The notes beneath the pieces were generated by a model, which saw only the letters and a program-made list of their open reading frames with translations, did no database searches and was not told the DNA's origin. Shown one piece after another: positions 1 through 59,979 of a DNA stretch of 59,979 nt. The position numbers and the translations under genes are program-made. The DNA lies in contig JAIRKD010000097.1 of assembly GCA_031260285.1 (NCBI GenBank), positions 1 to 59,979 on the forward strand, read 5' to 3'. The DNA is from Gemmatimonadota bacterium. Its GTDB lineage: Bacteria > Gemmatimonadota > Gemmatimonadetes > Longimicrobiales > Longimicrobiaceae. Numbering within the stretch: the first letter of the stretch is position 1; the number at the start of each line of letters is the position of its first letter.

Positions 1-1263
1 CATGTGACCGACACCGGAATGTATGTGATCCGGGAGAACGGTGTGGCGGTTGTGGAGATCCCCGGGGAGCCGCTGGTGGATGGCTGCCCGACCTATACGC
101 GTGAAGGCCGGGAGTCCGCGCAGATCGCGGCGCTCCGTACCTGGCGCCCGGAGAGCCTTGAGGTGAAGCCGGAGGAGACAACAGATCCTGCTTCGGTTCT
201 GCTGAAGCTCCTGGATTCCCCAACCATCGCCTCCAAGCGATGGATCTATGAGCAGTATGACAGCACCGTCCGGACAAGTACCGTTGTGGGACCAGGCTCG
301 GATGCGGCAGTGATCAGACTGCGTGGAACCCGTCGCGCCATTGCGGCCACCACGGACTGCAACGCACGCTACGCCTACCTGAACCCCCGCATGGGTGGCC
401 GGATCGCGGTTGCTGAAGCCGCCCGCAACCTGGTCTGCTCAGGAGCACTCCCGCGCGCCGTGACGGACAACCTGAACTTCGGCAACCCGCTCAAAGTTGA
501 AGTGTACCATCAGCTTGCGGAAGCAGTTCATGGAATCGGCGAAGCGTGTGAAGCGCTTGAGACACCGGTCACCGGGGGCAATGTCTCGCTTTACAACGAG
601 AATCCGGGAGGAGCGATCTACCCGACGCCCACAATCGGAATGGTGGGCGTGATTGAGAATGTGGATCACGTAACCACAAACGGGTTCAGAAACGCGGGTG
701 ACGAGATCGTCCTGCTCGGAAGCAACACAACGGAGCTGGGCGGAAGCGAGTACCTGAAGGTGATCCACGGGCTTATCGCGGGAGATGCGCCCGAACTGGA
801 TCTGGCGAAGGAAAAACGCCTTCAGACAGCACTTCTGGCCGCGATCCGGAAGGGATGGGTGGTCTCGGCGCACGATGTGTCGGAGGGTGGTCTGGCGGTA
901 ACGCTTGTGGAGTCCGCGATTGCGGATCCGGCGGCACCGGCTGGAGTTGAGGTGGCGCTTCAGGATGCTCTTCCGGCCAATGCGCTTCTCTACGGCGAGG
1001 GACAGAGCCGGGTTGTGGTTTCAGTGGCTCCGGAACATGTGGAGGAGCTGCTTGCCCATTTCTCCCGTGACGGGGTGCCCGCAACGCGGATCGGCCATGT
1101 CCGGGAAGCCGCGGGACGCTTCCGGGTCACCACCCGCGACGTCGCGATTGATACACCGGTAGAGACACTGGTCCGGACGTACTACGGGGCGCTTCCGCGC
1201 CGGATGGACCGTACGCCGGCAGATGTTGCTACCGCCCTGGAGTCTGAAGTCCACGCGGACTGA
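1..1263 (+). CDS. purL: Phosphoribosylformylglycinamidine synthase subunit PurL (5' partial)
   Basis: This is the C-terminal part, about 420 residues, of FGAM synthase II, which converts FGAR plus ammonia to FGAM with ATP in purine synthesis. The frame is open from base 1, so the true start lies outside the window and the in-frame GTG at 4 is not a start. Motifs TTDCNARYAYLNP, NLNFGNP and GGNVSLYNE (about residues 115-200) and SAHDVSEGGLAV (about 290) are those of the small Bacillus-type PurL, which works with separate PurQ and PurS. The stop is followed after 31 bases by purF on the same strand, a common purine operon order. Identity is secure; only the N-terminal half is missing. Confidence 0.95.
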   Translation, partial: HVTDTGMYVIRENGVAVVEIPGEPLVDGCPTYTREGRESAQIAALRTWRPESLEVKPEETTDPASVLLKLLDSPTIASKRWIYEQYDSTVRTSTVVGPGSDAAVIRLRGTRRAIAATTDCNARYAYLNPRMGGRIAVAEAARNLVCSGALPRAVTDNLNFGNPLKVEVYHQLAEAVHGIGEACEALETPVTGGNVSLYNENPGGAIYPTPTIGMVGVIENVDHVTTNGFRNAGDEIVLLGSNTTELGGSEYLKVIHGLIAGDAPELDLAKEKRLQTALLAAIRKGWVVSAHDVSEGGLAVTLVESAIADPAAPAGVEVALQDALPANALLYGEGQSRVVVSVAPEHVEELLAHFSRDGVPATRIGHVREAAGRFRVTTRDVAIDTPVETLVRTYYGALPRRMDRTPADVATALESEVHAD

Positions 1264-1294
1264 GCCATTTTCCGACAGCTCGAAGGTACGTGAT

Positions 1295-2680
1295 ATGTGT
1301 GGTATTGCGGCAATCAGCGGGACCCCGGAGGCTGCGAGGATGGTCTTCCTTTCTCTCTACGCCCTGCAGCACCGGGGGCAGGAGGCGGCGGGTATCGTCG
1401 CGATCGAGGAAGGCGGGAAGCAGGCCCATATCCATAAGGGAGCGGGGCTGGTTTCGGACGCTCTTGATGAAGAAGCCGTCTCCGCGCTTACGGGCACAAC
1501 CGCACTGGGTCACATCCGTTATTCAACGGTGGGCGGGGCGGAGCTGGTCAATGCACAGCCGTTGCTTGTCCGTTACGCGGAAGGGGGGCTCTCGGTTGTC
1601 CATAACGGGAACCTGACCAACGGGCGGGAGCTGCGCGCAAATCTCGTCTCCGACGGGGCGCTTTTTCAATCGGGGATTGATACCGAGGTGATCGTACACC
1701 TGATCGCCCGGTCGAGACGCGAGGATATCGACGGGCAGGTTGCGGACGCGCTCTCTCAGCTGGAGGGGTCGTTTTCGGTTCTCATCACTGTCGGACCGAC
1801 GCTTTATGCGGCGCGGGACCGTCATGGCTTCCGGCCTCTGGTGATGGGAGTCAAGGACGGTGCGTATGTTTTTGCTTCCGAGACCTGCGCGCTGGATATC
1901 ATCGGCGCGCGGTATGTGCGGGATCTGGAGCCAGGTGAAGTATTGCGGGTCCGGAATGGAGAGCTGACACGACTGCCTTCGGTCGGAACGTTTTCGCAGG
2001 CGGCGCCATGCATCTTCGAGCTGGTGTACTTTGCGCGGCCGGACTCGCGGCTCTGGGGCCATTCAGTGGACCGGTCGCGGCGGGCCTGTGGCCGCCAGCT
2101 GGCGATTGAACAGCCGGCGGAGGCAGACTGCGTGATCTCCGTTCCCGACTCCGCCAACTCGGCGGCACTGGGCTTTGCGGAGCAGTCCGGAATCCCCTTC
2201 GAACTGGGGCTCATCCGGAACCATTACGTGGGGCGGACCTTCATCGAGCCCTCCCAGTCGGGGCGCGACTTCAAGGTACGGCTGAAGTACAGTCCGGTCC
2301 GCGAGGTGCTGGCGGGCAAGCGGGTGGTGGTGGTGGATGATTCGCTGGTGAGAGGTACAACTTCGCGGGGTCTGGTGAATCTGCTCCGCGAAGCGGGGGC
2401 GACAGAAGTACACTTCCGGCTTGCCTCTCCGCCGGTCAAACACCCCTGTTATTTCGGGATCGATATGCCGACCCGCGAGGAACTGGTTGCTTCCCGCAGC
2501 ACCACCGAGGAGATCCGCGAACAGCTTGGCGTGGATTCGCTCGGTTACCTCTCGATGGAAGGAATGACCCGGGCGGTTGATCCGGACGGGACCTTCTGCT
2601 CGGCGTGTTTCTCCGGAAACTACCCCGCTCCGCTGGTGGACCTGGAGATGGGGCATATGGCGGCCGGCTGCGGTGCGTGA
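1295..2680 (+). CDS. purF: Amidophosphoribosyltransferase PurF
   Basis: PurF makes phosphoribosylamine from PRPP and glutamine, the committed step of purine synthesis. The start is the ATG at 1295 because the next codon is the catalytic Cys of the glutaminase domain (MCGIAAISG); a GAAGG ribosome site lies just upstream. The glutaminase part spans about residues 2-230 (LQHRGQEAAGIV, HNGNLTN), and the phosphoribosyltransferase part carries the PRPP loop VVVDDSLVRGTTS near 345-357. Cysteines at about 239, 385, 435 and 438 match the four [4Fe-4S] ligands of the Bacillus enzyme, so this is the iron-sulfur class. No propeptide precedes Cys2, unlike B. subtilis. The 461-residue length is normal. It is probably co-transcribed with purL. 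Confidence 0.96.
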   Translation: MCGIAAISGTPEAARMVFLSLYALQHRGQEAAGIVAIEEGGKQAHIHKGAGLVSDALDEEAVSALTGTTALGHIRYSTVGGAELVNAQPLLVRYAEGGLSVVHNGNLTNGRELRANLVSDGALFQSGIDTEVIVHLIARSRREDIDGQVADALSQLEGSFSVLITVGPTLYAARDRHGFRPLVMGVKDGAYVFASETCALDIIGARYVRDLEPGEVLRVRNGELTRLPSVGTFSQAAPCIFELVYFARPDSRLWGHSVDRSRRACGRQLAIEQPAEADCVISVPDSANSAALGFAEQSGIPFELGLIRNHYVGRTFIEPSQSGRDFKVRLKYSPVREVLAGKRVVVVDDSLVRGTTSRGLVNLLREAGATEVHFRLASPPVKHPCYFGIDMPTREELVASRSTTEEIREQLGVDSLGYLSMEGMTRAVDPDGTFCSACFSGNYPAPLVDLEMGHMAAGCGA

Positions 2681-3137
2681 GCCACCTGTCGTGAGAACAA
2701 CCACAACCGGTCTGCTTCTGCTGGTTTCTCCGCAGATGATCGGGCGGATCGTCTGAGTTTGCGGGGTTGCCACCGGTACTCACCGCAAAAGCCCCGGCTG
2801 TCCCTGACGGCACAGATTGGATCACCCCCGGCATCCCTCCCCCTGGATGCCGGGGGTTTTTCTTCGGGCCGCTTGAGAACGGAAGATCCAGGTTGATGCA
2901 CTTCCGCCTGTCCTGGAGCCGGGGATTTTTCATACGGGCCGCTGAGCCGACATGACTCCCGAGCCGGCCTCTCCCTGCTGGATACCGGGGCATTTTCTGT
3001 ACGAACTGCCCGGGGAACAAGCGTGTGACCACGCCGTCCAGCATCACTTGAGAGCCCTCTCGCTGGACAATCCCGGAGATTCCCGACATCATTGAAGGCG
3101 TTGTTCAATATTTCGCTGACTCACTTTCGGTTTGTAT
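2681..3137. other. Intergenic region between purF and the CsgG-like gene
   Basis: This 457-base stretch holds the purF terminator at 2825-2861. I see no convincing gene, RNA or riboswitch in the rest. The bases before 3138 are AT-richer and probably carry the promoter of the next gene, but no good -35/-10 pair stands out. Confidence 0.6.
2825..2861 (+). terminator. Rho-independent terminator of the pur operon
   Basis: A perfect 12-bp stem (2825-2836 with 2845-2856) with an 8-base loop is followed by TTTTT. It sits 145 bases after the purF stop. Confidence 0.88.
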
Positions 3138-3893
3138 ATGCTACCTTTTCTGCTGACATTTCTGATGGCTGGTGTTGATCCTTCCCCGTCCGGGACATCA
3201 ACCCTTGATGCCACACCCCTCGCTGTACTGGACTTCCACAACAACTCCGGGAACTCCCGCTACGACGCCCTGGGCAGAGGCCTGGCGGTGATGATGGTGA
3301 CAGATCTCTCGGAGGTACCCTCAGTCCAGCTTGTCGAGCGCTCACGCCTGCAGGAGCTGGTCACTGAACTGAACCTCCAGCAGGACAGTCGCTTCGACCC
3401 CGAGACAGCCCAGCAGGTCGGCCTGCTGGTGGGTGCGGAATACATGCTTTTCGGATCAATCGCCGCGCTGGAGCCCGAGATCCGGCTGGATACGCGGATT
3501 GTGCAGGTTTCCACCGGTGAGATTGTAAAGACGGCACAGGTCACGGGTAAGGAGAAGAACCTCTTCGACCTGCAGGACAAACTCGCGGAGGAGTTGATTG
3601 ACGGGATCGAGATCAGCCTCTCTCCCGAACAGCGGGAGGCACTGCGCGCGAGCCGGGAGAAGAACCGGATCCCCGATATGGAAACGATGCTCGCCTTCTC
3701 CGAAGCGCTTGCCTACATGGACCAGGAGGACTGGGTGAGCGCGGCGGAACGGCTCGCGGTTGTCTCCCGGAATGCGCCGGGCACTATGATGGTGCAACTT
3801 GCCTACTCCGAAGCACAGCGCCGGGTGGCGGACAGCGCACGGAACCGGGCCCGTGAGACCGGCGGACGGATTCTCCGCGGACTGACCAACTGA
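3138..3893 (+). CDS. CsgG/FlgO-like secreted protein
   Basis: A 251-residue protein with a short hydrophobic N-terminus (MLPFLLTFLMAGV) that looks like a signal segment. Residues about 25-140 resemble the nucleotide-hydrolase-like fold shared by CsgG, LpoB and FlgO: a strand LAVLDFHNNSG, then LGRGLAVMMVTDL, VQLVERSRLQELVTELNLQQ, and GLLVGAEYMLFGSI, ending with a VSTGEIVKTAQVTG strand. The C-terminal third is helical with a TPR-like look. Such proteins act in the periplasm or at the outer membrane as secretion or assembly accessories, but the exact role here is unknown. A TTG at 3132 could also start the frame; the ATG at 3138 is preferred. It is monocistronic by position. Confidence 0.7.
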   Translation: MLPFLLTFLMAGVDPSPSGTSTLDATPLAVLDFHNNSGNSRYDALGRGLAVMMVTDLSEVPSVQLVERSRLQELVTELNLQQDSRFDPETAQQVGLLVGAEYMLFGSIAALEPEIRLDTRIVQVSTGEIVKTAQVTGKEKNLFDLQDKLAEELIDGIEISLSPEQREALRASREKNRIPDMETMLAFSEALAYMDQEDWVSAAERLAVVSRNAPGTMMVQLAYSEAQRRVADSARNRARETGGRILRGLTN

Positions 3894-3917
3894 AGATCGG
3901 ACTCTCAGCTGACGCAG

Positions 3918-3946
3918 TGCTCCGCCGGGTCACACCCGGCGGAGCA
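3918..3946. terminator. 13-bp perfect inverted repeat, terminator-like
   Basis: TGCTCCGCCGGGT and its exact complement are separated by only three bases, 24 bases after the CsgG-like stop. There is no T-tract, so intrinsic termination is uncertain; it may instead protect the 3' end of the mRNA. Confidence 0.5.
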
Positions 3947-4082
3947 CCCGCCTGAGCTTCATAAAACTGAACGTCAGATCCATTCTGCCGTTCGGGACCT
4001 CCTCTTCGGCCTCCCGCCGGAGGGTACGTTCAAAGGTACCGCACATCCTTTCAGATGCCGCTCCGCGCGGCGGGAGCAGATC

Positions 4083-4682
4083 ATGCGTTTCACCCGAGTC
4101 ACCCTGGCGCTGGCTACCACATTTGTGCTGACAGCCACTGCGCTCGCAAACACTGCTCACGCTCAGGCAGGTGGTGCACCGATGAGGCTCTCCACAACCG
4201 CTTTCCCCGACGGGACCGAGATCCCCGTGCGTTTCACCCAGGCAAATCCGAATGCGGCTCCGGGAGAAGGCACCTCCCCTGCCCTGACCTGGACGGAACC
4301 GCCAGCGGGGACCCGGTCGTTCATCCTGCACATGCAGGATATGGACGTCGCGAGAAACGGAACCACAGACACCCAGCTCCACTGGCTCGTCTGGAACATC
4401 CCGGCTGATGCCCGCACGCTGCTGGAAGGCCTCCCCCGGGGCGCGACGCTCCCGAACGGGGCATATCAGGTCAGCGCAACCGGCCCGGTATACCGCGGAC
4501 CCGGCGCTCCCGCAAACGGCCCGCCCCATCACTATCTCTTCGAGATCTACGCTCTTGATACAGTGATCGCGGAGAACCCGGGGGAAGATGCCTTTGAGAC
4601 CCGGGAACGGGTGCTCGCGGCGGCACAAGGGCATATTCTCGGAAAGGCGTCCTACCTGGGGCTCTTCCGGCGGCCTGAATAA
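4083..4682 (+). CDS. YbhB/YbcL family (PEBP, Raf-kinase-inhibitor-like) secreted protein
   Basis: A 199-residue member of the phosphatidylethanolamine-binding protein family. Residues 1-28 form a signal peptide ending AHAQ. The mature part has the family landmarks SPALTWTEPPAGTRSF, MQDMDVA, LHWLVWNIPA and TGPVYRGPGAPANGPPHHY, with the conserved ligand-pocket residues of bacterial YbhB proteins. Bacterial members have no settled function; small-anion or lipid-headgroup binding is the usual suggestion. GGGAG lies six bases before the ATG. It is monocistronic and ends in a shared bidirectional terminator at 4830-4863. Confidence 0.9.
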   Translation: MRFTRVTLALATTFVLTATALANTAHAQAGGAPMRLSTTAFPDGTEIPVRFTQANPNAAPGEGTSPALTWTEPPAGTRSFILHMQDMDVARNGTTDTQLHWLVWNIPADARTLLEGLPRGATLPNGAYQVSATGPVYRGPGAPANGPPHHYLFEIYALDTVIAENPGEDAFETRERVLAAAQGHILGKASYLGLFRRPE

Positions 4683-4779
4683 GGTATCTTTCTGCGTCCG
4701 ATATGTCTGGCGCAGGAGAAAACCGGCTGGAAAGCTGGAGAGATACAGCTGAAATGAACCGGTTGAAACAGACCGGCTA

Positions 4780-4807
4780 TGTTGATCTGACTGTGTTGAT
4801 CTGACTG
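4780..4807. repeat. 14-bp perfect tandem duplication
   Basis: TGTTGATCTGACTG occurs twice head to tail (4780-4793 and 4794-4807) in the spacer after the PEBP gene. No function is evident; it may reflect replication slippage. Confidence 0.85.
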
Positions 4808-4829
4808 AATTTAAACCGGCTCTGAAAAG

Positions 4830-4863
4830 CAGAAAACCGCCCCCGACAAAGGGCGGTTTTCTG
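4830..4863. terminator. Bidirectional terminator
   Basis: CAGAAAACCGCCC (4830-4842) pairs with GGGCGGTTTTCTG (4851-4863) around an 8-base loop. The A-run and T-run serve both strands, ending the PEBP gene on plus and the M14 peptidase on minus. Confidence 0.85.
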
Positions 4864-4997
4864 TTGTGTCCGGTGTCGATTGGAAGAACTATCGGAGCCC
4901 ATAGCAGACCATTCCGGCTGACATCCCCGCTTCGGTCGCATTCCATAGCGACGTCCATGTCACCGACTACAACAAGCAGCTTCACTGCAGCGACCGG

Positions 4998-6638
4998 CTA
5001 GCGGCTCCAGTCGTATCCCTCCAGCTGAACCGGCTCAAGCGCGGGCAGAAGCGGCTCTTTTACGATGCGCATCATCGGGAGAAGCCTTTCTCCGAACTCA
5101 TCCCTCAGCGCCCGGTTCAGTGCCTGGTCCACGTACCCCCAGGTAACAAGATTATCGTCGGTTTCGGGCTCAAGGAGGTAACCGATCAGGTTGCCGCGCG
5201 GCTGGGCCATCGGGATGTAGAAGGCTCCGGCAGGCAGCTCAATGGACCGGGAGGACAGCTCAACATCCACGGTTCTCAGATTATGCTTCTCGAAGTACCC
5301 AAGCTCGCGGACACCAGCGGCTGAATAGACCTCCAGCTCCAGAACCGCGGGTTCGGCAAGACGATAGACCACGATGTCATGGTCCAGCAGAAACGGGAGC
5401 GCCCGTTCCATCGACGGGAGGAGAATGTACCCCAGCGGGCGTGAGATTGTGCGCGTCGGTTCATACTCCAGGAAGACCTCCACCTCCTGACGCTGATACC
5501 CGCCGGGCACGGTACTGTCGGGCATCCACACATCTTCGCGACCTCGTGACACAAGACGGTAGTCGAGAATCAGCCGGTCCGAATCCTCAAAGCTCTCCCC
5601 GGCCCGGACAGCACGATCACGCGACCCGCTGGTAATCGCGCGGATCTCCTCCCGGTCCTCCGCGGCAACCTTCAGGATTTCCGTAAGAGCAATCCTCTGT
5701 CCTTCTACCTGGTAAGCGTACCGGTCCGACAGCGGAACCGTCTCCAGCCGTGTCCCGTTCCCGAGCAGACGCATCGAGTTATCGGGGGTTTCCAGAAGGA
5801 TGCCGATCGTGTTGATCATCCCCGCATAGACGTGCTGCTTGCGGGGCTCCACGGAGGTTGATCCCCAGCCGCGCTCGCCGCCGACGGTCAGTTCTCCCTG
5901 ATAATCAAAGCCATCAAAGTCGCGGGCGCGCAATGCGGCGCGGATCCGGGGAAAGATCACCTCGTAGGGATAAGCCCGCAGTTCAGCGTCTGCGGCGGGG
6001 TTCAGCGTCCCCTGCCAGGTAAGCGTATACGGGGGCGACCCGCCGTGGTGCGTATCAACATGGATATCGGGGTTCCAGAGGTTGATCACCCGGGTGACAA
6101 GCGCCCGTATCTCCGGAGATTCGAGCTTGATGTAATCGCGGTTGAGGTCCAGCCCGTCTTCACTTTCCCGCCGACCGACCTCTCCTCCATCAGGGTTGAG
6201 AAGCGGGACAAACAGGACAATGACATCGTCAAGGAGCGGCCGGAGCGGGCCGGAGACAAGATCCCGCGCAACAAGCTGGCTGGCCTCCTTCCCCGCCGGT
6301 TCGCCGCCGTGTACCGCGTTGGTGACCAGAACAACCGTCTTCCCCGAACGCACCGCATCCTCGGGAGAAAAGATCTCTTCGCTGGAGATGGTAACCAGAG
6401 TGACCTCGTGATCTCCTGGTGTCGGAGTCAGCGACTGGATCCGCACCTCCGGACTGCGAGCCGCCAGCTCGTACCAGAACTCCATCAGCGGGGCGTACGG
6501 CGTAGGCCCCGCCTGGAAATGGGTGATCTCCTGCCAGCTCCGGGGTGTGAGCTGGGCACGAAGCAGAGCGGGTGACAGCAGAGCCGCCAGAAGAGCGACA
6601 AAGACAGGGGTTCGCATCGGGCAGATCGGGAGGCGCAT
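4998..6638 (-). CDS. M14 family zinc carboxypeptidase, secreted
   Basis: A secreted metallopeptidase of about 546 residues. The zinc site is visible as HGGEPAGKE (first His and Glu) and the later His of HVDTHHGG; LNRDYIKLESPE matches the substrate-binding stretch, and ILLETPDNS carries the likely catalytic Glu. A signal peptide follows the start (VALLAALLSPALLRAQ). The ATG at 6638 is chosen because a GGGAGA ribosome site lies eight bases upstream; the ATG at 6617 is the alternative, and a longer start would overlap ypdA. The C-terminal 200 residues are a non-catalytic domain typical of these large M14 proteins. It is the last gene of a minus-strand run. The peptide substrate is unknown. Confidence 0.87.
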   Translation of the reverse strand: MRLPICPMRTPVFVALLAALLSPALLRAQLTPRSWQEITHFQAGPTPYAPLMEFWYELAARSPEVRIQSLTPTPGDHEVTLVTISSEEIFSPEDAVRSGKTVVLVTNAVHGGEPAGKEASQLVARDLVSGPLRPLLDDVIVLFVPLLNPDGGEVGRRESEDGLDLNRDYIKLESPEIRALVTRVINLWNPDIHVDTHHGGSPPYTLTWQGTLNPAADAELRAYPYEVIFPRIRAALRARDFDGFDYQGELTVGGERGWGSTSVEPRKQHVYAGMINTIGILLETPDNSMRLLGNGTRLETVPLSDRYAYQVEGQRIALTEILKVAAEDREEIRAITSGSRDRAVRAGESFEDSDRLILDYRLVSRGREDVWMPDSTVPGGYQRQEVEVFLEYEPTRTISRPLGYILLPSMERALPFLLDHDIVVYRLAEPAVLELEVYSAAGVRELGYFEKHNLRTVDVELSSRSIELPAGAFYIPMAQPRGNLIGYLLEPETDDNLVTWGYVDQALNRALRDEFGERLLPMMRIVKEPLLPALEPVQLEGYDWSR

Positions 6639-6687
6639 CAAGGGTCTCCCGAGCGGGATCGGGTGTTTACCGGCGGGATTACCCCGG

Positions 6688-7695
6688 TCAGCGGAGTGAA
6701 CGCGCAACGGAATCAACAATCAGATCTCCGTGCAGCTTCCCGTTCTCGATGAAGATCTTGTTTGCGTCATAACCCGCCGCGACCACACCAGCGAGGTAAA
6801 CCCCCGGGGCATTGGTGAGCATCGTGGCCGGATCATGCTGAGGGATACCGGTCTTCTCATCAATGGAAACGTCCAGCGCCAGCAGAAGCCGGGGATCCGG
6901 AAGGTAGCCGATCATCGAGAGCACCCAGTCGTTCTTCAGCAGCTGCGTCCGGCCCGTCTCCATGCACTCCACCTCCACCTCACCCACGCGGATCTCCCGG
7001 ACCCGGTGCCGCCAGAGAGCGGGGATCGCACCTTCCGCGATCCGGTTATCGATATCCGGCTTGATCCAGGGTTTGACGCCCTTGTCGAGCTCCCCGGACT
7101 GATGAACAATCGTGACCCGCGCACCCTCCCGCCAGCAGGTCAGGGCCGCATCCGCCGCTGAATTCCCGCCCCCGACCACTACCACATCCTGATCGAAGTA
7201 AGGGTACGGCTCGGTGAAGTAGCTGGTCACCTTGGGAAGGTTGGCGCCGGGCACATCCAGCATCCGCGGATTGTCGTAATAGCCGGTCGCGATCACCACA
7301 TTCTTCACGCGCAGCTCCCGGGACTCACCCGCCCCTCCGAAGCCCGCAAGCTGACAGACAAAGACCCCGTCCTGACGTTCCACACGGGTGACCTCGTGGT
7401 ACTGGAGGATATCCAGCTGATGAAACGCCACAACCCGCCGGTAGTAGCGGAGAGCCTCGCGCCGGGTGGGTTTGTCCCCCGCCGTAGTGAACGGGACCCC
7501 TCCGACTTCAAGCTTCTCCGGCCCACTGAAGTATGTCGTGTAGGTGGGATGCTCCATCATCGCCTGGGTCACCGCGCCCCGGTCGACAAGAAGGCAGTTC
7601 AATCCACGCTGCCGGGCGGACACACCCACCGCGATGCCACATGGCCCCGCGCCGATCACCAGGATATCCAGAAGGGTGTTACCAGATTCAGGCAT
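6688..7695 (-). CDS. ypdA: YpdA family FAD/NADPH reductase (putative bacillithiol disulfide reductase)
   Basis: A 335-residue two-dinucleotide-binding flavoprotein. The FAD motif is GAGPCG near residue 15, followed by MMEHPTYTTYFSGPEKLEVGG, a stretch characteristic of the YpdA family. The NADPH motif is VVVGGGNSAADAAL near residue 170, and the end has GVYLAGVVAAGYDANKIFIENGKLHG. There is no thioredoxin-reductase CxxC pair. In Firmicutes the family reduces bacillithiol disulfide; whether this organism makes bacillithiol cannot be judged here. The gene overlaps the STAS-like gene upstream by eight bases, so translation is probably coupled. A role in thiol redox balance is inferred from family only. 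Confidence 0.88.
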   Translation of the reverse strand: MPESGNTLLDILVIGAGPCGIAVGVSARQRGLNCLLVDRGAVTQAMMEHPTYTTYFSGPEKLEVGGVPFTTAGDKPTRREALRYYRRVVAFHQLDILQYHEVTRVERQDGVFVCQLAGFGGAGESRELRVKNVVIATGYYDNPRMLDVPGANLPKVTSYFTEPYPYFDQDVVVVGGGNSAADAALTCWREGARVTIVHQSGELDKGVKPWIKPDIDNRIAEGAIPALWRHRVREIRVGEVEVECMETGRTQLLKNDWVLSMIGYLPDPRLLLALDVSIDEKTGIPQHDPATMLTNAPGVYLAGVVAAGYDANKIFIENGKLHGDLIVDSVARSLR

Positions 7696-8302
7696 CTTCG
7701 CCGGAGCGTTCCGGAGCAGGGTTGATGGAACCGATACGAGTCACGGGACAGAGCCCATCCTCAGTGAAGAGGACCGCCACCCGCGCACTGACAAACCTGC
7801 GGATGACCCCATCCGCAGCCTCCGGGTGATAGCCGCGGGAGGCAACAAACTCCAGCAGATCCACCCGTTCATTCGAGGAGAGAGCCGCCCAGCATTCGTG
7901 CTCCACCGGATCATCCGTTCCGAGCAGACGAGCCTCTCCTTCCTCATACTCCGCAACCATCAGCAGCGAGTGGTGCCGGAGCACCGCCTCCACCGCCTCC
8001 ACATGGTGCTCACGCAGGCCGCGCGCGACAAAATACGCATCCGCCGGCCGGTCCGGGGCCCTATACCGGACAAGAAGCTTCGCGACGATCTCATCCGCGC
8101 ACGAGTAATCCATCACCCGGACCTGCGAGAAGTCGAGCACCGATACACAGGGACCGGCGATCTCCGCCAGCTGAGCTTCCAGCACAAGCCGCACCGCTGC
8201 TCCCATCGGGCGGGTGACGAGATTGCTGTACAACGACGCCACCGTCCGCGGGTGCAACCGCGACAGATCAAACAAGACCGCCGGGAGCCGCGGTGCGTAC
8301 AT
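7688..8302 (-). CDS. STAS-like (DUF4325-type) protein
   Basis: A 204-residue protein whose central part, VSVLDFSQVRVMDYSCADEIVAKL, is the strand-turn-helix of STAS-like DUF4325 proteins. Its helix start (DYSCADE) takes the place of the D-S-x-x phospho-site of anti-sigma antagonists. The family is often found beside ATPase-fold (HATPase) proteins and is thought to be the partner in a switch. Here the HATPase-STAS gene lies two genes upstream. The C-terminal 90 residues (ERVDLLEFVASRGYHPEAADGVIRRF) look like a winged-helix-type region and are unassigned. It starts five bases after the cyclophilin stop and overlaps ypdA by eight bases. Confidence 0.7.
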   Translation of the reverse strand: MYAPRLPAVLFDLSRLHPRTVASLYSNLVTRPMGAAVRLVLEAQLAEIAGPCVSVLDFSQVRVMDYSCADEIVAKLLVRYRAPDRPADAYFVARGLREHHVEAVEAVLRHHSLLMVAEYEEGEARLLGTDDPVEHECWAALSSNERVDLLEFVASRGYHPEAADGVIRRFVSARVAVLFTEDGLCPVTRIGSINPAPERSGEDA

Positions 8303-8307
8303 CAGCT

Positions 8308-8781
8308 TCAGGCGTCCGCGTCACCGCTGATGGTGAGCTGCTCGATTGTGTCACCACGAGTCAGCGTCTCCACCACATCCATCCCCTCGATCACCTTGCC
8401 GAATACGGTGTGTACACCGTTCAGGTGACGGGTGTTATCCTCATTCAGCACAATGAAGAACTGGCTGCCGCCGGTGTCCTTGCCCGCGTGCGCCATGGAG
8501 AGCGCGCCAAGCTCGTGAGTCTTTGTGTTTCCACGCGTCTCACATTTGATCCGGTGACCCGGCCCACCCGATCCGATCCGGGGATCGGTCATCGGCAGCT
8601 CCTTCGTAAGGGGGTCACCACCCTGCACCACAAACCCCGGTATCACCCGGTGAAAGTGGATCCCGTTGTAGAAACCCGACCGCGCAAGAGTGGTGAAGTT
8701 CTCTACCGTCCCCGGAGCATCGTTCGGATAAAGCTCCGCGGTGAAGCTCCCCTTGTTCGTCTTGAAGGTAGCCGTCTCCAT
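8308..8781 (-). CDS. Cyclophilin-type peptidyl-prolyl cis-trans isomerase
   Basis: A 157-residue cytosolic cyclophilin. The core motifs FHRVIPGFVVQGGDP, LSMAHAGKDTGGSQFFI and LNGVHTVFGKV include the catalytic Arg and the active-site Gln/Phe residues. No signal peptide is present. The ATG at 8781 is chosen because the domain starts at once (METATFKTNKGSFTAELYP) and a GGAAAGAGAG ribosome site precedes it; upstream codons in frame do not look coding. It catalyses proline isomerisation during folding. It is tightly packed with the STAS-like gene (five-base gap), which suggests one mRNA. Confidence 0.93.
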   Translation of the reverse strand: METATFKTNKGSFTAELYPNDAPGTVENFTTLARSGFYNGIHFHRVIPGFVVQGGDPLTKELPMTDPRIGSGGPGHRIKCETRGNTKTHELGALSMAHAGKDTGGSQFFIVLNEDNTRHLNGVHTVFGKVIEGMDVVETLTRGDTIEQLTISGDADA

Positions 8782-8930
8782 TCTCTCCTCTTTCCTTGCC
8801 TGGTTTATCGTTTCATCTACCGGATGACCGGTCGTTCCGGATCCGGCGAAGCTGTTGATCAGCAGCGTACGATCTGTAATGCATACCCGTACGGGCCCCG
8901 GATATGGGACCCATAAATGCACAACCCGGA

Positions 8931-9827
8931 TCAGACCCGGGCGGGCAGAACAATCTGGATCTGCGAGCCGGGAAAGGGTGCAAGCCCTTCCTGAACCGCA
9001 ACAGAATCATCCCACTCGGGAAGATCAGCAACGCGTGCGGTTCCGCTGCGGATGGAAACCTTTCCACCCCAGCGGTGCACCCGGGCGCGGATCTGTTTCA
9101 GCCCCTGTCCCCGCCCCGGATCGCGGAACCGGGTGACTCCGTGCAGGAAGGCAGCCTGCAGCGCGGTGAGATCGTTCCAGCGATCGCCAAAACGTGCCGC
9201 GTGCTCCCTGGCCAGCGACCCGCGGAAGCCGATTCCGAGGTCCGCGACCCCGATCACCACCACCTGCCGCCCCAGCCGCCGCGCCCAGTTGTAGCGCTGG
9301 ATCCCCACCCATCCACCGCTTTCCGCGTGCTCAACAATGTTCTGGCAGACCTCGGAGAGCATGATGCTGAAGGGCACCGCATCCGCCGGGCTGTAGTTGA
9401 GCTGTTCGGTGAGGATCGTCCCCGCCCGATCCTGGATATGCTCGATGACACCATGGACGTCATCGTGAGAACGGATCGGGGTGATCTCCAGGAGAACATT
9501 GGAGGGGCCTGAAGGCTGGCGAGCCGCCGTGATGCCGGCCGGGAGCCGGAAGATCCCCTCCGCCGCGCGTGGGAACTCCATCCGGGTGAGATAGCTCATC
9601 AACTCGGAGGACTCGGGCGGCTCGAATGCAGGCTCTTCCCCCGAGACGTCCCGCAGCTGGCGACCCGCGGCGAGCAGGCCCACCATCCCGTAGGGATCCG
9701 CCCACTGCAGATGCCGGGCGTTCACCACCGCGCGCCCACCAGCTTCGCACGCCCGGGCGGTTTCAACGACCAGCGCCTCAAAACCCTTGTCATCCAGGGT
9801 AGCGGGAACGGTGATGACCTGCATCAT
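8931..9827 (-). CDS. STAS plus HATPase fusion, anti-sigma/partner-switch type regulator
   Basis: A 298-residue protein with an N-terminal STAS-like domain (about 1-95, VVNARHLQWADPYGMVGLLAAGRQL) and a C-terminal GHKL ATPase domain (about 120-295). The N box is SEVCQNIVEHAES, the G1 box VADLGIGF and the G2 box GRGQGLKQI, all complete, so ATP binding is expected. There is no HisKA domain, so it is more like RsbW/SpoIIAB than a sensor kinase. It is probably first in the run leading to cyclophilin, STAS-like protein, YpdA and M14, with a 149-base gap before the cyclophilin gene. The target is unknown; a partner switch with the STAS-like protein is inferred. Confidence 0.75.
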   Translation of the reverse strand: MMQVITVPATLDDKGFEALVVETARACEAGGRAVVNARHLQWADPYGMVGLLAAGRQLRDVSGEEPAFEPPESSELMSYLTRMEFPRAAEGIFRLPAGITAARQPSGPSNVLLEITPIRSHDDVHGVIEHIQDRAGTILTEQLNYSPADAVPFSIMLSEVCQNIVEHAESGGWVGIQRYNWARRLGRQVVVIGVADLGIGFRGSLAREHAARFGDRWNDLTALQAAFLHGVTRFRDPGRGQGLKQIRARVHRWGGKVSIRSGTARVADLPEWDDSVAVQEGLAPFPGSQIQIVLPARV

Positions 9828-10078
9828 CCTGGGATCTGTTCAGGGACGGATATATTCACGAGACACAAGGTAACACTCCCGCCGCGGCAGGCGGAAGCGA
9901 TGTGACCGGGGAGACCGGATCGAGGCGCTTTCAACATCTCCTGATTGATCCACAACGGATCCACAACCTGATTAATCCACGACACCAACCGGAGATGCCC
10001 GGAGACACCCGGCAATTCTCCGAGGCTTCAGGATCCGGAGGCGCTGAAAGACGCCCGGAGGCCCAGCGCTCCGGATCA

Positions 10079-11008
10079 TCAGCGTTCATGCAACGCATGG
10101 TAAAGCGCGTCCCGGAGCCGGGTGATGCCTGTCACTCCGAGGCGGGCGGAGGCAGCAGTATTGGCTCTGCGCATCGCCAACTCCACCGGCTCTCCAGCGG
10201 CGAGACCGGAGGCGACAATTGCGCCCCAGATATCCCCGCAACCCGTGGGATCGCCGGAAGAGGGTGGTTCCGCGAGCGGGAGATATCCGCCCTTCCCTGC
10301 TTCCCCGGGAAGCGCCCATACAGCACCTTGAGGCCCCCGTGTCAGGAACGCCAGCTTCGGCCCGCCAGCGGCAAGTGTGGAGAGTGCTGTAAGGGGGTCA
10401 CCATCAGATGGCAGGCCCGCTTCCGCGGAAAGCAGCGCCAGCTCCGGCTCGTTCATCTGCACGATATCAAACGCAGCAATCCATCGGCGCCACTCATCCG
10501 GCACCCGGGGCTCACGCGGACCATCCGCCGGCGGTGGCCCCAGAAACAGCGAATGCAGGTCCGCATACACCGGAATTCCGGGCGTCCGTATGGACTCCGC
10601 GGTGGTGATATCCATCTCGAATCCGGAGATGAAGTTCACATAGACCGCATCAACATCTTTCAGCAGCGGCTCCAGCTCGGCAAACGTCCAGCCACAAACC
10701 CCGCCGCTGAGCTGTTCGCTCCTTTCAGCGGTATCCCGGTAACAGAGTTCAACCCGGTTATTCGGCTCAGGAACAACCGTAAACCCGCAATCCAGTTCCA
10801 GACCGGGAAGCTGACCAATGAAGTTCCATGCGCTCTCCGCCAGGTCAGCGCCAACCCGGAGGATCGGGCGAACCTCCCACCCTGCCGGCTTGCCTGCTGA
10901 AAGCGCCGCGAGAGAGTACGTCAGACCACCCCACTGCTCGATCACTCCCGCAGAAGGATGCCGGATGGTATCCCGGACCAGAGTTCCGATCACGGCAAGT
11001 CTCTTCAC
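10079..11008 (-). CDS. PfkB family carbohydrate or nucleoside kinase
   Basis: A 309-residue ribokinase-fold enzyme. Near the C-terminus, SGDPTGCGDIWGA is the PfkB signature with the catalytic Asp (GCGD) and anion hole. The N-terminal part (GTLVRDTIRHP, GGLTYSLAALSA) has the usual glycine-rich substrate site. The start is GTG at 11008. The substrate (ribose, fructose, adenosine or another sugar) cannot be read from sequence. A terminator-containing spacer separates it from the glucokinase gene, so it likely has its own promoter. Cytosolic. Confidence 0.85.
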   Translation of the reverse strand: MKRLAVIGTLVRDTIRHPSAGVIEQWGGLTYSLAALSAGKPAGWEVRPILRVGADLAESAWNFIGQLPGLELDCGFTVVPEPNNRVELCYRDTAERSEQLSGGVCGWTFAELEPLLKDVDAVYVNFISGFEMDITTAESIRTPGIPVYADLHSLFLGPPPADGPREPRVPDEWRRWIAAFDIVQMNEPELALLSAEAGLPSDGDPLTALSTLAAGGPKLAFLTRGPQGAVWALPGEAGKGGYLPLAEPPSSGDPTGCGDIWGAIVASGLAAGEPVELAMRRANTAASARLGVTGITRLRDALYHALHER

Positions 11009-11037
11009 GGAAGCCCTGTCACAAAAGCCTTGTCACG

Positions 11038-11072
11038 GAAGAATGGATACGAAGAATGGACTGGGAAGAATG
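11038..11072. repeat. Three short direct repeats of GAAGAATGG
   Basis: The spacer upstream of the PfkB gene has GAAGAATGG three times at 12-14-base spacing. It may be a slippage product; no binding protein can be named. Confidence 0.55.
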
Positions 11073-11117
11073 GTCTCTGGAGAAGCATCACGGGAAATAA
11101 ATCGCGGGGAATAAGCG

Positions 11118-11160
11118 AAAAAGCCCGCAGCTCCAGCCGGTTGCGGGAAGTGCGGGTCTT
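11118..11160 (-). terminator. Terminator of the lepA-glucokinase operon
   Basis: On the minus strand a stem formed by 11151-11157 and 11123-11129 (or 11142-11147 with 11124-11129) is followed by TTTTT. It lies about 100 bases after the glucokinase stop. Confidence 0.7.
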
Positions 11161-11260
11161 TTCCTTTATCTTCGGGGGAAGGGCCGGTCATATCTTCCGG
11201 AGCCCACCCACCATCCAGCCCTCACAACAGCCAGCTCCGACAACAGCCGGCGATCCTGGC

Positions 11261-12259
11261 CTATACCCGCCCGTAGCGCTCTTTCTTGAACACGGCAGCG
11301 GCTCCCACCACTCCCGCCGTACCGGGCAGTTCGCCGGGCACAATGGCACACCGCTCTTCCGCGGCGCGGAACGACCGACGCCGGACCTCCGCGCGAAGCG
11401 GGGCGAAGAGGTAGTCACCCGCCCGCGTAACTCCGCCGGAGATCACCACCATCTCAGGGTTCAGCACGTTGATGATATTGGCGACTCCCGCACCCAGGAA
11501 CTTCGCCGTATCCTTCATCACCTCTGTGGCGTATTCATCACCCGCCACCACTCCTTCGTAGACCGTCGCGGCAGTGATGTCCTCAAGCCGGCCACCCACC
11601 ATATCACTGAGGACAGTCTCCACCCCCGCCTCGATCCCCTCCACCGCCCGCAGCGCGATCGCCGGGCCGGAGGCGTAGGCTTCCAGGCAGCCGTAGTTCC
11701 CGCATTTGCAGCGCCGGCCGGTGGAGTCGATTGTCATATGTCCGATCTCGCCGGCCACGTCGGAAACGCCATGGTAGATCCGGCCGTCAAGAACAATTCC
11801 TCCGCCGATCCCCGTACCGAGGGTGAGGCCGACCACGGTATCCACCCCTTTTGCCGCACCCAGCCACCACTCCCCGTAGGTCGCGCAGTTGGCGTCGTTA
11901 TCCAGGGTGGCAGGAAGGTTCACAGCGTTAGCGACGAGGTCACGGAGGGGAAAATTACGCCAGCCGAGGTTCGGAGTGTTGATCACCACCCCGGCCTTCC
12001 GGTCGAGCGGCCCCGGCGACCCGATGCCGATACCCGCGATATCGTCACGCCGACCGCCATGCATGCTGAGCACCTCGGCGATTGACTGCTCCACCATCTC
12101 GATGATGCGGTCCACCACAAACTTCGCCCCGCGATGGGAGTCGGTGGGACGCATCCGCAGCCCCAGCACCTCGCCACCCTCCATCGGCAGGAGCCCCACA
12201 ACAATATTTGTCCCGCCGAGGTCCACCCCGACCACCCACCGTTTTGTGCGCATACTCAT
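11261..12259 (-). CDS. ROK family glucokinase
   Basis: A 332-residue sugar kinase that phosphorylates glucose (or a related hexose) with ATP in the cytosol. The ATP motif VDLGGTNIVVGL lies at the start, the catalytic Asp sits in LDNDANCATYGE, and the ROK zinc motif CKCGNYGCLEAY is intact with its upstream His (EIGHMTI). Full length matches bacterial ROK glucokinases. It begins three bases after the lepA stop, so the two are co-transcribed and probably translationally coupled. Glucose is the best guess for substrate, since the ExGH/CxCGxxGCxE pattern is shared with N-acetylmannosamine and fructose kinases. Confidence 0.88.
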   Translation of the reverse strand: MSMRTKRWVVGVDLGGTNIVVGLLPMEGGEVLGLRMRPTDSHRGAKFVVDRIIEMVEQSIAEVLSMHGGRRDDIAGIGIGSPGPLDRKAGVVINTPNLGWRNFPLRDLVANAVNLPATLDNDANCATYGEWWLGAAKGVDTVVGLTLGTGIGGGIVLDGRIYHGVSDVAGEIGHMTIDSTGRRCKCGNYGCLEAYASGPAIALRAVEGIEAGVETVLSDMVGGRLEDITAATVYEGVVAGDEYATEVMKDTAKFLGAGVANIINVLNPEMVVISGGVTRAGDYLFAPLRAEVRRRSFRAAEERCAIVPGELPGTAGVVGAAAVFKKERYGRV

Positions 12260-12262
12260 GGT

Positions 12263-14062
12263 TCAGTCTCCAACTTTCAATACCGCCAGGAAGGCCTCCT
12301 GTGGGATCTCGACTGTACCTACCTGCTTCATCCGCTTCTTCCCTTCCTTCTGCTTCTCCAGGAGCTTCCGCTTCCGGGTGATGTCGCCGCCGTAACACTT
12401 GGCGGTGACGTTCTTCCGCAGAGCGCGCACCGTCTCCCGGGAGATGATCTTGTTGCCGATCGCCGCCTGGACCGCAACCTCGAACATCTGCCGGGGAATG
12501 AGCTCCTTCAGCTTCTCCGCAACCGACCGACCGTATTCGTACGCCTTGTCCTCATGGATGATCACCGAGAAAGCGTCGATCTGGTCACCGTTGATGAGCA
12601 TGTCGAGCTTCACCAGCGGATTTGCGCGGTACTCGGAGAGTTCGTAATCAAATGAAGCGTACCCCCGGGTGGCAGACTTCAGCTTGTCGTAGAAGTCGAG
12701 CACAATCTCGGCCAGCGGAAGGTCGTAGGTGAACTCCACCCGGGTGGGGTCCAGGTAGCTCATCCCGTTGAACTCGCCGCGGCGTTCGTGGCAGAGCTTC
12801 TGGACACCTCCGATGTATTCCGAGGGCACAAGGATCCGGGCCCGCACATAGGGCTCCTCGATCCGATTGATCCGGGTGCGGTCGGGCAGCGTGGAGGGGT
12901 TCTCGATGACCAGCGTCTCATCATTTGTGAGCGTCACCCGGTACTCCACGTTCGGAACAGTGGAGATCAGATCCAGATCGAACTCGCGCTCCAGCCGTTC
13001 CTGGATGATCTCCATGTGCAGCAGCCCCAGGAAGCCGCAGCGGAAGCCGAAGCCGAGCGCGGTGGAGGTCTCGGGCTCGTAGACCAGGGATGCGTCGTTG
13101 AGCTTCAGCTTCTCCAGCGCATCGCGAAGCTCTTCGTACTGATGGGTTTCCGTCGGGTACATGCCCGAGAAGACCATCGGCTTCACATCGCGGTAACCGG
13201 GGAGCAGCTCTTCAGCCCGGTTATTCGCGTCGAGGATGGTATCCCCCGCTTTGGTATCCGCCACCCGTTTGATGGCGGCGGTCAGGTACCCGACCTCGCC
13301 GGGACCAAGTGTGTCAGCCGCGTAGTTCCCGAGCTGGAGGAACCCGACTTCATCAATGTCGTAGCGGGCGTCGTTGGAGCCGAAGGTGATCGACATCCCC
13401 TTCCGGAACACCCCGTCCACCACACGGATGCTGGGGATCGCCCCGCGGTACCGGTCGTAGAAGGAGTCGAAGATCAGGGCGCGGGGGGGAGCGGCCGGAT
13501 CACCTTCCGGAGGCGGGATCTTTGTGATCACCGCTTCGAGCAGCGCGGGCACGCCGGTGCCGTCCTTCGCAGAGACCGAGAGCACATCCTCCGGCTCAAC
13601 GCCGAGCAGGTCCACAAGCTCCATCCGGCGGCGTTCGGGTTCAGCGCCGGGCAGATCGATCTTGTTCAGGACGGGGATGATCTCCAGCCCGGCTTCCATC
13701 GCCAGAAGGAGGTTCGAGAGCGTCTGCGCCTGGATCCCCTGGGATGCGTCCACCACAAGGATCGCACCCTCACACGCGGCGAGAGAGCGGGAGACCTCGT
13801 AGGTGAAGTCCACGTGTCCCGGAGTGTCGATCAGATTCAGCTGATACTTCACCCCGTCACCCGCCATGTACGACATGCGGACGGCGTTCAGCTTGATCGT
13901 GATCCCGCGCTCGCGCTCCAGGTCCATGGAGTCGAGGATCTGCTGCTTCATCTCGCGCGCCTGCAGCGTCCCGGTCGCCTGGAGGATCCGATCAGCGAGC
14001 GTGGACTTACCGTGGTCGATGTGCGCCACGATGCAGAAATTCCGGATATGTTCGATACGCAA
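12263..14062 (-). CDS. lepA: Elongation factor 4 (LepA)
   Basis: A ribosome-associated GTPase of 599 residues, the normal length for EF4. The G1 motif AHIDHGKST, switch [14 protein letters not shown] and SAK motifs are intact. The C-terminal LepA-specific domain ends in [19 protein letters not shown] and is complete. It promotes back-translocation or late initiation steps under ionic stress. The start codon appears to be TTG ([10 protein letters not shown]) at 14062. It is first in a two-gene operon with the ROK glucokinase. Confidence 0.97.
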
Positions 14063-14387
14063 CTTCGCTCGCCCGGCCAGGACTTCAAGGGAATACGGGA
14101 ATAATCGTTGAAAGATAGCGGTGTGGGGAAGATGGGTGAAGGGTGGGTTGGGGGGCCGGGGGCCGGAGAGAAACGGCTATGGCCTCAAGAGCATTGAACC
14201 GGCTATCCCGGAAATGACGGCTTTATAAGTAATGACAAGGCAATCACTCGCTGGGGGCTTCAAAGAATTATATCGGCCATAGACAAACCGTGGTGTTGTC
14301 GGCCAAGGGTGATTATTGCTCTTATCACATCTTCGGAATACATTCGGTCTCTGTACCACAAGCCTTCAAAGTATTTGAGAGGACCCC
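14063..14387. other. Divergent intergenic region between lepA and the Panacea gene
   Basis: This 325-base stretch looks less GC-rich than its surroundings by eye. It must hold two divergent promoters; TTGTCG near 14298 and TCTTAT about 18 bases further are a weak candidate for the plus-strand genes. I see no RNA gene. Confidence 0.5.
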
Positions 14388-14936
14388 ATGAATCTGCGAT
14401 ATCATCAGGAGCGAGCCACCCAGGCGGCCGCACGCCTGCTCGAGGTGCGTGGCGGGGTCATGTCGTACCTCAAATTGCTCAAGCTGCTTTACCTGGCTGA
14501 TCGTCGTTCCCTTCTTCAGCACGGGCGACCGATCACCTTCGATCGCTTTGTTTCTATGGACCACGGGCCCGTGTTGAGCCAGACCTATAACCTGATTGTT
14601 GGCGAAGAGCAGCCAGGGCAGCGCAGCTATTGGCGTGAGCACATTACCGAACCTGAACATCATGAAGTCCGGCTTCTGAAGAAACCGACGGAGAATGAGC
14701 TTTCGGCTGCTCAGGAGAGAATTCTGGATGAAGTATTTGATGAGTTCGGCAGGATGGGACGATGGCAACTCGTGGACTATGTGCACACGCTTGCAGAATG
14801 GCAGGATCCGCATGGATCATCGATTCCCATCTCTATTCGCGACGTCCTTCGAGCAGGTGGTCTGGACGACGAAGTTGCTGAGGCCGTAGAAAACGACCTG
14901 GCGGGCGAGGACGCTCTCTCTCGTCTTCTTCAGTAA
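14388..14936 (+). CDS. Panacea domain (SocA/DUF4065-like) putative antitoxin
   Basis: A 182-residue protein. Residues about 15-135 have the Panacea pattern: LKLLKLLYLADRRSLLQHGRPITFDRFVSMDHGPV, then the HEVRLLKKPTENELSAAQERILDEVFDEFGRMGRWQLVDYVHTLAEW helical stretch. The domain is known to neutralise many unrelated toxins when encoded beside them. The next gene starts 14 bases after the stop on the same strand and encodes a small unrelated protein, the typical two-gene layout. GAGAGG lies five bases before the ATG. Codon use looks AT-richer than in the neighbours, which hints at recent transfer. The antitoxin role is inferred from family and layout. Confidence 0.82.
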   Translation: MNLRYHQERATQAAARLLEVRGGVMSYLKLLKLLYLADRRSLLQHGRPITFDRFVSMDHGPVLSQTYNLIVGEEQPGQRSYWREHITEPEHHEVRLLKKPTENELSAAQERILDEVFDEFGRMGRWQLVDYVHTLAEWQDPHGSSIPISIRDVLRAGGLDDEVAEAVENDLAGEDALSRLLQ

Positions 14937-14950
14937 CGGATGCTGTGTGT

Positions 14951-15346
14951 ATGGGCGTCATCCATGCCGGGTGCTCGTTACTCATTCGAGATGTCAGAAC
15001 CAGGGCACATCTCTGGTTCGTCCTGACGGATCCGGATTCGAGCACACAGAAGAGTGTTCTTGTAATGCTTGTGTCTGAGAAACCGCATACAGAACGAACC
15101 GTTTCGCTTGAGCCCGGCGATCATCCATTTGTTCAACGCACCTCAAACGTGGATTTTGGTACGGCGAGATACATTCCAGTTTCAAAGCTGGAAGATGCTC
15201 TGCGTTCCGGTGAGGCTGCCCTGAAGGAAGATATGTCGATGAATCTGCTGCTGCGAGTACAACACGGGCTCCTTGCATCAACTCATACGCCGCATGATGT
15301 GGTAGAATCCTGCCGACGGGTATTTGAGCATCAGAAAAGACCGTAA
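14951..15346 (+). CDS. Small protein next to Panacea antitoxin, putative toxin
   Basis: A 131-residue protein I cannot assign firmly. The predicted strands HLWFVLTDPDS, SVLVMLVS, RTVSLEPGDHPFV and SNVDFGTARYIPVSKLEDAL suggest a small beta-barrel of the MazF/PemK or SH3-like kind, followed by a helical tail. The GDHPF motif is the most distinctive feature. The ATG at 14951 is preferred over the GTG at 14945. Its position after a Panacea gene makes a toxin role likely, but no catalytic residues can be named. It ends 79 bases before a convergent gene. Confidence 0.6.
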   Translation: MGVIHAGCSLLIRDVRTRAHLWFVLTDPDSSTQKSVLVMLVSEKPHTERTVSLEPGDHPFVQRTSNVDFGTARYIPVSKLEDALRSGEAALKEDMSMNLLLRVQHGLLASTHTPHDVVESCRRVFEHQKRP

Positions 15347-15425
15347 GCTTCCTCTTTTCAATATAGCAGAGTCTCATCCCCCGGGCTGTATCTCCTGATT
15401 GACAACGATATCGAATACCACCCTC

Positions 15426-16553
15426 TCAGAACCGCAGCAGCGCCCCGATCCCCGCGAGATCCTCCATCTCCCCCGCATCCACAAACTCCACCTCCGCCCC
15501 GCGCACCTCCGCCAGCCGCACCGCCTCCTCCGCCACATCCACCCCGGCCATCAGAACCGCCCCGTCAAACGGACACCGATCCACCCCCGAAGCAAACACG
15601 AACCCACACTGTTCACACCGCGCCCCCAGTCGCTCCTGGTTCCGCTCGATCACCAGCGTATCCACCTTCCCCTCCTGGATCGCCATCAGCGTCCGCGCAT
15701 AACCAGCTGTTGCCAGATAATCCTGCTCCACCCGCTCCCGCAGCGTCTGAATCAGCTGGTGCGCTTCACGATCCCGCTCCGCCTCGATATGCGGCTCAAG
15801 CCAGGCCACTACCTGCGAAACGGATTCATCAACCGGCACAGAGCCTGTCATCAGAATCATCAACTGCAACGCCTCCGGCAGGAACTCGCGGAAGTGACCG
15901 ACATTCTCTTCCGTTCCGAGCAGGATCAGGTCATCGGGTTGATGTTTCCCGACAAACTTCTCCACCTCATCCGCAAACTCGCGGAAGGACCGGTTCACCT
16001 CCTCCACCTTCCGGCGCTGATATCGCGACTGTGAGTACCCACCCGCCTGTACTCCATACCGCGTAGGAATCGGATCACCCTTACGAACTACTTCATCCAG
16101 CGGAGTCCCGAGGTAGACACTGAGGATCCGGACATGCTCTCGGTCCACAAGCACAACGCCATGGTGGTCGTAGCTCTCCAGCACCTGCGCAAGCGGACCG
16201 ACAACCGGATGCTCCGAGATCACCAGACGGTTCTCCACCGCCACCGGAAACTGGAAAGCCTCAAAAAACCAGTCTCCCACCAGGCTGGCATAGATCACCA
16301 CGCCGCGGTTCGCCTCGTCGTATTCCTCCGCAAGCCAGCTCTCAACCCGCTCCAGAGCCTCTCCGATCCCCTGCCGCGGATGCCCCGGCCGCTCACTCTC
16401 CAGCTCATCAAACTGGGCCCTCCGCTGACTCAGGAAGAGCTGATGGTTCCGCTTGTTATCCCCATCCACCGACATGTCGAGGAACACAGAGACAATGAGA
16501 TCGCCGTCACCGTTGTACGAAACGATCCGCTCAAGATCCTGTCTGGATATCAT
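15426..16553 (-). CDS. Bacterial eRF1-like (baeRF family) protein with zinc ribbon
   Basis: A protein of about 375 residues of the archaeo-eukaryotic release-factor-like group in bacteria. The central domain has VVLVDREHVRILSVYLG followed by GGYSQSRYQRRKVEEVNRSF, the place where eRF1-type RNase H-fold domains continue, and LILLGTEENVGHFREFLP. Near the C-terminus CEQCGFVFASGVDRCPFDG is a four-ligand zinc ribbon, and the last part resembles the L7Ae-like domain (DVAEEAVRLAEVRGAEVEFV). The family is proposed to act on stalled ribosomes or damaged tRNA. The ATG at 16553 begins the conserved part; a GTG at 16583 is possible. It appears monocistronic. Confidence 0.72.
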   Translation of the reverse strand: MISRQDLERIVSYNGDGDLIVSVFLDMSVDGDNKRNHQLFLSQRRAQFDELESERPGHPRQGIGEALERVESWLAEEYDEANRGVVIYASLVGDWFFEAFQFPVAVENRLVISEHPVVGPLAQVLESYDHHGVVLVDREHVRILSVYLGTPLDEVVRKGDPIPTRYGVQAGGYSQSRYQRRKVEEVNRSFREFADEVEKFVGKHQPDDLILLGTEENVGHFREFLPEALQLMILMTGSVPVDESVSQVVAWLEPHIEAERDREAHQLIQTLRERVEQDYLATAGYARTLMAIQEGKVDTLVIERNQERLGARCEQCGFVFASGVDRCPFDGAVLMAGVDVAEEAVRLAEVRGAEVEFVDAGEMEDLAGIGALLRF

Positions 16554-16844
16554 AGGAGATGACGGTGTGTTTGAGAGGAGCACCCGGAGCGCGGTTCCCG
16601 GACGGACCCGTGCGCTGGCTTTCTGACGGATGAGAGCAAGTTGCCTGCCCCTCTCCCGGGAGATTGTACCGCGGGAATGCTGCTCCTGCGGATGAACACG
16701 CCCATCTCCTGACCACCAGGAGTTCTGTCAGGGAATTGTACCTCGGTAGTCCTTGTGGACGAAGCATCTGCCGCGACGGCTCAAAGCGCTCTGTCGGGGA
16801 TATACCGCGCGACCCGGGAGCTCCGGAGGATTACACTGAGGGGC

Positions 16845-17549
16845 CTACTCGAAAAGCGGAGCGACTTCGGGGTTGAAGGGCGGGGTGAGAAGTGCGTCCG
16901 TAACTCCGGAGCCAACCACATGTCCGGAATCCACAACAACCATCAACCGGCAGAGCTGGCGGACCTCGTCCAGATCGTGAGTGACCAGAAGCATCGGGGT
17001 GCCGATCCGTTCCTGGATGGCACACAGCTCCGATCGAAGACGCCGGCGAGTCGGCTGATCCACAGCGGCAAAAGGCTCGTCCAGGAGCAGAAGCGCCGGC
17101 TCAGGCGCAAGCGCGCGGGCAAGCGCAACCCGCTGCTGCTGCCCCCCCGAGAGCTGTGACGGAAACCGCGGAGCAGCACCCGGGAGGCCGATGATCTCAA
17201 GCAGGTCCCTCACCCGGTCCGCCCGCTCGGCCTTTGTCATCCCGTCCAGACCAAAGGCGATGTTCTGCTCAACCGTCAGATGGGGAAAAAGCGCGTACTG
17301 CTGGAAGACAAAACCGATCGAACGGCTCCGCGCGGGCAGATCTGTCCGGGTTTCCGAATCAAAAAGAGTCCGGTTGTTGAGTGAGATCCTTCCTGTGTCG
17401 GGGCGCAGAAGCCCCGCGATACAGCGGAGAGTCAGCGTCTTCCCCGCGCCGGAAGGCCCGAACAGGGCAGTGATCCCGTCCGTCGCCCGGAAACGGGGCT
17501 GAAGATCAAATGCACCGATCCGGAGCCGGATATCAACGTCGAGAGTCAC
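16845..17549 (-). CDS. modC: Molybdate ABC transporter ATPase (ModC-like)
   Basis: The 234-residue ATPase of a molybdate importer. Walker A GPSGAGKT, Q-loop FVFQQYALFP, signature LSGGQQQR, Walker B LLLLDEPF and the H-loop THD are all present. It lacks the C-terminal MOP molybdate-sensing domain of E. coli ModC, so it cannot self-sense substrate that way. It overlaps modB by four bases (ATGA), so translation is coupled. Tungstate or sulfate are alternative ions, but the neighbours and the ModA at 25840 favour molybdate. Confidence 0.88.
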   Translation of the reverse strand: MTLDVDIRLRIGAFDLQPRFRATDGITALFGPSGAGKTLTLRCIAGLLRPDTGRISLNNRTLFDSETRTDLPARSRSIGFVFQQYALFPHLTVEQNIAFGLDGMTKAERADRVRDLLEIIGLPGAAPRFPSQLSGGQQQRVALARALAPEPALLLLDEPFAAVDQPTRRRLRSELCAIQERIGTPMLLVTHDLDEVRQLCRLMVVVDSGHVVGSGVTDALLTPPFNPEVAPLFE

Positions 17550-18211
17550 CAGCCGGAACCGCGACCCACACGAGTGATCGCCAGCAGGATCAGCCCGCTC
17601 ACCACCGACAGCGCGAGGGAGAGGATATGTGCGTCGTTCAGCCGGAACGCCTGGACGGCGTCATAGATCGCGACGCTTGCGGTACGGGTATCCCCCGGAA
17701 TGTTTCCCGCAACCATCAACGTTGCTCCGAACTCACCCATCGCGCGGGCAAAGGACAGTGCGATTCCCGCTACAATGCCCCGCCAGGCAAGCGGAACCGC
17801 AACCGTGAAGAAGATCCGCAGCTCCCCGCGACCCAGCGTGCGGGCAGCTTCCTCATATACCCGGTCGACCTGTTCAAACCCCGCCTGGGCAGTGCGCACA
17901 AGGAAGGGAAACGACGCAACAGATGCCGCGATCACCGCCGCTGTCGGGGTGAAGACCAGACGACCCATCCCGAGCGCCTCAGAAAGCCGCCCGATCGGCC
18001 CGCTCCGCCCGATGATCAGCAGGAGGTAGTAGCCCAGCACGGTCGGGGGAAGCACCATCGGAATGAGAATGACAACGCTGACCAGATCCCTGCCGCGGAA
18101 GGGGAAGCGGGCCAGCAGCCAGGCAAGCGGAACTCCGATCAGGCAGGAGAGGAGCACCGCGATTGTCGCCACCCGGAGCGAGAGTCCGAGCGGCTCAAGG
18201 ACGCCTGTCAT
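17546..18211 (-). CDS. modB: Molybdate ABC transporter permease (ModB)
   Basis: A 221-residue inner-membrane permease with about five membrane segments. The EAA loop EEAARTLGRGELRIFFTVAVP and the following FARAMGEFGATLMVAGNIPG are diagnostic for ModB/CysT-type subunits. The ATG at 18211 lacks a clear ribosome site. The gene follows the regulator gene by 49 bases and overlaps modC by four. Confidence 0.92.
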   Translation of the reverse strand: MTGVLEPLGLSLRVATIAVLLSCLIGVPLAWLLARFPFRGRDLVSVVILIPMVLPPTVLGYYLLLIIGRSGPIGRLSEALGMGRLVFTPTAAVIAASVASFPFLVRTAQAGFEQVDRVYEEAARTLGRGELRIFFTVAVPLAWRGIVAGIALSFARAMGEFGATLMVAGNIPGDTRTASVAIYDAVQAFRLNDAHILSLALSVVSGLILLAITRVGRGSGW

Positions 18212-18260
18212 GGAGAGGTCCGGCAGTGTGAAGTTCGGCCGGGCAGGATCCGGAAGGTGA

Positions 18261-19355
18261 TCAGCACAACCGCCCCATCACAGTTGTGTCGTACCCCCCG
18301 AGCGCGTCCACCTGGGCCCGCACGCCGGACAGCCGGAGGGCGTCCAGAAACGCCCCGACCGATGGCAGATCAAGGAAATGGTTCGGGATGACCAGATCGT
18401 ACCGTTCCGTATCCAGCTGAACGAGATCCAGCCCGTACGTCTGTGCCGCGGCACGGATCCCGACTCCGACGTCAGCAAGCCCCGCGGCGATCGCCTGGGC
18501 AACAGCCATGTGCCCGCGGGCCCGGGTTTCGTATCCGGGAACGGCATCACCGGGAATCCCCGCTTCGGCCAGCCGCTCGTCCAGGAGTGCCCGGCTTCCC
18601 GAACCCGGCTCGCGATTCAGCAGCCGCACCTCGGGGCGTGACAGGCTGGAGATATCCCGGACCGCCAGCGGGTTGCCGGGCGCGACAAGAAGCCCCTGTT
18701 CCCACCAGGCAAAGGAGACGCGGGTACAGGGGAAAGGAACCGACTCACGGACTGCCGTTTCGTTGAAATCACCCGTGACCGGATCCCGGAGGTGCGCGCC
18801 GGCAATCTGTACCTCACCCGCCGCGAGCGATTGTAATGCGGCATGACTGCCTGCCTGCACCCAGACGATCTCCATCCCCCGCTCCCGGCGCAGGACATCC
18901 GTCACCAGCCCCATTGCCGGGTCACATCCCGCGATCACCAGCACCGGCTCCGGGGGGCGGTGCTCCATCAGGGCAACCTCCACCACCCCTTCCGCCGTGC
19001 GCACAACCGTACCATCCGCTGGACGGCTGAGGAGCTCGCCCTCATCCGCCGGTCGCGCGAAAAGAGTCCCGCTCACCTGGTAGAGTCTCACCCGTCGGCC
19101 CACCATGGCGTTGCCACCACCAGCCCAGCGGGCGCTGACCACCGGCGGAGGCCCATCTCCAAGATGGAAGAGCGTCTCCACAGAGCGCCCGAACGCCCGC
19201 GCAAGCCGAAGAGCGACCTCGGTGGAAGGAACGGACGTCGCCGCTTCGATCGCAGCATAACCCTGGCGCGTAATGCCCGCGGCCCGGGCCGTCTGCTCCT
19301 GGGTCCAGCCGCGCGCCTGACGCTCAGCGAGAAGTGTGTTCCGGATTGTACTCAT
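18261..19355 (-). CDS. XRE-type regulator with periplasmic-binding-protein-like domain (molybdate-responsive candidate)
   Basis: A 364-residue one-component regulator. Residues about 5-62 are a Cro/C1 helix-turn-helix (RGWTQEQTARAAGITRQGYAAIE). Residues about 130-360 form a PBP-like domain (GCDPAMGLVTDVL, AGSHAALQSLAAGEVQIAGAHL, NREPGSGSRALLDERLAEAG, AIAAGLADVGVGI), the class seen in regulators of molybdate uptake. It heads the operon with modB and modC, so local and self control by oxyanion level is likely. The ATG at 19355 sits only seven bases after a -10 box, implying a leaderless mRNA. The ligand is inferred from neighbours. Confidence 0.82.
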   Translation of the reverse strand: MSTIRNTLLAERQARGWTQEQTARAAGITRQGYAAIEAATSVPSTEVALRLARAFGRSVETLFHLGDGPPPVVSARWAGGGNAMVGRRVRLYQVSGTLFARPADEGELLSRPADGTVVRTAEGVVEVALMEHRPPEPVLVIAGCDPAMGLVTDVLRRERGMEIVWVQAGSHAALQSLAAGEVQIAGAHLRDPVTGDFNETAVRESVPFPCTRVSFAWWEQGLLVAPGNPLAVRDISSLSRPEVRLLNREPGSGSRALLDERLAEAGIPGDAVPGYETRARGHMAVAQAIAAGLADVGVGIRAAAQTYGLDLVQLDTERYDLVIPNHFLDLPSVGAFLDALRLSGVRAQVDALGGYDTTVMGRLC

Positions 19356-19362
19356 ACGACCA

Positions 19363-19392
19363 ACAGTATCCGCTCTTTGCCCGCAATGTCAA
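19363..19392 (-). promoter_or_regulatory. Sigma70-like promoter of the mod regulator operon (leaderless)
   Basis: On the minus strand TTGACA (19387-19392) and TACTGT (19363-19368) are 18 bases apart. The expected transcription start falls on or next to the ATG at 19355, so the message would have almost no leader. Confidence 0.65.
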
Positions 19393-19425
19393 GTATTTCT
19401 GCGTAGACACAAAGAACAGACGACA

Positions 19426-20754
19426 TCACACCGCGACGGTCTGGTCACGAACGGGAGCCACAGGGTCAGTACCACGGGCGACCTTCTCCTGCTCCCGGCC
19501 GAGCCAGACGCCCAGAACGCCCCAGAGAACTGCAAGCGGCACCGCGACGGAGGTCAGCGCGAGCAGACTGCCCAGCCGGCTGATCGCTCCCTCGGAAAAG
19601 GCGCCGACCACATCCCCCGTCCGGTAGCCGAAGGTGTCAATCGCGGCTTTGGATTTGTACTTGTCCTCCCGGCTCACCACCGTGAACAGCGTCTCGCGCG
19701 CAGGACGCATGATGGCCCGCTGCACAGCATTGAAGGCGGCCTGGAAGACGATCAGTGCCGCAAGCGACCCCATCGCGAGAAGCCCGACAAAGCCCAGCGC
19801 CACAGTTGCGGGAAGGAGGGCGAGTGTAAGCGCAACTCCAAGGCGCTTCATGAGATGGCCGGCTACCACCAGCTGGAGAAGGAGTGTTGCCAGCTGGGTG
19901 AACATGTCGATCCGCGCAAAGACAGTGGTGCGCAGCTCGGAATCGCTGCCCAGCTCGGCAACCATCGTCAGGCGGGTGAAGTAGAGGAAGGTGGCGATGA
20001 CGGCGGTGATCACCACATAAACCGTGATCCCCGCCAGGTAACGGGAGTGCACAATCGCCTTGAGACCCTGCCAGGCGCTTCCCCCGATCACCGCCCGCTC
20101 ATCCGCCGCCGGAGCCACCGGGTTCACGGCGTCACCGGAGCGGGAGTGGTCCGGCTGAACCCGGCCAACCGCCCACGCGGCACCCACAGCAAGAACCAGA
20201 AAGACCGCGCCGACAAGCAGCAGCCCCGGCGTACCCAGTGGCTCCGCGAGGAAGTAGGCCAGCGAGGGGCCGAAGATGGCGCCCACCGTTCCGCCCACCG
20301 CGATCACTGCAAAAAGTCGCTTGCTCTGCTCAAAGGTGAACCGGTCCGCCATCAGCGCCCAGAACACCATCGTGGAGAAGAGGTTGAAGACGCTGAACCA
20401 GACGTAGACAATCCTCCCGGTCACCATTCCGATGGCGGCGGGGGAAAAGACAAGCAGCGCCCAGAACACCAGCAGGCTTGCCGCGAAGAAAAGATAGGTG
20501 GCGGTGATGAAGGTGAGCCTGCGGTACCGGCTCACCAGCTTTCCGAAAAGAGGATTCACAAGCAGCGTCACCACCCCGGTACCCACAAACAGCCAGCGGA
20601 CCGCGTCCAGACCGCTTTCCATCCCCAGGGTTTCGCGCGCCGGGCGGACCGCGCCCAGAGCCGTCAGAACAAAGAAGAAGAAAAGCGCGGAAAGAAGGAT
20701 CGGCGCCACCTCTTCCCGACGGACGTTAACAAACCGCTGGAGAATACCGGTCAT
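19426..20754 (-). CDS. NTP/NDP exchange-like or MFS-type membrane transporter
   Basis: A polytopic membrane protein of about 442 residues with roughly 12 hydrophobic segments. RPARETLGMESG in the first loop and RPARETLFTVVSREDKYKSKAAIDTFGYRTGDVVGA in the second half are hallmarks of the bacterial ATP:ADP-antiporter-like (Npt/TLC) branch of the MFS fold. Free-living bacteria carry such proteins without known substrate, so nucleotide exchange is not assured. The ATG at 20754 (MTGILQRFVNVRREE) is chosen because hydrophobic segments start soon after; the longer frame has no domain support. It converges on no gene and ends 70 bases from the regulator promoter. Confidence 0.78.
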   Translation of the reverse strand: MTGILQRFVNVRREEVAPILLSALFFFFVLTALGAVRPARETLGMESGLDAVRWLFVGTGVVTLLVNPLFGKLVSRYRRLTFITATYLFFAASLLVFWALLVFSPAAIGMVTGRIVYVWFSVFNLFSTMVFWALMADRFTFEQSKRLFAVIAVGGTVGAIFGPSLAYFLAEPLGTPGLLLVGAVFLVLAVGAAWAVGRVQPDHSRSGDAVNPVAPAADERAVIGGSAWQGLKAIVHSRYLAGITVYVVITAVIATFLYFTRLTMVAELGSDSELRTTVFARIDMFTQLATLLLQLVVAGHLMKRLGVALTLALLPATVALGFVGLLAMGSLAALIVFQAAFNAVQRAIMRPARETLFTVVSREDKYKSKAAIDTFGYRTGDVVGAFSEGAISRLGSLLALTSVAVPLAVLWGVLGVWLGREQEKVARGTDPVAPVRDQTVAV

Positions 20755-21092
20755 GGATGGGACCCGCGGATCAGGGGAGGATCGATACCCGCGGCGACTT
20801 GAGGAAAGCGGTGCCGCCCCGGGTGTCATGCCAGCTGAGGCTCTCTCCGGGAGATCTCAGAATGAACAGAAGGTAACTATGCGGTCCACCCCGTTCCCGC
20901 GAAAGAAGCGGGGCGCCCGAAAGCGCCCCTCTGTACCCATCCTGTTGTGCCTGCCGTATCCGCTGCTTCCGCCGCTTTCATCACTTCCTCACACAGGGAT
21001 CCGTTCTTTGTTGTTCTTCCCTTGTTCTTCCCTGCGCAGCCGCCCATACACGCGGGCAGTCGTACACGCATCCGCAGAATCGTTATCACCCG
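20755..21092. other. Spacer between SlyD-like and NTT-like genes
   Basis: This 338-base spacer holds a GC-rich hairpin, GGGGCGC (20910-20916) with GCGCCCC (20923-20929). On the minus strand the hairpin is followed by CTTCTTTC and may end the SlyD-like transcript. No coding potential is convincing here. Confidence 0.5.
20910..20929 (-). terminator. Hairpin, possible terminator of the SlyD-like gene
   Basis: A perfect 7-bp GC stem with a 6-base loop lies 165 bases after the SlyD-like stop. The downstream tract is pyrimidine-rich but not a run of T, so the call is tentative. Confidence 0.45.
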
Positions 21093-21545
21093 CTAACAGA
21101 CAATTCCCGATCCGGTCTTCAGGATGTCGACCAGTTCCACCTCGACGTGCAGTTCGCGCCCGGCAAGGGGGTGGTTTGTATCCAGAAGCACCATATCCCC
21201 CGTTGTCGCTACAACCCGGACAATCGCTTCGGGCTGTCCTTCCCGTTTCATCCGCAGCTGCTGACCCATATACGGGTCGACATGTGAGGGGAACCGCTCC
21301 CGCTCCACCGCCAGCATCAGATCATTCCGGTGACTGCCATGGGCCCGGTCAGGCGGAATACGCCCGCACCGCTTCTCCCCCGAACGCATCCCCCGAACCA
21401 GCTCCTCCAGACCCGAAATCACTTCACGCTGACCCAGTGTGAACTCCAGCGGATCATCTCCACCGGACGATTCAACCACTGTTCCGTCAACCAGCTTCCC
21501 CGTGAAATGGACTCTCACCCGATCTCCGACGTCCGCTGCTCGCAT
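21093..21545 (-). CDS. FKBP-type peptidyl-prolyl isomerase, SlyD-like
   Basis: A 150-residue SlyD-type FKBP. The split FKBP domain (VGDRVRVHFTGKLVDGTVVESS, DPLEFTLGQREVISGLEELVRGM and the final DTNHPLAGRELHVEVELVDI) surrounds the insert-in-flap chaperone segment. The His-rich metal tail of E. coli SlyD is absent. The ATG at 21545 has a GGGAGG ribosome site six bases upstream. It would act as a cytosolic folding helper. It is the second prolyl isomerase in the window, after the cyclophilin at 8.3 kb. Confidence 0.9.
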   Translation of the reverse strand: MRAADVGDRVRVHFTGKLVDGTVVESSGGDDPLEFTLGQREVISGLEELVRGMRSGEKRCGRIPPDRAHGSHRNDLMLAVERERFPSHVDPYMGQQLRMKREGQPEAIVRVVATTGDMVLLDTNHPLAGRELHVEVELVDILKTGSGIVC

Positions 21546-21788
21546 AGAACGCCTCCCGATTTCACAGTGCCCGATGGGCGCCCTGCGCGCCGTTGTATGT
21601 CGCTTCGCCACCTTCCATGGTATGCACTTCCTCCCTCACGGGAGCTGCTCCCGACCGGCTTCGGCGCAAGCCACCCATCTCGCAACCCGCGTGCTAGCGG
21701 CGCAGCACAAATGCGTTATCAGTTGATCACAAACGAGCCTCTCTGTTCTGTCTACCCTCGGAAGTCAGGAGGGTTCGTCCGCGGCCGT

Positions 21789-23783
21789 TCAGAGGGCGGT
21801 TTCGAGTTCTGATTCGACCTTCTCCCAGTCGCGGATCAGCTGGTCGAGCTGGTCACCGAGGGTGGAGCGCTCCCGTTCAAGGGACCGGACACCTTCTGTT
21901 GCGGTGCGATCAAAGAAGCCGGGGGAAGCGAAAAGTGCGTCGATCTCCCCGACACGTGATTCCGTTGTGCTGATGCGCGTGGTAAGCTCATCTCTCTGGC
22001 GGATGAGCTTCTGCCGGCTCGCCGAAGGACGGGCGGGGCGGTCGGGCACAGAGGGGGAAGAAGCCGCCCCCCGCGAGCTCTCCTCAGTCTTTCCACTCTC
22101 AGCACGGGAGCCGGAGGGCTTCCCCTCTCCGCCGTCCCGCGGCCGGCTCTCCCTGCGCGCCTTGAGGACCACCGAATCCGCATCCAGATGGTCGTCGCCG
22201 AGAGTATGGACGTACTCCTCGTAACTTCCCCGGAAGTCGCGGACCCCGTTTGCGGAGATCTCAACGATGCGGGTGGCAAGCTGGCCTACAAACCAGCGGT
22301 CGTGTGAGACGAGGATCAGCGTCCCTTCGTAGTTCTGGAGCCCGTTCACCAGCGCCTCGATGGATTCGAGATCGAGGTGGTTTGTGGGTTCGTCCAGAAC
22401 CAGAACGTTCGGCTGGTCGAGCATCAGACGAGCGAACACCAGACGCGCGGCTTCCCCACCGGAAAGGGCACTGATCTTCTTGTCACCATCACCTCCGGTG
22501 AAGAGCATGAGCCCGAGCTGACCCCGGACAAAACCGCGGTCGCGGCCCGGGCAGAAGTCCCAGAGCCACTGTTCAACCGTGCGATCAGGCCCGCTGATCT
22601 GCTCATGATGGTCCTGGGCGAAGTACCCCGGCCGCGTCTCGTACCCCCAGACAACCTCCCCCGAGTCCGCGGAGGCATCACCCATCACGATCCGGAGCAG
22701 TGTGGACTTCCCGATTCCGTTGGGGCCCATGATCACCAGCCGGTCGCCGCGCTCAACACGAAGGTCCGCGCCATGCAGCACCTGACGGTCACCGTACGCC
22801 TTCCGGACCCCGTCGATCTTCAGCACTTCCTTGCCGCTCGGCCGCTTCGGCTCAAACCGGAATCTGGGGTAGCGGCGGGAGCTGCCCGGAAGCTCCTCCA
22901 GCTCATCCGCCTTCTTCTCGATCATCCGCAGCTTGCTCTGCGCCTGCCGCGCCTTGCTCGCCTTGGCCTTGAACCGGTCAACAAACTGCTGGTGATGAGC
23001 GATTTCCTTCTTCCGGCCCTCAATCTCCTTCTCGCGCCGCTCCCGGTCCGAGCGCTTCTGTTCCAGAAACGAGGTATAGTTGCCGCGATACATCGTCACC
23101 GTCTCGTAATCAACGTCCAGGATGCTTGTGGCGACGTTGTCCAGGAAACGGTGGTCGTGCGAGATCACGGCAAGCGGACCCGCATAGCTCTGCAGAAACT
23201 TTTCAAGCCAGCGGATCGAAAGGATATCGAGGTGGTTTGTCGGCTCGTCGAGGAGCAGCACATCCGGGTTCCCCGCCAGCGTCTGGGCAAGCAGAACCCG
23301 AAGCTTGAACCCGCCGGAAAGTGTGGAAAGCGGCTTCCGGTGAACCTCGGCGGGAAGGCCGAGCCCCTCCAGAATGGTGGCCGCGCGCGACTCAGCGGTA
23401 TAGCCGTCCAGCCGCTGGAACGCCTCTTCCAGCTCCGAGAACCGGTCGCCATCAAAGTGCTCATGGGCACGGGCCAGCACCTCCTCCCTCCCCACAATCA
23501 CATCCCAGAGCTCGGGATGTCCCATCAGGGCGACCTTCAGCACCTCCTCATTCTCATAGAGGAAGTGATCCTGCCGAAGCACACCGAGCCGGGCCGATCT
23601 GGGGATCGAAACCGTGCCACCTGAGGGTTCGGAATTTCCGCTCAGTATGCTGAGCAGGGTTGTCTTTCCCGAGCCGTTTGCGCCCACAATTCCGTAGCGC
23701 TCACCCGGGTTGAGCTGGAACGACACATCCTCGAAGAGGACGCGGTCGCCGAACTCTTTGCTGAGATTGGAGACTGATATCAT
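21789..23783 (-). CDS. ABC-F family ATPase
   Basis: A soluble protein of 664 residues with two ABC domains and no membrane segments. Walker A motifs are GANGSGKT and GPNGIGKS, signatures LSGGFKLR and LSGGEAAR, and both Walker B motifs read LLLDEPTNHLD or VLDEPTNHLD. The charged linker with ERREKEIEGRKKEIAHHQQFVDRFKAKASKARQAQSK is the P-site tRNA interaction motif region. The C-terminal 80 residues form a coiled coil like that of Uup. ABC-F proteins act on ribosomes with stalled or drug-blocked centres; the subgroup is not resolvable by eye. The ATG at 23783 starts the first ABC domain and follows a -10 box by six bases. It is divergent from ku. Confidence 0.93.
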   Translation of the reverse strand: MISVSNLSKEFGDRVLFEDVSFQLNPGERYGIVGANGSGKTTLLSILSGNSEPSGGTVSIPRSARLGVLRQDHFLYENEEVLKVALMGHPELWDVIVGREEVLARAHEHFDGDRFSELEEAFQRLDGYTAESRAATILEGLGLPAEVHRKPLSTLSGGFKLRVLLAQTLAGNPDVLLLDEPTNHLDILSIRWLEKFLQSYAGPLAVISHDHRFLDNVATSILDVDYETVTMYRGNYTSFLEQKRSDRERREKEIEGRKKEIAHHQQFVDRFKAKASKARQAQSKLRMIEKKADELEELPGSSRRYPRFRFEPKRPSGKEVLKIDGVRKAYGDRQVLHGADLRVERGDRLVIMGPNGIGKSTLLRIVMGDASADSGEVVWGYETRPGYFAQDHHEQISGPDRTVEQWLWDFCPGRDRGFVRGQLGLMLFTGGDGDKKISALSGGEAARLVFARLMLDQPNVLVLDEPTNHLDLESIEALVNGLQNYEGTLILVSHDRWFVGQLATRIVEISANGVRDFRGSYEEYVHTLGDDHLDADSVVLKARRESRPRDGGEGKPSGSRAESGKTEESSRGAASSPSVPDRPARPSASRQKLIRQRDELTTRISTTESRVGEIDALFASPGFFDRTATEGVRSLERERSTLGDQLDQLIRDWEKVESELETAL

Positions 23784-23789
23784 CCGTTT

Positions 23790-23819
23790 AATATACCCGC
23801 CCGGCGTATACCCTGTGAA
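23790..23819 (-). promoter_or_regulatory. Promoter of the ABC-F gene, leaderless candidate
   Basis: On the minus strand TTCACA (23814-23819) and TATATT (23790-23795) are 18 bases apart, and only six bases separate the -10 box from the ATG at 23783. Confidence 0.6.
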
Positions 23820-23841
23820 GGACGCAGCTGGAACGCCCCCC

Positions 23842-23868
23842 GGGGTGACTTCCGGGGTGACTTCCGGG
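23842..23868. repeat. 12-bp tandem repeat upstream of ABC-F
   Basis: GGGGTGACTTCC occurs twice head to tail (23842-23853, 23854-23865) with the start of a third copy. It lies just upstream of the predicted ABC-F promoter. Confidence 0.75.
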
Positions 23869-23980
23869 ATCAGCACAGGACACCCGTACAACAGCCGGCC
23901 GCTGGCAGGAGCCTTGCCTCTATGAACCGGTTCAGCCACAGACATCTCCTGACCACGCACCACTTTCAGGGATTACCACC

Positions 23981-24817
23981 ATGGCCGCGCGAGCCATCTG
24001 GAAAGGACGGATCAACCTCGGCCCGGTGGAGCTGCCCGTGAAACTGCTCTCCGCCACACACGACCGGGCGATCCGCTTCCGGCTCCTCGACGAAAAACAT
24101 GGGGAGCCCGTCCGGCAGAAAATGGTTGATGCGGACTCGAAGGTGGTTGAGCCATCGGAGATCCGGAAGGCGCTGGTGATCAACGATGGTTCTCTTGTGA
24201 TCCTCTCCGACGAAGAGCTCGACGGGCTGAAACCCGAAGCATCCCGGGAGATCTCGATCACCCGCTTCCTGAAGGCAGGAACGATCTCCTCAGAATGGTA
24301 CAACCGTCCATACTGGCTGGCTCCCGACGGAGATCAATCCGGGTACTTCGCCTTTGCGGAAGCGCTCCGGAATGAGGACCGGGAGGGCATCGCCCGCTGG
24401 GTGATGCGGGGGAAAGAGTACGCAGGAGTGGTGCGTTCCCATGGTGACTACCTCGCCCTGATCACCATCCATTTTGCGGATGAAGTGGTCCCCGCCGCCC
24501 GGCTGGACGCTCCCGCTGGACGTGACCTCAGCCAGAAAGAGGTCACCATGGCAAAACAGATCATCGAAGCAATGGTGGATGAACTCGATCTCTCAGAATT
24601 CAGGGATGAATACCGGGAGCGGGTCATGGAGCTGATTGACGCAAAGGCAGAGGGGAAGATCATCCGCTTCCCGAAAGCCTCCCGCCGCCGGAAGGAGCAG
24701 CCGCTGGAGGAGGTTCTGGAAGCAAGCCTGAAAACAACCGGGGGAAAAGGACGCACCGGAAAGGCCGGAGAGAAGGAACGTACCGGGCGCAAAGCGATCT
24801 CTCATGCCCGTTCGTGA
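23981..24817 (+). CDS. ku: Ku protein (first of two)
   Basis: A 278-residue bacterial Ku that binds DNA ends in non-homologous end joining. The start MAARAIWKGRINLGPVELPVKLLSA and the core VEPSEIRKALV, WYNRPYWLAPD, GIARWVMRGKEYAGVV and MAKQIIEAMVDELDLSEFRDEYRERVMELIDAKAEGK are classical. After the minimal C-terminal segment (PLEEVLEASLK) comes a Lys/Arg/Gly-rich tail of about 27 residues, like the extended DNA-binding tails of some Ku proteins. AGGGA lies seven bases before the ATG. The gene overlaps a second ku by 14 bases. No ligD gene is in the window. Confidence 0.96.
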   Translation: MAARAIWKGRINLGPVELPVKLLSATHDRAIRFRLLDEKHGEPVRQKMVDADSKVVEPSEIRKALVINDGSLVILSDEELDGLKPEASREISITRFLKAGTISSEWYNRPYWLAPDGDQSGYFAFAEALRNEDREGIARWVMRGKEYAGVVRSHGDYLALITIHFADEVVPAARLDAPAGRDLSQKEVTMAKQIIEAMVDELDLSEFRDEYRERVMELIDAKAEGKIIRFPKASRRRKEQPLEEVLEASLKTTGGKGRTGKAGEKERTGRKAISHARS

Positions 24818-25613
24818 CGAACTGGATGAGGAAGAAGCAGGTCGGTACCGGCCCTTCTGGTCGGGCACCATCACCTTCGGTCTGGTGACCGTACCGGTGG
24901 AGCTGATGCCCGCTGTGCGCACAGAGCGAACGGCACTGCGCATGGTTTCCGAAGCCGGGGTGCCTCTGAACCGCGGATACTTCTCCACCCGCGACGATAA
25001 ACCTCTGGAGTGGGATGACATCGTCCGCGGCTTTGAAGTAACCAGAGACCGGTTTGTCGTTGTGGAGGATGATGAGCTCACCAAACTCGCTCCGGACCGC
25101 TCCCGCGATATCGATCTGCGCCTCTTCGTGGACGCTTCCGGGCTTGATCCGATGCTCTTCTCCCGCGCCTGGTACCTCACACCGGCGGGTGATTCGTCCA
25201 AAGCATACCGTCTGCTTGCCAGGGTGATGGAGGAATCCAGCCGCGCGGGGATCGCAACCTTTGTCATGCGGGGCCGGGAGTACCTGGTCGCCATCACCGC
25301 CGATCATGGAGTTCTGCGCGCCCAGATGCTCCGGTTTACCGAAGAGATCCGTTCGCCGGAGGAAGCAGGCCTCCCTGCCCCTGACAACCCTCCGCGCGAT
25401 GAGGTTACCCGCTTTGAACGCCGGATCCGCGCGATGAAGGCTGCCCGCCTCGACACCGCGGAGCTAAACAACCCGGAGAGCAAACGTATGTGGGCCCTCG
25501 CCCGACGAAAGAAGAAAGCCGGACGCGATGTCCACAGGCAGCGTGGCCTGGAAGCCACCAGCGGAGTCATTGATCTGATGGACCGCCTGCAGAAAAGTCT
25601 GGCGGGCAAATAA
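24804..25613 (+). CDS. ku: Ku protein (second of two)
   Basis: A 269-residue divergent Ku paralogue. FWSGTITFGLVTVPVELMPAV, GYFSTRDDKPLEWDDIVRGFE, FSRAWYLTPAGDSSKAYRLL and GIATFVMRGREYLVAI follow the Ku core. The C-terminus ends in DLMDRLQKSLAGK, which resembles the short segment that contacts LigD, and it has no extended basic tail. The frame overlaps the first ku by 14 bases, so translation is coupled. The two differ enough that they may form a heterodimer, which is inference. Confidence 0.93.
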   Translation: MPVRDELDEEEAGRYRPFWSGTITFGLVTVPVELMPAVRTERTALRMVSEAGVPLNRGYFSTRDDKPLEWDDIVRGFEVTRDRFVVVEDDELTKLAPDRSRDIDLRLFVDASGLDPMLFSRAWYLTPAGDSSKAYRLLARVMEESSRAGIATFVMRGREYLVAITADHGVLRAQMLRFTEEIRSPEEAGLPAPDNPPRDEVTRFERRIRAMKAARLDTAELNNPESKRMWALARRKKKAGRDVHRQRGLEATSGVIDLMDRLQKSLAGK

Positions 25614-25620
25614 TCGACGA

Positions 25621-25679
25621 TGAAGAGCATCAGGGATGAATGGGATCGAGAGTGAAGAGCATCGGGGGTGAAGGGGATC
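25621..25679. repeat. 27-base imperfect direct repeat
   Basis: Two copies starting TGAAGAGCATC (25621-25647 and 25653-25679) differ at three positions. They lie between the second ku and the modA promoter and have no evident function. Confidence 0.75.
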
Positions 25680-25770
25680 AAACCGGATGAATCGGGCCGG
25701 CATGAAGGACCGGGCGCGGTTGCCATGAATGGCTTCAAACCTTCAGTAAGCCGGCCGCACGCAAACACAG

Positions 25771-25799
25771 TTGACACGAAGGCGAGTACAGTGTACTTC
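25771..25799 (+). promoter_or_regulatory. modA promoter with overlapping dyad
   Basis: TTGACA (25771-25776) and TACTTC (25794-25799) are 17 bases apart. The perfect dyad AGTAC-AGT-GTACT (25785-25797) overlaps the -10 box, where a repressor could act. The upstream mod regulator is the obvious candidate. Confidence 0.6.
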
Positions 25800-25839
25800 T
25801 TTGCGCTCAGCGGCAGAACGTCAGACAGGTGAGGGGAAT

Positions 25840-26622
25840 GTGAAAAGAATTGCCGGAAGGCTCAGGATCGGGACAGCGCTGGCCGTACTGGCTCTGGCAG
25901 TGGGGTGCCGGGGCGACAAAGGCAGCAGCGAAAGCGGCGAGCCGCTGATGGTGATGGCGGCGGCGAGCCTGAACAGGGTCATGCCGGAGCTCATCAACCG
26001 TTTTGAGGAAAAAACCGGTCAGCAGGTAACACTCGTGACCGGAGCGACCGGCTCTCTTGCTGCACAGCTGACCAATGGCGCCCCCGCGGACCTCTTCTTT
26101 TCAGCGGACGAAGAGACTGTCGAGCGACTGGAAAACGAGGGCCTGATCCGTCGCGGAACGGTTACCCCCTATGCGGAGGGACGCCTTGTCCTGATCTGGC
26201 GGGACGGAGCTCCGCCCCCGGCGTCGCTGGTCGCCCTCTCCACCGGACCCTATGAGGTTGTGGCGATCGCAAACCCCGAGGTGGCTCCGTACGGTGTCGC
26301 CGCACTGCAGGCGCTGGAAAACTCCTCCGTCGGGGAGTCGGTGGAAGGAGTGACTGTAAGAGCGAACAGTGTCAACGACGCCTACCAGTTTGTACGGACC
26401 GGGAATGCGGATGCCGGAATTGTAGCGCTCAGCGCGATTGATCCCGCCACCGAAGCCCATCTGATGATTGATCCGTCTCTCTATGAACCGATCCGCCAGG
26501 CAGCAGGCATTGTCGAAAGTTCGAAGAACCCCTCCGCCGCGCGGTTTCTGAAGTTTGTCACGGGGGAAGAAGGCCGGGAGATTCTCGCGCGTTACGGCTT
26601 TTCGGCGCCGGGGTCGCGGTAA
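25840..26622 (+). CDS. modA: Molybdate-binding lipoprotein ModA
   Basis: The 260-residue substrate-binding protein of the molybdate importer. The GTG at 25840 follows a GAGGGG site and gives a lipoprotein signal with lipobox AVGC; longer frames would overlap the promoter. LMVMAAASLNRVMPELINRFEEKTG, TGATGSLAAQLTNGAPADLFFSADEE, IANPEVAPYGVAALQAL and TGNADAGIVALSA are the ModA oxyanion-site segments. It is transcribed alone, 6.5 kb from modBC, with the partner permease and ATPase on the other strand. Molybdate or tungstate binding is expected. Confidence 0.92.
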   Translation: MKRIAGRLRIGTALAVLALAVGCRGDKGSSESGEPLMVMAAASLNRVMPELINRFEEKTGQQVTLVTGATGSLAAQLTNGAPADLFFSADEETVERLENEGLIRRGTVTPYAEGRLVLIWRDGAPPPASLVALSTGPYEVVAIANPEVAPYGVAALQALENSSVGESVEGVTVRANSVNDAYQFVRTGNADAGIVALSAIDPATEAHLMIDPSLYEPIRQAAGIVESSKNPSAARFLKFVTGEEGREILARYGFSAPGSR

Positions 26623-26716
26623 CGATCGGGGATCGTCAATATGTCCGGGGTCCCATCAACGACAGTCCGGCATGCTGATGATCGGTCACAACAGCGTCGG
26701 GGGGCATTAACATCAG

Positions 26717-26743
26717 AAGGGGCGGGTTTGAAATCCGCCCCTT
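26717..26743. terminator. Hairpin after modA, copy of a dispersed palindrome
   Basis: AAGGGGCGG (26717-26725) pairs with CCGCCCCTT (26735-26743) and the loop can pair further. It has no T-run. A near copy with the same GGGCGG-TTTGAAA-CCGCCC layout lies at 46155-46176. Confidence 0.6.
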
Positions 26744-26820
26744 CCACCGGCTGAAATTCACCCGGATCATTCCTCAAACCCGCTGCACCCCGGATTCAGC
26801 TCCACCGGACCTTCGTATGA

Positions 26821-27036
26821 TCAGGACTTCTGACGGGGCTTCGGCTCATCCGCGTCAGTCCACTCACCCGAACGGTAGCGCTCAATAATGCTCTTCCGGC
26901 TTCCGAACCAGATCAGGAAGAGCAGAAGTGCGTAAAGCCCGAAAACGATAAAGGCTTCCAGGTTACGCGGAATATCCGCGATGATATCCCGGGTCGTAAG
27001 GCTGCCGAACTGGGCGGCAAAGAGGAAAGCGTTCAC
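26821..27036 (-). CDS. Small single-pass membrane protein, unknown
   Basis: A 71-residue protein with one hydrophobic segment (LEAFIVFGLYALLLFLIWFG) followed by a charged, Pro/Lys-ended tail. The GTG at 27036 has a GGAG ribosome site; the longer frame upstream has no support. I do not recognise the family. Its size and layout recall small accessory subunits of membrane complexes, but nothing shows this. Confidence 0.5.
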   Translation of the reverse strand: MNAFLFAAQFGSLTTRDIIADIPRNLEAFIVFGLYALLLFLIWFGSRKSIIERYRSGEWTDADEPKPRQKS

Positions 27037-27157
27037 GGAACATCTCCGGTGACCACGGACCGAGAAGGACGGCTCTGCAAGCCTTCTCTTCCGAGAAGAT
27101 ACGGAATTGTCGAACAGAAGCTGAAAAGATAGTACCCGGCGCAAACTGAATCAACGG

Positions 27158-27541
27158 CTACCGCTTCCGGCGAGACCGCCCCGCGCCTTTCCCCCGGGAG
27201 CGGGCCGAAGCTGCCTCATCCGCAGACCCCGTCTCCGCCACCCTTCGGGCCGCCCTGCTCCGCCCCCGCTGTGTCAGCCGCACAACCGCCCGGTTGTACG
27301 CAAGGTATCCGGCGATCAGAATCAGTACCGTGATTCCCGAGGAAATGATACGGCTCTTCGGAAAGGGACCCACCGGCAGCGCATCGTATACCACCCCGCC
27401 CAGCCAGGCCCCGCCAAGGAGAAGCACAAAGAGCAGCACCGTGCTCACCAGCGCGGCGATTGCCGCCTTGCGCCTTGCATCCGGTGGCGAAGCCTGGCCG
27501 CCACCGGCACGCGACGCGCCTTTTCCCTTCTGTTGAGCCAT
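27158..27541 (-). CDS. Small two-pass membrane protein, unknown
   Basis: A 127-residue protein with a basic N-terminus, two membrane segments (about 28-52 and 64-82) and a very basic Arg/Ser-rich tail ending GKGAGRSRRKR. The ATG at 27541 begins MAQQKGKGASRAGG. The tail could bind nucleic acid or acidic lipid, but no domain is recognised. It lies between two other membrane-protein genes on the same strand. Confidence 0.55.
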   Translation of the reverse strand: MAQQKGKGASRAGGGQASPPDARRKAAIAALVSTVLLFVLLLGGAWLGGVVYDALPVGPFPKSRIISSGITVLILIAGYLAYNRAVVRLTQRGRSRAARRVAETGSADEAASARSRGKGAGRSRRKR

Positions 27542-27637
27542 CCGATCAGCCTCGCACGATTTCTGGTTCCCTGCGGCAACATCCCGTTCAGGGAAGATAT
27601 CGCGGTCAACGGACAGGGGCACCCGCGGATGTGAACT

Positions 27638-28417
27638 CTACCGGCCGGCAACCGCCAGGAGACGGGTCCTCCGCTTCAGCGTTCGAAGCACCAGATACAC
27701 AAACACACCCGACCCGAGCAGCACCATCCAGAACGGTTCAGCGATCAGCGAGCTGGAGGATCCTGCCTCTTCCGCGGCCTCCAGAAGCGTAAAGGCCACA
27801 ATCAGCCCGAGCAGCCCCGAATACTCCCTGCGAGCCGCGGTGCGCCAGCAGAACGGCAGAACAGATGGCTTCCAGCTGGACCACCGCGGAACAAGCGCCG
27901 GCGTCCGCTCAGCCCACCGGTAGTAGGCGGAGCCGAAACGGCGCACAAGAAAAGCTTCTTCCGCGATGATGACCGGCACATAGCAGATCAGGAAATACCC
28001 GCACATCACCAGGAACCAGGGAGCCGACCGCAGGAAGAGCGCGACCCCTGCCCACATGAGGAAGATTGCGAGGTACAGCGGATTGCGAACCAGCGAGTAG
28101 GGTCCGGTTGTGTTCAGCTGATCCGCATCCGGAGTATCGGTTCCCCGGCCACTTGTACCCGCGGGAACCAGCCCCGCCACCCAGACGCGCAGCGCCATGC
28201 CAAGCCCGCCGATCCCCAGGCAGAAGATCTCCCACTGGTGATGGGCGGCTCCCGCCTGCTCCGGTGGAGGGTTCAGAAAGATCCAGACAATCAGAGCCAC
28301 CAGAAGGGGAAGCGGCAGATAACTGCGCTGCCGGAACAACCACTGCCCCCGATCCCGGAGCTCCTTCTGAAGCGGTGTCATCTCCGCCTCGATTTCGGCA
28401 GCTGTACTCGAATTCAC
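27638..28417 (-). CDS. ICMT/PEMT-like membrane methyltransferase family protein
   Basis: A 259-residue integral membrane protein with about five segments. The signature GPYSLVRNPLYLAIFLMWAGVAL and the C-terminal EEAFLVRRFGSAYYRWAERTPALVP match the isoprenylcysteine carboxyl methyltransferase/phospholipid methyltransferase fold, where the Arg-Asn-Pro stretch and the Glu-Glu pair frame the SAM site. The start is GTG at 28417 with GGAG upstream. The substrate is unknown; bacterial members often act on lipids or are uncharacterised. Confidence 0.75.
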   Translation of the reverse strand: MNSSTAAEIEAEMTPLQKELRDRGQWLFRQRSYLPLPLLVALIVWIFLNPPPEQAGAAHHQWEIFCLGIGGLGMALRVWVAGLVPAGTSGRGTDTPDADQLNTTGPYSLVRNPLYLAIFLMWAGVALFLRSAPWFLVMCGYFLICYVPVIIAEEAFLVRRFGSAYYRWAERTPALVPRWSSWKPSVLPFCWRTAARREYSGLLGLIVAFTLLEAAEEAGSSSSLIAEPFWMVLLGSGVFVYLVLRTLKRRTRLLAVAGR

Positions 28418-28540
28418 CGGCGAACTCCATTCTGGTGTTTTGAGGGATCAACCACGGATCCGGGCCCCACAACCCGATATCTTTCTACTCAACATCCCGC
28501 TCGACCGGAGAACCGGACCGGAAAGCTGACCGGAACCTGC

Positions 28541-29227
28541 TCAGATCGCGCAGGAGCCGTCTGTGCAGGCGCCATCTCCGTCACCCGCTGGAGCCGGTGT
28601 TTCCTTCGCCGCTTTCTCCAGCGCTTCCAGGAAGGTGGACGTCTGCTGCGCCCCCTGGACTGCCCAGCGCTCCTCAAAAACAAAGGTCGGAACCGATGTC
28701 ACACCCAGCTGACGCGCATATTCAAAATCCTCTTCCAGCTCCGCCACTCCCTCGTCAGAGGAAAGGTACGCGCGGGTGCGCGCCGGATCCATCCCCACGG
28801 CATCCGCCTCCGCGACGAGTACCTCGCGGTCCGCCACATTGCCGCCGTTGGTGAAGTGCAGGTCGAAGAGACGATCCATCAGCCTGCGCTGGACATCAGC
28901 CCCGTATTCCAGCTCCGCCAGCCGCAGTAACCGGTGTGCCGTGCGGGTATTCACGGAAAGCGCGCGATCCCAGTTGAAGCTGATCCCCTCCTCCGCACCG
29001 ACGGAAGAGACTCTTCCGAGCATGGCAGCCACATTGTCGCCGAACTTCTTCCGGAGCGACTCCGCGGTTGGCACCGCGCGGTCAGAAGCGGACGGATCCA
29101 GCTGAAACGGGCGGAAGACGACCTCCACCTCGTCAGCCCGGGCAAACGCCTTCAGCGCCCGCTCGAAGCGACGCTCACCGATGTAGCACCAGGGGCATAC
29201 AACGTCAGAATAGATCTCGACTTTCAT
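28541..29227 (-). CDS. FrnE-like DsbA family oxidoreductase
   Basis: A 228-residue cytosolic thioredoxin-fold protein. SDVVCPWCYIGERRFERAL carries the CPWC active site, and GVTSVPTFVF holds the cis-Pro loop, with an alpha-helical insertion between them as in FrnE. No signal peptide is present. The C-terminus ends in CTDGSC, a second cysteine pair that could act as a resolving or metal-binding site. It likely works as a disulfide oxidoreductase or isomerase under redox stress. Confidence 0.88.
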   Translation of the reverse strand: MKVEIYSDVVCPWCYIGERRFERALKAFARADEVEVVFRPFQLDPSASDRAVPTAESLRKKFGDNVAAMLGRVSSVGAEEGISFNWDRALSVNTRTAHRLLRLAELEYGADVQRRLMDRLFDLHFTNGGNVADREVLVAEADAVGMDPARTRAYLSSDEGVAELEEDFEYARQLGVTSVPTFVFEERWAVQGAQQTSTFLEALEKAAKETPAPAGDGDGACTDGSCAI

Positions 29228-29819
29228 GAATCCTCAGCTCCTCACGATATCCGCCCAGCTGTATCTGATTGTGGTGTCGTCAGGACCCCGTCCTGTCCCC
29301 GGGGTTCCACCGATCCCGGCAGCTGTTACAGAAACGCGGATATCGGAGCATCTGCCGTCAGATCCCCCATTACAACCGGCGATGCGGCACGACAGTTCCT
29401 GTCCCGTTAATAAGGTATGCCGCGATGGGACGGAAGACTTCGTCCATACCCGATCATGTCCGGTAAGGGGTGACCCGCGAGACATAAAGAGGTAGAATCA
29501 AGGAATGGGGATATTCCAGCGGCTCCAGCACCCGGAGCCCGTGCGGAACGGATGTCGCCGGGAGTTCCGGCGTATGACGGTTCCCCCTGTGATCGCGGAA
29601 TCGCTTCGGCCCGGCGGTGGCATTTCCACTGCCATCAGCTGAAGCGCCAGAACCGGACTATGTCATTTGCTGCCGGGGCCTCTCTGATCCCCCTTCGGGA
29701 TCAGCGACAACAGAGCCTCGCGATAAAGGGATTCGGATGGTGGAGAATCAGGGTTGTCGAGGAAAGACCGTGTACAGCAGGCTGAGATTCGGTGACATAC
29801 AGGCCATCCGGTGGGCAAG
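29228..29819. other. Divergent intergenic region upstream of kup
   Basis: This 592-base spacer separates frnE-like and kup. It contains a perfect 8-bp hairpin CTGATCCC/GGGATCAG (29684-29704) with a 5-base loop about 115 bases before kup, and smaller palindromes at 29502-29517 and near 29620. I compared it by eye with the c-di-AMP (ydaO) riboswitch and see no match. No convincing gene is present. Confidence 0.5.
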
Positions 29820-31742
29820 ATGACCGCGAGACATGACGGTGAAACAAACCCGGGTCCGACCCATCCCCCCGCCCGGGGTCGCGGCTACCTCGCGGCACTT
29901 TCGCTCAGCGCTCTCGGTGTTGTCTTCGGCGATCTGGGGACAAGCCCGCTTTACTCGCTGCGAGAGGCATTTGTCGAATCACACGGCGTCGCACTGACAA
30001 CCGCCAACATCCTCGGCGTGCTGTCACTGGTGTTCTGGGCGCTGGTCATCGTCATCTCCATCAAATATCTTGTCTTTATCCTTCGTGCGGATAACCGGGG
30101 AGAGGGCGGGATTCTGGCGCTTACCTCGCTGCTCACTCCCAGCCGTGGAGACCGGCTTGACGGGCGCTGGGTACTGATCCTCCTGGGGCTTTTCGGGACG
30201 GCACTTCTCTACGGAGACGGGATGATCACCCCGGCGATCACGGTGCTCTCCGCGGTGGAGGGGCTGGAGATCGTGACGCCGTTCTTTGATCCGTACGTCA
30301 TCCCCATCACCATCGCGATCCTGATCGGGATCTTCTCCATCCAGCACCGGGGGACCGGCAGCATGGGGAAGATCTTCGGGCCGATCCTGCTGGTCTGGTT
30401 CCTCACCATTGCGATGCTCGGAGTGATCTGGATTGTCCAGGCGCCGGAGGTGCTGCGAGCGATCAACCCGCTGCATGGTGCCCGCTTCCTGATCGCAAAT
30501 GGCTTCCGCTCGTTTCTGGTACTGGGCTCTGTAGTGCTGGTTCTGACGGGAGGGGAGGCGCTGTATGCGGATATGGGACACTTCGGACGCACACCGATCC
30601 GGCTTGCCTGGTTCACCCTGGTGCTTCCCTCGCTGCTGCTCAACTACTTCGGCCAGGGTGCACTGCTCATCCTGCGGCCGGAAGCCGCGAGCAATCCGTT
30701 CTTCTACCTCGCTCCCACCTGGGGGCTGGTACCGCTGGCGATCATTGCAACCATGGCGGCGATCATTGCGTCACAGGCGCTGATCTCGGGAGCGTTTTCG
30801 CTCACCCGCCAGGCGGTGCAGCTGGGATACCTGCCGCGTGTGGCCATTGAGCACACCTCCGTCCGCGAGATCGGACAGATCTATGTTCCGGCGGTCAACT
30901 GGGCGTTGATGATCGCCTGCGTGGCTCTGGTGCTGGGGTTCCGGACGTCGAGCAACCTCGCTTCAGCGTACGGCGTGGCGGTTGTGACTACGATGACGGT
31001 CACGACGATCCTGTTCGCCGTAATCGCCCGTGAACGCTGGAAGTGGTCTCTGCCTGCGGTGATTCTGGTGGCTGGAACGTTCATCGTGATCGACCTTGCG
31101 TTCTGGGCGGGCAACCTGCTCAAGATCCCCTCGGGTGGCTGGTTCCCGCTGGTGATCGGGGTGGTGATCTTCACCTGCCTGACGACCTGGAAGAAGGGGC
31201 GGAAGATCCTCGCGCAGAAGCTTGATGCCCGTACCCTGCCCCGCGACCTGCTGCTTTCCGAGGTTGCGCTCAGCTCCCCGATCCGCGTCCGGGGCACAGC
31301 AGTGTTCATGTCGAGCAGCGCGGATGGCACACCGCCGGCTCTTCTTCACAACCTGAAGCACAACCAGGTGCTGCACGAGAAGGTGGTGCTCCTCTCCGTG
31401 ATCACCGAGGAAATTCCCTACGTCGACAGGGCGGATCATATCGAGATCCGGAACCTGCACGAGGGGATCTGGCATGTGGTGCTGCACGTCGGCTTCATGG
31501 ACAGTGTGGATGTCCCGAAGTCGCTTATGTCCATCCAGCAGGAAGGGCTGGATTTCAGGCCGATGACAACCAGCTACTTCCTCGGCAGAGAAACGCTGAT
31601 CACCACCAGCCGGAGCCCCGGCATGGCGATCTGGCGCGAGAAGCTCTTCGAACTGATGACGCAGAACGCCCGACCCGCAAGCCGGTTCTTCCGGCTGCCT
31701 CCCAACCGGGTGGTGGAGATGGGAACCCAGATCGAGTTGTGA
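29820..31742 (+). CDS. kup: Kup-type potassium uptake protein
   Basis: A 640-residue potassium-proton symporter with about 12 membrane segments and a cytosolic C-terminal domain. GVVFGDLGTSPLYSLREAF near the start, ADNRGEGGILALTSLL, LLYGDGMITPAITVLSAVEGLE and GSVVLVLTGGEALYADMGHFG are Kup signatures. The C-terminal 150 residues end in FFRLPPNRVVEMGTQIEL. The ATG at 29820 is chosen over the GTG at 29811. Full length is normal for the family. It is convergent with a potassium-responsive pyrophosphatase. Confidence 0.96.
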   Translation: MTARHDGETNPGPTHPPARGRGYLAALSLSALGVVFGDLGTSPLYSLREAFVESHGVALTTANILGVLSLVFWALVIVISIKYLVFILRADNRGEGGILALTSLLTPSRGDRLDGRWVLILLGLFGTALLYGDGMITPAITVLSAVEGLEIVTPFFDPYVIPITIAILIGIFSIQHRGTGSMGKIFGPILLVWFLTIAMLGVIWIVQAPEVLRAINPLHGARFLIANGFRSFLVLGSVVLVLTGGEALYADMGHFGRTPIRLAWFTLVLPSLLLNYFGQGALLILRPEAASNPFFYLAPTWGLVPLAIIATMAAIIASQALISGAFSLTRQAVQLGYLPRVAIEHTSVREIGQIYVPAVNWALMIACVALVLGFRTSSNLASAYGVAVVTTMTVTTILFAVIARERWKWSLPAVILVAGTFIVIDLAFWAGNLLKIPSGGWFPLVIGVVIFTCLTTWKKGRKILAQKLDARTLPRDLLLSEVALSSPIRVRGTAVFMSSSADGTPPALLHNLKHNQVLHEKVVLLSVITEEIPYVDRADHIEIRNLHEGIWHVVLHVGFMDSVDVPKSLMSIQQEGLDFRPMTTSYFLGRETLITTSRSPGMAIWREKLFELMTQNARPASRFFRLPPNRVVEMGTQIEL

Positions 31743-32162
31743 CGCTGATCCATGGATCCGCCTGCTCCCGCTCTGTTGCGGATTTTGATGAGCCGCTCAG
31801 CTTCCTGTCCGGCTCTCTGCGCGGACGGGTTCCAGTTCGTGCAGGGGTGGGAGGGCGACACAACAGGGAAGAACGTGCCTTGCGCGATCAGCATCGGGCA
31901 GACGCTGCAGTCACAAAGCCATTTTGGAGCTGAAGCTGAAACAGCCACCCCGTACCAGGCCTTCCCGGTGCTGAGGATCAGCCTGAACAGGTGATGAATG
32001 AAGACAGGTATGGCTCTGACGCGCCGGAGCTGCCGCGTAGAATCCCGCTGAGCTGATTCAGAAGGCTGGTTCGGAGGATGGAAAACGCGCGCTCACCAAA
32101 TATAAATGGTGAACGCGCGTTTCTTTTTTCTCCGGGTTTTCTCCGGGCGGTCCAGATCCGGC
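31743..32162. other. Convergent spacer between kup and hppA
   Basis: This 420-base spacer contains the shared terminator at 32083-32129. I see no gene in the remaining bases. Confidence 0.6.
32083..32129. terminator. Bidirectional terminator between kup and hppA
   Basis: A 16-base stem with one mismatch (32083-32098 with 32107-32122) and an AT-rich loop is followed by TTTTTT at 32124-32129 on plus, with an A-run on the other side. Confidence 0.88.
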
Positions 32163-34370
32163 TCAGAGAACCGATGCCGGAGGAACCGCTGCCACTTCCG
32201 CTTCCGTCACAACCTCAACCGAAGCAGGAGTCTCCGGAGCGGCAGCCTGGCGCGCGGGTTCCGCGATATGCGGTGCGATTACCAGCGCCACAATCGACAT
32301 CAGCTTGATCAGGATGTTCATCGACGGGCCGGAGGTATCCTTGAACGGATCGCCAACCGTGTCGCCGGTTACAGCCGCCTTGTGCGCGTCTGAACCCTTG
32401 TAGACAACCTCACCGTCGATCTTCACACCCGACTCAAACGATTTCTTCGCGTTATCCCAGGCGCCACCCGCGTTGGACTGGAACATCGCCATCAGCACCC
32501 CCGAGGTGGTGGTTCCGGCGAGCAGCCCGCCCAGCACTTCCGGCCCGAAGGTAAAGCCCACAACCGCGGGAACAAGAAGAGCAAGCGCACCCGGCGCGGC
32601 CATCTGGCGGATCGCGGCCTGTGTGGAGATCGCCACGCAGCGATCATACTCCGGAGTGGCTGTACCTTCCATGATCCCCGGGATCTCGCGGAACTGACGG
32701 CGGACCTCGCGGACCATCGCCATCGCCGCCTCACCCACCGCCGTGATCGCCAGTGCAGAGAAGATGAAGGGGATCATCGCCCCGACAAAGAGCCCGGCCA
32801 GCACCCGCGCATTGGAGATATCGATGGAATCGATCCGCGCGATCCCCATAAACGCAGCCATCAGCGCAAGGGAGGTAAGCGCCGCGGAAGCAATCGCAAA
32901 GCCCTTCCCTGTCGCCGCAGTGGTGTTGCCAACCGCGTCGAGGATGTCGGTACGCTGCCGGACCTCCTTGGGAAGCCCGCTCATCTCCGCGATGCCGCCC
33001 GCGTTGTCCGCGATCGGGCCGAACGCGTCAATCGCCAGCTGCAGCGCCGTGGTGGCCATCATCCCCGCAGCGGCGATCGCCACACCGTACAGCCCGGCCA
33101 TCGAGTAGGAGATCACGATCCCCGCTGCGAGCACCAGGATCGGCAGTGCTGTGGACTCCATCCCGACGGCAAGCCCGCTGATGACGTTGGTCGCGTGCCC
33201 CGTTGAAGATCCCTGTACAATCGAGAGCACCGGACGCCGGCCCATCGCGGTGTAGTGCTCGGTGATGATGCTCATCAGGGCGCCAACCACAAGACCCGTC
33301 AGCACCGCGAAGAAAACACCGTTTGCGGTGAAGGCGCGAGCCTCACTCCCCATGAACATGTTCCCTGCGGGAAGCATCCACCGGATGATGAAGAACGAAC
33401 CGACAGCGGTAAGCGCCACCGAGGTCCAGTTCCCGATGTTCAGGGCGCGCTGCACCGCATGGACGTCACCGTTGTCACCCACGCGAACCGTCAGAATCCC
33501 GATGAAGGAGAAGACGATTCCCATCCCGGCGATCAGCAGGGGAAGCAGGATCGGTGAGAGCCCGCCGAAGTTATCCGCACCAGCCGCAACCTCACGACCC
33601 AGCACCATTGTCGCGAGAATGGTGGCCACGTAGGAGCCGAAGAGGTCCGCTCCCATGCCCGCCACGTCACCCACATTGTCGCCCACGTTATCCGCGATGG
33701 TGGCGGGGTTGCGCGGATCATCCTCCGGGATCCCCGCTTCCACCTTGCCCACCAGGTCAGCGCCGACGTCAGCGGCCTTGGTGTAGATCCCGCCGCCGAC
33801 CCGGGCGAAGAGCGCGATGCTCTCCGCACCCAGCGAGAAGCCGGTCAGCACCTCCAGCGCCCGCTCCATCTCGGGGCCGGTTGCGGAACCACCCGCCACG
33901 AAATAACCATAGAGCACAATGAAGAGCGAGCCCAGGCCGAGAACCGCGAGGCCGGCAACACCCATCCCCATCACTGATCCACCGGCAAAGGAGACAGCCA
34001 GCGCGCGTGAAAGGCTCGTCCGCGCGGCTTCCGCCGTCCGCACATTTGACCGGGTCGCGATGCGCATCCCGATGAACCCTGCGAGCGCGGAGAACACGGC
34101 ACCCACAAGGAATGAACCCACAATCGCCGGGTGCGACCGTTCATCCGCCGAGCCCAGATAGAGGAGCGCGCCGGAAGCCATCACAACGAAGATGGCGAGC
34201 ACGCGGTACTCCGCCTTCAGGAACGCAAGCGCTCCCTCGGTGATGTGGTTGGCGATCGACCGCATGGTCTCGTTGCCCGCATCCTGGCGAACCACCCAGG
34301 ATGAACGCCACGCGGTGTACAGGAGCGCCAGAACCGCGAGCGCGGGGATCAGATAAACAATCGAAGGCAT
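32163..34370 (-). CDS. hppA: Membrane-bound ion-translocating pyrophosphatase
   Basis: A 735-residue integral membrane protein of about 16 segments that couples pyrophosphate hydrolysis to proton or sodium pumping. The catalytic blocks [40 protein letters not shown] and the C-terminal [14 protein letters not shown] are complete. In the block [10 protein letters not shown] an Ala occupies the place where potassium-independent enzymes have Lys, so potassium dependence is predicted; the following Gly is the less usual choice at the second marker position. The pumped ion is not resolved. It is convergent with kup and has its own promoter. Confidence 0.95.
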
Positions 34371-34448
34371 GACGTCCGTGAGAAGATTGCGAGAAACACG
34401 TCCTTCATCAGTCGCCGGTCGCGGATCACGAGGGCACCAACGCGCGGC

Positions 34449-34477
34449 ACGATAGCACTCTGCCCGCTACCGGGCAA
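34449..34477 (-). promoter_or_regulatory. Promoter candidate of hppA
   Basis: On the minus strand TTGCCC (34472-34477) and TATCGT (34449-34454) are 17 bases apart. The predicted start gives a leader of about 70 bases. Confidence 0.45.
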
Positions 34478-34628
34478 CCGTAACGGTACGGGATCCGCAG
34501 GAACCCGAGGAAGGAGACAGAACGAAAAGCATTTCGGGACGGAAAGAAATACGGAGGAAGAGGGGCGGGCGGCATACAATCTTCACATGAATTTCAGTCG
34601 AAACCGTATTCAGGAGAAAGAACTCAGA

Positions 34629-34976
34629 ATGCTGCGAAGGATATTGCTGGCCGGGCTGCTGCTTGGAGCGGCCGGGTGCAGTGACATAACCGGTCCATCG
34701 GGACGACACAGCTTTGTAGTACAGGCGGATTCAACAGGGTTCGCCTCGTTCAATTTTCCAGCAGAGCTGACCTCAAAAGCTGGAGATCCGCCGGCCCTTC
34801 TCTGCTACAACACGCCGAATAACCGGGAGGGTGCCCCCTGGTACCCGATGAGTGATGGATACTGGGTGGAGGATTCACCCTGGTGCGCGCTCTTTCCTGA
34901 AGCTGGAGACCGGTGGGGAGCATCCGCGGTCAACCTGGAGCCGGGCTGGTATGTCGCGTTTGTCCTGATCTTCTGA
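34629..34976 (+). CDS. Small lipoprotein of unknown function
   Basis: A 115-residue protein with a lipoprotein signal (MLRRILLAGLLLGAAGC, Cys at 17) followed by SDITGPSG, a mature start common among small lipoproteins of Gemmatimonadota. AGGAG lies 11 bases before the ATG at 34629. Four further Cys or Trp-rich stretches (ALLCYNTPNN, SPWCALFPEAGD) suggest a small disulfide-bonded fold. No family is recognised. It is monocistronic. Confidence 0.65.
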   Translation: MLRRILLAGLLLGAAGCSDITGPSGRHSFVVQADSTGFASFNFPAELTSKAGDPPALLCYNTPNNREGAPWYPMSDGYWVEDSPWCALFPEAGDRWGASAVNLEPGWYVAFVLIF

Positions 34977-35016
34977 TCAGACCTCGCGTAATATGCGCCT
35001 GACGGTCTGAACCTGT

Positions 35017-35051
35017 CGCTGGACGGAATCCGACACGATTCCGGTTCAGCG
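35017..35051. terminator. Imperfect hairpin in convergent spacer
   Basis: CGCTG and CGGAATC pair with GATTCCG and CAGCG around a 6-base loop. It lies between the small lipoprotein gene and queG and lacks a T-run; it may end transcripts or shield 3' ends. Confidence 0.45.
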
Positions 35052-35125
35052 GCAGGGGGCCGGTCAACCGCCCGAACCGGATCACACAAAAAACAGTCAT
35101 CACTCCGGCTCCCCGTCATTCCGCT

Positions 35126-36361
35126 TCAGCCAGCTTCATTCAGCGCCGAATCAATTTTGTCCCGCACCGGATCGCCCGGCATCTGCTCATCCAGGTCATT
35201 CAGCGCCTGATCAATCTCCGCCCGGACCCAGGCATCCTCCTCGATACCGAGCCGGTCCCGGAGCATGGCCTGCCCCTCCGCCGCCGCAATCCTTCCCAGT
35301 GCCCAGGCCGCATGTCCCCGTACCAGAGGCTCCTCATCCGCCAGCGCCTTAACCAGCGCAGGCACCGCCTCCGGCGCCCCCCAGTTCCCCAGCGCCACCG
35401 CGACATTCCGGAGCAGTCCCCGCCGCTTCGTCCGCTTCACCGCGGATCCCTTGAACCGTCGGGAGAACTCCTCGCTGCTCATCTCCACCAGCTCAATCAG
35501 CTCCGCCCCATGAACTCCCGTACGGGGCAGAAACGCTGGCTCCCGGGTGATGTGTACAAACTTCGGAGAGTTGTGGGGACAGACTTCCTGGCAGATATCA
35601 CAACCATAGATCCGGTTCCCGATCCGCGGCCGCAGATCACGCGGAATGGGGCCCTTCAGCTCAATCGTCAGATACGAGATGCAACGCCTGGCATCCAGAA
35701 GTGGAGCACCTGTCTCATTTCTGCCGAGCAGCGCCCCTGTCGGGCAGGCGGAAAGGCACCGGTGACAGCTTCCACACCGGTCCTCCACAAACGGCGCATC
35801 CGCGGGGATCTCGAGGTCAACCAGAATGACCCCGAGGAAATGATACGAACCCCGCCCGGGCCGGATGTGCATCGTATTGCGGCCCACCCATCCGAGCCCG
35901 GCACGAACCGCCAGCTCCCGCTCAAGAACCGCCCCGGTATCGACGTACGCACGTCCATTTACCGGAGCCAGCTCCGCGGAAATCCAGTTCTGGAGCTCGA
36001 TCAGACGGTCGCGAAGGAGTTCGTGATAGTCTTCGTTGCGCGCATACCGGGAGAAAACTGCCCGCTCCGGAGGAACCCCTTCGGAAGCAGGCACACCGTC
36101 TGGTGAGTAACCGCGGGCAACAACAATCGCGGTCCGGGACCCCGGGACAAGGAGCTGCGGATTCCCCCGTTTTTCGATTGCGTCTTCGCGGGAAAGGTAC
36201 CCCATTTCCCCCGCCATCCCCTGATCAACCCACGCCCGATAGGCATCGATCCAGGCGCTTGGGCTCACGGGAGTGATACCAGCCGCATCAAAACCGAGTT
36301 CGAGGGCGCGCACCCGGATCGCGGCGGCAACCTCTTCCGGGAATGGAGCTGGTCCGGTCAA
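35126..36361 (-). CDS. queG: Epoxyqueuosine reductase QueG
   Basis: A 411-residue cobalamin-dependent enzyme that reduces epoxyqueuosine to queuosine in tRNA. YVDTGAVLERELAVRAGLGWVGRNTMHI carries the catalytic Asp and substrate stretch. Two [4Fe-4S] sites follow: CGSCHRCLSACP and CDICQEVCP. The C-terminal 90 residues (EAVPALVKALADEEPLVRGHAAWALGRI) are HEAT repeats that bind tRNA. It overlaps the GGDEF gene upstream by four bases. Confidence 0.96.
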   Translation of the reverse strand: MTGPAPFPEEVAAAIRVRALELGFDAAGITPVSPSAWIDAYRAWVDQGMAGEMGYLSREDAIEKRGNPQLLVPGSRTAIVVARGYSPDGVPASEGVPPERAVFSRYARNEDYHELLRDRLIELQNWISAELAPVNGRAYVDTGAVLERELAVRAGLGWVGRNTMHIRPGRGSYHFLGVILVDLEIPADAPFVEDRCGSCHRCLSACPTGALLGRNETGAPLLDARRCISYLTIELKGPIPRDLRPRIGNRIYGCDICQEVCPHNSPKFVHITREPAFLPRTGVHGAELIELVEMSSEEFSRRFKGSAVKRTKRRGLLRNVAVALGNWGAPEAVPALVKALADEEPLVRGHAAWALGRIAAAEGQAMLRDRLGIEEDAWVRAEIDQALNDLDEQMPGDPVRDKIDSALNEAG

Positions 36362-37245
36362 TCGGCGGTTTGATCTGATGCGGGAGGCGTCACCACGGCG
36401 GCCCGGTTCCGGCCTCCGATCTTCGCGCGGTAGAGTGCCCGATCCGCGGCATCCAGCAGAGCATCCACCGAACCCAGCCCGGGACCGTAGCAGGCAATAC
36501 CAGCGCTGAAAGTCACCGGCTCGCCCTCCAGTGGAGCGACCTGAAGGTTGGCTCGCACCTGGTTCACAAAGCGGAGCGCCCCCTCGCGACCCGTCTCCGA
36601 AAGAATAGCGATGAACTCTTCCCCGCCCCAGCGCGCCGAAAGGTTCATCCGCCGCGTACTTTCCTGAAGCGCCCGCCCCATGGCCGCGATCACCTGATCA
36701 CCGGCAAGGTGGCCGTAGCTGTCGTTGTACGCCTTGAAGTTATCCAGGTCGAACATGACCAGGGTGACATCTCTCCCGCGCTCGGCGGCGGCAACTTCCA
36801 TCTCCAGGACACGCCGGGCGAGCCGCCGGTTCGGAAGACCCGTAAGCTCATCAATTGTGGCCAGCTGCTCCGCTTTCCGGCGCTCCTCATGAAGGAGTTC
36901 GCTCATCCAGCCAACAGCAACCGCAACGGCCGCATATGCAACAACGATCCCGACCAGCAGCGACCAGTTCTGGATCGGTCGGCCATTGGACTGCAGGGTG
37001 ATCTGCGTGAGGACAAGCGCCAGAAGCCCGATCGAAAGCGCAGCGACCGCTCCCCGCAACCCGCGGAAATAGGAGAACAGGAACGCCGGCACCAGGCCCA
37101 GCAGCCAGACCAGCGCACCGGGCCCCCCCCAGGTCTCCGAAAAGAAAAGCTCGCCGAGAATCGGCGCCGTCAGCGCACAGACGGAAAGCACCATCGCACG
37201 CCGGGGGATTCGCTTTGCGGAATCCCTCCCTCCCATTCCATCCAT
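36358..37245 (-). CDS. Membrane-bound GGDEF diguanylate cyclase
   Basis: A protein of about 295 residues that should make c-di-GMP. The N-terminal 115 residues are a membrane region of four to five segments with no recognised sensor fold. The GGDEF domain follows (TIDELTGLPNRRLARR, MFDLDNFKAYNDSYGH, RWGGEEF), with catalytic residues intact. The inhibitory I-site is RRMN rather than RxxD, so product inhibition is probably weak. The ATG at 37245 is used; a second ATG at 37236 is possible. It overlaps queG by four bases (ATGA). Confidence 0.9.
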   Translation of the reverse strand: MDGMGGRDSAKRIPRRAMVLSVCALTAPILGELFFSETWGGPGALVWLLGLVPAFLFSYFRGLRGAVAALSIGLLALVLTQITLQSNGRPIQNWSLLVGIVVAYAAVAVAVGWMSELLHEERRKAEQLATIDELTGLPNRRLARRVLEMEVAAAERGRDVTLVMFDLDNFKAYNDSYGHLAGDQVIAAMGRALQESTRRMNLSARWGGEEFIAILSETGREGALRFVNQVRANLQVAPLEGEPVTFSAGIACYGPGLGSVDALLDAADRALYRAKIGGRNRAAVVTPPASDQTAD

Positions 37246-37664
37246 CAACAGTAATCAGATCGCAAAAGCCGATCGTCCCTGGAAAAACCCGTAACAGAAA
37301 TCCCGAGCCCCCCACCGGTGATACCGTTTATAACAGCTCAGGAACCATGGAGGAAGCAGAACCCCGGACGGCGACAACCATTCCAGAGCTGGATCATGCA
37401 CGATTTCTTCCGCACAACTTCTGTTTATGCTACCTTTACCTCCGCTGATCGAACCTTTGAGCCTGCCCGATCCTCCTGCGACCAGATGTTCTGATCCATC
37501 AGACCCGTACTCTCCATCCAGAGCCTGGAATCCAGCTTTCCGAACTACCCCGTTTTTGACGGGTACCCCGAAAGACAGCCGGGGATGCGGGGTACCTGAT
37601 GTGCTTCCATGTCCTTCAGTACAGAGATGGTCCTGCGGAGCTGCTGGCCATGTGGTGGTGATTC
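37246..37664. other. Divergent spacer between GGDEF and DUF305 genes
   Basis: This 419-base stretch is less GC-rich than the genes. It must carry both promoters, but I see no strong -35/-10 pair, RNA gene or repeat. Confidence 0.5.
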
Positions 37665-38408
37665 ATGAGGCGTCCGGTCACGGTGCGGTTTCTGATGAAG
37701 GCGTTTTCCTGTCTGATGCGCGGTAGTACAGCGATGCTCCTCGTAGTCGGAGGAGTGTCGTGTGCCGGTAATAATCGGGAGGCTTCAACACTTCCTCCCG
37801 CTCCATCGGCCTCGGGGGGACAGCTTTCGGAGCGCGGAGGCGGGCCGTCGCCGGTTGATCCGAATGATTTTGAACGGATCTACCAGGAGCGGGTCACCGC
37901 CACCCGCATCGTCCGGAGCCCGGCGGATGTCGCTTTTATGACCCGGATGATCGGGCACCATACCCAGGCGATCGAGATGTCCCGGCTCGCTCCGGAAAAC
38001 GGCGCGAACCAGGCGGTACAGGTGATGGCAGCCCGGATCATCAATACGCAGGCTGATGAGATCCGTCTGATGCGGAACTGGCTCTCCGCGCGTGGCCAGC
38101 CGCTCCCGGAAGAGAGCAGTGCCATTCACCAGCATCACGATCCGGATATGATGCCGGGAATGGTTACGCCGGAACAGTTCGAACAGCTGGAGGCAGCAAG
38201 GGGAGAGATGTTTGATCAGCTCTTTCTCACCCTTATGATCCAGCACCACAGCGGCGCCGTCCGAATGGTGGAGGAGCTGTTCTCCACCGATGGGGCCGCC
38301 CAGGATGAGGAAGTGTTCAAGTTCGCGTCCGACACCCTCGCTGATCAGGGCAGCGAAGTCGCGCGGATGAAGACAATGCTTGATACCCTGGCGAGACAAC
38401 GGCCGTAG
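37665..38408 (+). CDS. DUF305 family lipoprotein
   Basis: A 247-residue lipoprotein with lipobox VGGVSC. DUF305 motifs are MIGHHTQAIEMSRLA and LMIQHHSGAVRMVEELF, where the paired His and Met residues suggest a metal site, plus many more His and Met in HQHHDPDMMPGM. DUF305 proteins are often linked with copper. The ATG at 37665 follows GGTGG; an internal ATG at 37695 is possible. The LVIVD-repeat gene follows after 78 bases on the same strand. Confidence 0.87.
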   Translation: MRRPVTVRFLMKAFSCLMRGSTAMLLVVGGVSCAGNNREASTLPPAPSASGGQLSERGGGPSPVDPNDFERIYQERVTATRIVRSPADVAFMTRMIGHHTQAIEMSRLAPENGANQAVQVMAARIINTQADEIRLMRNWLSARGQPLPEESSAIHQHHDPDMMPGMVTPEQFEQLEAARGEMFDQLFLTLMIQHHSGAVRMVEELFSTDGAAQDEEVFKFASDTLADQGSEVARMKTMLDTLARQRP

Positions 38409-38486
38409 GAAACGGCTTCTTCCTCGCTTCTTCTCTATATCTATCCGGAAGAGACCCTCTTTCCGGAGCTTTCCGGGGTTCCCCGT

Positions 38487-40559
38487 ATGGTTACGACCTC
38501 CTTCAGACTGTCCGGAATACAACCTGTCTGCAGAATATCCACTCGCGGGCTCACCCGCCGGGCGCCGGGGCTTCGCGCCCGGGTACCACTGGCGCTTATC
38601 CCGGCCCTTCTCGTCGCGGCATGCAGCTCCGCCGCGACAACCCGGACAGCAACCACCGGGGCCGCAAACTTTCCAGCCGCTGCCTCCCCTCAACTTTCGC
38701 GGGAAGCGCCGAGGCCGGATCCCCGGATCGGCCTTTCGCCCGGCCTTCTGGATGCCGGTGAAGCGATCTGGAACATGCGGCGCCTTTCAAGCACTCCGCC
38801 CGCATCGAACTTTGTCGGCTCGACAAACTCGGACCTCGCGTTTCTGGGTAACTACGCGATCCAGGGGAACTATAACGGCTATATGATATGGGATATCTCC
38901 ACTCCCGTATCACCGTCGCTGGTCTCTGCCTATCTCTGCCCCGCGTCCCAGAGCGATGTATCCGTATACGGCAATCTGCTCTTTGTCTCGGGGGAAGGTC
39001 TTTCCGCCCGGCTCGACTGCGGGACGCAGGGGGTGAACGGCTCGGTCAGCGGAGAACGACTGCGCGGAGTGCGCATCTTTGATATCAGTGATATCCGGAA
39101 TCCGCGGAATGTCGGGAATGTGCAGACCTGCCGTGGCTCACATACCCACTCCGTACTGGTTCCTCCCGGAGACCCAGAGAATATCTACCTCTATATTTCC
39201 GGCTCTTCGGGAGTACGCCCCGAAGAGGAGCTTCAGGGCTGCTCGGCACTCTCCCCATCGCTGGATCCGAACTCGGCACTCTTCCGCATCGAGGTGATCC
39301 AGGTTCCTCTGTCGAACCCGGGTGCGGCCCGTATCGTCAGCTCACCCCGGATCTTCGATAACCTCGCGGCGCCCCCGCAGCATGGGCTGACCCCGGTGGA
39401 ACGCGAGCAGCTGAATATGGCTCTGGCGGCCGGCGCTTTTGTGGGTGAGTTCCAGGGTCAGATTGTTCAGTTTACGGATCAGTATGTAAAGGTCGCGATC
39501 GACAGCGTGGTTGCGGCACGAGGGGGACGGGGCGCTCCGCTTGCGCAGGACAGTGCCGCATTCAGGAACTCGATCCCCGCGTTCCTGGCGGCGCAGACGG
39601 CGCTTCTCAACGCGGAAGGTCCGCAGGCCGGACCGTCACAGTGTCATGACATCACGCTCTATCCGGAAATCGGAATGGCGGGTGGCGCCTGCGCGGGGTA
39701 TGGCATGCTGCTCGACATCCGCGACCCGATCAACCCGCGCCGACTGACTGAAGTCGCGGATTCCAACTTCTCCTACTGGCACTCCGCCACCTTCAGCAAC
39801 GATGGGCGGAAGGTGCTCTTCACGGACGAGTGGGGTGGTGGTGGCGCGCCGAAGTGCCGTGAGACCGACCCCCGGGAGTGGGGTGGCAACGCGATCTTCA
39901 CGATCAACAACAACCAGCTGGAGTTCCAGAGCTACTACAAGCTCCCCGCCCCGCAGACGGAGGCCGAGAACTGTGTGGCCCACAACGGCTCGCTGATCCC
40001 GATCCCGGGCCGGGACGTCATGGTCCAGGCCTGGTACCAGGGGGGGATCTCGATCTTCGAGTGGACCGATCCGAAAAACCCCGTTGAGATTGCGTACCAC
40101 GACCGTGGTCCGGTGGATGCAGCGGGTCGCCGCATGGGAGGGCCCTGGTCCGTCTACTGGTATAACGGTCTGATTGTCAGCTCCGAAATCGCGCGTGGTC
40201 TGGATATCTTCGAACTCACCCCCAGCGGGTGGCTCTCCCGGAATGAGATCGACGCGGCGAAGTCCGTGCACTGGGATTATCTGAATCCGCAGGGACAGTC
40301 GATGTTTGTGTTCCCGCCCACCTTTGCGCTCTCACGCGCATACGTGGATCAGCTGGAACGTTCGGGAAGCCTCTCCGCAAGCCGGATCGCGAGCGTCCGG
40401 CAGGAGCTCGCAAACGCTGAGTCCGCATCAGGGAGCACCCGGTCTTCCCTGCTGACACGCCTCGCGGGACAGGTGGATGGCGAGGCCGGAAGCTCAGGGG
40501 ACGCGACAAAAGTTCATACGCTGGCCGCCTCCATCCGGGATCTGGCGGCGGTCCGGTAA
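38487..40559 (+). CDS. LVIVD-repeat beta-propeller lipoprotein
   Basis: A 690-residue lipoprotein with a long N-region and lipobox LVAAC. Repeated units such as NGYMIWDISTPVSPSLVSAYLC, GVRIFDISDIRNPRNVGNVQTC, GMLLDIRDPINPRRLTEV and GISIFEWTDPKNPVEIAY are LVIVD propeller blades. Several Cys residues are spread through the blades. Function is unknown; partnering with a DUF305 protein in the same order is a recurring arrangement and may mean shared metal handling on the cell surface. It ends before a strong terminator. Confidence 0.85.
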   Translation: MVTTSFRLSGIQPVCRISTRGLTRRAPGLRARVPLALIPALLVAACSSAATTRTATTGAANFPAAASPQLSREAPRPDPRIGLSPGLLDAGEAIWNMRRLSSTPPASNFVGSTNSDLAFLGNYAIQGNYNGYMIWDISTPVSPSLVSAYLCPASQSDVSVYGNLLFVSGEGLSARLDCGTQGVNGSVSGERLRGVRIFDISDIRNPRNVGNVQTCRGSHTHSVLVPPGDPENIYLYISGSSGVRPEEELQGCSALSPSLDPNSALFRIEVIQVPLSNPGAARIVSSPRIFDNLAAPPQHGLTPVEREQLNMALAAGAFVGEFQGQIVQFTDQYVKVAIDSVVAARGGRGAPLAQDSAAFRNSIPAFLAAQTALLNAEGPQAGPSQCHDITLYPEIGMAGGACAGYGMLLDIRDPINPRRLTEVADSNFSYWHSATFSNDGRKVLFTDEWGGGGAPKCRETDPREWGGNAIFTINNNQLEFQSYYKLPAPQTEAENCVAHNGSLIPIPGRDVMVQAWYQGGISIFEWTDPKNPVEIAYHDRGPVDAAGRRMGGPWSVYWYNGLIVSSEIARGLDIFELTPSGWLSRNEIDAAKSVHWDYLNPQGQSMFVFPPTFALSRAYVDQLERSGSLSASRIASVRQELANAESASGSTRSSLLTRLAGQVDGEAGSSGDATKVHTLAASIRDLAAVR

Positions 40560-40636
40560 CCGTTGATCGGACGGGAGTTGATCCGGTGGCCAACAGCCTC
40601 CGGATCTCCCCCGGCACGGATTCCTGCCCGGAACGG

Positions 40637-40672
40637 AAAAAGCCGCGAGCCCTGATGGGTTCGCGGCTTTTT
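40637..40672. terminator. Bidirectional terminator
   Basis: A 16-base stem with one G-U pair (40637-40652 with 40657-40672) and a TGAT loop has A- and T-runs on its two sides. It serves the LVIVD gene on plus and the nucleotide-sugar dehydrogenase on minus. Confidence 0.88.
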
Positions 40673-40761
40673 CAGGCCTTTCTCATCCCCGCCGGATCCG
40701 GAGCGGAATTGTAGAACGATTGTAAAGCAGCAGTCCGGAAAGCAGGAGTATTTCCTGTACG

Positions 40762-42141
40762 TCAGCGTCCCATCTCCGGCTCCAGCGCCGGGGGATGGAA
40801 CTCCGCGCCACTCAGCCCCACAACCTTCTGGCCGACGGGAACGCTGCGAAGAGCGCCCCGCGTATCCACCGTAAGCGGAGCGATCGCGGCGATGTGAGCG
40901 TAATCAATTGTGGTATGATCGGTCACAATCAGTACACAGTCGCTGTCACGGAGCACCTCGTCGGTAAGCTCCACCGAATGCATCGGAAGCCCGCGGAGCG
41001 GTGTGTGACCGTCATCTGCGATGATCGGGCAGAACGGATCGTGATAGACAAGGTCCGCCCCCTTCTCCTGGAGAAGATGCAGGATCTCGATCGCCGGGCT
41101 CTCCCGCATATCATCGATATCCCGCTTATAGGCGACCCCGACAACAATCACCCGGCTCCCCTTGATCGCCTTGCCTTCCTCATTCAGCGCATCACCCAGC
41201 TTCCGGACGACAAACGCCGGCATCTCCGCGTTGATCTCGCTGGAGAGCTCGATCATCCGCGTCTTGAACGACAGCGTCCGCATCTTCCAGGAGAGGTAAT
41301 GCGGGTCAAGCGGAATGCAGTGCCCGCCAAGACCGGGGCCCGGAGTGAACTTCATAAAGCCGAACGGCTTGCTGCCCGCAGCCTCGATGACCTCCCAGAC
41401 ATCCACCCCGAGCCGGTCGCAGATCTGCGCCATCTCGTTGACAAGGGCGATGTTGATCATCCGGAAGGTATTTTCGTGCAGCTTCACCAGTTCGGCCGCT
41501 TCAGCGGAAGAAACCGGGACCAGAGTGTCGAAGATCTTCCCGTACAGCATCGTGCCAAGCGCGGTACACCGCTCGGTGATACCGCCGATCACCTTCGGGG
41601 TGTTCTTCGTGTGCCAGACAGGGTTGCCGGGATCAACACGTTCCGGGGAGAAGCAGAGGAAGAGATCCTCCCCGACGCGCATTCCGGTTGCTTCCAGAAG
41701 AGGAAGCATCGCCTCGCGGGTGGTTCCGGGATACGTGGTTGATTCAAGAACAATCAGCTGACCCGGGCGGAGCGCCGCCGCGATCGCCTGCGTCGCGGAT
41801 ACGACGTACGCGAGATCCGGATCCTTTGTCTTCGAAAGCGGTGTCGGAACGCAGATCGAGATCGCGTCACACTCGCGGAGCCGTGAAAGATCGTCGGTTG
41901 CGAAGATCAGCTTCGATTCAACAAGCGGACGGAGCTGTTCCGGCGACACATCCTGAATATGCGAATCACCGCGGTTGATCCCATCCACAACCCGGCGGTT
42001 GATATCAAAACCAAGCACAGAATACCCGGACCCTGCCATCTCCACGGCGAGCGGGAGGCCGACATAGCCAAGTCCGATCACACCCATCACCGCGGAGTGA
42101 TCCTCGATTTTCTCCCGGAGGGAAGCTTCGTACTCAGTCAT
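40762..42141 (-). CDS. UDP-sugar 6-dehydrogenase (UDP-GlcNAc/ManNAc type)
   Basis: A 459-residue enzyme that oxidises a UDP-sugar at C6 to the uronic acid with two NAD. GVIGLGYVGLPLAVEMA is the NAD motif, EINVDPG-like CFSPERVDPGNPVWHTKNTPKVIGG the central region, and GPGLGGHCIPLDPHYLSWK contains the catalytic Cys. The sequence favours the WbpA/TviB/WecC group over UDP-glucose dehydrogenase. The ATG at 42141 is used. It supplies surface-polysaccharide precursors, but no other capsule gene is adjacent. Confidence 0.9.
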   Translation of the reverse strand: MTEYEASLREKIEDHSAVMGVIGLGYVGLPLAVEMAGSGYSVLGFDINRRVVDGINRGDSHIQDVSPEQLRPLVESKLIFATDDLSRLRECDAISICVPTPLSKTKDPDLAYVVSATQAIAAALRPGQLIVLESTTYPGTTREAMLPLLEATGMRVGEDLFLCFSPERVDPGNPVWHTKNTPKVIGGITERCTALGTMLYGKIFDTLVPVSSAEAAELVKLHENTFRMINIALVNEMAQICDRLGVDVWEVIEAAGSKPFGFMKFTPGPGLGGHCIPLDPHYLSWKMRTLSFKTRMIELSSEINAEMPAFVVRKLGDALNEEGKAIKGSRVIVVGVAYKRDIDDMRESPAIEILHLLQEKGADLVYHDPFCPIIADDGHTPLRGLPMHSVELTDEVLRDSDCVLIVTDHTTIDYAHIAAIAPLTVDTRGALRSVPVGQKVVGLSGAEFHPPALEPEMGR

Positions 42142-42211
42142 TCGAGCCAGTTCCACTGTTGATGTGAGCCGCGACAGAGTGAACCACCCCACCCGCCGTC
42201 AGAGCCGTGTG

Positions 42212-42233
42212 CTCGGGTCTGATGTGACCCGAG
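42212..42233. promoter_or_regulatory. Perfect 8-bp hairpin in sugar dehydrogenase leader
   Basis: CTCGGGTC and GACCCGAG surround TGATGT. It lies about 70 bases upstream of the dehydrogenase ATG, probably within its leader. Confidence 0.55.
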
Positions 42234-42252
42234 AGACTCTGTTACCCCATTA

Positions 42253-42273
42253 AACGGTATCGGTTTTACCGTT
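42253..42273. promoter_or_regulatory. Operator-like inverted repeat
   Basis: AACGGTA and TACCGTT are separated by seven bases, giving a 21-base dyad of the size bound by dimeric regulators. The binding protein is unknown. Confidence 0.5.
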
Positions 42274-42502
42274 CCTCGCGAACGACACCCGGAGCGGGAT
42301 TCGTCCTCGCGGAAAAAACGCCATGCCTAATCCTCCCAGTCTCCTGACAGACTCATTACATTGCTTTGCGCTTTTTGGATCCCGATCCGGTCCCGCTCTC
42401 ATCGGACCTGAGGCTCCGTCTGGCAACCAGGGCAGCCATCCACCGAAGTATCATTTCGGAACAATCAGGTCCGGAGTAATCCGGAGTATTGAAGAGTTCA
42501 TC

Positions 42503-43894
42503 ATGAAGAGGACAATCCGCATTTCCCCCCTGGCGGTGGCGGCCCTCGTCGCGCTGACAGCCTGCGACAGCAGTACCTCGGACCCCGCATCAGCCCGGGT
42601 CAGCCGGGTACGGATTGAGCCTCAGCTGACTACGATTGGAGTCGGCAAGAACAGCCAGCTTGAAGCACGCCTCGAAACCGCCGCCGGAGTCCCCGTGGCG
42701 GCTGAAGACTCGATTCTCTGGACAACCGAAGACGGACTGATTGCCACCATCTCCCCGGCCGGCCTGGTCACCGGCCGGAAGATCGGTACCACCCGGGTGG
42801 CGGCGAACTACCGGGGCCTTTCCGCGATTGCCGATATCGTTGTTGCCGCTCCGGTCCAGACAGTGACCGTCTCCGTGTCGGGGTCATCCACCCTGGCGAT
42901 CGGGGCCACCGCGCAGCTGACCGCGCGGCTGCGGGACAGCTCCGGGAACGACCTGACGGGCCGGAGCATCCTCTGGGCGACGGCCGACTCATCAATCGCG
43001 AAGGTGAGCGCCGCCGGCCTCGTCACTGCGGGCACAACCGCGGGCACCGTCGCGATCACCGCGACAAGTGAGGGGGTCAGCAGATCTACCAACATCACGG
43101 TTCAGGCTGGTGCGGTTGCCTTTGTCACGGTTGCTCCGGCGGAAGCATCGCTGCCGGTACTGGGCACCAGAGTCCTGACGGCTTCCGCGACTGATGCGAA
43201 CCGGAACGCGGTCACAGGCGCAACATTCACCTGGAGTTCGTCCGCTGCCACGGTTGCGTCTGTCTCATCCAACGGAACGGTTACGGCGGGCAGCACCCAG
43301 GGAACAGCAACCATCACCGCCCGGTCAGGTGGAGCAAACGGAGTTACCGGAACGGCTGTAATTACGGTAACCATCGGCCCGCTGGCCAGGATCCAGATCA
43401 CGGGAGCGCAGCCTCAGACGTTATCAGTTGACAGCACCTCCCAGCAGTTCGTCGCTCGCGGTCTGGATGCGGGGGGGAACCAGCTCTCGGGCGTAACCAT
43501 TACCTGGTCAAGCTCAGACACCGGAGTTGCAACCGTTACAAATGGTCGGATCACGGGAATCACCGCGGGGACAGCCATAATCACAGCTTCTTCGGGTGGC
43601 TTCAGCGATTCCGTTACTGTGACGGTGGTTGCACCGCCACCTCCTCCCCCGGATGACGATACTCCCGGAGAGGGCGACGGAGGCGGCGAGCCGGGAGGTG
43701 GAGAGGAACCCGGAAGCGGAGAAGAACCCGGAGGTGGAGAGGAGCCGGGGGGGGGAGAAGCGCCCGGAGACGGAGAAGAACCGATCACTCTGGATTTCCT
43801 TCGGAACGAGATTGCGTGGAAGCAAAGCGAAACACAGTCCGGATTGACCCGGCTGGAAGGACACAACGCGATCCGGCAGAGCGCTTTCTCATGA
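42503..43894 (+). CDS. Big2 (bacterial Ig-like) domain lipoprotein
   Basis: A 463-residue lipoprotein with lipobox ALTAC. Four Ig-like Big2 domains follow (ends near residues 120, 205, 295 and 380), each with patterns like LTARLRDSSGN, ILWATADSSIAKVSAAGLVTAG and GTVAITAT. Residues about 385-430 are an acidic linker of repeated GGGEEPG units. The last 30 residues are not Ig-like. Such proteins are surface-exposed and often mediate adhesion. The stop overlaps the next start by four bases (ATGA at 43891), so the pair is coupled. Confidence 0.85.
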   Translation: MKRTIRISPLAVAALVALTACDSSTSDPASARVSRVRIEPQLTTIGVGKNSQLEARLETAAGVPVAAEDSILWTTEDGLIATISPAGLVTGRKIGTTRVAANYRGLSAIADIVVAAPVQTVTVSVSGSSTLAIGATAQLTARLRDSSGNDLTGRSILWATADSSIAKVSAAGLVTAGTTAGTVAITATSEGVSRSTNITVQAGAVAFVTVAPAEASLPVLGTRVLTASATDANRNAVTGATFTWSSSAATVASVSSNGTVTAGSTQGTATITARSGGANGVTGTAVITVTIGPLARIQITGAQPQTLSVDSTSQQFVARGLDAGGNQLSGVTITWSSSDTGVATVTNGRITGITAGTAIITASSGGFSDSVTVTVVAPPPPPPDDDTPGEGDGGGEPGGGEEPGSGEEPGGGEEPGGGEAPGDGEEPITLDFLRNEIAWKQSETQSGLTRLEGHNAIRQSAFS

Positions 43895-45219
43895 GCCAGC
43901 CCCGCTTTCCCGGCAACCTTCTCCCGGGGAGAAGAGATGCCGGATCCATAAACAGAGCCGTGCCGCGATCACTTCCCTGGGGCGTGGTCCTGGGCGGGAT
44001 ATGCCTCCTCGGTTCGTTTGCGTCATCCACTGACCTCAGCGCCCAGAACCTGCCGCTGAAGCTCCCGGCCGCGGCTTCATTCTCCTGCCCGGAGAGCCCG
44101 CGGACTACCGGAGCCCCGGTTGTCTCGCCCGCAGTTATCGACTCCGTTTTTCAGGCGGGATCCCGGGCCAGTCAGCGCGGCGATCATGAGCAGGCGCGGC
44201 TTCTCCTTCGCCAGGCCTCATTTCTGGATCCGTCCAATCCGGTTGTGGCCTTCTGGCTTGGAGGAACACTGGAAGCACTGGGTGACACCGAAGGCGCAAT
44301 CGCAGAATACTGCCGCCAGATCGCCCTCAGCCCGGAAGACGCAAACCTGGCTGAGGTTGAGCTGCGGATTCGAGCGCTCGCATCACGGGAGTCGGGTGAC
44401 TCGCAATGGCGGAGCGCTTCGGAGGATGGGGTTACGGCTTTCCGGGCGGGACGGTTCAATGAAGCCGTCACAGCTTTCAACCGGGCGGTTACACTCCGCG
44501 AGGAGCTCCCCGAGAGCCGGTACAACCGGGGTGTAAGCCGCATTGCCGCTGGTGCGCGGCTCGCGGGTGGGGCGGATCTGTATGACTACCTCGTCATGTT
44601 CCCCGATGCGGAGGACGCCTCACAGGTTCGCTCCTGGCTTGAGGCAATGCCGGAGCGTGAGCAGATTCTGGCGGTCCGCCTTCCCCTGCCACCAACGGAC
44701 CTCTCCCGGATCGGGGATGAAGTATCTGCCGGGGGTCCCCCTGCTCCCACCGGAGTTCTCTCCGGGACGACATCCGTGCTGACGGAAGCGGAAGCACAGC
44801 CACTTCTTTCCCCGGCAACCCCCTTTCCGACAGACCCGATCATTACACCACCCGCCCCGGGAAGCGTTCTCCTCCGCGGACTGCTGATCCCCGGCCTCGG
44901 GCAGCTTACAACCGGCCGACCTGTCTTCGGGGTGATCGCCCTCGCCGCCGCGGGCGGAGCGGCATACTACGGTTTCCGGGAAACAACAGTTACCAGGCGG
45001 TTTACGGTGACGGATCCGTTCGGGAACACTTCCTACGAGTACGACGACCAGGTGACCGAAAGGCCTCACCAGCTGCTGGGCTTTGCGGCGGCCGGCGGAA
45101 TCTCGGTGATCAGTGCGCTGGAAGCATACTTCGATGTACGCGGGAACTCCCCCCGGCTCTCCGTGGTACCTGCCGGGCAAGGCGCAACCGTCCTGTCGCT
45201 CTCCTTCTCAACCCGGTAG
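43891..45219 (+). CDS. TPR-containing membrane or secreted protein
   Basis: A 442-residue protein. The N-terminal region includes WGVVLGGICLLGSFASS, a signal or anchor after a long basic stretch. Residues about 90-240 contain tetratricopeptide-like helices (GDHEQARLLLRQASFLDPSNPVVAFWLGGTLEALGD, GRFNEAVTAFNRAVTLREELPESRYNRG). The C-terminal part has a hydrophobic segment around LLIPGLGQLTTGRPVFGVIALAAAGGAAYYGF, similar to DUF5683-type membrane regions, and ends in a likely beta-strand tail. The start overlaps the Big2 stop, implying a joint role in the envelope. Confidence 0.75.
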   Translation: MSQPRFPGNLLPGRRDAGSINRAVPRSLPWGVVLGGICLLGSFASSTDLSAQNLPLKLPAAASFSCPESPRTTGAPVVSPAVIDSVFQAGSRASQRGDHEQARLLLRQASFLDPSNPVVAFWLGGTLEALGDTEGAIAEYCRQIALSPEDANLAEVELRIRALASRESGDSQWRSASEDGVTAFRAGRFNEAVTAFNRAVTLREELPESRYNRGVSRIAAGARLAGGADLYDYLVMFPDAEDASQVRSWLEAMPEREQILAVRLPLPPTDLSRIGDEVSAGGPPAPTGVLSGTTSVLTEAEAQPLLSPATPFPTDPIITPPAPGSVLLRGLLIPGLGQLTTGRPVFGVIALAAAGGAAYYGFRETTVTRRFTVTDPFGNTSYEYDDQVTERPHQLLGFAAAGGISVISALEAYFDVRGNSPRLSVVPAGQGATVLSLSFSTR

Positions 45220-45315
45220 CACCCGGACAGCGACACCCGGAAGAATCTTCCGTACCAGTCCTCCCCGCACCGGCAGCTCCGGGTGCGGGGCCCACCTCCG
45301 TCTCCGGCGCCAGCC

Positions 45316-45969
45316 ATGTTCGCGAGACTCCTCGAATTCCTTATTCTCCGCGGTGAGCGGGCCAGCCAGGCCCGCGATCAGGCAGATCTGGAAGCCCGCC
45401 TCAGGCAGCTTGAGAAAGAGGCTGCGACACCCTCCGTGGACCTCCGGGGAGTTGTTCTCAGCGGGGCTGGAGATCTGTGCCTCACCAGCGGAGACATCCC
45501 CCGCGCCCTGACCTACTTCGGGCGGGCGCTGGATGGATACATGACGGCGGGCCACTATGACAGCGCCCTGGCCGTCTGCCGGAAAATGATTGATTCATCG
45601 CCGACAGTGGTCCGTGCCCGCTGCACTCTGACCTTCCTCCAGCTGGGGAAGGATCTCCCCCGGCTGGAAAACAGTGAGGTTTCCGCAAGAATCCGGGAGA
45701 GCTTCCTGAGCTATGCGGCCGCCGCACGCAATGCGGGAAATACAGAACTCGCCATCCACTGCCTGAAGAAGATGGCTGCAGCAACCGATACCGGTTCCGT
45801 CCGTCACCTGATCGGGGATATCCTCTTTGATCTGGGTGCCGTGGACGATGGTGCCGAGCTGCACTGTTCGCTCTTTGAGGAACACCTCGCTGGCACAGAA
45901 CGGAAGAGAGACCTCGCGGGCCAGCAACAGCGGTGGGCAAAGCTTCTGAGCGACGCCGTTACCGGGTGA
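45316..45969 (+). CDS. TPR-like protein of unknown function
   Basis: A 217-residue cytosolic-looking protein built of helical repeats (GAGDLCLTSGDIPRALTYFGRALDGYMTAGHYDSALAVCRKMIDSSP, AGNTELAIHCLKKMAAATD). Its start at 45316 (MFARLLEFLILRG) lacks a clear ribosome site; a GTG at 45283 is possible. It is 96 bases after the previous TPR gene. Its last 10 codons are imperfectly repeated downstream near 46046-46079. No enzymatic motif is seen. Confidence 0.65.
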   Translation: MFARLLEFLILRGERASQARDQADLEARLRQLEKEAATPSVDLRGVVLSGAGDLCLTSGDIPRALTYFGRALDGYMTAGHYDSALAVCRKMIDSSPTVVRARCTLTFLQLGKDLPRLENSEVSARIRESFLSYAAAARNAGNTELAIHCLKKMAAATDTGSVRHLIGDILFDLGAVDDGAELHCSLFEEHLAGTERKRDLAGQQQRWAKLLSDAVTG

Positions 45970-46080
45970 TGGTAGGGGCGACCTGCGGTCGCCCGTCGAA
46001 CCCATCGAACCCGCTGGAGCTGCTGAACCCGTCGAACGCGTTGGAGCTGCTGAGCGATGCGGTTTTACCGGGCGATGTGA
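45970..46080. repeat. Repeat-rich spacer with hairpin unit and 27-bp tandem copies
   Basis: Immediately after the TPR stop comes GTAGGGGCGACC-TGC-GGTCGCCC, a small hairpin unit of a kind seen dispersed in many environmental genomes. It is followed by two head-to-tail 27-bp copies (45998-46024, 46025-46051) differing at three sites, and then a degenerate copy of the gene's 3' end (CTGCTGAGCGATGCGG at about 46046). The whole looks like an inserted mobile repeat with a duplicated edge. Confidence 0.7.
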
Positions 46081-46154
46081 GAAGTTACACCCCAGGCCCC
46101 GCATCAGGAACTATCTCTGTCCGGGATGTAAAGTTGACGTCCCCATCCGCCGCA

Positions 46155-46176
46155 GGGCGGTTTTGAAAACCCGCCC
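46155..46176. repeat. Hairpin, second copy of dispersed palindrome
   Basis: GGGC-GGTTT-TGA-AAACC-C-GCCC folds into a 9-bp stem with one bulge. It lies 27 bases after the CpsB-like stop and may act as a terminator for both convergent genes. A relative lies at 26717-26743. Confidence 0.6.
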
Positions 46177-46202
46177 CTGACCCCGCGGAATCCCTGCCCC
46201 CC

Positions 46203-47033
46203 CTACATCCCCCCGAACCACTTCCGGACCCCTTCCACCACCTTTCCCAGCCCCTCCCGCATTGTCAGCGGCGGCACATCAGCCATCACCTCATCATTGA
46301 GAATCCGCGCAGGGTTCACCTCAAGCAGCAGCTCCGCATGTTCCTTCCCCCCCGCGCGCTCCAGCACCCCCCTGGCTTCCCGCACCGGATACAGTCCGCG
46401 ACAGTGGTAATCCCCCGCCATATAATCCACAGCTCCGGCAGTCAGCAGCCTCTTCGCCCGCTCCGCGACCTTTGGTCCATACTGACCGAGCAGCGACCCG
46501 CAGTTCACCTGAAGCAACGCCCCTACCTGCTTCCAGGACAGCGCCTCCGCACCGTCCGGACTCGCGTTCCGGTAGCGCTCGGGGTGGGCTATCACCGGAG
46601 TGTACCCGGCCCGCAGAACCGGAATCAGCGCCTCGGGCACCCGAGGCGGAATCATCATCGACGGGAATTCAAGAAGCACATACCGGGTGCCTCCGAGCCT
46701 CACCCACTCCGGCAGGAGTTCCGGGAGCGGGTGATCAAACATCACCTCCGCTCCACGACGTACAGTCAGCGATGGATATTCCGTGGCGCACATCTCCGTC
46801 AGATCCGCCCAGGCAGCGTCCAGAGGCGCCACAACCGCGGACCGCATCGCCTCGCTGATCAGCTTTGAGGCCCGGACGTGAGGAGTCACCGAAAACCCGA
46901 CCACCCCCTGGTCGACCATCCGGTTGATGGCTTCCCGACTCACAGCCAGATCCGCTGCCCCGTCGTCCACACCTGGCAGCTGGTGACCATGCAGATCAAT
47001 CACTCCGCCGTTGTCAGTACTCAACCTGGCCAT
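46203..47033 (-). CDS. CpsB/YwqE-type PHP-domain tyrosine phosphatase
   Basis: A protein of about 276 residues with the metal-dependent PHP fold. IDLHGHQLPGVDDGAADLAVSREAINRMVDQGV holds the first metal-binding site, SVTPHV, EVMFD, IAHPERYR and GDYHCRG follow in order with their His/Asp ligands. The family dephosphorylates tyrosine kinases controlling capsule assembly. The ATG at 47033 is used; longer frames upstream have no domain support. No tyrosine kinase is adjacent. Confidence 0.85.
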   Translation of the reverse strand: MARLSTDNGGVIDLHGHQLPGVDDGAADLAVSREAINRMVDQGVVGFSVTPHVRASKLISEAMRSAVVAPLDAAWADLTEMCATEYPSLTVRRGAEVMFDHPLPELLPEWVRLGGTRYVLLEFPSMMIPPRVPEALIPVLRAGYTPVIAHPERYRNASPDGAEALSWKQVGALLQVNCGSLLGQYGPKVAERAKRLLTAGAVDYMAGDYHCRGLYPVREARGVLERAGGKEHAELLLEVNPARILNDEVMADVPPLTMREGLGKVVEGVRKWFGGM

Positions 47034-47675
47034 AACCGCCGTTATCAACAGGATCGGAGAACAAGGAACAGGAGACGACACAGATGCTATGGATACAACA
47101 ACCGATACAGAACGCATCCCCCGGATCATCCATCTGATCAGAACCAGAACGGGAATGCCGGAATATGCCGATTGCAGCAAAACCGGGGCAATCAGCAGGA
47201 ATTATGTAAATACCGCCAGGAAAATCAGGGGCCTCAGGCACCTTACCGGTCAGATAGAGTCGGAACAAGAGTCGGGCCGCGTTGACATCCCGGGGATTTC
47301 AGCCCAGTTTGACCGGGTCTTCTTCAGTCCGGAAGCGGCCCCCCGCGAGTTGCACGCGGGTCATGAATCAGGCAATATGCCGGGGAATACATCGTTTCCA
47401 TCTGTCGATCCGCGCAAACGGATCATGTAGTTATTGACAAGCAGAAGCCTCTGCCATAGATTGCCGGCTCGGCCAGCAAGTTCGAGCCGTCTCGAACACC
47501 AGTCAGCGGGTAGGTCTGGGCTGCGGCAAAGCTCGGGCCTGTTTTTGTGCTCGTTTTTCAGGTGGTTGTTTGAAGTCACCCATCGGCGGGGGGTGTGGAA
47601 GCCCGCTAAAACACGGCTCGGTGGTACGGACGTCCCGCACCTCGAGATTCGGTCCATAGTCAACAGGAGTTTGGG
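47034..47675. other. Spacer with csp promoter and long leader
   Basis: The first 400 bases hold no convincing gene. The remainder is the predicted promoter (47434-47462) and about 207-base untranslated leader of the cold-shock gene. Confidence 0.6.
47434..47462 (+). promoter_or_regulatory. Promoter of the cold-shock gene
   Basis: TTGACA (47434-47439) and TAGATT (47457-47462) are exactly 17 bases apart. The predicted start near 47469 gives a leader of about 207 bases, as in cold-regulated csp mRNAs. Confidence 0.72.
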
Positions 47676-47885
47676 ATGCGTACCGTCGGCACCGTAAAGT
47701 GGTTCAATGATGCCAAGGGGTTTGGCTTCATCACCCCGGAGAATGGCACCAAGGACTGCTTCGTCCACCACACCGCGATCCAGATGCAGGGCTTCAAGAC
47801 CCTCGCGGAGGGCGAGCGGGTCGAGTTCGACATCGTCGAAGGCCAGAAGGGCCCGGCGGCAGAGAACGTCATCCGTCTCGGCTGA
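47676..47885 (+). CDS. CspA family cold-shock protein
   Basis: A 69-residue single-domain RNA/DNA-binding protein. RNP1 KGFGFITPE and RNP2 DCFVHHTAI are intact, preceded by [11 protein letters not shown]. The ATG follows AGGAG by six bases. It is expected to act as an RNA chaperone during cold shock or general growth. It ends before its own terminator. Confidence 0.96.
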
Positions 47886-47915
47886 TACCTGGCCGGCGGT
47901 AAGATCCTGCAGGAG

Positions 47916-47947
47916 AGCGGCCGTCCGTTATCGGGCGGCCGCTTTTC
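47916..47947 (+). terminator. Terminator of the cold-shock gene
   Basis: AGCGGCCG (47916-47923) pairs with CGGCCGCT (47936-47943), with further pairing inside, followed by TTTTCC. Confidence 0.8.
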
Positions 47948-48165
47948 CTTTCTACCTCCAGAAAACACACCGGAACAGAGGGCGCCGGAACTCCGGATCG
48001 GGGTTCCGGATTGGAACATGAAATCAGATATTGAGAACAGACAGGGAACCATGCCGGTATAACTGCCTGTATCAATGCTGAAGTTTTCGGTATCCAACGA
48101 TAAAGTACGGGCCGGCAGAAAGAGTCTGTGCTTCCGGACGGCCCCTAATTCAGGAAGACTGGCGT

Positions 48166-50337
48166 ATGCGGAGAATGCGGATCATCTCAGGTGGAGTGCT
48201 GGTGGCGGTCCTTGGTCTGACCGAGGGGTGCGCCGCCTCACAGCCATCCATGCCCCGGCTCACTCCGGGCAAAACGGTGGAAGCACGGATCTCTTCAGAC
48301 GCGCCTCTGCTCGGGGATACCCCCTTCCGCTCCTTCCGCTTTCAAGCCAATGCCGGCGAGCGCTACCTCGTTACAGCGCTGGGAGAAGCTATTTCGCCCT
48401 ACCTCCGGATCGGCCGCAATATAGCTGGAGTCACCGACTTCATTCTTGCCGGTGGCGGCGAAGGGACGGGGAGTCGGGTGGCCTATCTCTTCACCCCGAA
48501 AACCAGCGGTGAGTACCTCATTGTCTTAAACGATACCGAGGGTCGGACCGGAAACTTCTCGATTGCTGTTACCCGGGCGGGAGATGCCTCCCAGCCGCTC
48601 ACGATCGGTGAGCCGATGGCTGGCAACCTCACGGTTGAGGCAATCCATCGCTTTCGGGCGACCCGGGGGACGCAGCTCGTGATCACTGCCCGCTCCCGGG
48701 AGTTCGACACGGTTCTGGAGGTAGGCACCATCACAGAGGAAGGTGTTTTCATCCCTACCGATTCGGATGACGACGGGGGGGATGGTCTCAACTCCCGGCT
48801 CTGGTTTGTTCCTCCGGTTGACGGGATGTACGCGCTGCGGGTTACCGGATATGGGGAGTCGGGCGGCAGCTATATGGTCCTTGTCTCCGAACCGGGGCCA
48901 GCTGCGGACCCCACCGTATTCCAGCCGGAGACCACAGTTGGAGGGGAGCTGACGGACGCGACGCCTCTCAACGAAGAAGGGTCACCTGTTGAGGACTGGG
49001 CTCTTCAGACAGAGGCAAACGTCCGGTACCGGGTGAGCCTCTGGTCCAATGATTTTGATACCTACCTGATCGCTGGCCGGATGGAAGCGGGCCGGTTTGT
49101 GGAGCTGGATACCAACGACGATGCCCGTGCCGGCGATCTGGGTCCGACGGACTCCCGTCTGTTTGTCACCGGGACCGGTAGTCCGATGCTCTTCCGGGTA
49201 CGCGCCTACAGCTCGGACGAACGTGGACGTTACTCGCTTGAGGCCACGCGAGTGCCTGATGCGCGGCTCACTCCGGTTGTGACGGATCTCGCTCCGGGTG
49301 AATCACACTCCGCCGAACTGACGCAGAGTGACGCTATTCTGCCCTCCGGCCACGCCTACCGTGAATACCGGATCCGGGCTACAGCGGGTGAGCGGCTCGA
49401 AGTCGTTCTGCATTCAGACGAGTTTGATGCCTGGCTTGGTGCAGGACTGGGTTCAGGGCCTTCAATGACCGAACTCTTCAGCGACGACGACGGTGCCGGC
49501 AACGGCACTGACGCACGCCTGGTCTTCTCTGCCCCGACAACCGGTGAATACACCATCCGGGTGCGCGCCTACGGCTCCGGCGGGACTGGCCGGTATACGA
49601 TCCGTGCGGCGCGTCTTCCCCAGCCCCGACGGGAGCCTGTTGTCGAGACCATCACCTTCGGGCAGACACGGACCGGTGAGCTGACGGACGTGGATGCGCT
49701 GCTTCCCACCGGTCATTCGTACCGGGAATACCGGTTCAGGGCGACCGCGGGACAGCGTGTGGATATCCGGCTGTCATCAGATGATTTTGATACCTGGGTG
49801 GCGGTTGGTCTCAGCTCGGGCCCCGATATGGCGGAGCTCTTCAGCAACGATGATGGCGGGAACAGCGGAACCGACTCCCGGCTTGCGTTTGCTGCGCCGA
49901 TCGCGGGGGAATATACAATCCGTGTACGCGCCTACTCCGCGAGTTCGAAGGGCCGGTACAGCATTTCCCTCTCCGAGGTGCCGCCCCCACCCGCGGTTCG
50001 GAGGCTTGAGCCTGGTGTTCCGGTTTCAGATCTGATCACCGATCTCGACCGGACGCTGAGCGGCTCTCCTCCGTTCCATGACTGGACCTTCCAGGCGAAG
50101 CAGGGTGACACATTTGTCATCACCCTCGAATCGGAGGATTTTGACACTGTGGTTGAGGTCGGCAGGAGCTCGAGTGGGTACTTCGCGGTGCTGGACAGCA
50201 ATGATGACTCTGGCGACGACCTGAACTCCCGGCTCACCTTCATCGCTCCGGAGGATGGCGCCTATACGGTCCGGGCCAGGCCATATTCCAACAGCAGCCG
50301 CGGCGTCTATACGCTTACGCTCCGACGCAGGTCCTGA
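48166..50337 (+). CDS. Lipoprotein made of tandem PPC (pre-peptidase C-terminal) domains
   Basis: A 723-residue lipoprotein (Cys at 22) built of six tandem beta-sandwich units of about 110 residues. Each unit has a strand like YREYRFRATAGQRVDI, an acidic turn (DSDDDGGDGLNSRL, DTNDDARAGDLGPTDSRL, SDDDGAGNGTDARL, SNDDGGNSGTDSRL, DSNDDSGDDLNSRL) and GEYTIRVRAYS. PPC domains usually trail secreted peptidases; here no peptidase is present. The acidic turns could bind calcium. ATG 48166 has AGGAAG upstream. Its stop overlaps the ChaN-like start by one base. Confidence 0.85.
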   Translation: MRRMRIISGGVLVAVLGLTEGCAASQPSMPRLTPGKTVEARISSDAPLLGDTPFRSFRFQANAGERYLVTALGEAISPYLRIGRNIAGVTDFILAGGGEGTGSRVAYLFTPKTSGEYLIVLNDTEGRTGNFSIAVTRAGDASQPLTIGEPMAGNLTVEAIHRFRATRGTQLVITARSREFDTVLEVGTITEEGVFIPTDSDDDGGDGLNSRLWFVPPVDGMYALRVTGYGESGGSYMVLVSEPGPAADPTVFQPETTVGGELTDATPLNEEGSPVEDWALQTEANVRYRVSLWSNDFDTYLIAGRMEAGRFVELDTNDDARAGDLGPTDSRLFVTGTGSPMLFRVRAYSSDERGRYSLEATRVPDARLTPVVTDLAPGESHSAELTQSDAILPSGHAYREYRIRATAGERLEVVLHSDEFDAWLGAGLGSGPSMTELFSDDDGAGNGTDARLVFSAPTTGEYTIRVRAYGSGGTGRYTIRAARLPQPRREPVVETITFGQTRTGELTDVDALLPTGHSYREYRFRATAGQRVDIRLSSDDFDTWVAVGLSSGPDMAELFSNDDGGNSGTDSRLAFAAPIAGEYTIRVRAYSASSKGRYSISLSEVPPPPAVRRLEPGVPVSDLITDLDRTLSGSPPFHDWTFQAKQGDTFVITLESEDFDTVVEVGRSSSGYFAVLDSNDDSGDDLNSRLTFIAPEDGAYTVRARPYSNSSRGVYTLTLRRRS

Positions 50338-51302
50338 TGGCGGGTGGAAAGAGGCCTCTGATTCCACGTCAGCTCGGCCAGCTCCTCGGCCTGGGGTGTC
50401 TGATCATGATGACGGCGTGCGCCTCTGGGGGCGGCGGGGGAACCATCTCCCGCACCCCTCCGGCGGTCTATCGCGTCTATGATGTTGCCGCCGGGCGGTT
50501 CATCAGTGTCGCCCAGCTCTCGGAAAACGTCCGGGGTGCGGATGTAGTTCTCTTCGGCGAGATCCACGACGATCTGGTTGCGCACCGGATCCAGCTTGAA
50601 CTGCTGCAGCGCCTCGCGAACGATAACCGGGAGCGGGCGCTGGGGATGGAGATGTTCGAGCGCGATGTGCAGGGGGTAGTGGATGGCTATACCCTCCGCC
50701 GGATCAGTGAAGAGGAGTTTCTCGCGGCATCGCGCCCCTGGTCGAACTATGCGACAGGATATCGGCCGCTGGTGGATGCCGCGCGTTCAGGACGGTGGTC
50801 GATCGAGGCAACCAACACTCCGCAGACGATCGCCTCTTCGATCGCGCGGTACGGCCTTCCCGCGCTGGGTTCGCTGTCGCTGGATGAGCGTCGTCAGGTG
50901 GCGGCTGACCTGCAATGCCCGCGGGATGACTACTGGTCGCGGTTCCAGGAGGCGATGCACGGCGCCTCCGATTCACCCGACGCTGTCGCCCTCACCCCCG
51001 CGGATACGATGTTCCTCGCGCGCGCCTATGAGGCACAGTGCGCGCGTGATGAAACAATGGCCGAGGCAATTGTCGCGCTGGTTCCCGCCGTTCAGGTACT
51101 GCATATCAACGGCTCGTTCCACTCTGATTTCGGGCTGGGAATCGTTCCGCGGATCCACCGGCGGGCACCCGGCACAACCGTTGTAACCATCTCTGCCTTT
51201 CCCGTGGACGACCTTGCGGATCCCCCTCTGGATGAAGACCTCGATCGCGCGGACTTCATCATCTTCACAACGGAGGATATCCTCGGCGCGCTGGGCAGCT
51301 GA
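50337..51302 (+). CDS. ChaN family lipoprotein (haem-binding uptake, Tiki superfamily fold)
   Basis: A 321-residue lipoprotein with lipobox MTAC. ADVVLFGEIHDDLVAHRIQLELLQ, ALGMEMFERDVQ and VLHINGSFHSDFGLGI are the ChaN/cofac-haem-binding motifs with the GExHD and NGxxH residues. In other bacteria relatives bind haem or act as membrane-anchored proteins of unknown catalytic role. The ATG overlaps the PPC gene stop (TGATG), so the two are translationally coupled. Confidence 0.88.
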   Translation: MAGGKRPLIPRQLGQLLGLGCLIMMTACASGGGGGTISRTPPAVYRVYDVAAGRFISVAQLSENVRGADVVLFGEIHDDLVAHRIQLELLQRLANDNRERALGMEMFERDVQGVVDGYTLRRISEEEFLAASRPWSNYATGYRPLVDAARSGRWSIEATNTPQTIASSIARYGLPALGSLSLDERRQVAADLQCPRDDYWSRFQEAMHGASDSPDAVALTPADTMFLARAYEAQCARDETMAEAIVALVPAVQVLHINGSFHSDFGLGIVPRIHRRAPGTTVVTISAFPVDDLADPPLDEDLDRADFIIFTTEDILGALGS

Positions 51303-51501
51303 CAGCGCGCTGAAGGGAGGCTCTGGAGTCTGAAGGAAGGCGTTTCCACAGGGACCCGGATTTCCAGCGTCACTACCGCCGCTCTGATGGCTCTCTCTTC
51401 TTCGGGGGGGGACTTCCGGAAGTGTCAGGAACAGGACGCGGGAGTGAAGCGGAAACCGTGCAGAAGCCTCCCGATGATCAATCAGGCATCAGGAGTACGC
51501 G

Positions 51502-52158
51502 TTATTGATCGTTGCTTGCGGTCCGCCAGCTCCTCCATGCCCAGATCGCGACGAAGAGCAGAATCACCCCTCCGAGCATGGAGACAGTCTCCGCCACCCC
51601 GATCGCCTGGGCAACAAAGGCACCGACGTACGCAACAATCGCCGTATAGAGGATATAGCCTGTCAGAGCGATGGAAAGGAACTTCTTCGCCGAGATCGAA
51701 GAGATCCCTGCAAACACGCTCAGAATATCAACGGGAATGAGCGGCACCGAGTAGACCAGCCAGAGCAGGAGAATGTTGTTTCTGAGCAGGTGGTCGTACC
51801 GCGCCCGGTTCTTCGGAGAGACACTTGCTTCGAAGAGGGGCCCACCGACCTTCCGGGCGAGGAAGAAAACCAGAATGGTGCCGATTACATTCCCGATATA
51901 CAGAAGCGGCCATGCCTGCCAGAATCCATACCGGGCGGCGCCCATATAGCCGATCGCTCCTCCGGGAATCGGGGCGATCACTACTTCGAGGATGACAACC
52001 AGCGTAAAAAGCGGCGCCGAGACCTCCTCGGGCAGCCGCGACATCAGCAGAGAACCAGCAACGAAGAGGAGAAGGATTCCCCCCGCCGAGAACAGAAGCG
52101 TACGGACCGACGCCTTCATCCCGTTCTGAATGTTCCCGCCCGAAGGTATTTCAGACAT
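51502..52158 (-). CDS. TVP38/TMEM64 (VTT domain) membrane protein
   Basis: A 218-residue polytopic protein. PIPGGAIGYMGAARYGFWQAWPLLYIGNVIGTILVFFLARKVG and LLWLVYSVPLIPVDILSVFAGISSIS are VTT/DedA-type segments with the re-entrant Gly/Pro pattern. Members are thought to scramble or transport lipids. A start at 52119 is also possible. It is divergent from lemA with 284 bases between. Confidence 0.85.
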   Translation of the reverse strand: MSEIPSGGNIQNGMKASVRTLLFSAGGILLLFVAGSLLMSRLPEEVSAPLFTLVVILEVVIAPIPGGAIGYMGAARYGFWQAWPLLYIGNVIGTILVFFLARKVGGPLFEASVSPKNRARYDHLLRNNILLLWLVYSVPLIPVDILSVFAGISSISAKKFLSIALTGYILYTAIVAYVGAFVAQAIGVAETVSMLGGVILLFVAIWAWRSWRTASNDQ

Positions 52159-52442
52159 TCCGACACAAGGTCCGGAAAATGGTTGACCCCGGAGCAGATC
52201 ACCCCGCGCACAACAGGCAGCTGTCGAGCGGGAAGAAGGTGTGACCGATTCCTGGGTAAACCAGCGTTGCGGTCACCGCGGGGCCCGAGCGGGAACTCAA
52301 AACCGTTGAAGGGATTATAGATATGGACTTGCTGCCTCTCCCGCCACTGGCGGCGGGGGGGTTGAGTGTATATTCCTCCCGATTCGAGCGTGATGACTGG
52401 CACCCGCGCGCGTGTTTTTCAACCTCAGCTTCTGAACTTAAA

Positions 52443-53030
52443 ATGACCGCACTCATCATCCTGCTTGTTCTGGCTGTGCTTGTCGTTTTTTTTGTGGTCG
52501 GGCTTTACAACAAGCTGGTCGGGCTGCGCAACCGGTACACAAACGCGTTTGCGCAGATTGATGTGCAGCTGAAGAGAAGGTACGACCTGATCCCGAACCT
52601 CGTGGAGACGGTGAAGGGATACATGAAACACGAGCGGGAGACGCTGGAGGCGGTGATCGCCGCGCGTAACGCCGCGGCCAGCGTCGGACAGCGGGTTGCG
52701 GCCAACCCGGGTGACGCAGGCGCCATGCGGGAGCTGGCCGCTTCAGACGCCGCTCTCACCGGTTCGCTCGGGAAGCTCTTCGCCCTTTCGGAGGCATACC
52801 CCGACCTCAAGGCAAGCCGCAATATGGAGAGCCTGCAGGAGGAGCTTGCCTCGACAGAGAACAAGGTAGCCTTCGCACGGCAGGGGTATAACGACGCGGT
52901 GATGCGTTACAACACGGCGCGGGAATCGTTTCCCTCCAGTATCCTGGCGGGAATGTTCGGCTTTGCTCCGGCGGCAGCCTGGATGATCGAGGATCCGACA
53001 CACCGCGAAGCGCAGCGGGTGTCGTTCTGA
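52443..53030 (+). CDS. lemA: LemA family protein
   Basis: A 195-residue membrane-anchored helical protein. One N-terminal segment (LIILLVLAVLVVFFVVGLYN) is followed by VGLRNRYTNAFAQIDVQLKRRYDLIPNLVETVKGYMKHERETLEAVIAAR and YNDAVMRYNTARESFPSSILAGMFGF, typical of LemA. Function is not settled; it is frequently encoded before an M48 protease. No ribosome site is clear before 52443. The htpX-like gene follows after 40 bases. Confidence 0.95.
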   Translation: MTALIILLVLAVLVVFFVVGLYNKLVGLRNRYTNAFAQIDVQLKRRYDLIPNLVETVKGYMKHERETLEAVIAARNAAASVGQRVAANPGDAGAMRELAASDAALTGSLGKLFALSEAYPDLKASRNMESLQEELASTENKVAFARQGYNDAVMRYNTARESFPSSILAGMFGFAPAAAWMIEDPTHREAQRVSF

Positions 53031-53070
53031 TCTGATTTCTGACCTCTGTTTGATTCAATCCGGAACGGGA

Positions 53071-54129
53071 ATGGACTTTTTTCAGGCACAGGAAGCGGCA
53101 CGGAGACGGACAGCTGTTCTGGTCGCGCTTTTTGTGGCGGCGGTGATCGGGATCATCCTGGTGATCTATGCCGTCGCACATATTGCGATTGGACCTGAAG
53201 TCCCTGTACTTGACCCTGCCCTTCTGCTCTGGGTAACGGCGGGAGTCCTGGTTGTTGTACTGGCCGGTTCGGGGATCCGCACAGCAAGCCTTCGGCAGGG
53301 GGGAGCAGCGGTTTCCGAGCTGCTTGGCGGACGTCGCGTTCAGCCCGACACGACGGACGTTCATGAGCACCGGCTCCTCAATGTGGTTGAGGAAATGGCG
53401 CTGGCGTCAGGGGTCGCCGTTCCGGCGGTGTATGTGGTGGATGGCGAGGAGGGAATCAACGCATTTGCGGCGGGTTACTCCCTGAACGACGCCTCCGTCA
53501 CCGTTACCCGGGGAGCGCTGCTCGCCTTCAACCGTGATGAGATGCAGGGTGTGATCGCTCACGAGTTCAGCCACATCCTCAATGGGGATATGCGGTTGAA
53601 CATCCGCCTGATCGGCACTCTCTACGGCATTCTTCTGCTCTCCGTGATCGGTCGGATCCTCCTGCAGTTCGGCCCGCGCGGCCGGAGCCGTAATCGGGAT
53701 AATAACGGAGGGAATGCCGTTATCCTGATCGCGATTGCGCTGCTGGTTGTGGGTTACGTCGGCGTCTTCTTCGGGCGGTTGATCAAGGCAGCGGTGTCGC
53801 GGCAGCGGGAGTATCTGGCGGACTCCTCCGCGGTTGAATTCACTCGCAACCCTGACGGGCTGGCAAGCGCACTGAAGAAGATCGCAACCGCTCCCTATGG
53901 ATCAGAGATCCGGAACCCGCATGCAGAGGAACTCAGTCACCTCTTCTTTGCGGATGGGTTGAAGGCCAGCTTCTTCGGGATGCTTGCGACACACCCCTCT
54001 CTGGACGAGCGGATCCGACGCCTGGACCCGACATGGGAAGGCGTAACGGAGGATGGAGCTGGCGGAAGAGATCATGGAGGAGGAAGCGACCACATCCCGG
54101 ACGGCCCCGGGCCAAGGTTTCCGGCCTGA
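53071..54129 (+). CDS. M48 family (HtpX-like) membrane metalloprotease
   Basis: A 352-residue membrane protease. Two N-terminal segments precede the zinc motif HEFSH (about 164-168), two further segments follow, and the third ligand lies in SRQREYLADSSAVEFTRNP. THPSLDERIRRLDPTW ends the core. GGAACGGG lies before the ATG at 53071. It would cleave damaged membrane proteins. Its stop at 54127 is followed in frame by conserved-looking residues, so the tail is probably truncated (see next entry). Confidence 0.92.
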   Translation: MDFFQAQEAARRRTAVLVALFVAAVIGIILVIYAVAHIAIGPEVPVLDPALLLWVTAGVLVVVLAGSGIRTASLRQGGAAVSELLGGRRVQPDTTDVHEHRLLNVVEEMALASGVAVPAVYVVDGEEGINAFAAGYSLNDASVTVTRGALLAFNRDEMQGVIAHEFSHILNGDMRLNIRLIGTLYGILLLSVIGRILLQFGPRGRSRNRDNNGGNAVILIAIALLVVGYVGVFFGRLIKAAVSRQREYLADSSAVEFTRNPDGLASALKKIATAPYGSEIRNPHAEELSHLFFADGLKASFFGMLATHPSLDERIRRLDPTWEGVTEDGAGGRDHGGGSDHIPDGPGPRFPA

Positions 54130-54448
54130 CAGGGATGTCGGGAAGTCAGACTCGCCCGGATCGGGGGATCGCATCAGTTGGCGCACCAGCCCGCTCATGG
54201 CGTTGCACTGCTCTCGGAAAGGGCGGAAGCTCCGGTATTCCAGCAGCTCCCGGCGCTCTCAGAGACCGAGCTGGATCAGAGCCTGACGGCTTTCCAGCGC
54301 ACCTCCCCTGCCCTGCGTGGCCGCTTCCTCGAAGTGTGCCGCCTGCGCGGCCCATGATAACCGGATCGATTCCGCGGAGCTGGAGATGCTTGTTGCGGTT
54401 TCCGCGGCCCTCAACTGTCCGATTCCTGCAGCTCTGACAGCGATGTAG
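54130..54448 (+). pseudogene. Decayed C-terminal extension of the M48 protease
   Basis: In the same frame as the protease, directly after its TGA, the bases encode QPAHGVALLSERAEAPVFQQ then LPALSETELDQSLTAFQRTS and FLEVCRLR up to a TGA at 54355. One base shift then gives AHDNRIDSAELEMLVAVSAA and LNCPIPAALTAM up to TAG at 54446. This resembles the cytosolic tail of long LemA-linked M48 proteases. An in-frame stop plus one frameshift indicates gene decay or sequence error. Confidence 0.65.
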
Positions 54449-54531
54449 AGTACGGGCAGACAGAACACGGTCCGTATCCCCGACCGCTCGTCCGCTGAAA
54501 GATATGGACGACAGAACGCGGGCAGACATGC

Positions 54532-54572
54532 AAAAGGGGAGTCCGTCGCGAATCACGACGGACTCCCCTTTT
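54532..54572. terminator. Strong bidirectional terminator
   Basis: A perfect 17-bp stem (54532-54548 with 54556-54572) with a 7-base loop and flanking A- and T-runs lies between the protease remnant and the serine hydrolase gene, serving both. Confidence 0.9.
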
Positions 54573-54638
54573 CTACATGCCTTCAAGCCATGCCTTCAGA
54601 TCGGGAAAGCTCCAGCCGGAAGGCGGAGCTTTCCAGCT

Positions 54639-55859
54639 TCACTCCCCGAAACGAAGCGCGGCCCGGAACTGCGTATTGAACTGCTCCGGATTTGTGGGAG
54701 TGATCTGCGTCATGACGACAATGGCCTGGTTGGTGGTCGGTTCGACCCAGAAGGCCGTTCCCGCGGACCCGTTCCAGCCATATTCGCCCGCGTCAGCCAT
54801 GTAATTCGCGGCGTCATCGCGCAGCAGCACATTTACATTTGCCAGCCCCCAGCCAAACGCACCTCCACGCTGGGCCTGAACCTCAGCGGACAGACTGTTC
54901 CGGGTGATAAGATCCACGGTCTCCGGCCGGAGGATACGAACGCCGTCCAGCTCTCCACGGTTCAGCAGCATCCGTGAAAAACGAAGGTAATCCGGTACTG
55001 TGGATACCAGTCCAACCGCACCTTCAAGCAGCGCGGGACGCTCCGTAAACGGCAGCTCTTCCGTATCAGTCGCCTGGAGACCGCCGGTGGACGACGGGGT
55101 GTAGACAGTCGCGAACCGGCCGCGGTCAGCCGCCATGACCTGGAAGCCGGTATCGGTCATCTTCAGCGGCTCGAAAATGCGGGTCCGCAGAAACTGATCA
55201 AGCGGCTGCCCCGACCATACCTCGATCAGCCGACCGAGAACGGTAGGACCTTCACTGTAGCGGTAACGGGTCCCCGGATCCTCCATCAGGGGAACACGGC
55301 TGATCTTCCCGATGAAGGTCTCCAGCGATTCTGAACGAGAACGAACCCCCGCCCCGGCATACGGCGCTGAGGTGCGATGGTTCAGACCCGAAGTGTGCAG
55401 AAAGAGGTCCCGGACCTTGATCTCGGAGGCCGGGCGACGCGTTCCCTGATCGGTTGCCACAACCATGTTCCGGAACTCCGGAAGGTACTTCGAGACCGGA
55501 TCATCCAGGTTGAACTTCCCTTCCTCCTGCAGCATCATCGCGGCGACCGCCGTGACCGGCTTGGTCATCGAATAGATCCGGAAGATCGTGTTCTGGCGCA
55601 TCGGGGTTCCGGATTCCAGATCACTGAGCCCCACCGCCGCCTGCCAGACGATGGAATCTCCTTCAACAACAGCCGCTACCGCCCCGGCGATCTTCTGCTC
55701 CACCACAAAACGGAGAAGAATCTGGTTTGCGCGCTCAAAACGGACCCGGGCCTCCGAATCATCTGTTGCGCTTGCGCCGGGGGGCATCTGCTGCCCGAAT
55801 ACGGAAGTCCCCGGAAGGACGAGAAGGAAAGCGATCAGGGCCACACTGATTCGTCGCAT
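54639..55859 (-). CDS. Secreted beta-lactamase-fold serine hydrolase
   Basis: A 406-residue class C beta-lactamase/esterase family protein with a signal peptide (residues 1-22). The catalytic SxxK is S97-MTK. YRYSEGPTVLGRLIEVWSG holds the Tyr of the second motif, and GWNGSAGTAFWVEP is the third strand motif. Members include esterases, D-aminopeptidases and penicillin-binding relatives; the substrate here is not predictable. Spacing to neighbours suggests a single-gene transcript. Confidence 0.9.
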   Translation of the reverse strand: MRRISVALIAFLLVLPGTSVFGQQMPPGASATDDSEARVRFERANQILLRFVVEQKIAGAVAAVVEGDSIVWQAAVGLSDLESGTPMRQNTIFRIYSMTKPVTAVAAMMLQEEGKFNLDDPVSKYLPEFRNMVVATDQGTRRPASEIKVRDLFLHTSGLNHRTSAPYAGAGVRSRSESLETFIGKISRVPLMEDPGTRYRYSEGPTVLGRLIEVWSGQPLDQFLRTRIFEPLKMTDTGFQVMAADRGRFATVYTPSSTGGLQATDTEELPFTERPALLEGAVGLVSTVPDYLRFSRMLLNRGELDGVRILRPETVDLITRNSLSAEVQAQRGGAFGWGLANVNVLLRDDAANYMADAGEYGWNGSAGTAFWVEPTTNQAIVVMTQITPTNPEQFNTQFRAALRFGE

Positions 55860-56014
55860 ATAGAACAGACGCCGGAGGTGACTGAAAGAACTTCAGGATG
55901 CACATCCCGCGTCGTCAGACCGGGACGATGTGTGACACCAGGGTACATAAACCTGAAACCGGGGAAAAGATCATCCGGATCATTCCCGGGGGACCACCGG
56001 TTGCCGGGCTGACA

Positions 56015-58525
56015 TTACGGCGCCTCCCGGATCGTCTCGATCCGCCACTCCTCAGCCCGTCGGGAGAGGGTTGCGCTGTTGCGCTGGACCCAGGACTCCG
56101 CGCTGCCATTCCCGTTGACGAAGTCGATCGTCATCGTGAAGGTGACCTGCGAGGATTCACCCGCTCCAGGCACGCTGCTGAGACCCGATACCCTGGCGCG
56201 AATCGAAGCGTTATTTGCGAAGAACTCCGACCAGGCAGCCCGTTCCGCTTCCGTGATTCCCGGATAGGCCGCCGCGATCTGCTCAACATTCCTGGACTCG
56301 ATGGCCCCCGCCAGACGGCCCAGGATATCCCGCAGTTCGGCTGGCACCGCTGCATCCGCGCCAGACCCTACTGCTGCCCCCGACACAGAAGTCACACCAG
56401 TTGAAGGGACTGCGTTTGCACCGGAGGTCCGGGTGAGATCCACGGATCCGACGATCTCCCGACCCGAAGTTCCCTGCCGGGTAGCAATATCAACCAGAGC
56501 TGGTGTCCAGATCAGAAGCTGTCCGGCTGATGCCTCAAAAAAGGTATCAGCAACAGCCTCCCCGGGGATCAGCACAGATACGAAGTGAGGCCCCGGAGGG
56601 AGTGTCAGCGACCGCCCTGTCCGCGGCTGATTATCAACAGCGATGACAGCGTTACGCGGCAGATCACCCTCAATCGTGAAGATCGCGGGATCCGCTGACT
56701 CCGGGGAGGAGACATCCCCCGAATGTGCTTCAGCTGCCGCAGCGGCCGCAGCGGCGAGGGCGGCATCGTCGGGAGGACCGTCAGCGGGTGATACCGCCGG
56801 CTCAAAAGTCAGAGCGTCCGACTGGAGATCCGAGGCGAGCGGAGGAAGCTTCCCCTCCAGAGAGACCTCGCGGGACGACATCCCGAACCACACAAGGGCA
56901 CCGGCCACAACCGCCGCACCCCCGGCAAGAAGCAGCCATCGGTACTTCTGCCCTGGCTTTGCGGAAGCGGCTCTTCCATCCCTGGAATTCGACCGGGGCA
57001 ACTGCGGCCCGCCAGACCCCCCGTCCATAGTTGGTGCCGGATCCGCAGCCCGCGTTTCAACCACCCCCTCCGCAGCACTCTCCGGCGCGGAAGCCCCCCT
57101 GCCCGCAAGCTGGTCCGCTGCCCGTCCCAGCGCTTCCCGGATCAGGAGCGCTGATTGAAAACGGGTGGACGGATCGCGGGAGAGGGCAGTGGCAACCAGC
57201 TCATCAAGGAAGACAGGAACGTCCGGCTCAAGAGAACGAACCCGGGGAGCATCCTCCGTCATCCGCCGCCCGAAGTCCAGAGAACCATTCAGGCTGTCAA
57301 ATACCCGCTGCCCGGTCAGCATCTGGAAGAGAATACAGCCCAGGCCGTACACGTCACCACGCGCGTCATCCGCTGAACCCATCAGCTGCTCCGGACTCTG
57401 GAAGTCCAGAATATCAGCAGCAACCCCGCGCGCCGCGCCATCCGTCCCCCCGAGGAGAGCACCGGCAATACCAAAGCCGGTTACCTGCAGCTGATCACCC
57501 TCCGGACGTCGGGCAACAACAACATCCCGGGGAGAAAGACAGCGATGGAAGATACCAGCGGCGTGCGCTGCGACAAGAGCATCCGCGATCTGCAGGCCGA
57601 TGCTGATGGATCGCTCCGGGGGGAAAAGAGCTCCCCCGGCAAGGATCCCGGCAACCGAATCCCCCTCGATGGACTCCGAAGCGATGTAGAAGCCTTCCGC
57701 GATTGTACCACGGTCGAGAATCTTCGCGATGTTCTCCTGGCGGATTCCACCCGCAGCACCCGTGTCGGTGAGCAGCCGTTCAAGAACTGTGGGATCCTTC
57801 ACCAGCAACGGGTCCAGAACGGTTACCGTGCACCGGCTTTCCGTCCAGGTATCATTCGCGAGGAAGACCCTCCGAAGCTCGTCAGCGCTGATCTCTGCAA
57901 GGATGCGGAAACGGTCCGCGATGATCCCGTTGAAGGGCGCCCTCTCCGGCACGGACACAGCCACCCGTTGAGCCATCGCGCCCGGAGCGGGAAGCTTCAC
58001 AAGCCGGGTCACCCCGACTGCGAGGCAGAGCTGGCCCTCATCGTCGCGTTCTCCATGAAGGCCAAGAGGAACAACGCATCCGGTTGAAAGCTCCCGGGCG
58101 AAGAAAAGCTTCTCCTCGTGACCCATCCTTCCGATGGTACCCAGCAGCTCAAAACCGACCCCCGCCACCTCCCCGACGGCACGCGCGAGGTCTTCACCGG
58201 AGAGGTGTGGCAACGGGTTTACATCGTCGTACTCCATCCGGGTGTGGCAGACCCGGCAAAGTATCGCCCGGTTCTTCGCCGCGGTTCCACAGACCACACA
58301 GAGGGAGCCATGCGTCAGCAGCGTGTCATCCAGCTCCGTATTCACCTCAACGGAGTATCGGGAATCCGACGTCCGCCAGGCAGAAAGAATCGCCAGTGTA
58401 CCGTTCCGGATGTCGCGGGAAAGATAGACTTTCCCTCCACGGGGGTCCGGGGCGAGTTCCCCCAGAATTTCAAAACCGTTATCGGTGTGCTCACGAATCG
58501 CGGTTTCGAGTTCGCCAGTCATCAT
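56015..58525 (-). CDS. Predicted pseudokinase (Ser/Thr kinase-like) membrane protein
   Basis: An 836-residue protein. Residues about 200-465 follow the Ser/Thr kinase fold, and SPEQLMGSADDARGDVYGLGCILFQMLTGQ is well kept. Key catalytic residues are changed: HRD-K-N is HRCLSPRDV (327-335), DFG is GFG (350-352), and the VAIK Lys is absent in RCTVTVLDPLL. Two N-terminal segments (18-50, 124-158) look like extra N-lobe strands, with a zinc ribbon (Cys 76, 79, 90, 93) between. A membrane segment lies at 529-548, and an NTF2-like domain at the C-terminus. A signalling scaffold role is inferred. Confidence 0.72.
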   Translation of the reverse strand: MMTGELETAIREHTDNGFEILGELAPDPRGGKVYLSRDIRNGTLAILSAWRTSDSRYSVEVNTELDDTLLTHGSLCVVCGTAAKNRAILCRVCHTRMEYDDVNPLPHLSGEDLARAVGEVAGVGFELLGTIGRMGHEEKLFFARELSTGCVVPLGLHGERDDEGQLCLAVGVTRLVKLPAPGAMAQRVAVSVPERAPFNGIIADRFRILAEISADELRRVFLANDTWTESRCTVTVLDPLLVKDPTVLERLLTDTGAAGGIRQENIAKILDRGTIAEGFYIASESIEGDSVAGILAGGALFPPERSISIGLQIADALVAAHAAGIFHRCLSPRDVVVARRPEGDQLQVTGFGIAGALLGGTDGAARGVAADILDFQSPEQLMGSADDARGDVYGLGCILFQMLTGQRVFDSLNGSLDFGRRMTEDAPRVRSLEPDVPVFLDELVATALSRDPSTRFQSALLIREALGRAADQLAGRGASAPESAAEGVVETRAADPAPTMDGGSGGPQLPRSNSRDGRAASAKPGQKYRWLLLAGGAAVVAGALVWFGMSSREVSLEGKLPPLASDLQSDALTFEPAVSPADGPPDDAALAAAAAAAAEAHSGDVSSPESADPAIFTIEGDLPRNAVIAVDNQPRTGRSLTLPPGPHFVSVLIPGEAVADTFFEASAGQLLIWTPALVDIATRQGTSGREIVGSVDLTRTSGANAVPSTGVTSVSGAAVGSGADAAVPAELRDILGRLAGAIESRNVEQIAAAYPGITEAERAAWSEFFANNASIRARVSGLSSVPGAGESSQVTFTMTIDFVNGNGSAESWVQRNSATLSRRAEEWRIETIREAP

Positions 58526-59025
58526 CGTTCAAACCAGATCTCAAGCCGGAAATCAAACCGGATTCTGAATCAATATGCGTACATCTCTCCCCGAGAGGGC
58601 CCACAAACCTCCCGCAACCCGGTCGGAACCACGGAACGCCGGTTCTACTGCCTTTGCCCGGTTGTTGATCGGAAATATTTCGGGAGCCCTGTATCAACCC
58701 GGAACAGGGGCTCCCGGTTTCAACCGCCGTGAGAGTTGACGCCTGAGATGACACTCAGAGGAACACCTTGAACCACTGAGGGTGACGGAAGACTCCGCGG
58801 ACAGATCAGCGCGCAACGCCATGCGCATGACGAACAGCGGACCCTCGCTTTCATGCTCCGGATGGGAAAACCAGCTTCAGAGGTTACCTCATCATGCGGA
58901 AGCCGTGGGCTCCGGAAGAAGACGGCCATTCGACAGGATCACGATCATCAAACACAGATCCGGAAGATGCCGGAACTATGAATGGCCCTTTCCGTCGGAT
59001 ACCGTGACACCGGACGCTGCTTCCG
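58526..59025. other. Spacer between pseudokinase and TPR-methyltransferase
   Basis: This 500-base spacer contains an imperfect hairpin at 58681-58716 and probably the pseudokinase promoter. No convincing gene or RNA is seen. Confidence 0.5.
58681..58716. terminator. Imperfect hairpin, terminator-like
   Basis: CGGGAGCCC (58681-58689) pairs with GGGCTCCCG (58708-58716); three more base pairs with one bulge follow inside. The downstream T-content is weak. Confidence 0.45.
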
Positions 59026-59979
59026 TTATTGATCCGCCATCCGCCGGGTGGCGCGCGCCGTCACAAGAATCCCCTCCACATCCTTCCCCGATTCGGTGCG
59101 CGGAATTTCATGTCGCGCCGCGATCACCTCAAAGCCGGCGTCCCTCAGAACCTGCCGGAGATAGCTCTCCTGATGAAGGTAACGTCCATGATGACCGATC
59201 CGCCAACCTATCGTACCATCAGGATTTGAGGAGGAATTTCCGTCCAGGCGCTCGAAGGTCGCGACGAAGTATCCCCCGGGGCGAAGCGCGGTTGCGGCCG
59301 CACCCAGAACATCGCTCAGATCGCCGAAATAGACGAGCGTATCCGCCGAGCCGATGAGGTCAAAGGAATCGGGATGATCCCGCAGGAACTCCGTGATCTC
59401 GGCCTCCCGGAGCACATCGTACCCACCCCGATCCCGCGCCCGGAAGAGCATTTCAGGGGAGAGATCGATCCCCACAAGAGAGCGGGCGAAGGGACGGAAG
59501 TACGGAGCACAGAGCCCCGTTCCGCACCCTGCGTCCAGAACGTCCAGCGCACCCACGGCGGGGAGGATGGCGGCAAGTGCATCGCCGATCAGCGCGGGAG
59601 CCCGGTAGTTGAGCTGCTCGGTGAGAACCTGATCAAACGAACGGGCGAAGCTGTTGAACATCTCCCGGACGGCATCATCCGAGGCCCGCTGAGGAACGTT
59701 TTCACCCGTCATCGAGGCAAGCAGATGCGCCGCAACCGGGTTCTCCGGTTTTGCAACCGTCCACTGACGGACAACCTCGATCGCCTCTTCCTCACGACCA
59801 GCCGCGTGAAGCAGCAGCCCGACCCGATGGCTCGCGTTTGCGTGGGCAGGGCTCAGTTCGATCGCCTTCCGGTAGACCGCGATCGCCAGTTCGGGGTTGC
59901 TGGTCTCGTGGACCGCGTTGGCGAGGTTGTAGTAGAGATCCGCGACATCCGGAGCCAGCATGATAGCCTTCTGACGCAT
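59026..59979 (-). CDS. TPR-domain class I SAM methyltransferase (5' partial)
   Basis: The frame reaches the window edge, so the N-terminus is missing. Residues 1-90 of the visible part are TPR repeats (YYNLANAVHETSNPELAIAVYRKAIELSPAHANASHRVGLLLHAAGREEEAIEVV). A SAM-binding Rossmann domain follows (ALDVLDAGCGTGLCAPYFRP, VGIDLSPEML, DLIGSADTLVYFGDL). The type is that of 'predicted TPR-repeat methyltransferases' whose substrate is unknown. The start at the last ATG of the window is not the true start. Confidence 0.85.
   Translation of the reverse strand: MRQKAIMLAPDVADLYYNLANAVHETSNPELAIAVYRKAIELSPAHANASHRVGLLLHAAGREEEAIEVVRQWTVAKPENPVAAHLLASMTGENVPQRASDDAVREMFNSFARSFDQVLTEQLNYRAPALIGDALAAILPAVGALDVLDAGCGTGLCAPYFRPFARSLVGIDLSPEMLFRARDRGGYDVLREAEITEFLRDHPDSFDLIGSADTLVYFGDLSDVLGAAATALRPGGYFVATFERLDGNSSSNPDGTIGWRIGHHGRYLHQESYLRQVLRDAGFEVIAARHEIPRTESGKDVEGILVTARATRRMADQ

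Follow-up and report, generated by a model that had tools for sequence, protein, structure and literature searches.

A predicted membrane-anchored pseudokinase with a kinase-derived zinc module in a bacterium of the phylum Gemmatimonadota

The window, i.e., the whole stretch of 59,979 nucleotides that was analyzed, carries at positions 56015 to 58525 of the minus strand one open reading frame that encodes a protein of 836 amino acids (P0001) without interruption. The neighboring genes encode a TPR-methyltransferase, a β-lactamase-fold hydrolase, an M48 peptidase, and LemA, and the codon-position GC pattern of the P0001 gene is that of these neighbors. Because the frame is open and the codon usage is normal, a pure contig or frameshift artifact was ruled out as the source of the protein. 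Elsewhere in the window (48166 to 50337), a lipoprotein-like protein of 723 amino acids with repeated PPC domains is encoded upstream of a ChaN/Tiki-family protein. The features of the P0001 gene are as follows.

56015..58525, minus strand: whole gene, 836 amino acids, in the order module, pseudokinase, membrane helix, PEGA-like domain, NTF2-like domain
58328..58519, minus strand: module half 1, residues 3 to 66, an α-helix and four strands resembling kinase β1-β3 (AlphaFold2, hhalign, HMM matches in the PDB)
58235..58306, minus strand: Cys4 zinc ribbon, residues 74 to 97, with Cys76, Cys79, Cys90, and Cys93 (invariance; Pfam DZR and Zn_Ribbon)
57998..58213, minus strand: module half 2, residues 105 to 176 (hhalign to half 1 and to the kinase N-lobe; AlphaFold2)
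57662..57925, minus strand: N-lobe of the predicted pseudokinase, residues 201 to 288, with the Gly loop and the VAIK Lys lost and αC present in the model (alignment, AlphaFold2)
57107..57661, minus strand: C-lobe of the predicted pseudokinase, residues 289 to 473, with its structural residues kept (Pfam, alignment, AlphaFold2, Foldseek)
57515..57553, minus strand: catalytic loop HRCLSPRD, which is HRDLKPDN in the relatives (alignment)
57470..57478, minus strand: GFG in place of DFG (alignment)
56879..56938, minus strand: single membrane helix, approximately residues 530 to 549 (AlphaFold2 helix 528 to 549 and sequence)
56498..56692, minus strand: PEGA-like β domain, residues 612 to 676 (AlphaFold2 strands with a pLDDT of ~90; alignment to the relatives L003 and L004)
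56024..56341, minus strand: NTF2/SnoaL-like domain, residues 729 to 834 (AlphaFold2 pLDDT >90; match to the relative L110)

The AlphaFold2 model of full-length P0001 contains a complete bilobal kinase fold (residues 206 to 473), a helix (528 to 549), a β domain (614 to 673), and an NTF2-like domain (729 to 834); the pTM is 0.41, and the placement of the domains relative to each other is unreliable. The N-lobe sheet, helix αC, and helical C-lobe of the Hanks-type fold are all present in the model, and Foldseek superposes the kinase on Stk1, PknB, and PknA with TM scores of 0.8 to 0.88 (about 0.86). The clear Pfam match is limited to the C-lobe (Pkinase, E = 2e-15, residues 260 to 457). The reading made from the sequence alone, which held that the kinase fold is well kept in its C-lobe, agrees with the Pfam match, the model, and the 22 structural invariants described below.

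In an alignment of the kinase domain of P0001 with 14 relatives, 37 positions are invariant in those others, and 15 of them are lost in P0001: G213S, G215D, M217L, A233T, K235T, F251L, H263Q, M283S, D329C, K331S, N334D, D350G, T364A, G371D, and Y375F. The losses include both glycines of the Gly loop, the Ala and Lys of VAIK (Thr235 at the Lys position), the Asp of HRD (Cys329), the Lys and Asn of the catalytic loop (Asp334 at the Asn position), the Asp of DFG (Gly350), and the Thr of the activation loop; the position of the αC Glu is occupied by Asp. P0001 therefore lacks the residues that mark an active Hanks-type kinase. On the other hand, the remaining 22 positions, which secure the C-lobe, are kept, among them the His-Arg of HRD, Pro332, the Phe of DFG, the SPEQ motif, Asp391 of αF, and Arg455 of αI. 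When the invariant positions are divided by textbook kinase knowledge, all 8 catalytic or nucleotide-binding positions are lost, versus 7 of the 29 others (Fisher p = 1.7e-4). As a control, each of the 8 closest relatives was left out in turn, and all of them proved to keep every position that is invariant in the rest. It had been proposed that every catalytic residue is altered, and HRC, the Ser for Lys, GFG, and the missing VAIK Lys are indeed observed, but the proposed Val for Asn results from a misalignment, the actual replacement being Asn to Asp (HRCLSPRD). A bacterial pseudokinase, in the general sense, is a kinase fold with at least one of the three catalytic motifs lost; in P0001 all three are lost and the fold is predicted. 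From these residues we infer that the domain does not phosphorylate, and MgATP binding in the normal way is probably absent.

SelO and SidJ are atypical kinases that use other residues, and P0001 might likewise still bind nucleotide or catalyze by such means. The intact fold in the model and the presence of Arg333 and Asp334 in the catalytic loop are consistent with this idea, and some bacterial pseudokinases that lack the β3 Lys have been proposed to bind ATP (PMC12599244). We consider it very unlikely, as the Gly loop, the β3 Lys, the HRD Asp, the catalytic-loop Lys, and the DFG Asp are lost together and no conserved set of substitute residues was found in any related sequence.

The kinase domain of P0001 falls inside a clade of kinases of the zinc ribbon-kinase-NTF2 family of the phylum (SH-aLRT, 87%), the members of which have active motifs, and its branch length is 1.86 against a median of 0.38. 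HRD and an Asp of the DFG type are kept in all related kinases that were recovered. None of these is a close orthologue of P0001, and a search of the contigs of the same genome for related loci yielded only distant ordinary kinases. The HRC/GFG pattern is thus known from one genome and is not fixed among homologues, and P0001 is, judged by motifs, the sole known pseudokinase of its family. The sequence-only reading had reserved the case that homologues would retain HRD and DFG and reveal a one-off mutation. Homologues of the same architecture do retain both motifs, but the loss of all eight catalytic positions, together with the kept C-lobe skeleton and the long branch, argues against a single stray mutation. 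These observations also bear on whether P0001 is a decaying kinase gene, the function of which is drifting away and the product of which has no specific noncatalytic role: the occurrence of the pseudokinase in one genome only, its very long branch, the absence of the second zinc ribbon that precedes the kinase in the relatives, and the active motifs of all relatives would be expected of decay, whereas the open frame of 836 codons, its normal codon-position GC, the concentration of the losses on catalytic positions with 22 structural invariants kept (p = 1.7e-4), and the folding of all domains in the model, the NTF2-like domain at a pLDDT of >90, would not. Decay is in our estimation unlikely. 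The catalytic loss with a kept skeleton and the fold like those of Stk1, PknB, and PknA count instead for a dead pseudokinase.

A well-supported clade of nine kinases (L111, on contig C88 of the same genome, and L018, L020, L026, L031, L101, L009, L010, and L013; SH-aLRT, 99) has DFD for DFG, with HRDLKP and the Asn intact, a change in the metal-binding motif that is fixed in this clade. Another domain encoded in the same genome (L113, contig C79) is a very divergent kinase-like domain with a branch length of 3.8, an odd composition, and the motif YRDLKPGN. A kinase relative that lacks the module (L109, G003 contig 346, 6981 to 8468; L003, 2686 to 3924) lies near a gene that looks TssK-like by eye, on account of which the kinase may be associated with type VI secretion; the protein encoded beside it has repeated EFTxLF motifs and ends in a membrane helix.

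Compared with the membrane Ser/Thr kinases PknB and Stk1, P0001 has the same kinase fold and the same order of cytoplasmic kinase, membrane helix, and outer domain, whereas it has no PASTA domain (Pfam), has lost the catalytic residues, and carries an additional N-terminal doublet/zinc module. The match to the NCBIfam model of PknB/Stk1 (NF033483; HMM E = 1e-46) reaches 160 bits against a cut-off of 450, and so P0001 is not a PASTA kinase of this type. The described features of the DLHK, ActPs2, CP1, and DYD pseudokinases set P0001 apart from all four. The DLHK group is proteobacterial, keeps the HRD Asp, and has no membrane helix (PMC12599244), whereas P0001 has HRC and such a helix; the ActPs2 group (β3 Lys to Arg, HRD to HRN, DFG deleted) and the DYD group (β3 Lys to Arg, DYD motif) do not accommodate Thr235, Cys329, and GFG; and the CP1 group is fused to COG3899 and lacks a membrane helix, whereas P0001 has the helix and no such Pfam domain. 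As regards the GLW, ActPs1, and ActPs3 groups, which are defined by family-specific constraints and taxa, the DFG position of P0001 is GFG and not GLW, and no actinobacterial domain partners were found in it. EssB/YukC and MviN are dead kinases too, associate with the membrane, and act as scaffold or recruiter (PMC12599244), whereas their architectures and phyla are different and a zinc/N-lobe doublet is not described for either. As a dead kinase P0001 is one more of a known kind, and the novelty lies in its N-terminal module.

The N-terminal 182 residues, modeled by AlphaFold2 with 17 relatives (pLDDT = 83, pTM = 0.75), fold as an α-helix and four strands, a zinc ribbon, and a second α-helix and four strands. 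Cys76, Cys79, Cys90, and Cys93 are invariant in the 18 module sequences, and most members match DZR or Zn_Ribbon of Pfam, in which no family covers the module beyond these weak ribbons; as had been proposed, the zinc ribbon lies between the two N-lobe-like segments. The two halves match each other in hhalign (99.1%, E = 1.5e-17) and also match the N-lobes of the kinases of the phylum (94.5% for half 1 and 84.4% for half 2), versus below 0.5% for the kinase C-lobes and the NTF2 domain, which served as controls. Searched against all PDB sequences, the module profile matches mainly kinases, with both halves at β1-β3, although single matches are weak (E = 0.01 and above); in Foldseek searches of the PDB, matches of approximately 40 residues to kinase β1-β3 stood out. 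The suggestion that residues 18 to 50 and 124 to 158 resemble kinase β1-β3 is confirmed by these results. The source of the module is suggested by its ribbon and half 2, which match, with E values of about 1e-10 to 1e-15, the zinc ribbon plus N-lobe that ordinary kinases carry in many genomes. Each half lacks helix αC, and the halves are thus not whole N-lobes; they form one separate module and not, as had been supposed, two of three N-lobe-like units. The whole module gave no significant fold in Foldseek against the PDB, and RnlA and Pur-α, with TM scores of about 0.2, were taken as chance matches. When all architectures were aligned jointly, MAFFT set half 2 on the kinase N-lobe, and this alignment was rejected. 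Neither the equivalent of the β3 Lys nor the Gly loop is conserved in the halves, and for want of the Lys they are unlikely to bind nucleotide. The module halves of P0001 are more diverged too (branch length, 2.58). In the literature on kinase N-lobe duplication and on pseudokinases in Gemmatimonadetes, we found nothing relevant and no paper describing the module. It is an uncatalogued domain of two kinase-derived fragments around a zinc ribbon, and this is what is new here.

Of the 395 genomes of the phylum that were sampled, 28, belonging to several families, have the full-length module, as do two further genomes of the order. It is usually found without an attached kinase and takes the position of the kinase ahead of a membrane helix that is followed by PEGA/Sel1, SPOR, or NTF2-like domains. 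The architectures are as follows.

Module, membrane helix, PEGA, Sel1: L059-L066, L072, L076, L080
Module, membrane helix, SPOR: L085
Module, membrane helix, NTF2: L110
Short module, membrane helix: L038, L040, L042-L044, L068, L091, L093
Module, zinc ribbon, active kinase, membrane helix, NTF2: L105, L106, L108, and, cut by contig ends, L005, L067, L107
Kinase and outer domains, no module: L003, L004

The family of the phylum with zinc ribbon, active kinase, membrane helix, PEGA, and NTF2 (L003, L004, L005, L067, L105-L108) shares with P0001 the kinase clade and the C-terminal domains and, in most members, the N-terminal module, whereas it keeps HRD, DFG, the VAIK-type Lys, and the second zinc ribbon, all of which are lost in P0001. 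Members with both the module and an active kinase (L005, L067, L105-L108) come from three taxonomic families. The module-only membrane proteins (L059-L066, L085, L110) resemble P0001 in that the module is followed by a membrane helix and an outer domain, whereas they have no kinase domain. The SPOR domains that accompany the module in L085 (G372) hint at a connection with peptidoglycan in that lineage.

The membrane segment and the C-terminal NTF2-like domain, both anticipated from the sequence, are present in the model (528 to 549 and 729 to 834), and a PEGA-like domain (approximately 612 to 676) had been overlooked; the PEGA match is weak in L003 and clear in the module relative L059. Since basic residues lie N-terminal of the membrane helix (~530 to 549), the kinase side is predicted to be cytoplasmic. 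Residues 729 to 834 show the helix hairpin and long curved antiparallel sheet of the NTF2/SnoaL-like fold, and the relative L108 has a weak SnoaL_4 match. Full-length CaMKII is a kinase joined to an NTF2-like hub, and the full P0001 model also matches the CaMKII holoenzyme in Foldseek. The module of P0001 clusters, with weak support (90/77), among modules from its own taxonomic family; one of these is that of the kinase-less L110, which is 32% identical in the module (E = 5e-16) and 33% in the C-terminus (E = 2e-12). L110 is essentially P0001 without the kinase, and its matches at both ends indicate that the module and the outer domain outlast the kinase. Most simply, these sequences would go back to a single ancestral receptor kinase, with the module lost in L003, catalysis in P0001, and the kinase in L110; independent fusion is a possible alternative.

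In flanks of up to about 5 kb to each side, 12 of the 28 module genes have a Ser/Thr kinase gene, 10 of them with strong scores; the density of kinase genes would lead one to expect 1.4. In several of the pairs (L120, L122, L135, L142) the two genes diverge and lie close together. The probability obtained by simulation (0 of 200,000) is too favorable, given the relatedness of the genomes and a possible clustering of kinase genes, but the pairs span families f3, f4, f5, and f9. This adjacency and the fusions in cis count for a module that engages kinases; the adjacency could, however, stem from local duplication of the zinc ribbon and N-lobe of a neighboring kinase, which counts against this reading. 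No kinase gene is found among the neighbors of P0001, and three other kinases of its genome above the Pfam cut-off (contigs C88, C28, and C79) could be its partners. Alternatively, the module may have no functional relation to kinases and be a zinc domain, built from kinase hairpins, that binds a small ligand or protein, with the pseudokinase as a spacer from the membrane. Its occurrence mostly without a kinase, the unconserved β3 Lys equivalent and Gly loop, and the failure of the whole module to match in Foldseek fit such a domain, whereas the enrichment of kinase genes beside module genes and the kinase fusions known from three taxonomic families speak against it, and we regard it as improbable.

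We favor, with moderate confidence, a membrane-anchored and catalytically dead Ser/Thr pseudokinase that would serve as a noncatalytic receptor, the module of which would engage kinases. The greater divergence of the module halves in P0001, the absence of a kinase gene beside it, and the lack of a close orthologue of the pseudokinase count against this reading. Its ancestor would have been an active receptor kinase composed of the doublet/zinc module, a second zinc ribbon, the kinase, the membrane helix, and PEGA-like and NTF2-like domains. P0001 would act as a noncatalytic receptor or scaffold, in which the PEGA/NTF2-like part outside the membrane senses or oligomerizes and the cytoplasmic module and pseudokinase offer kinase-derived surfaces. 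The module may engage active Ser/Thr kinases in cis in the kinase-bearing relatives and in trans in P0001 and the relatives that have no kinase, possibly through mimicry of N-lobe contacts like those of the back-to-back type in PknB. Back-to-back dimers are formed by PknB and MviN (PMC12599244, PMC6333020), the latter a pseudokinase that acts as a recruiter, and EssB/YukC is a noncatalytic bacterial pseudokinase with a scaffold role (PMC12599244). More tentatively, and with greater doubt, the module may be a new regulatory domain that arose when the zinc ribbon and β1-β3 of a kinase were duplicated and αC and the C-lobe were dropped, and that now occupies the kinase's place in membrane receptors and regulates active kinases encoded nearby through N-lobe mimicry; P0001 would then be an intermediate, in which the kinase is dead and the module and outer domain live on.

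Dead kinases are known, whereas Pfam has no entry for the widespread receptor module described here, in which duplicated kinase N-lobe hairpins alone enclose a zinc ribbon. Should the module regulate kinases, it would itself be a regulator of kinase origin, testable with one divergent module/kinase gene pair, and the series from active kinase through pseudokinase to deleted kinase would show a receptor outliving its enzyme.
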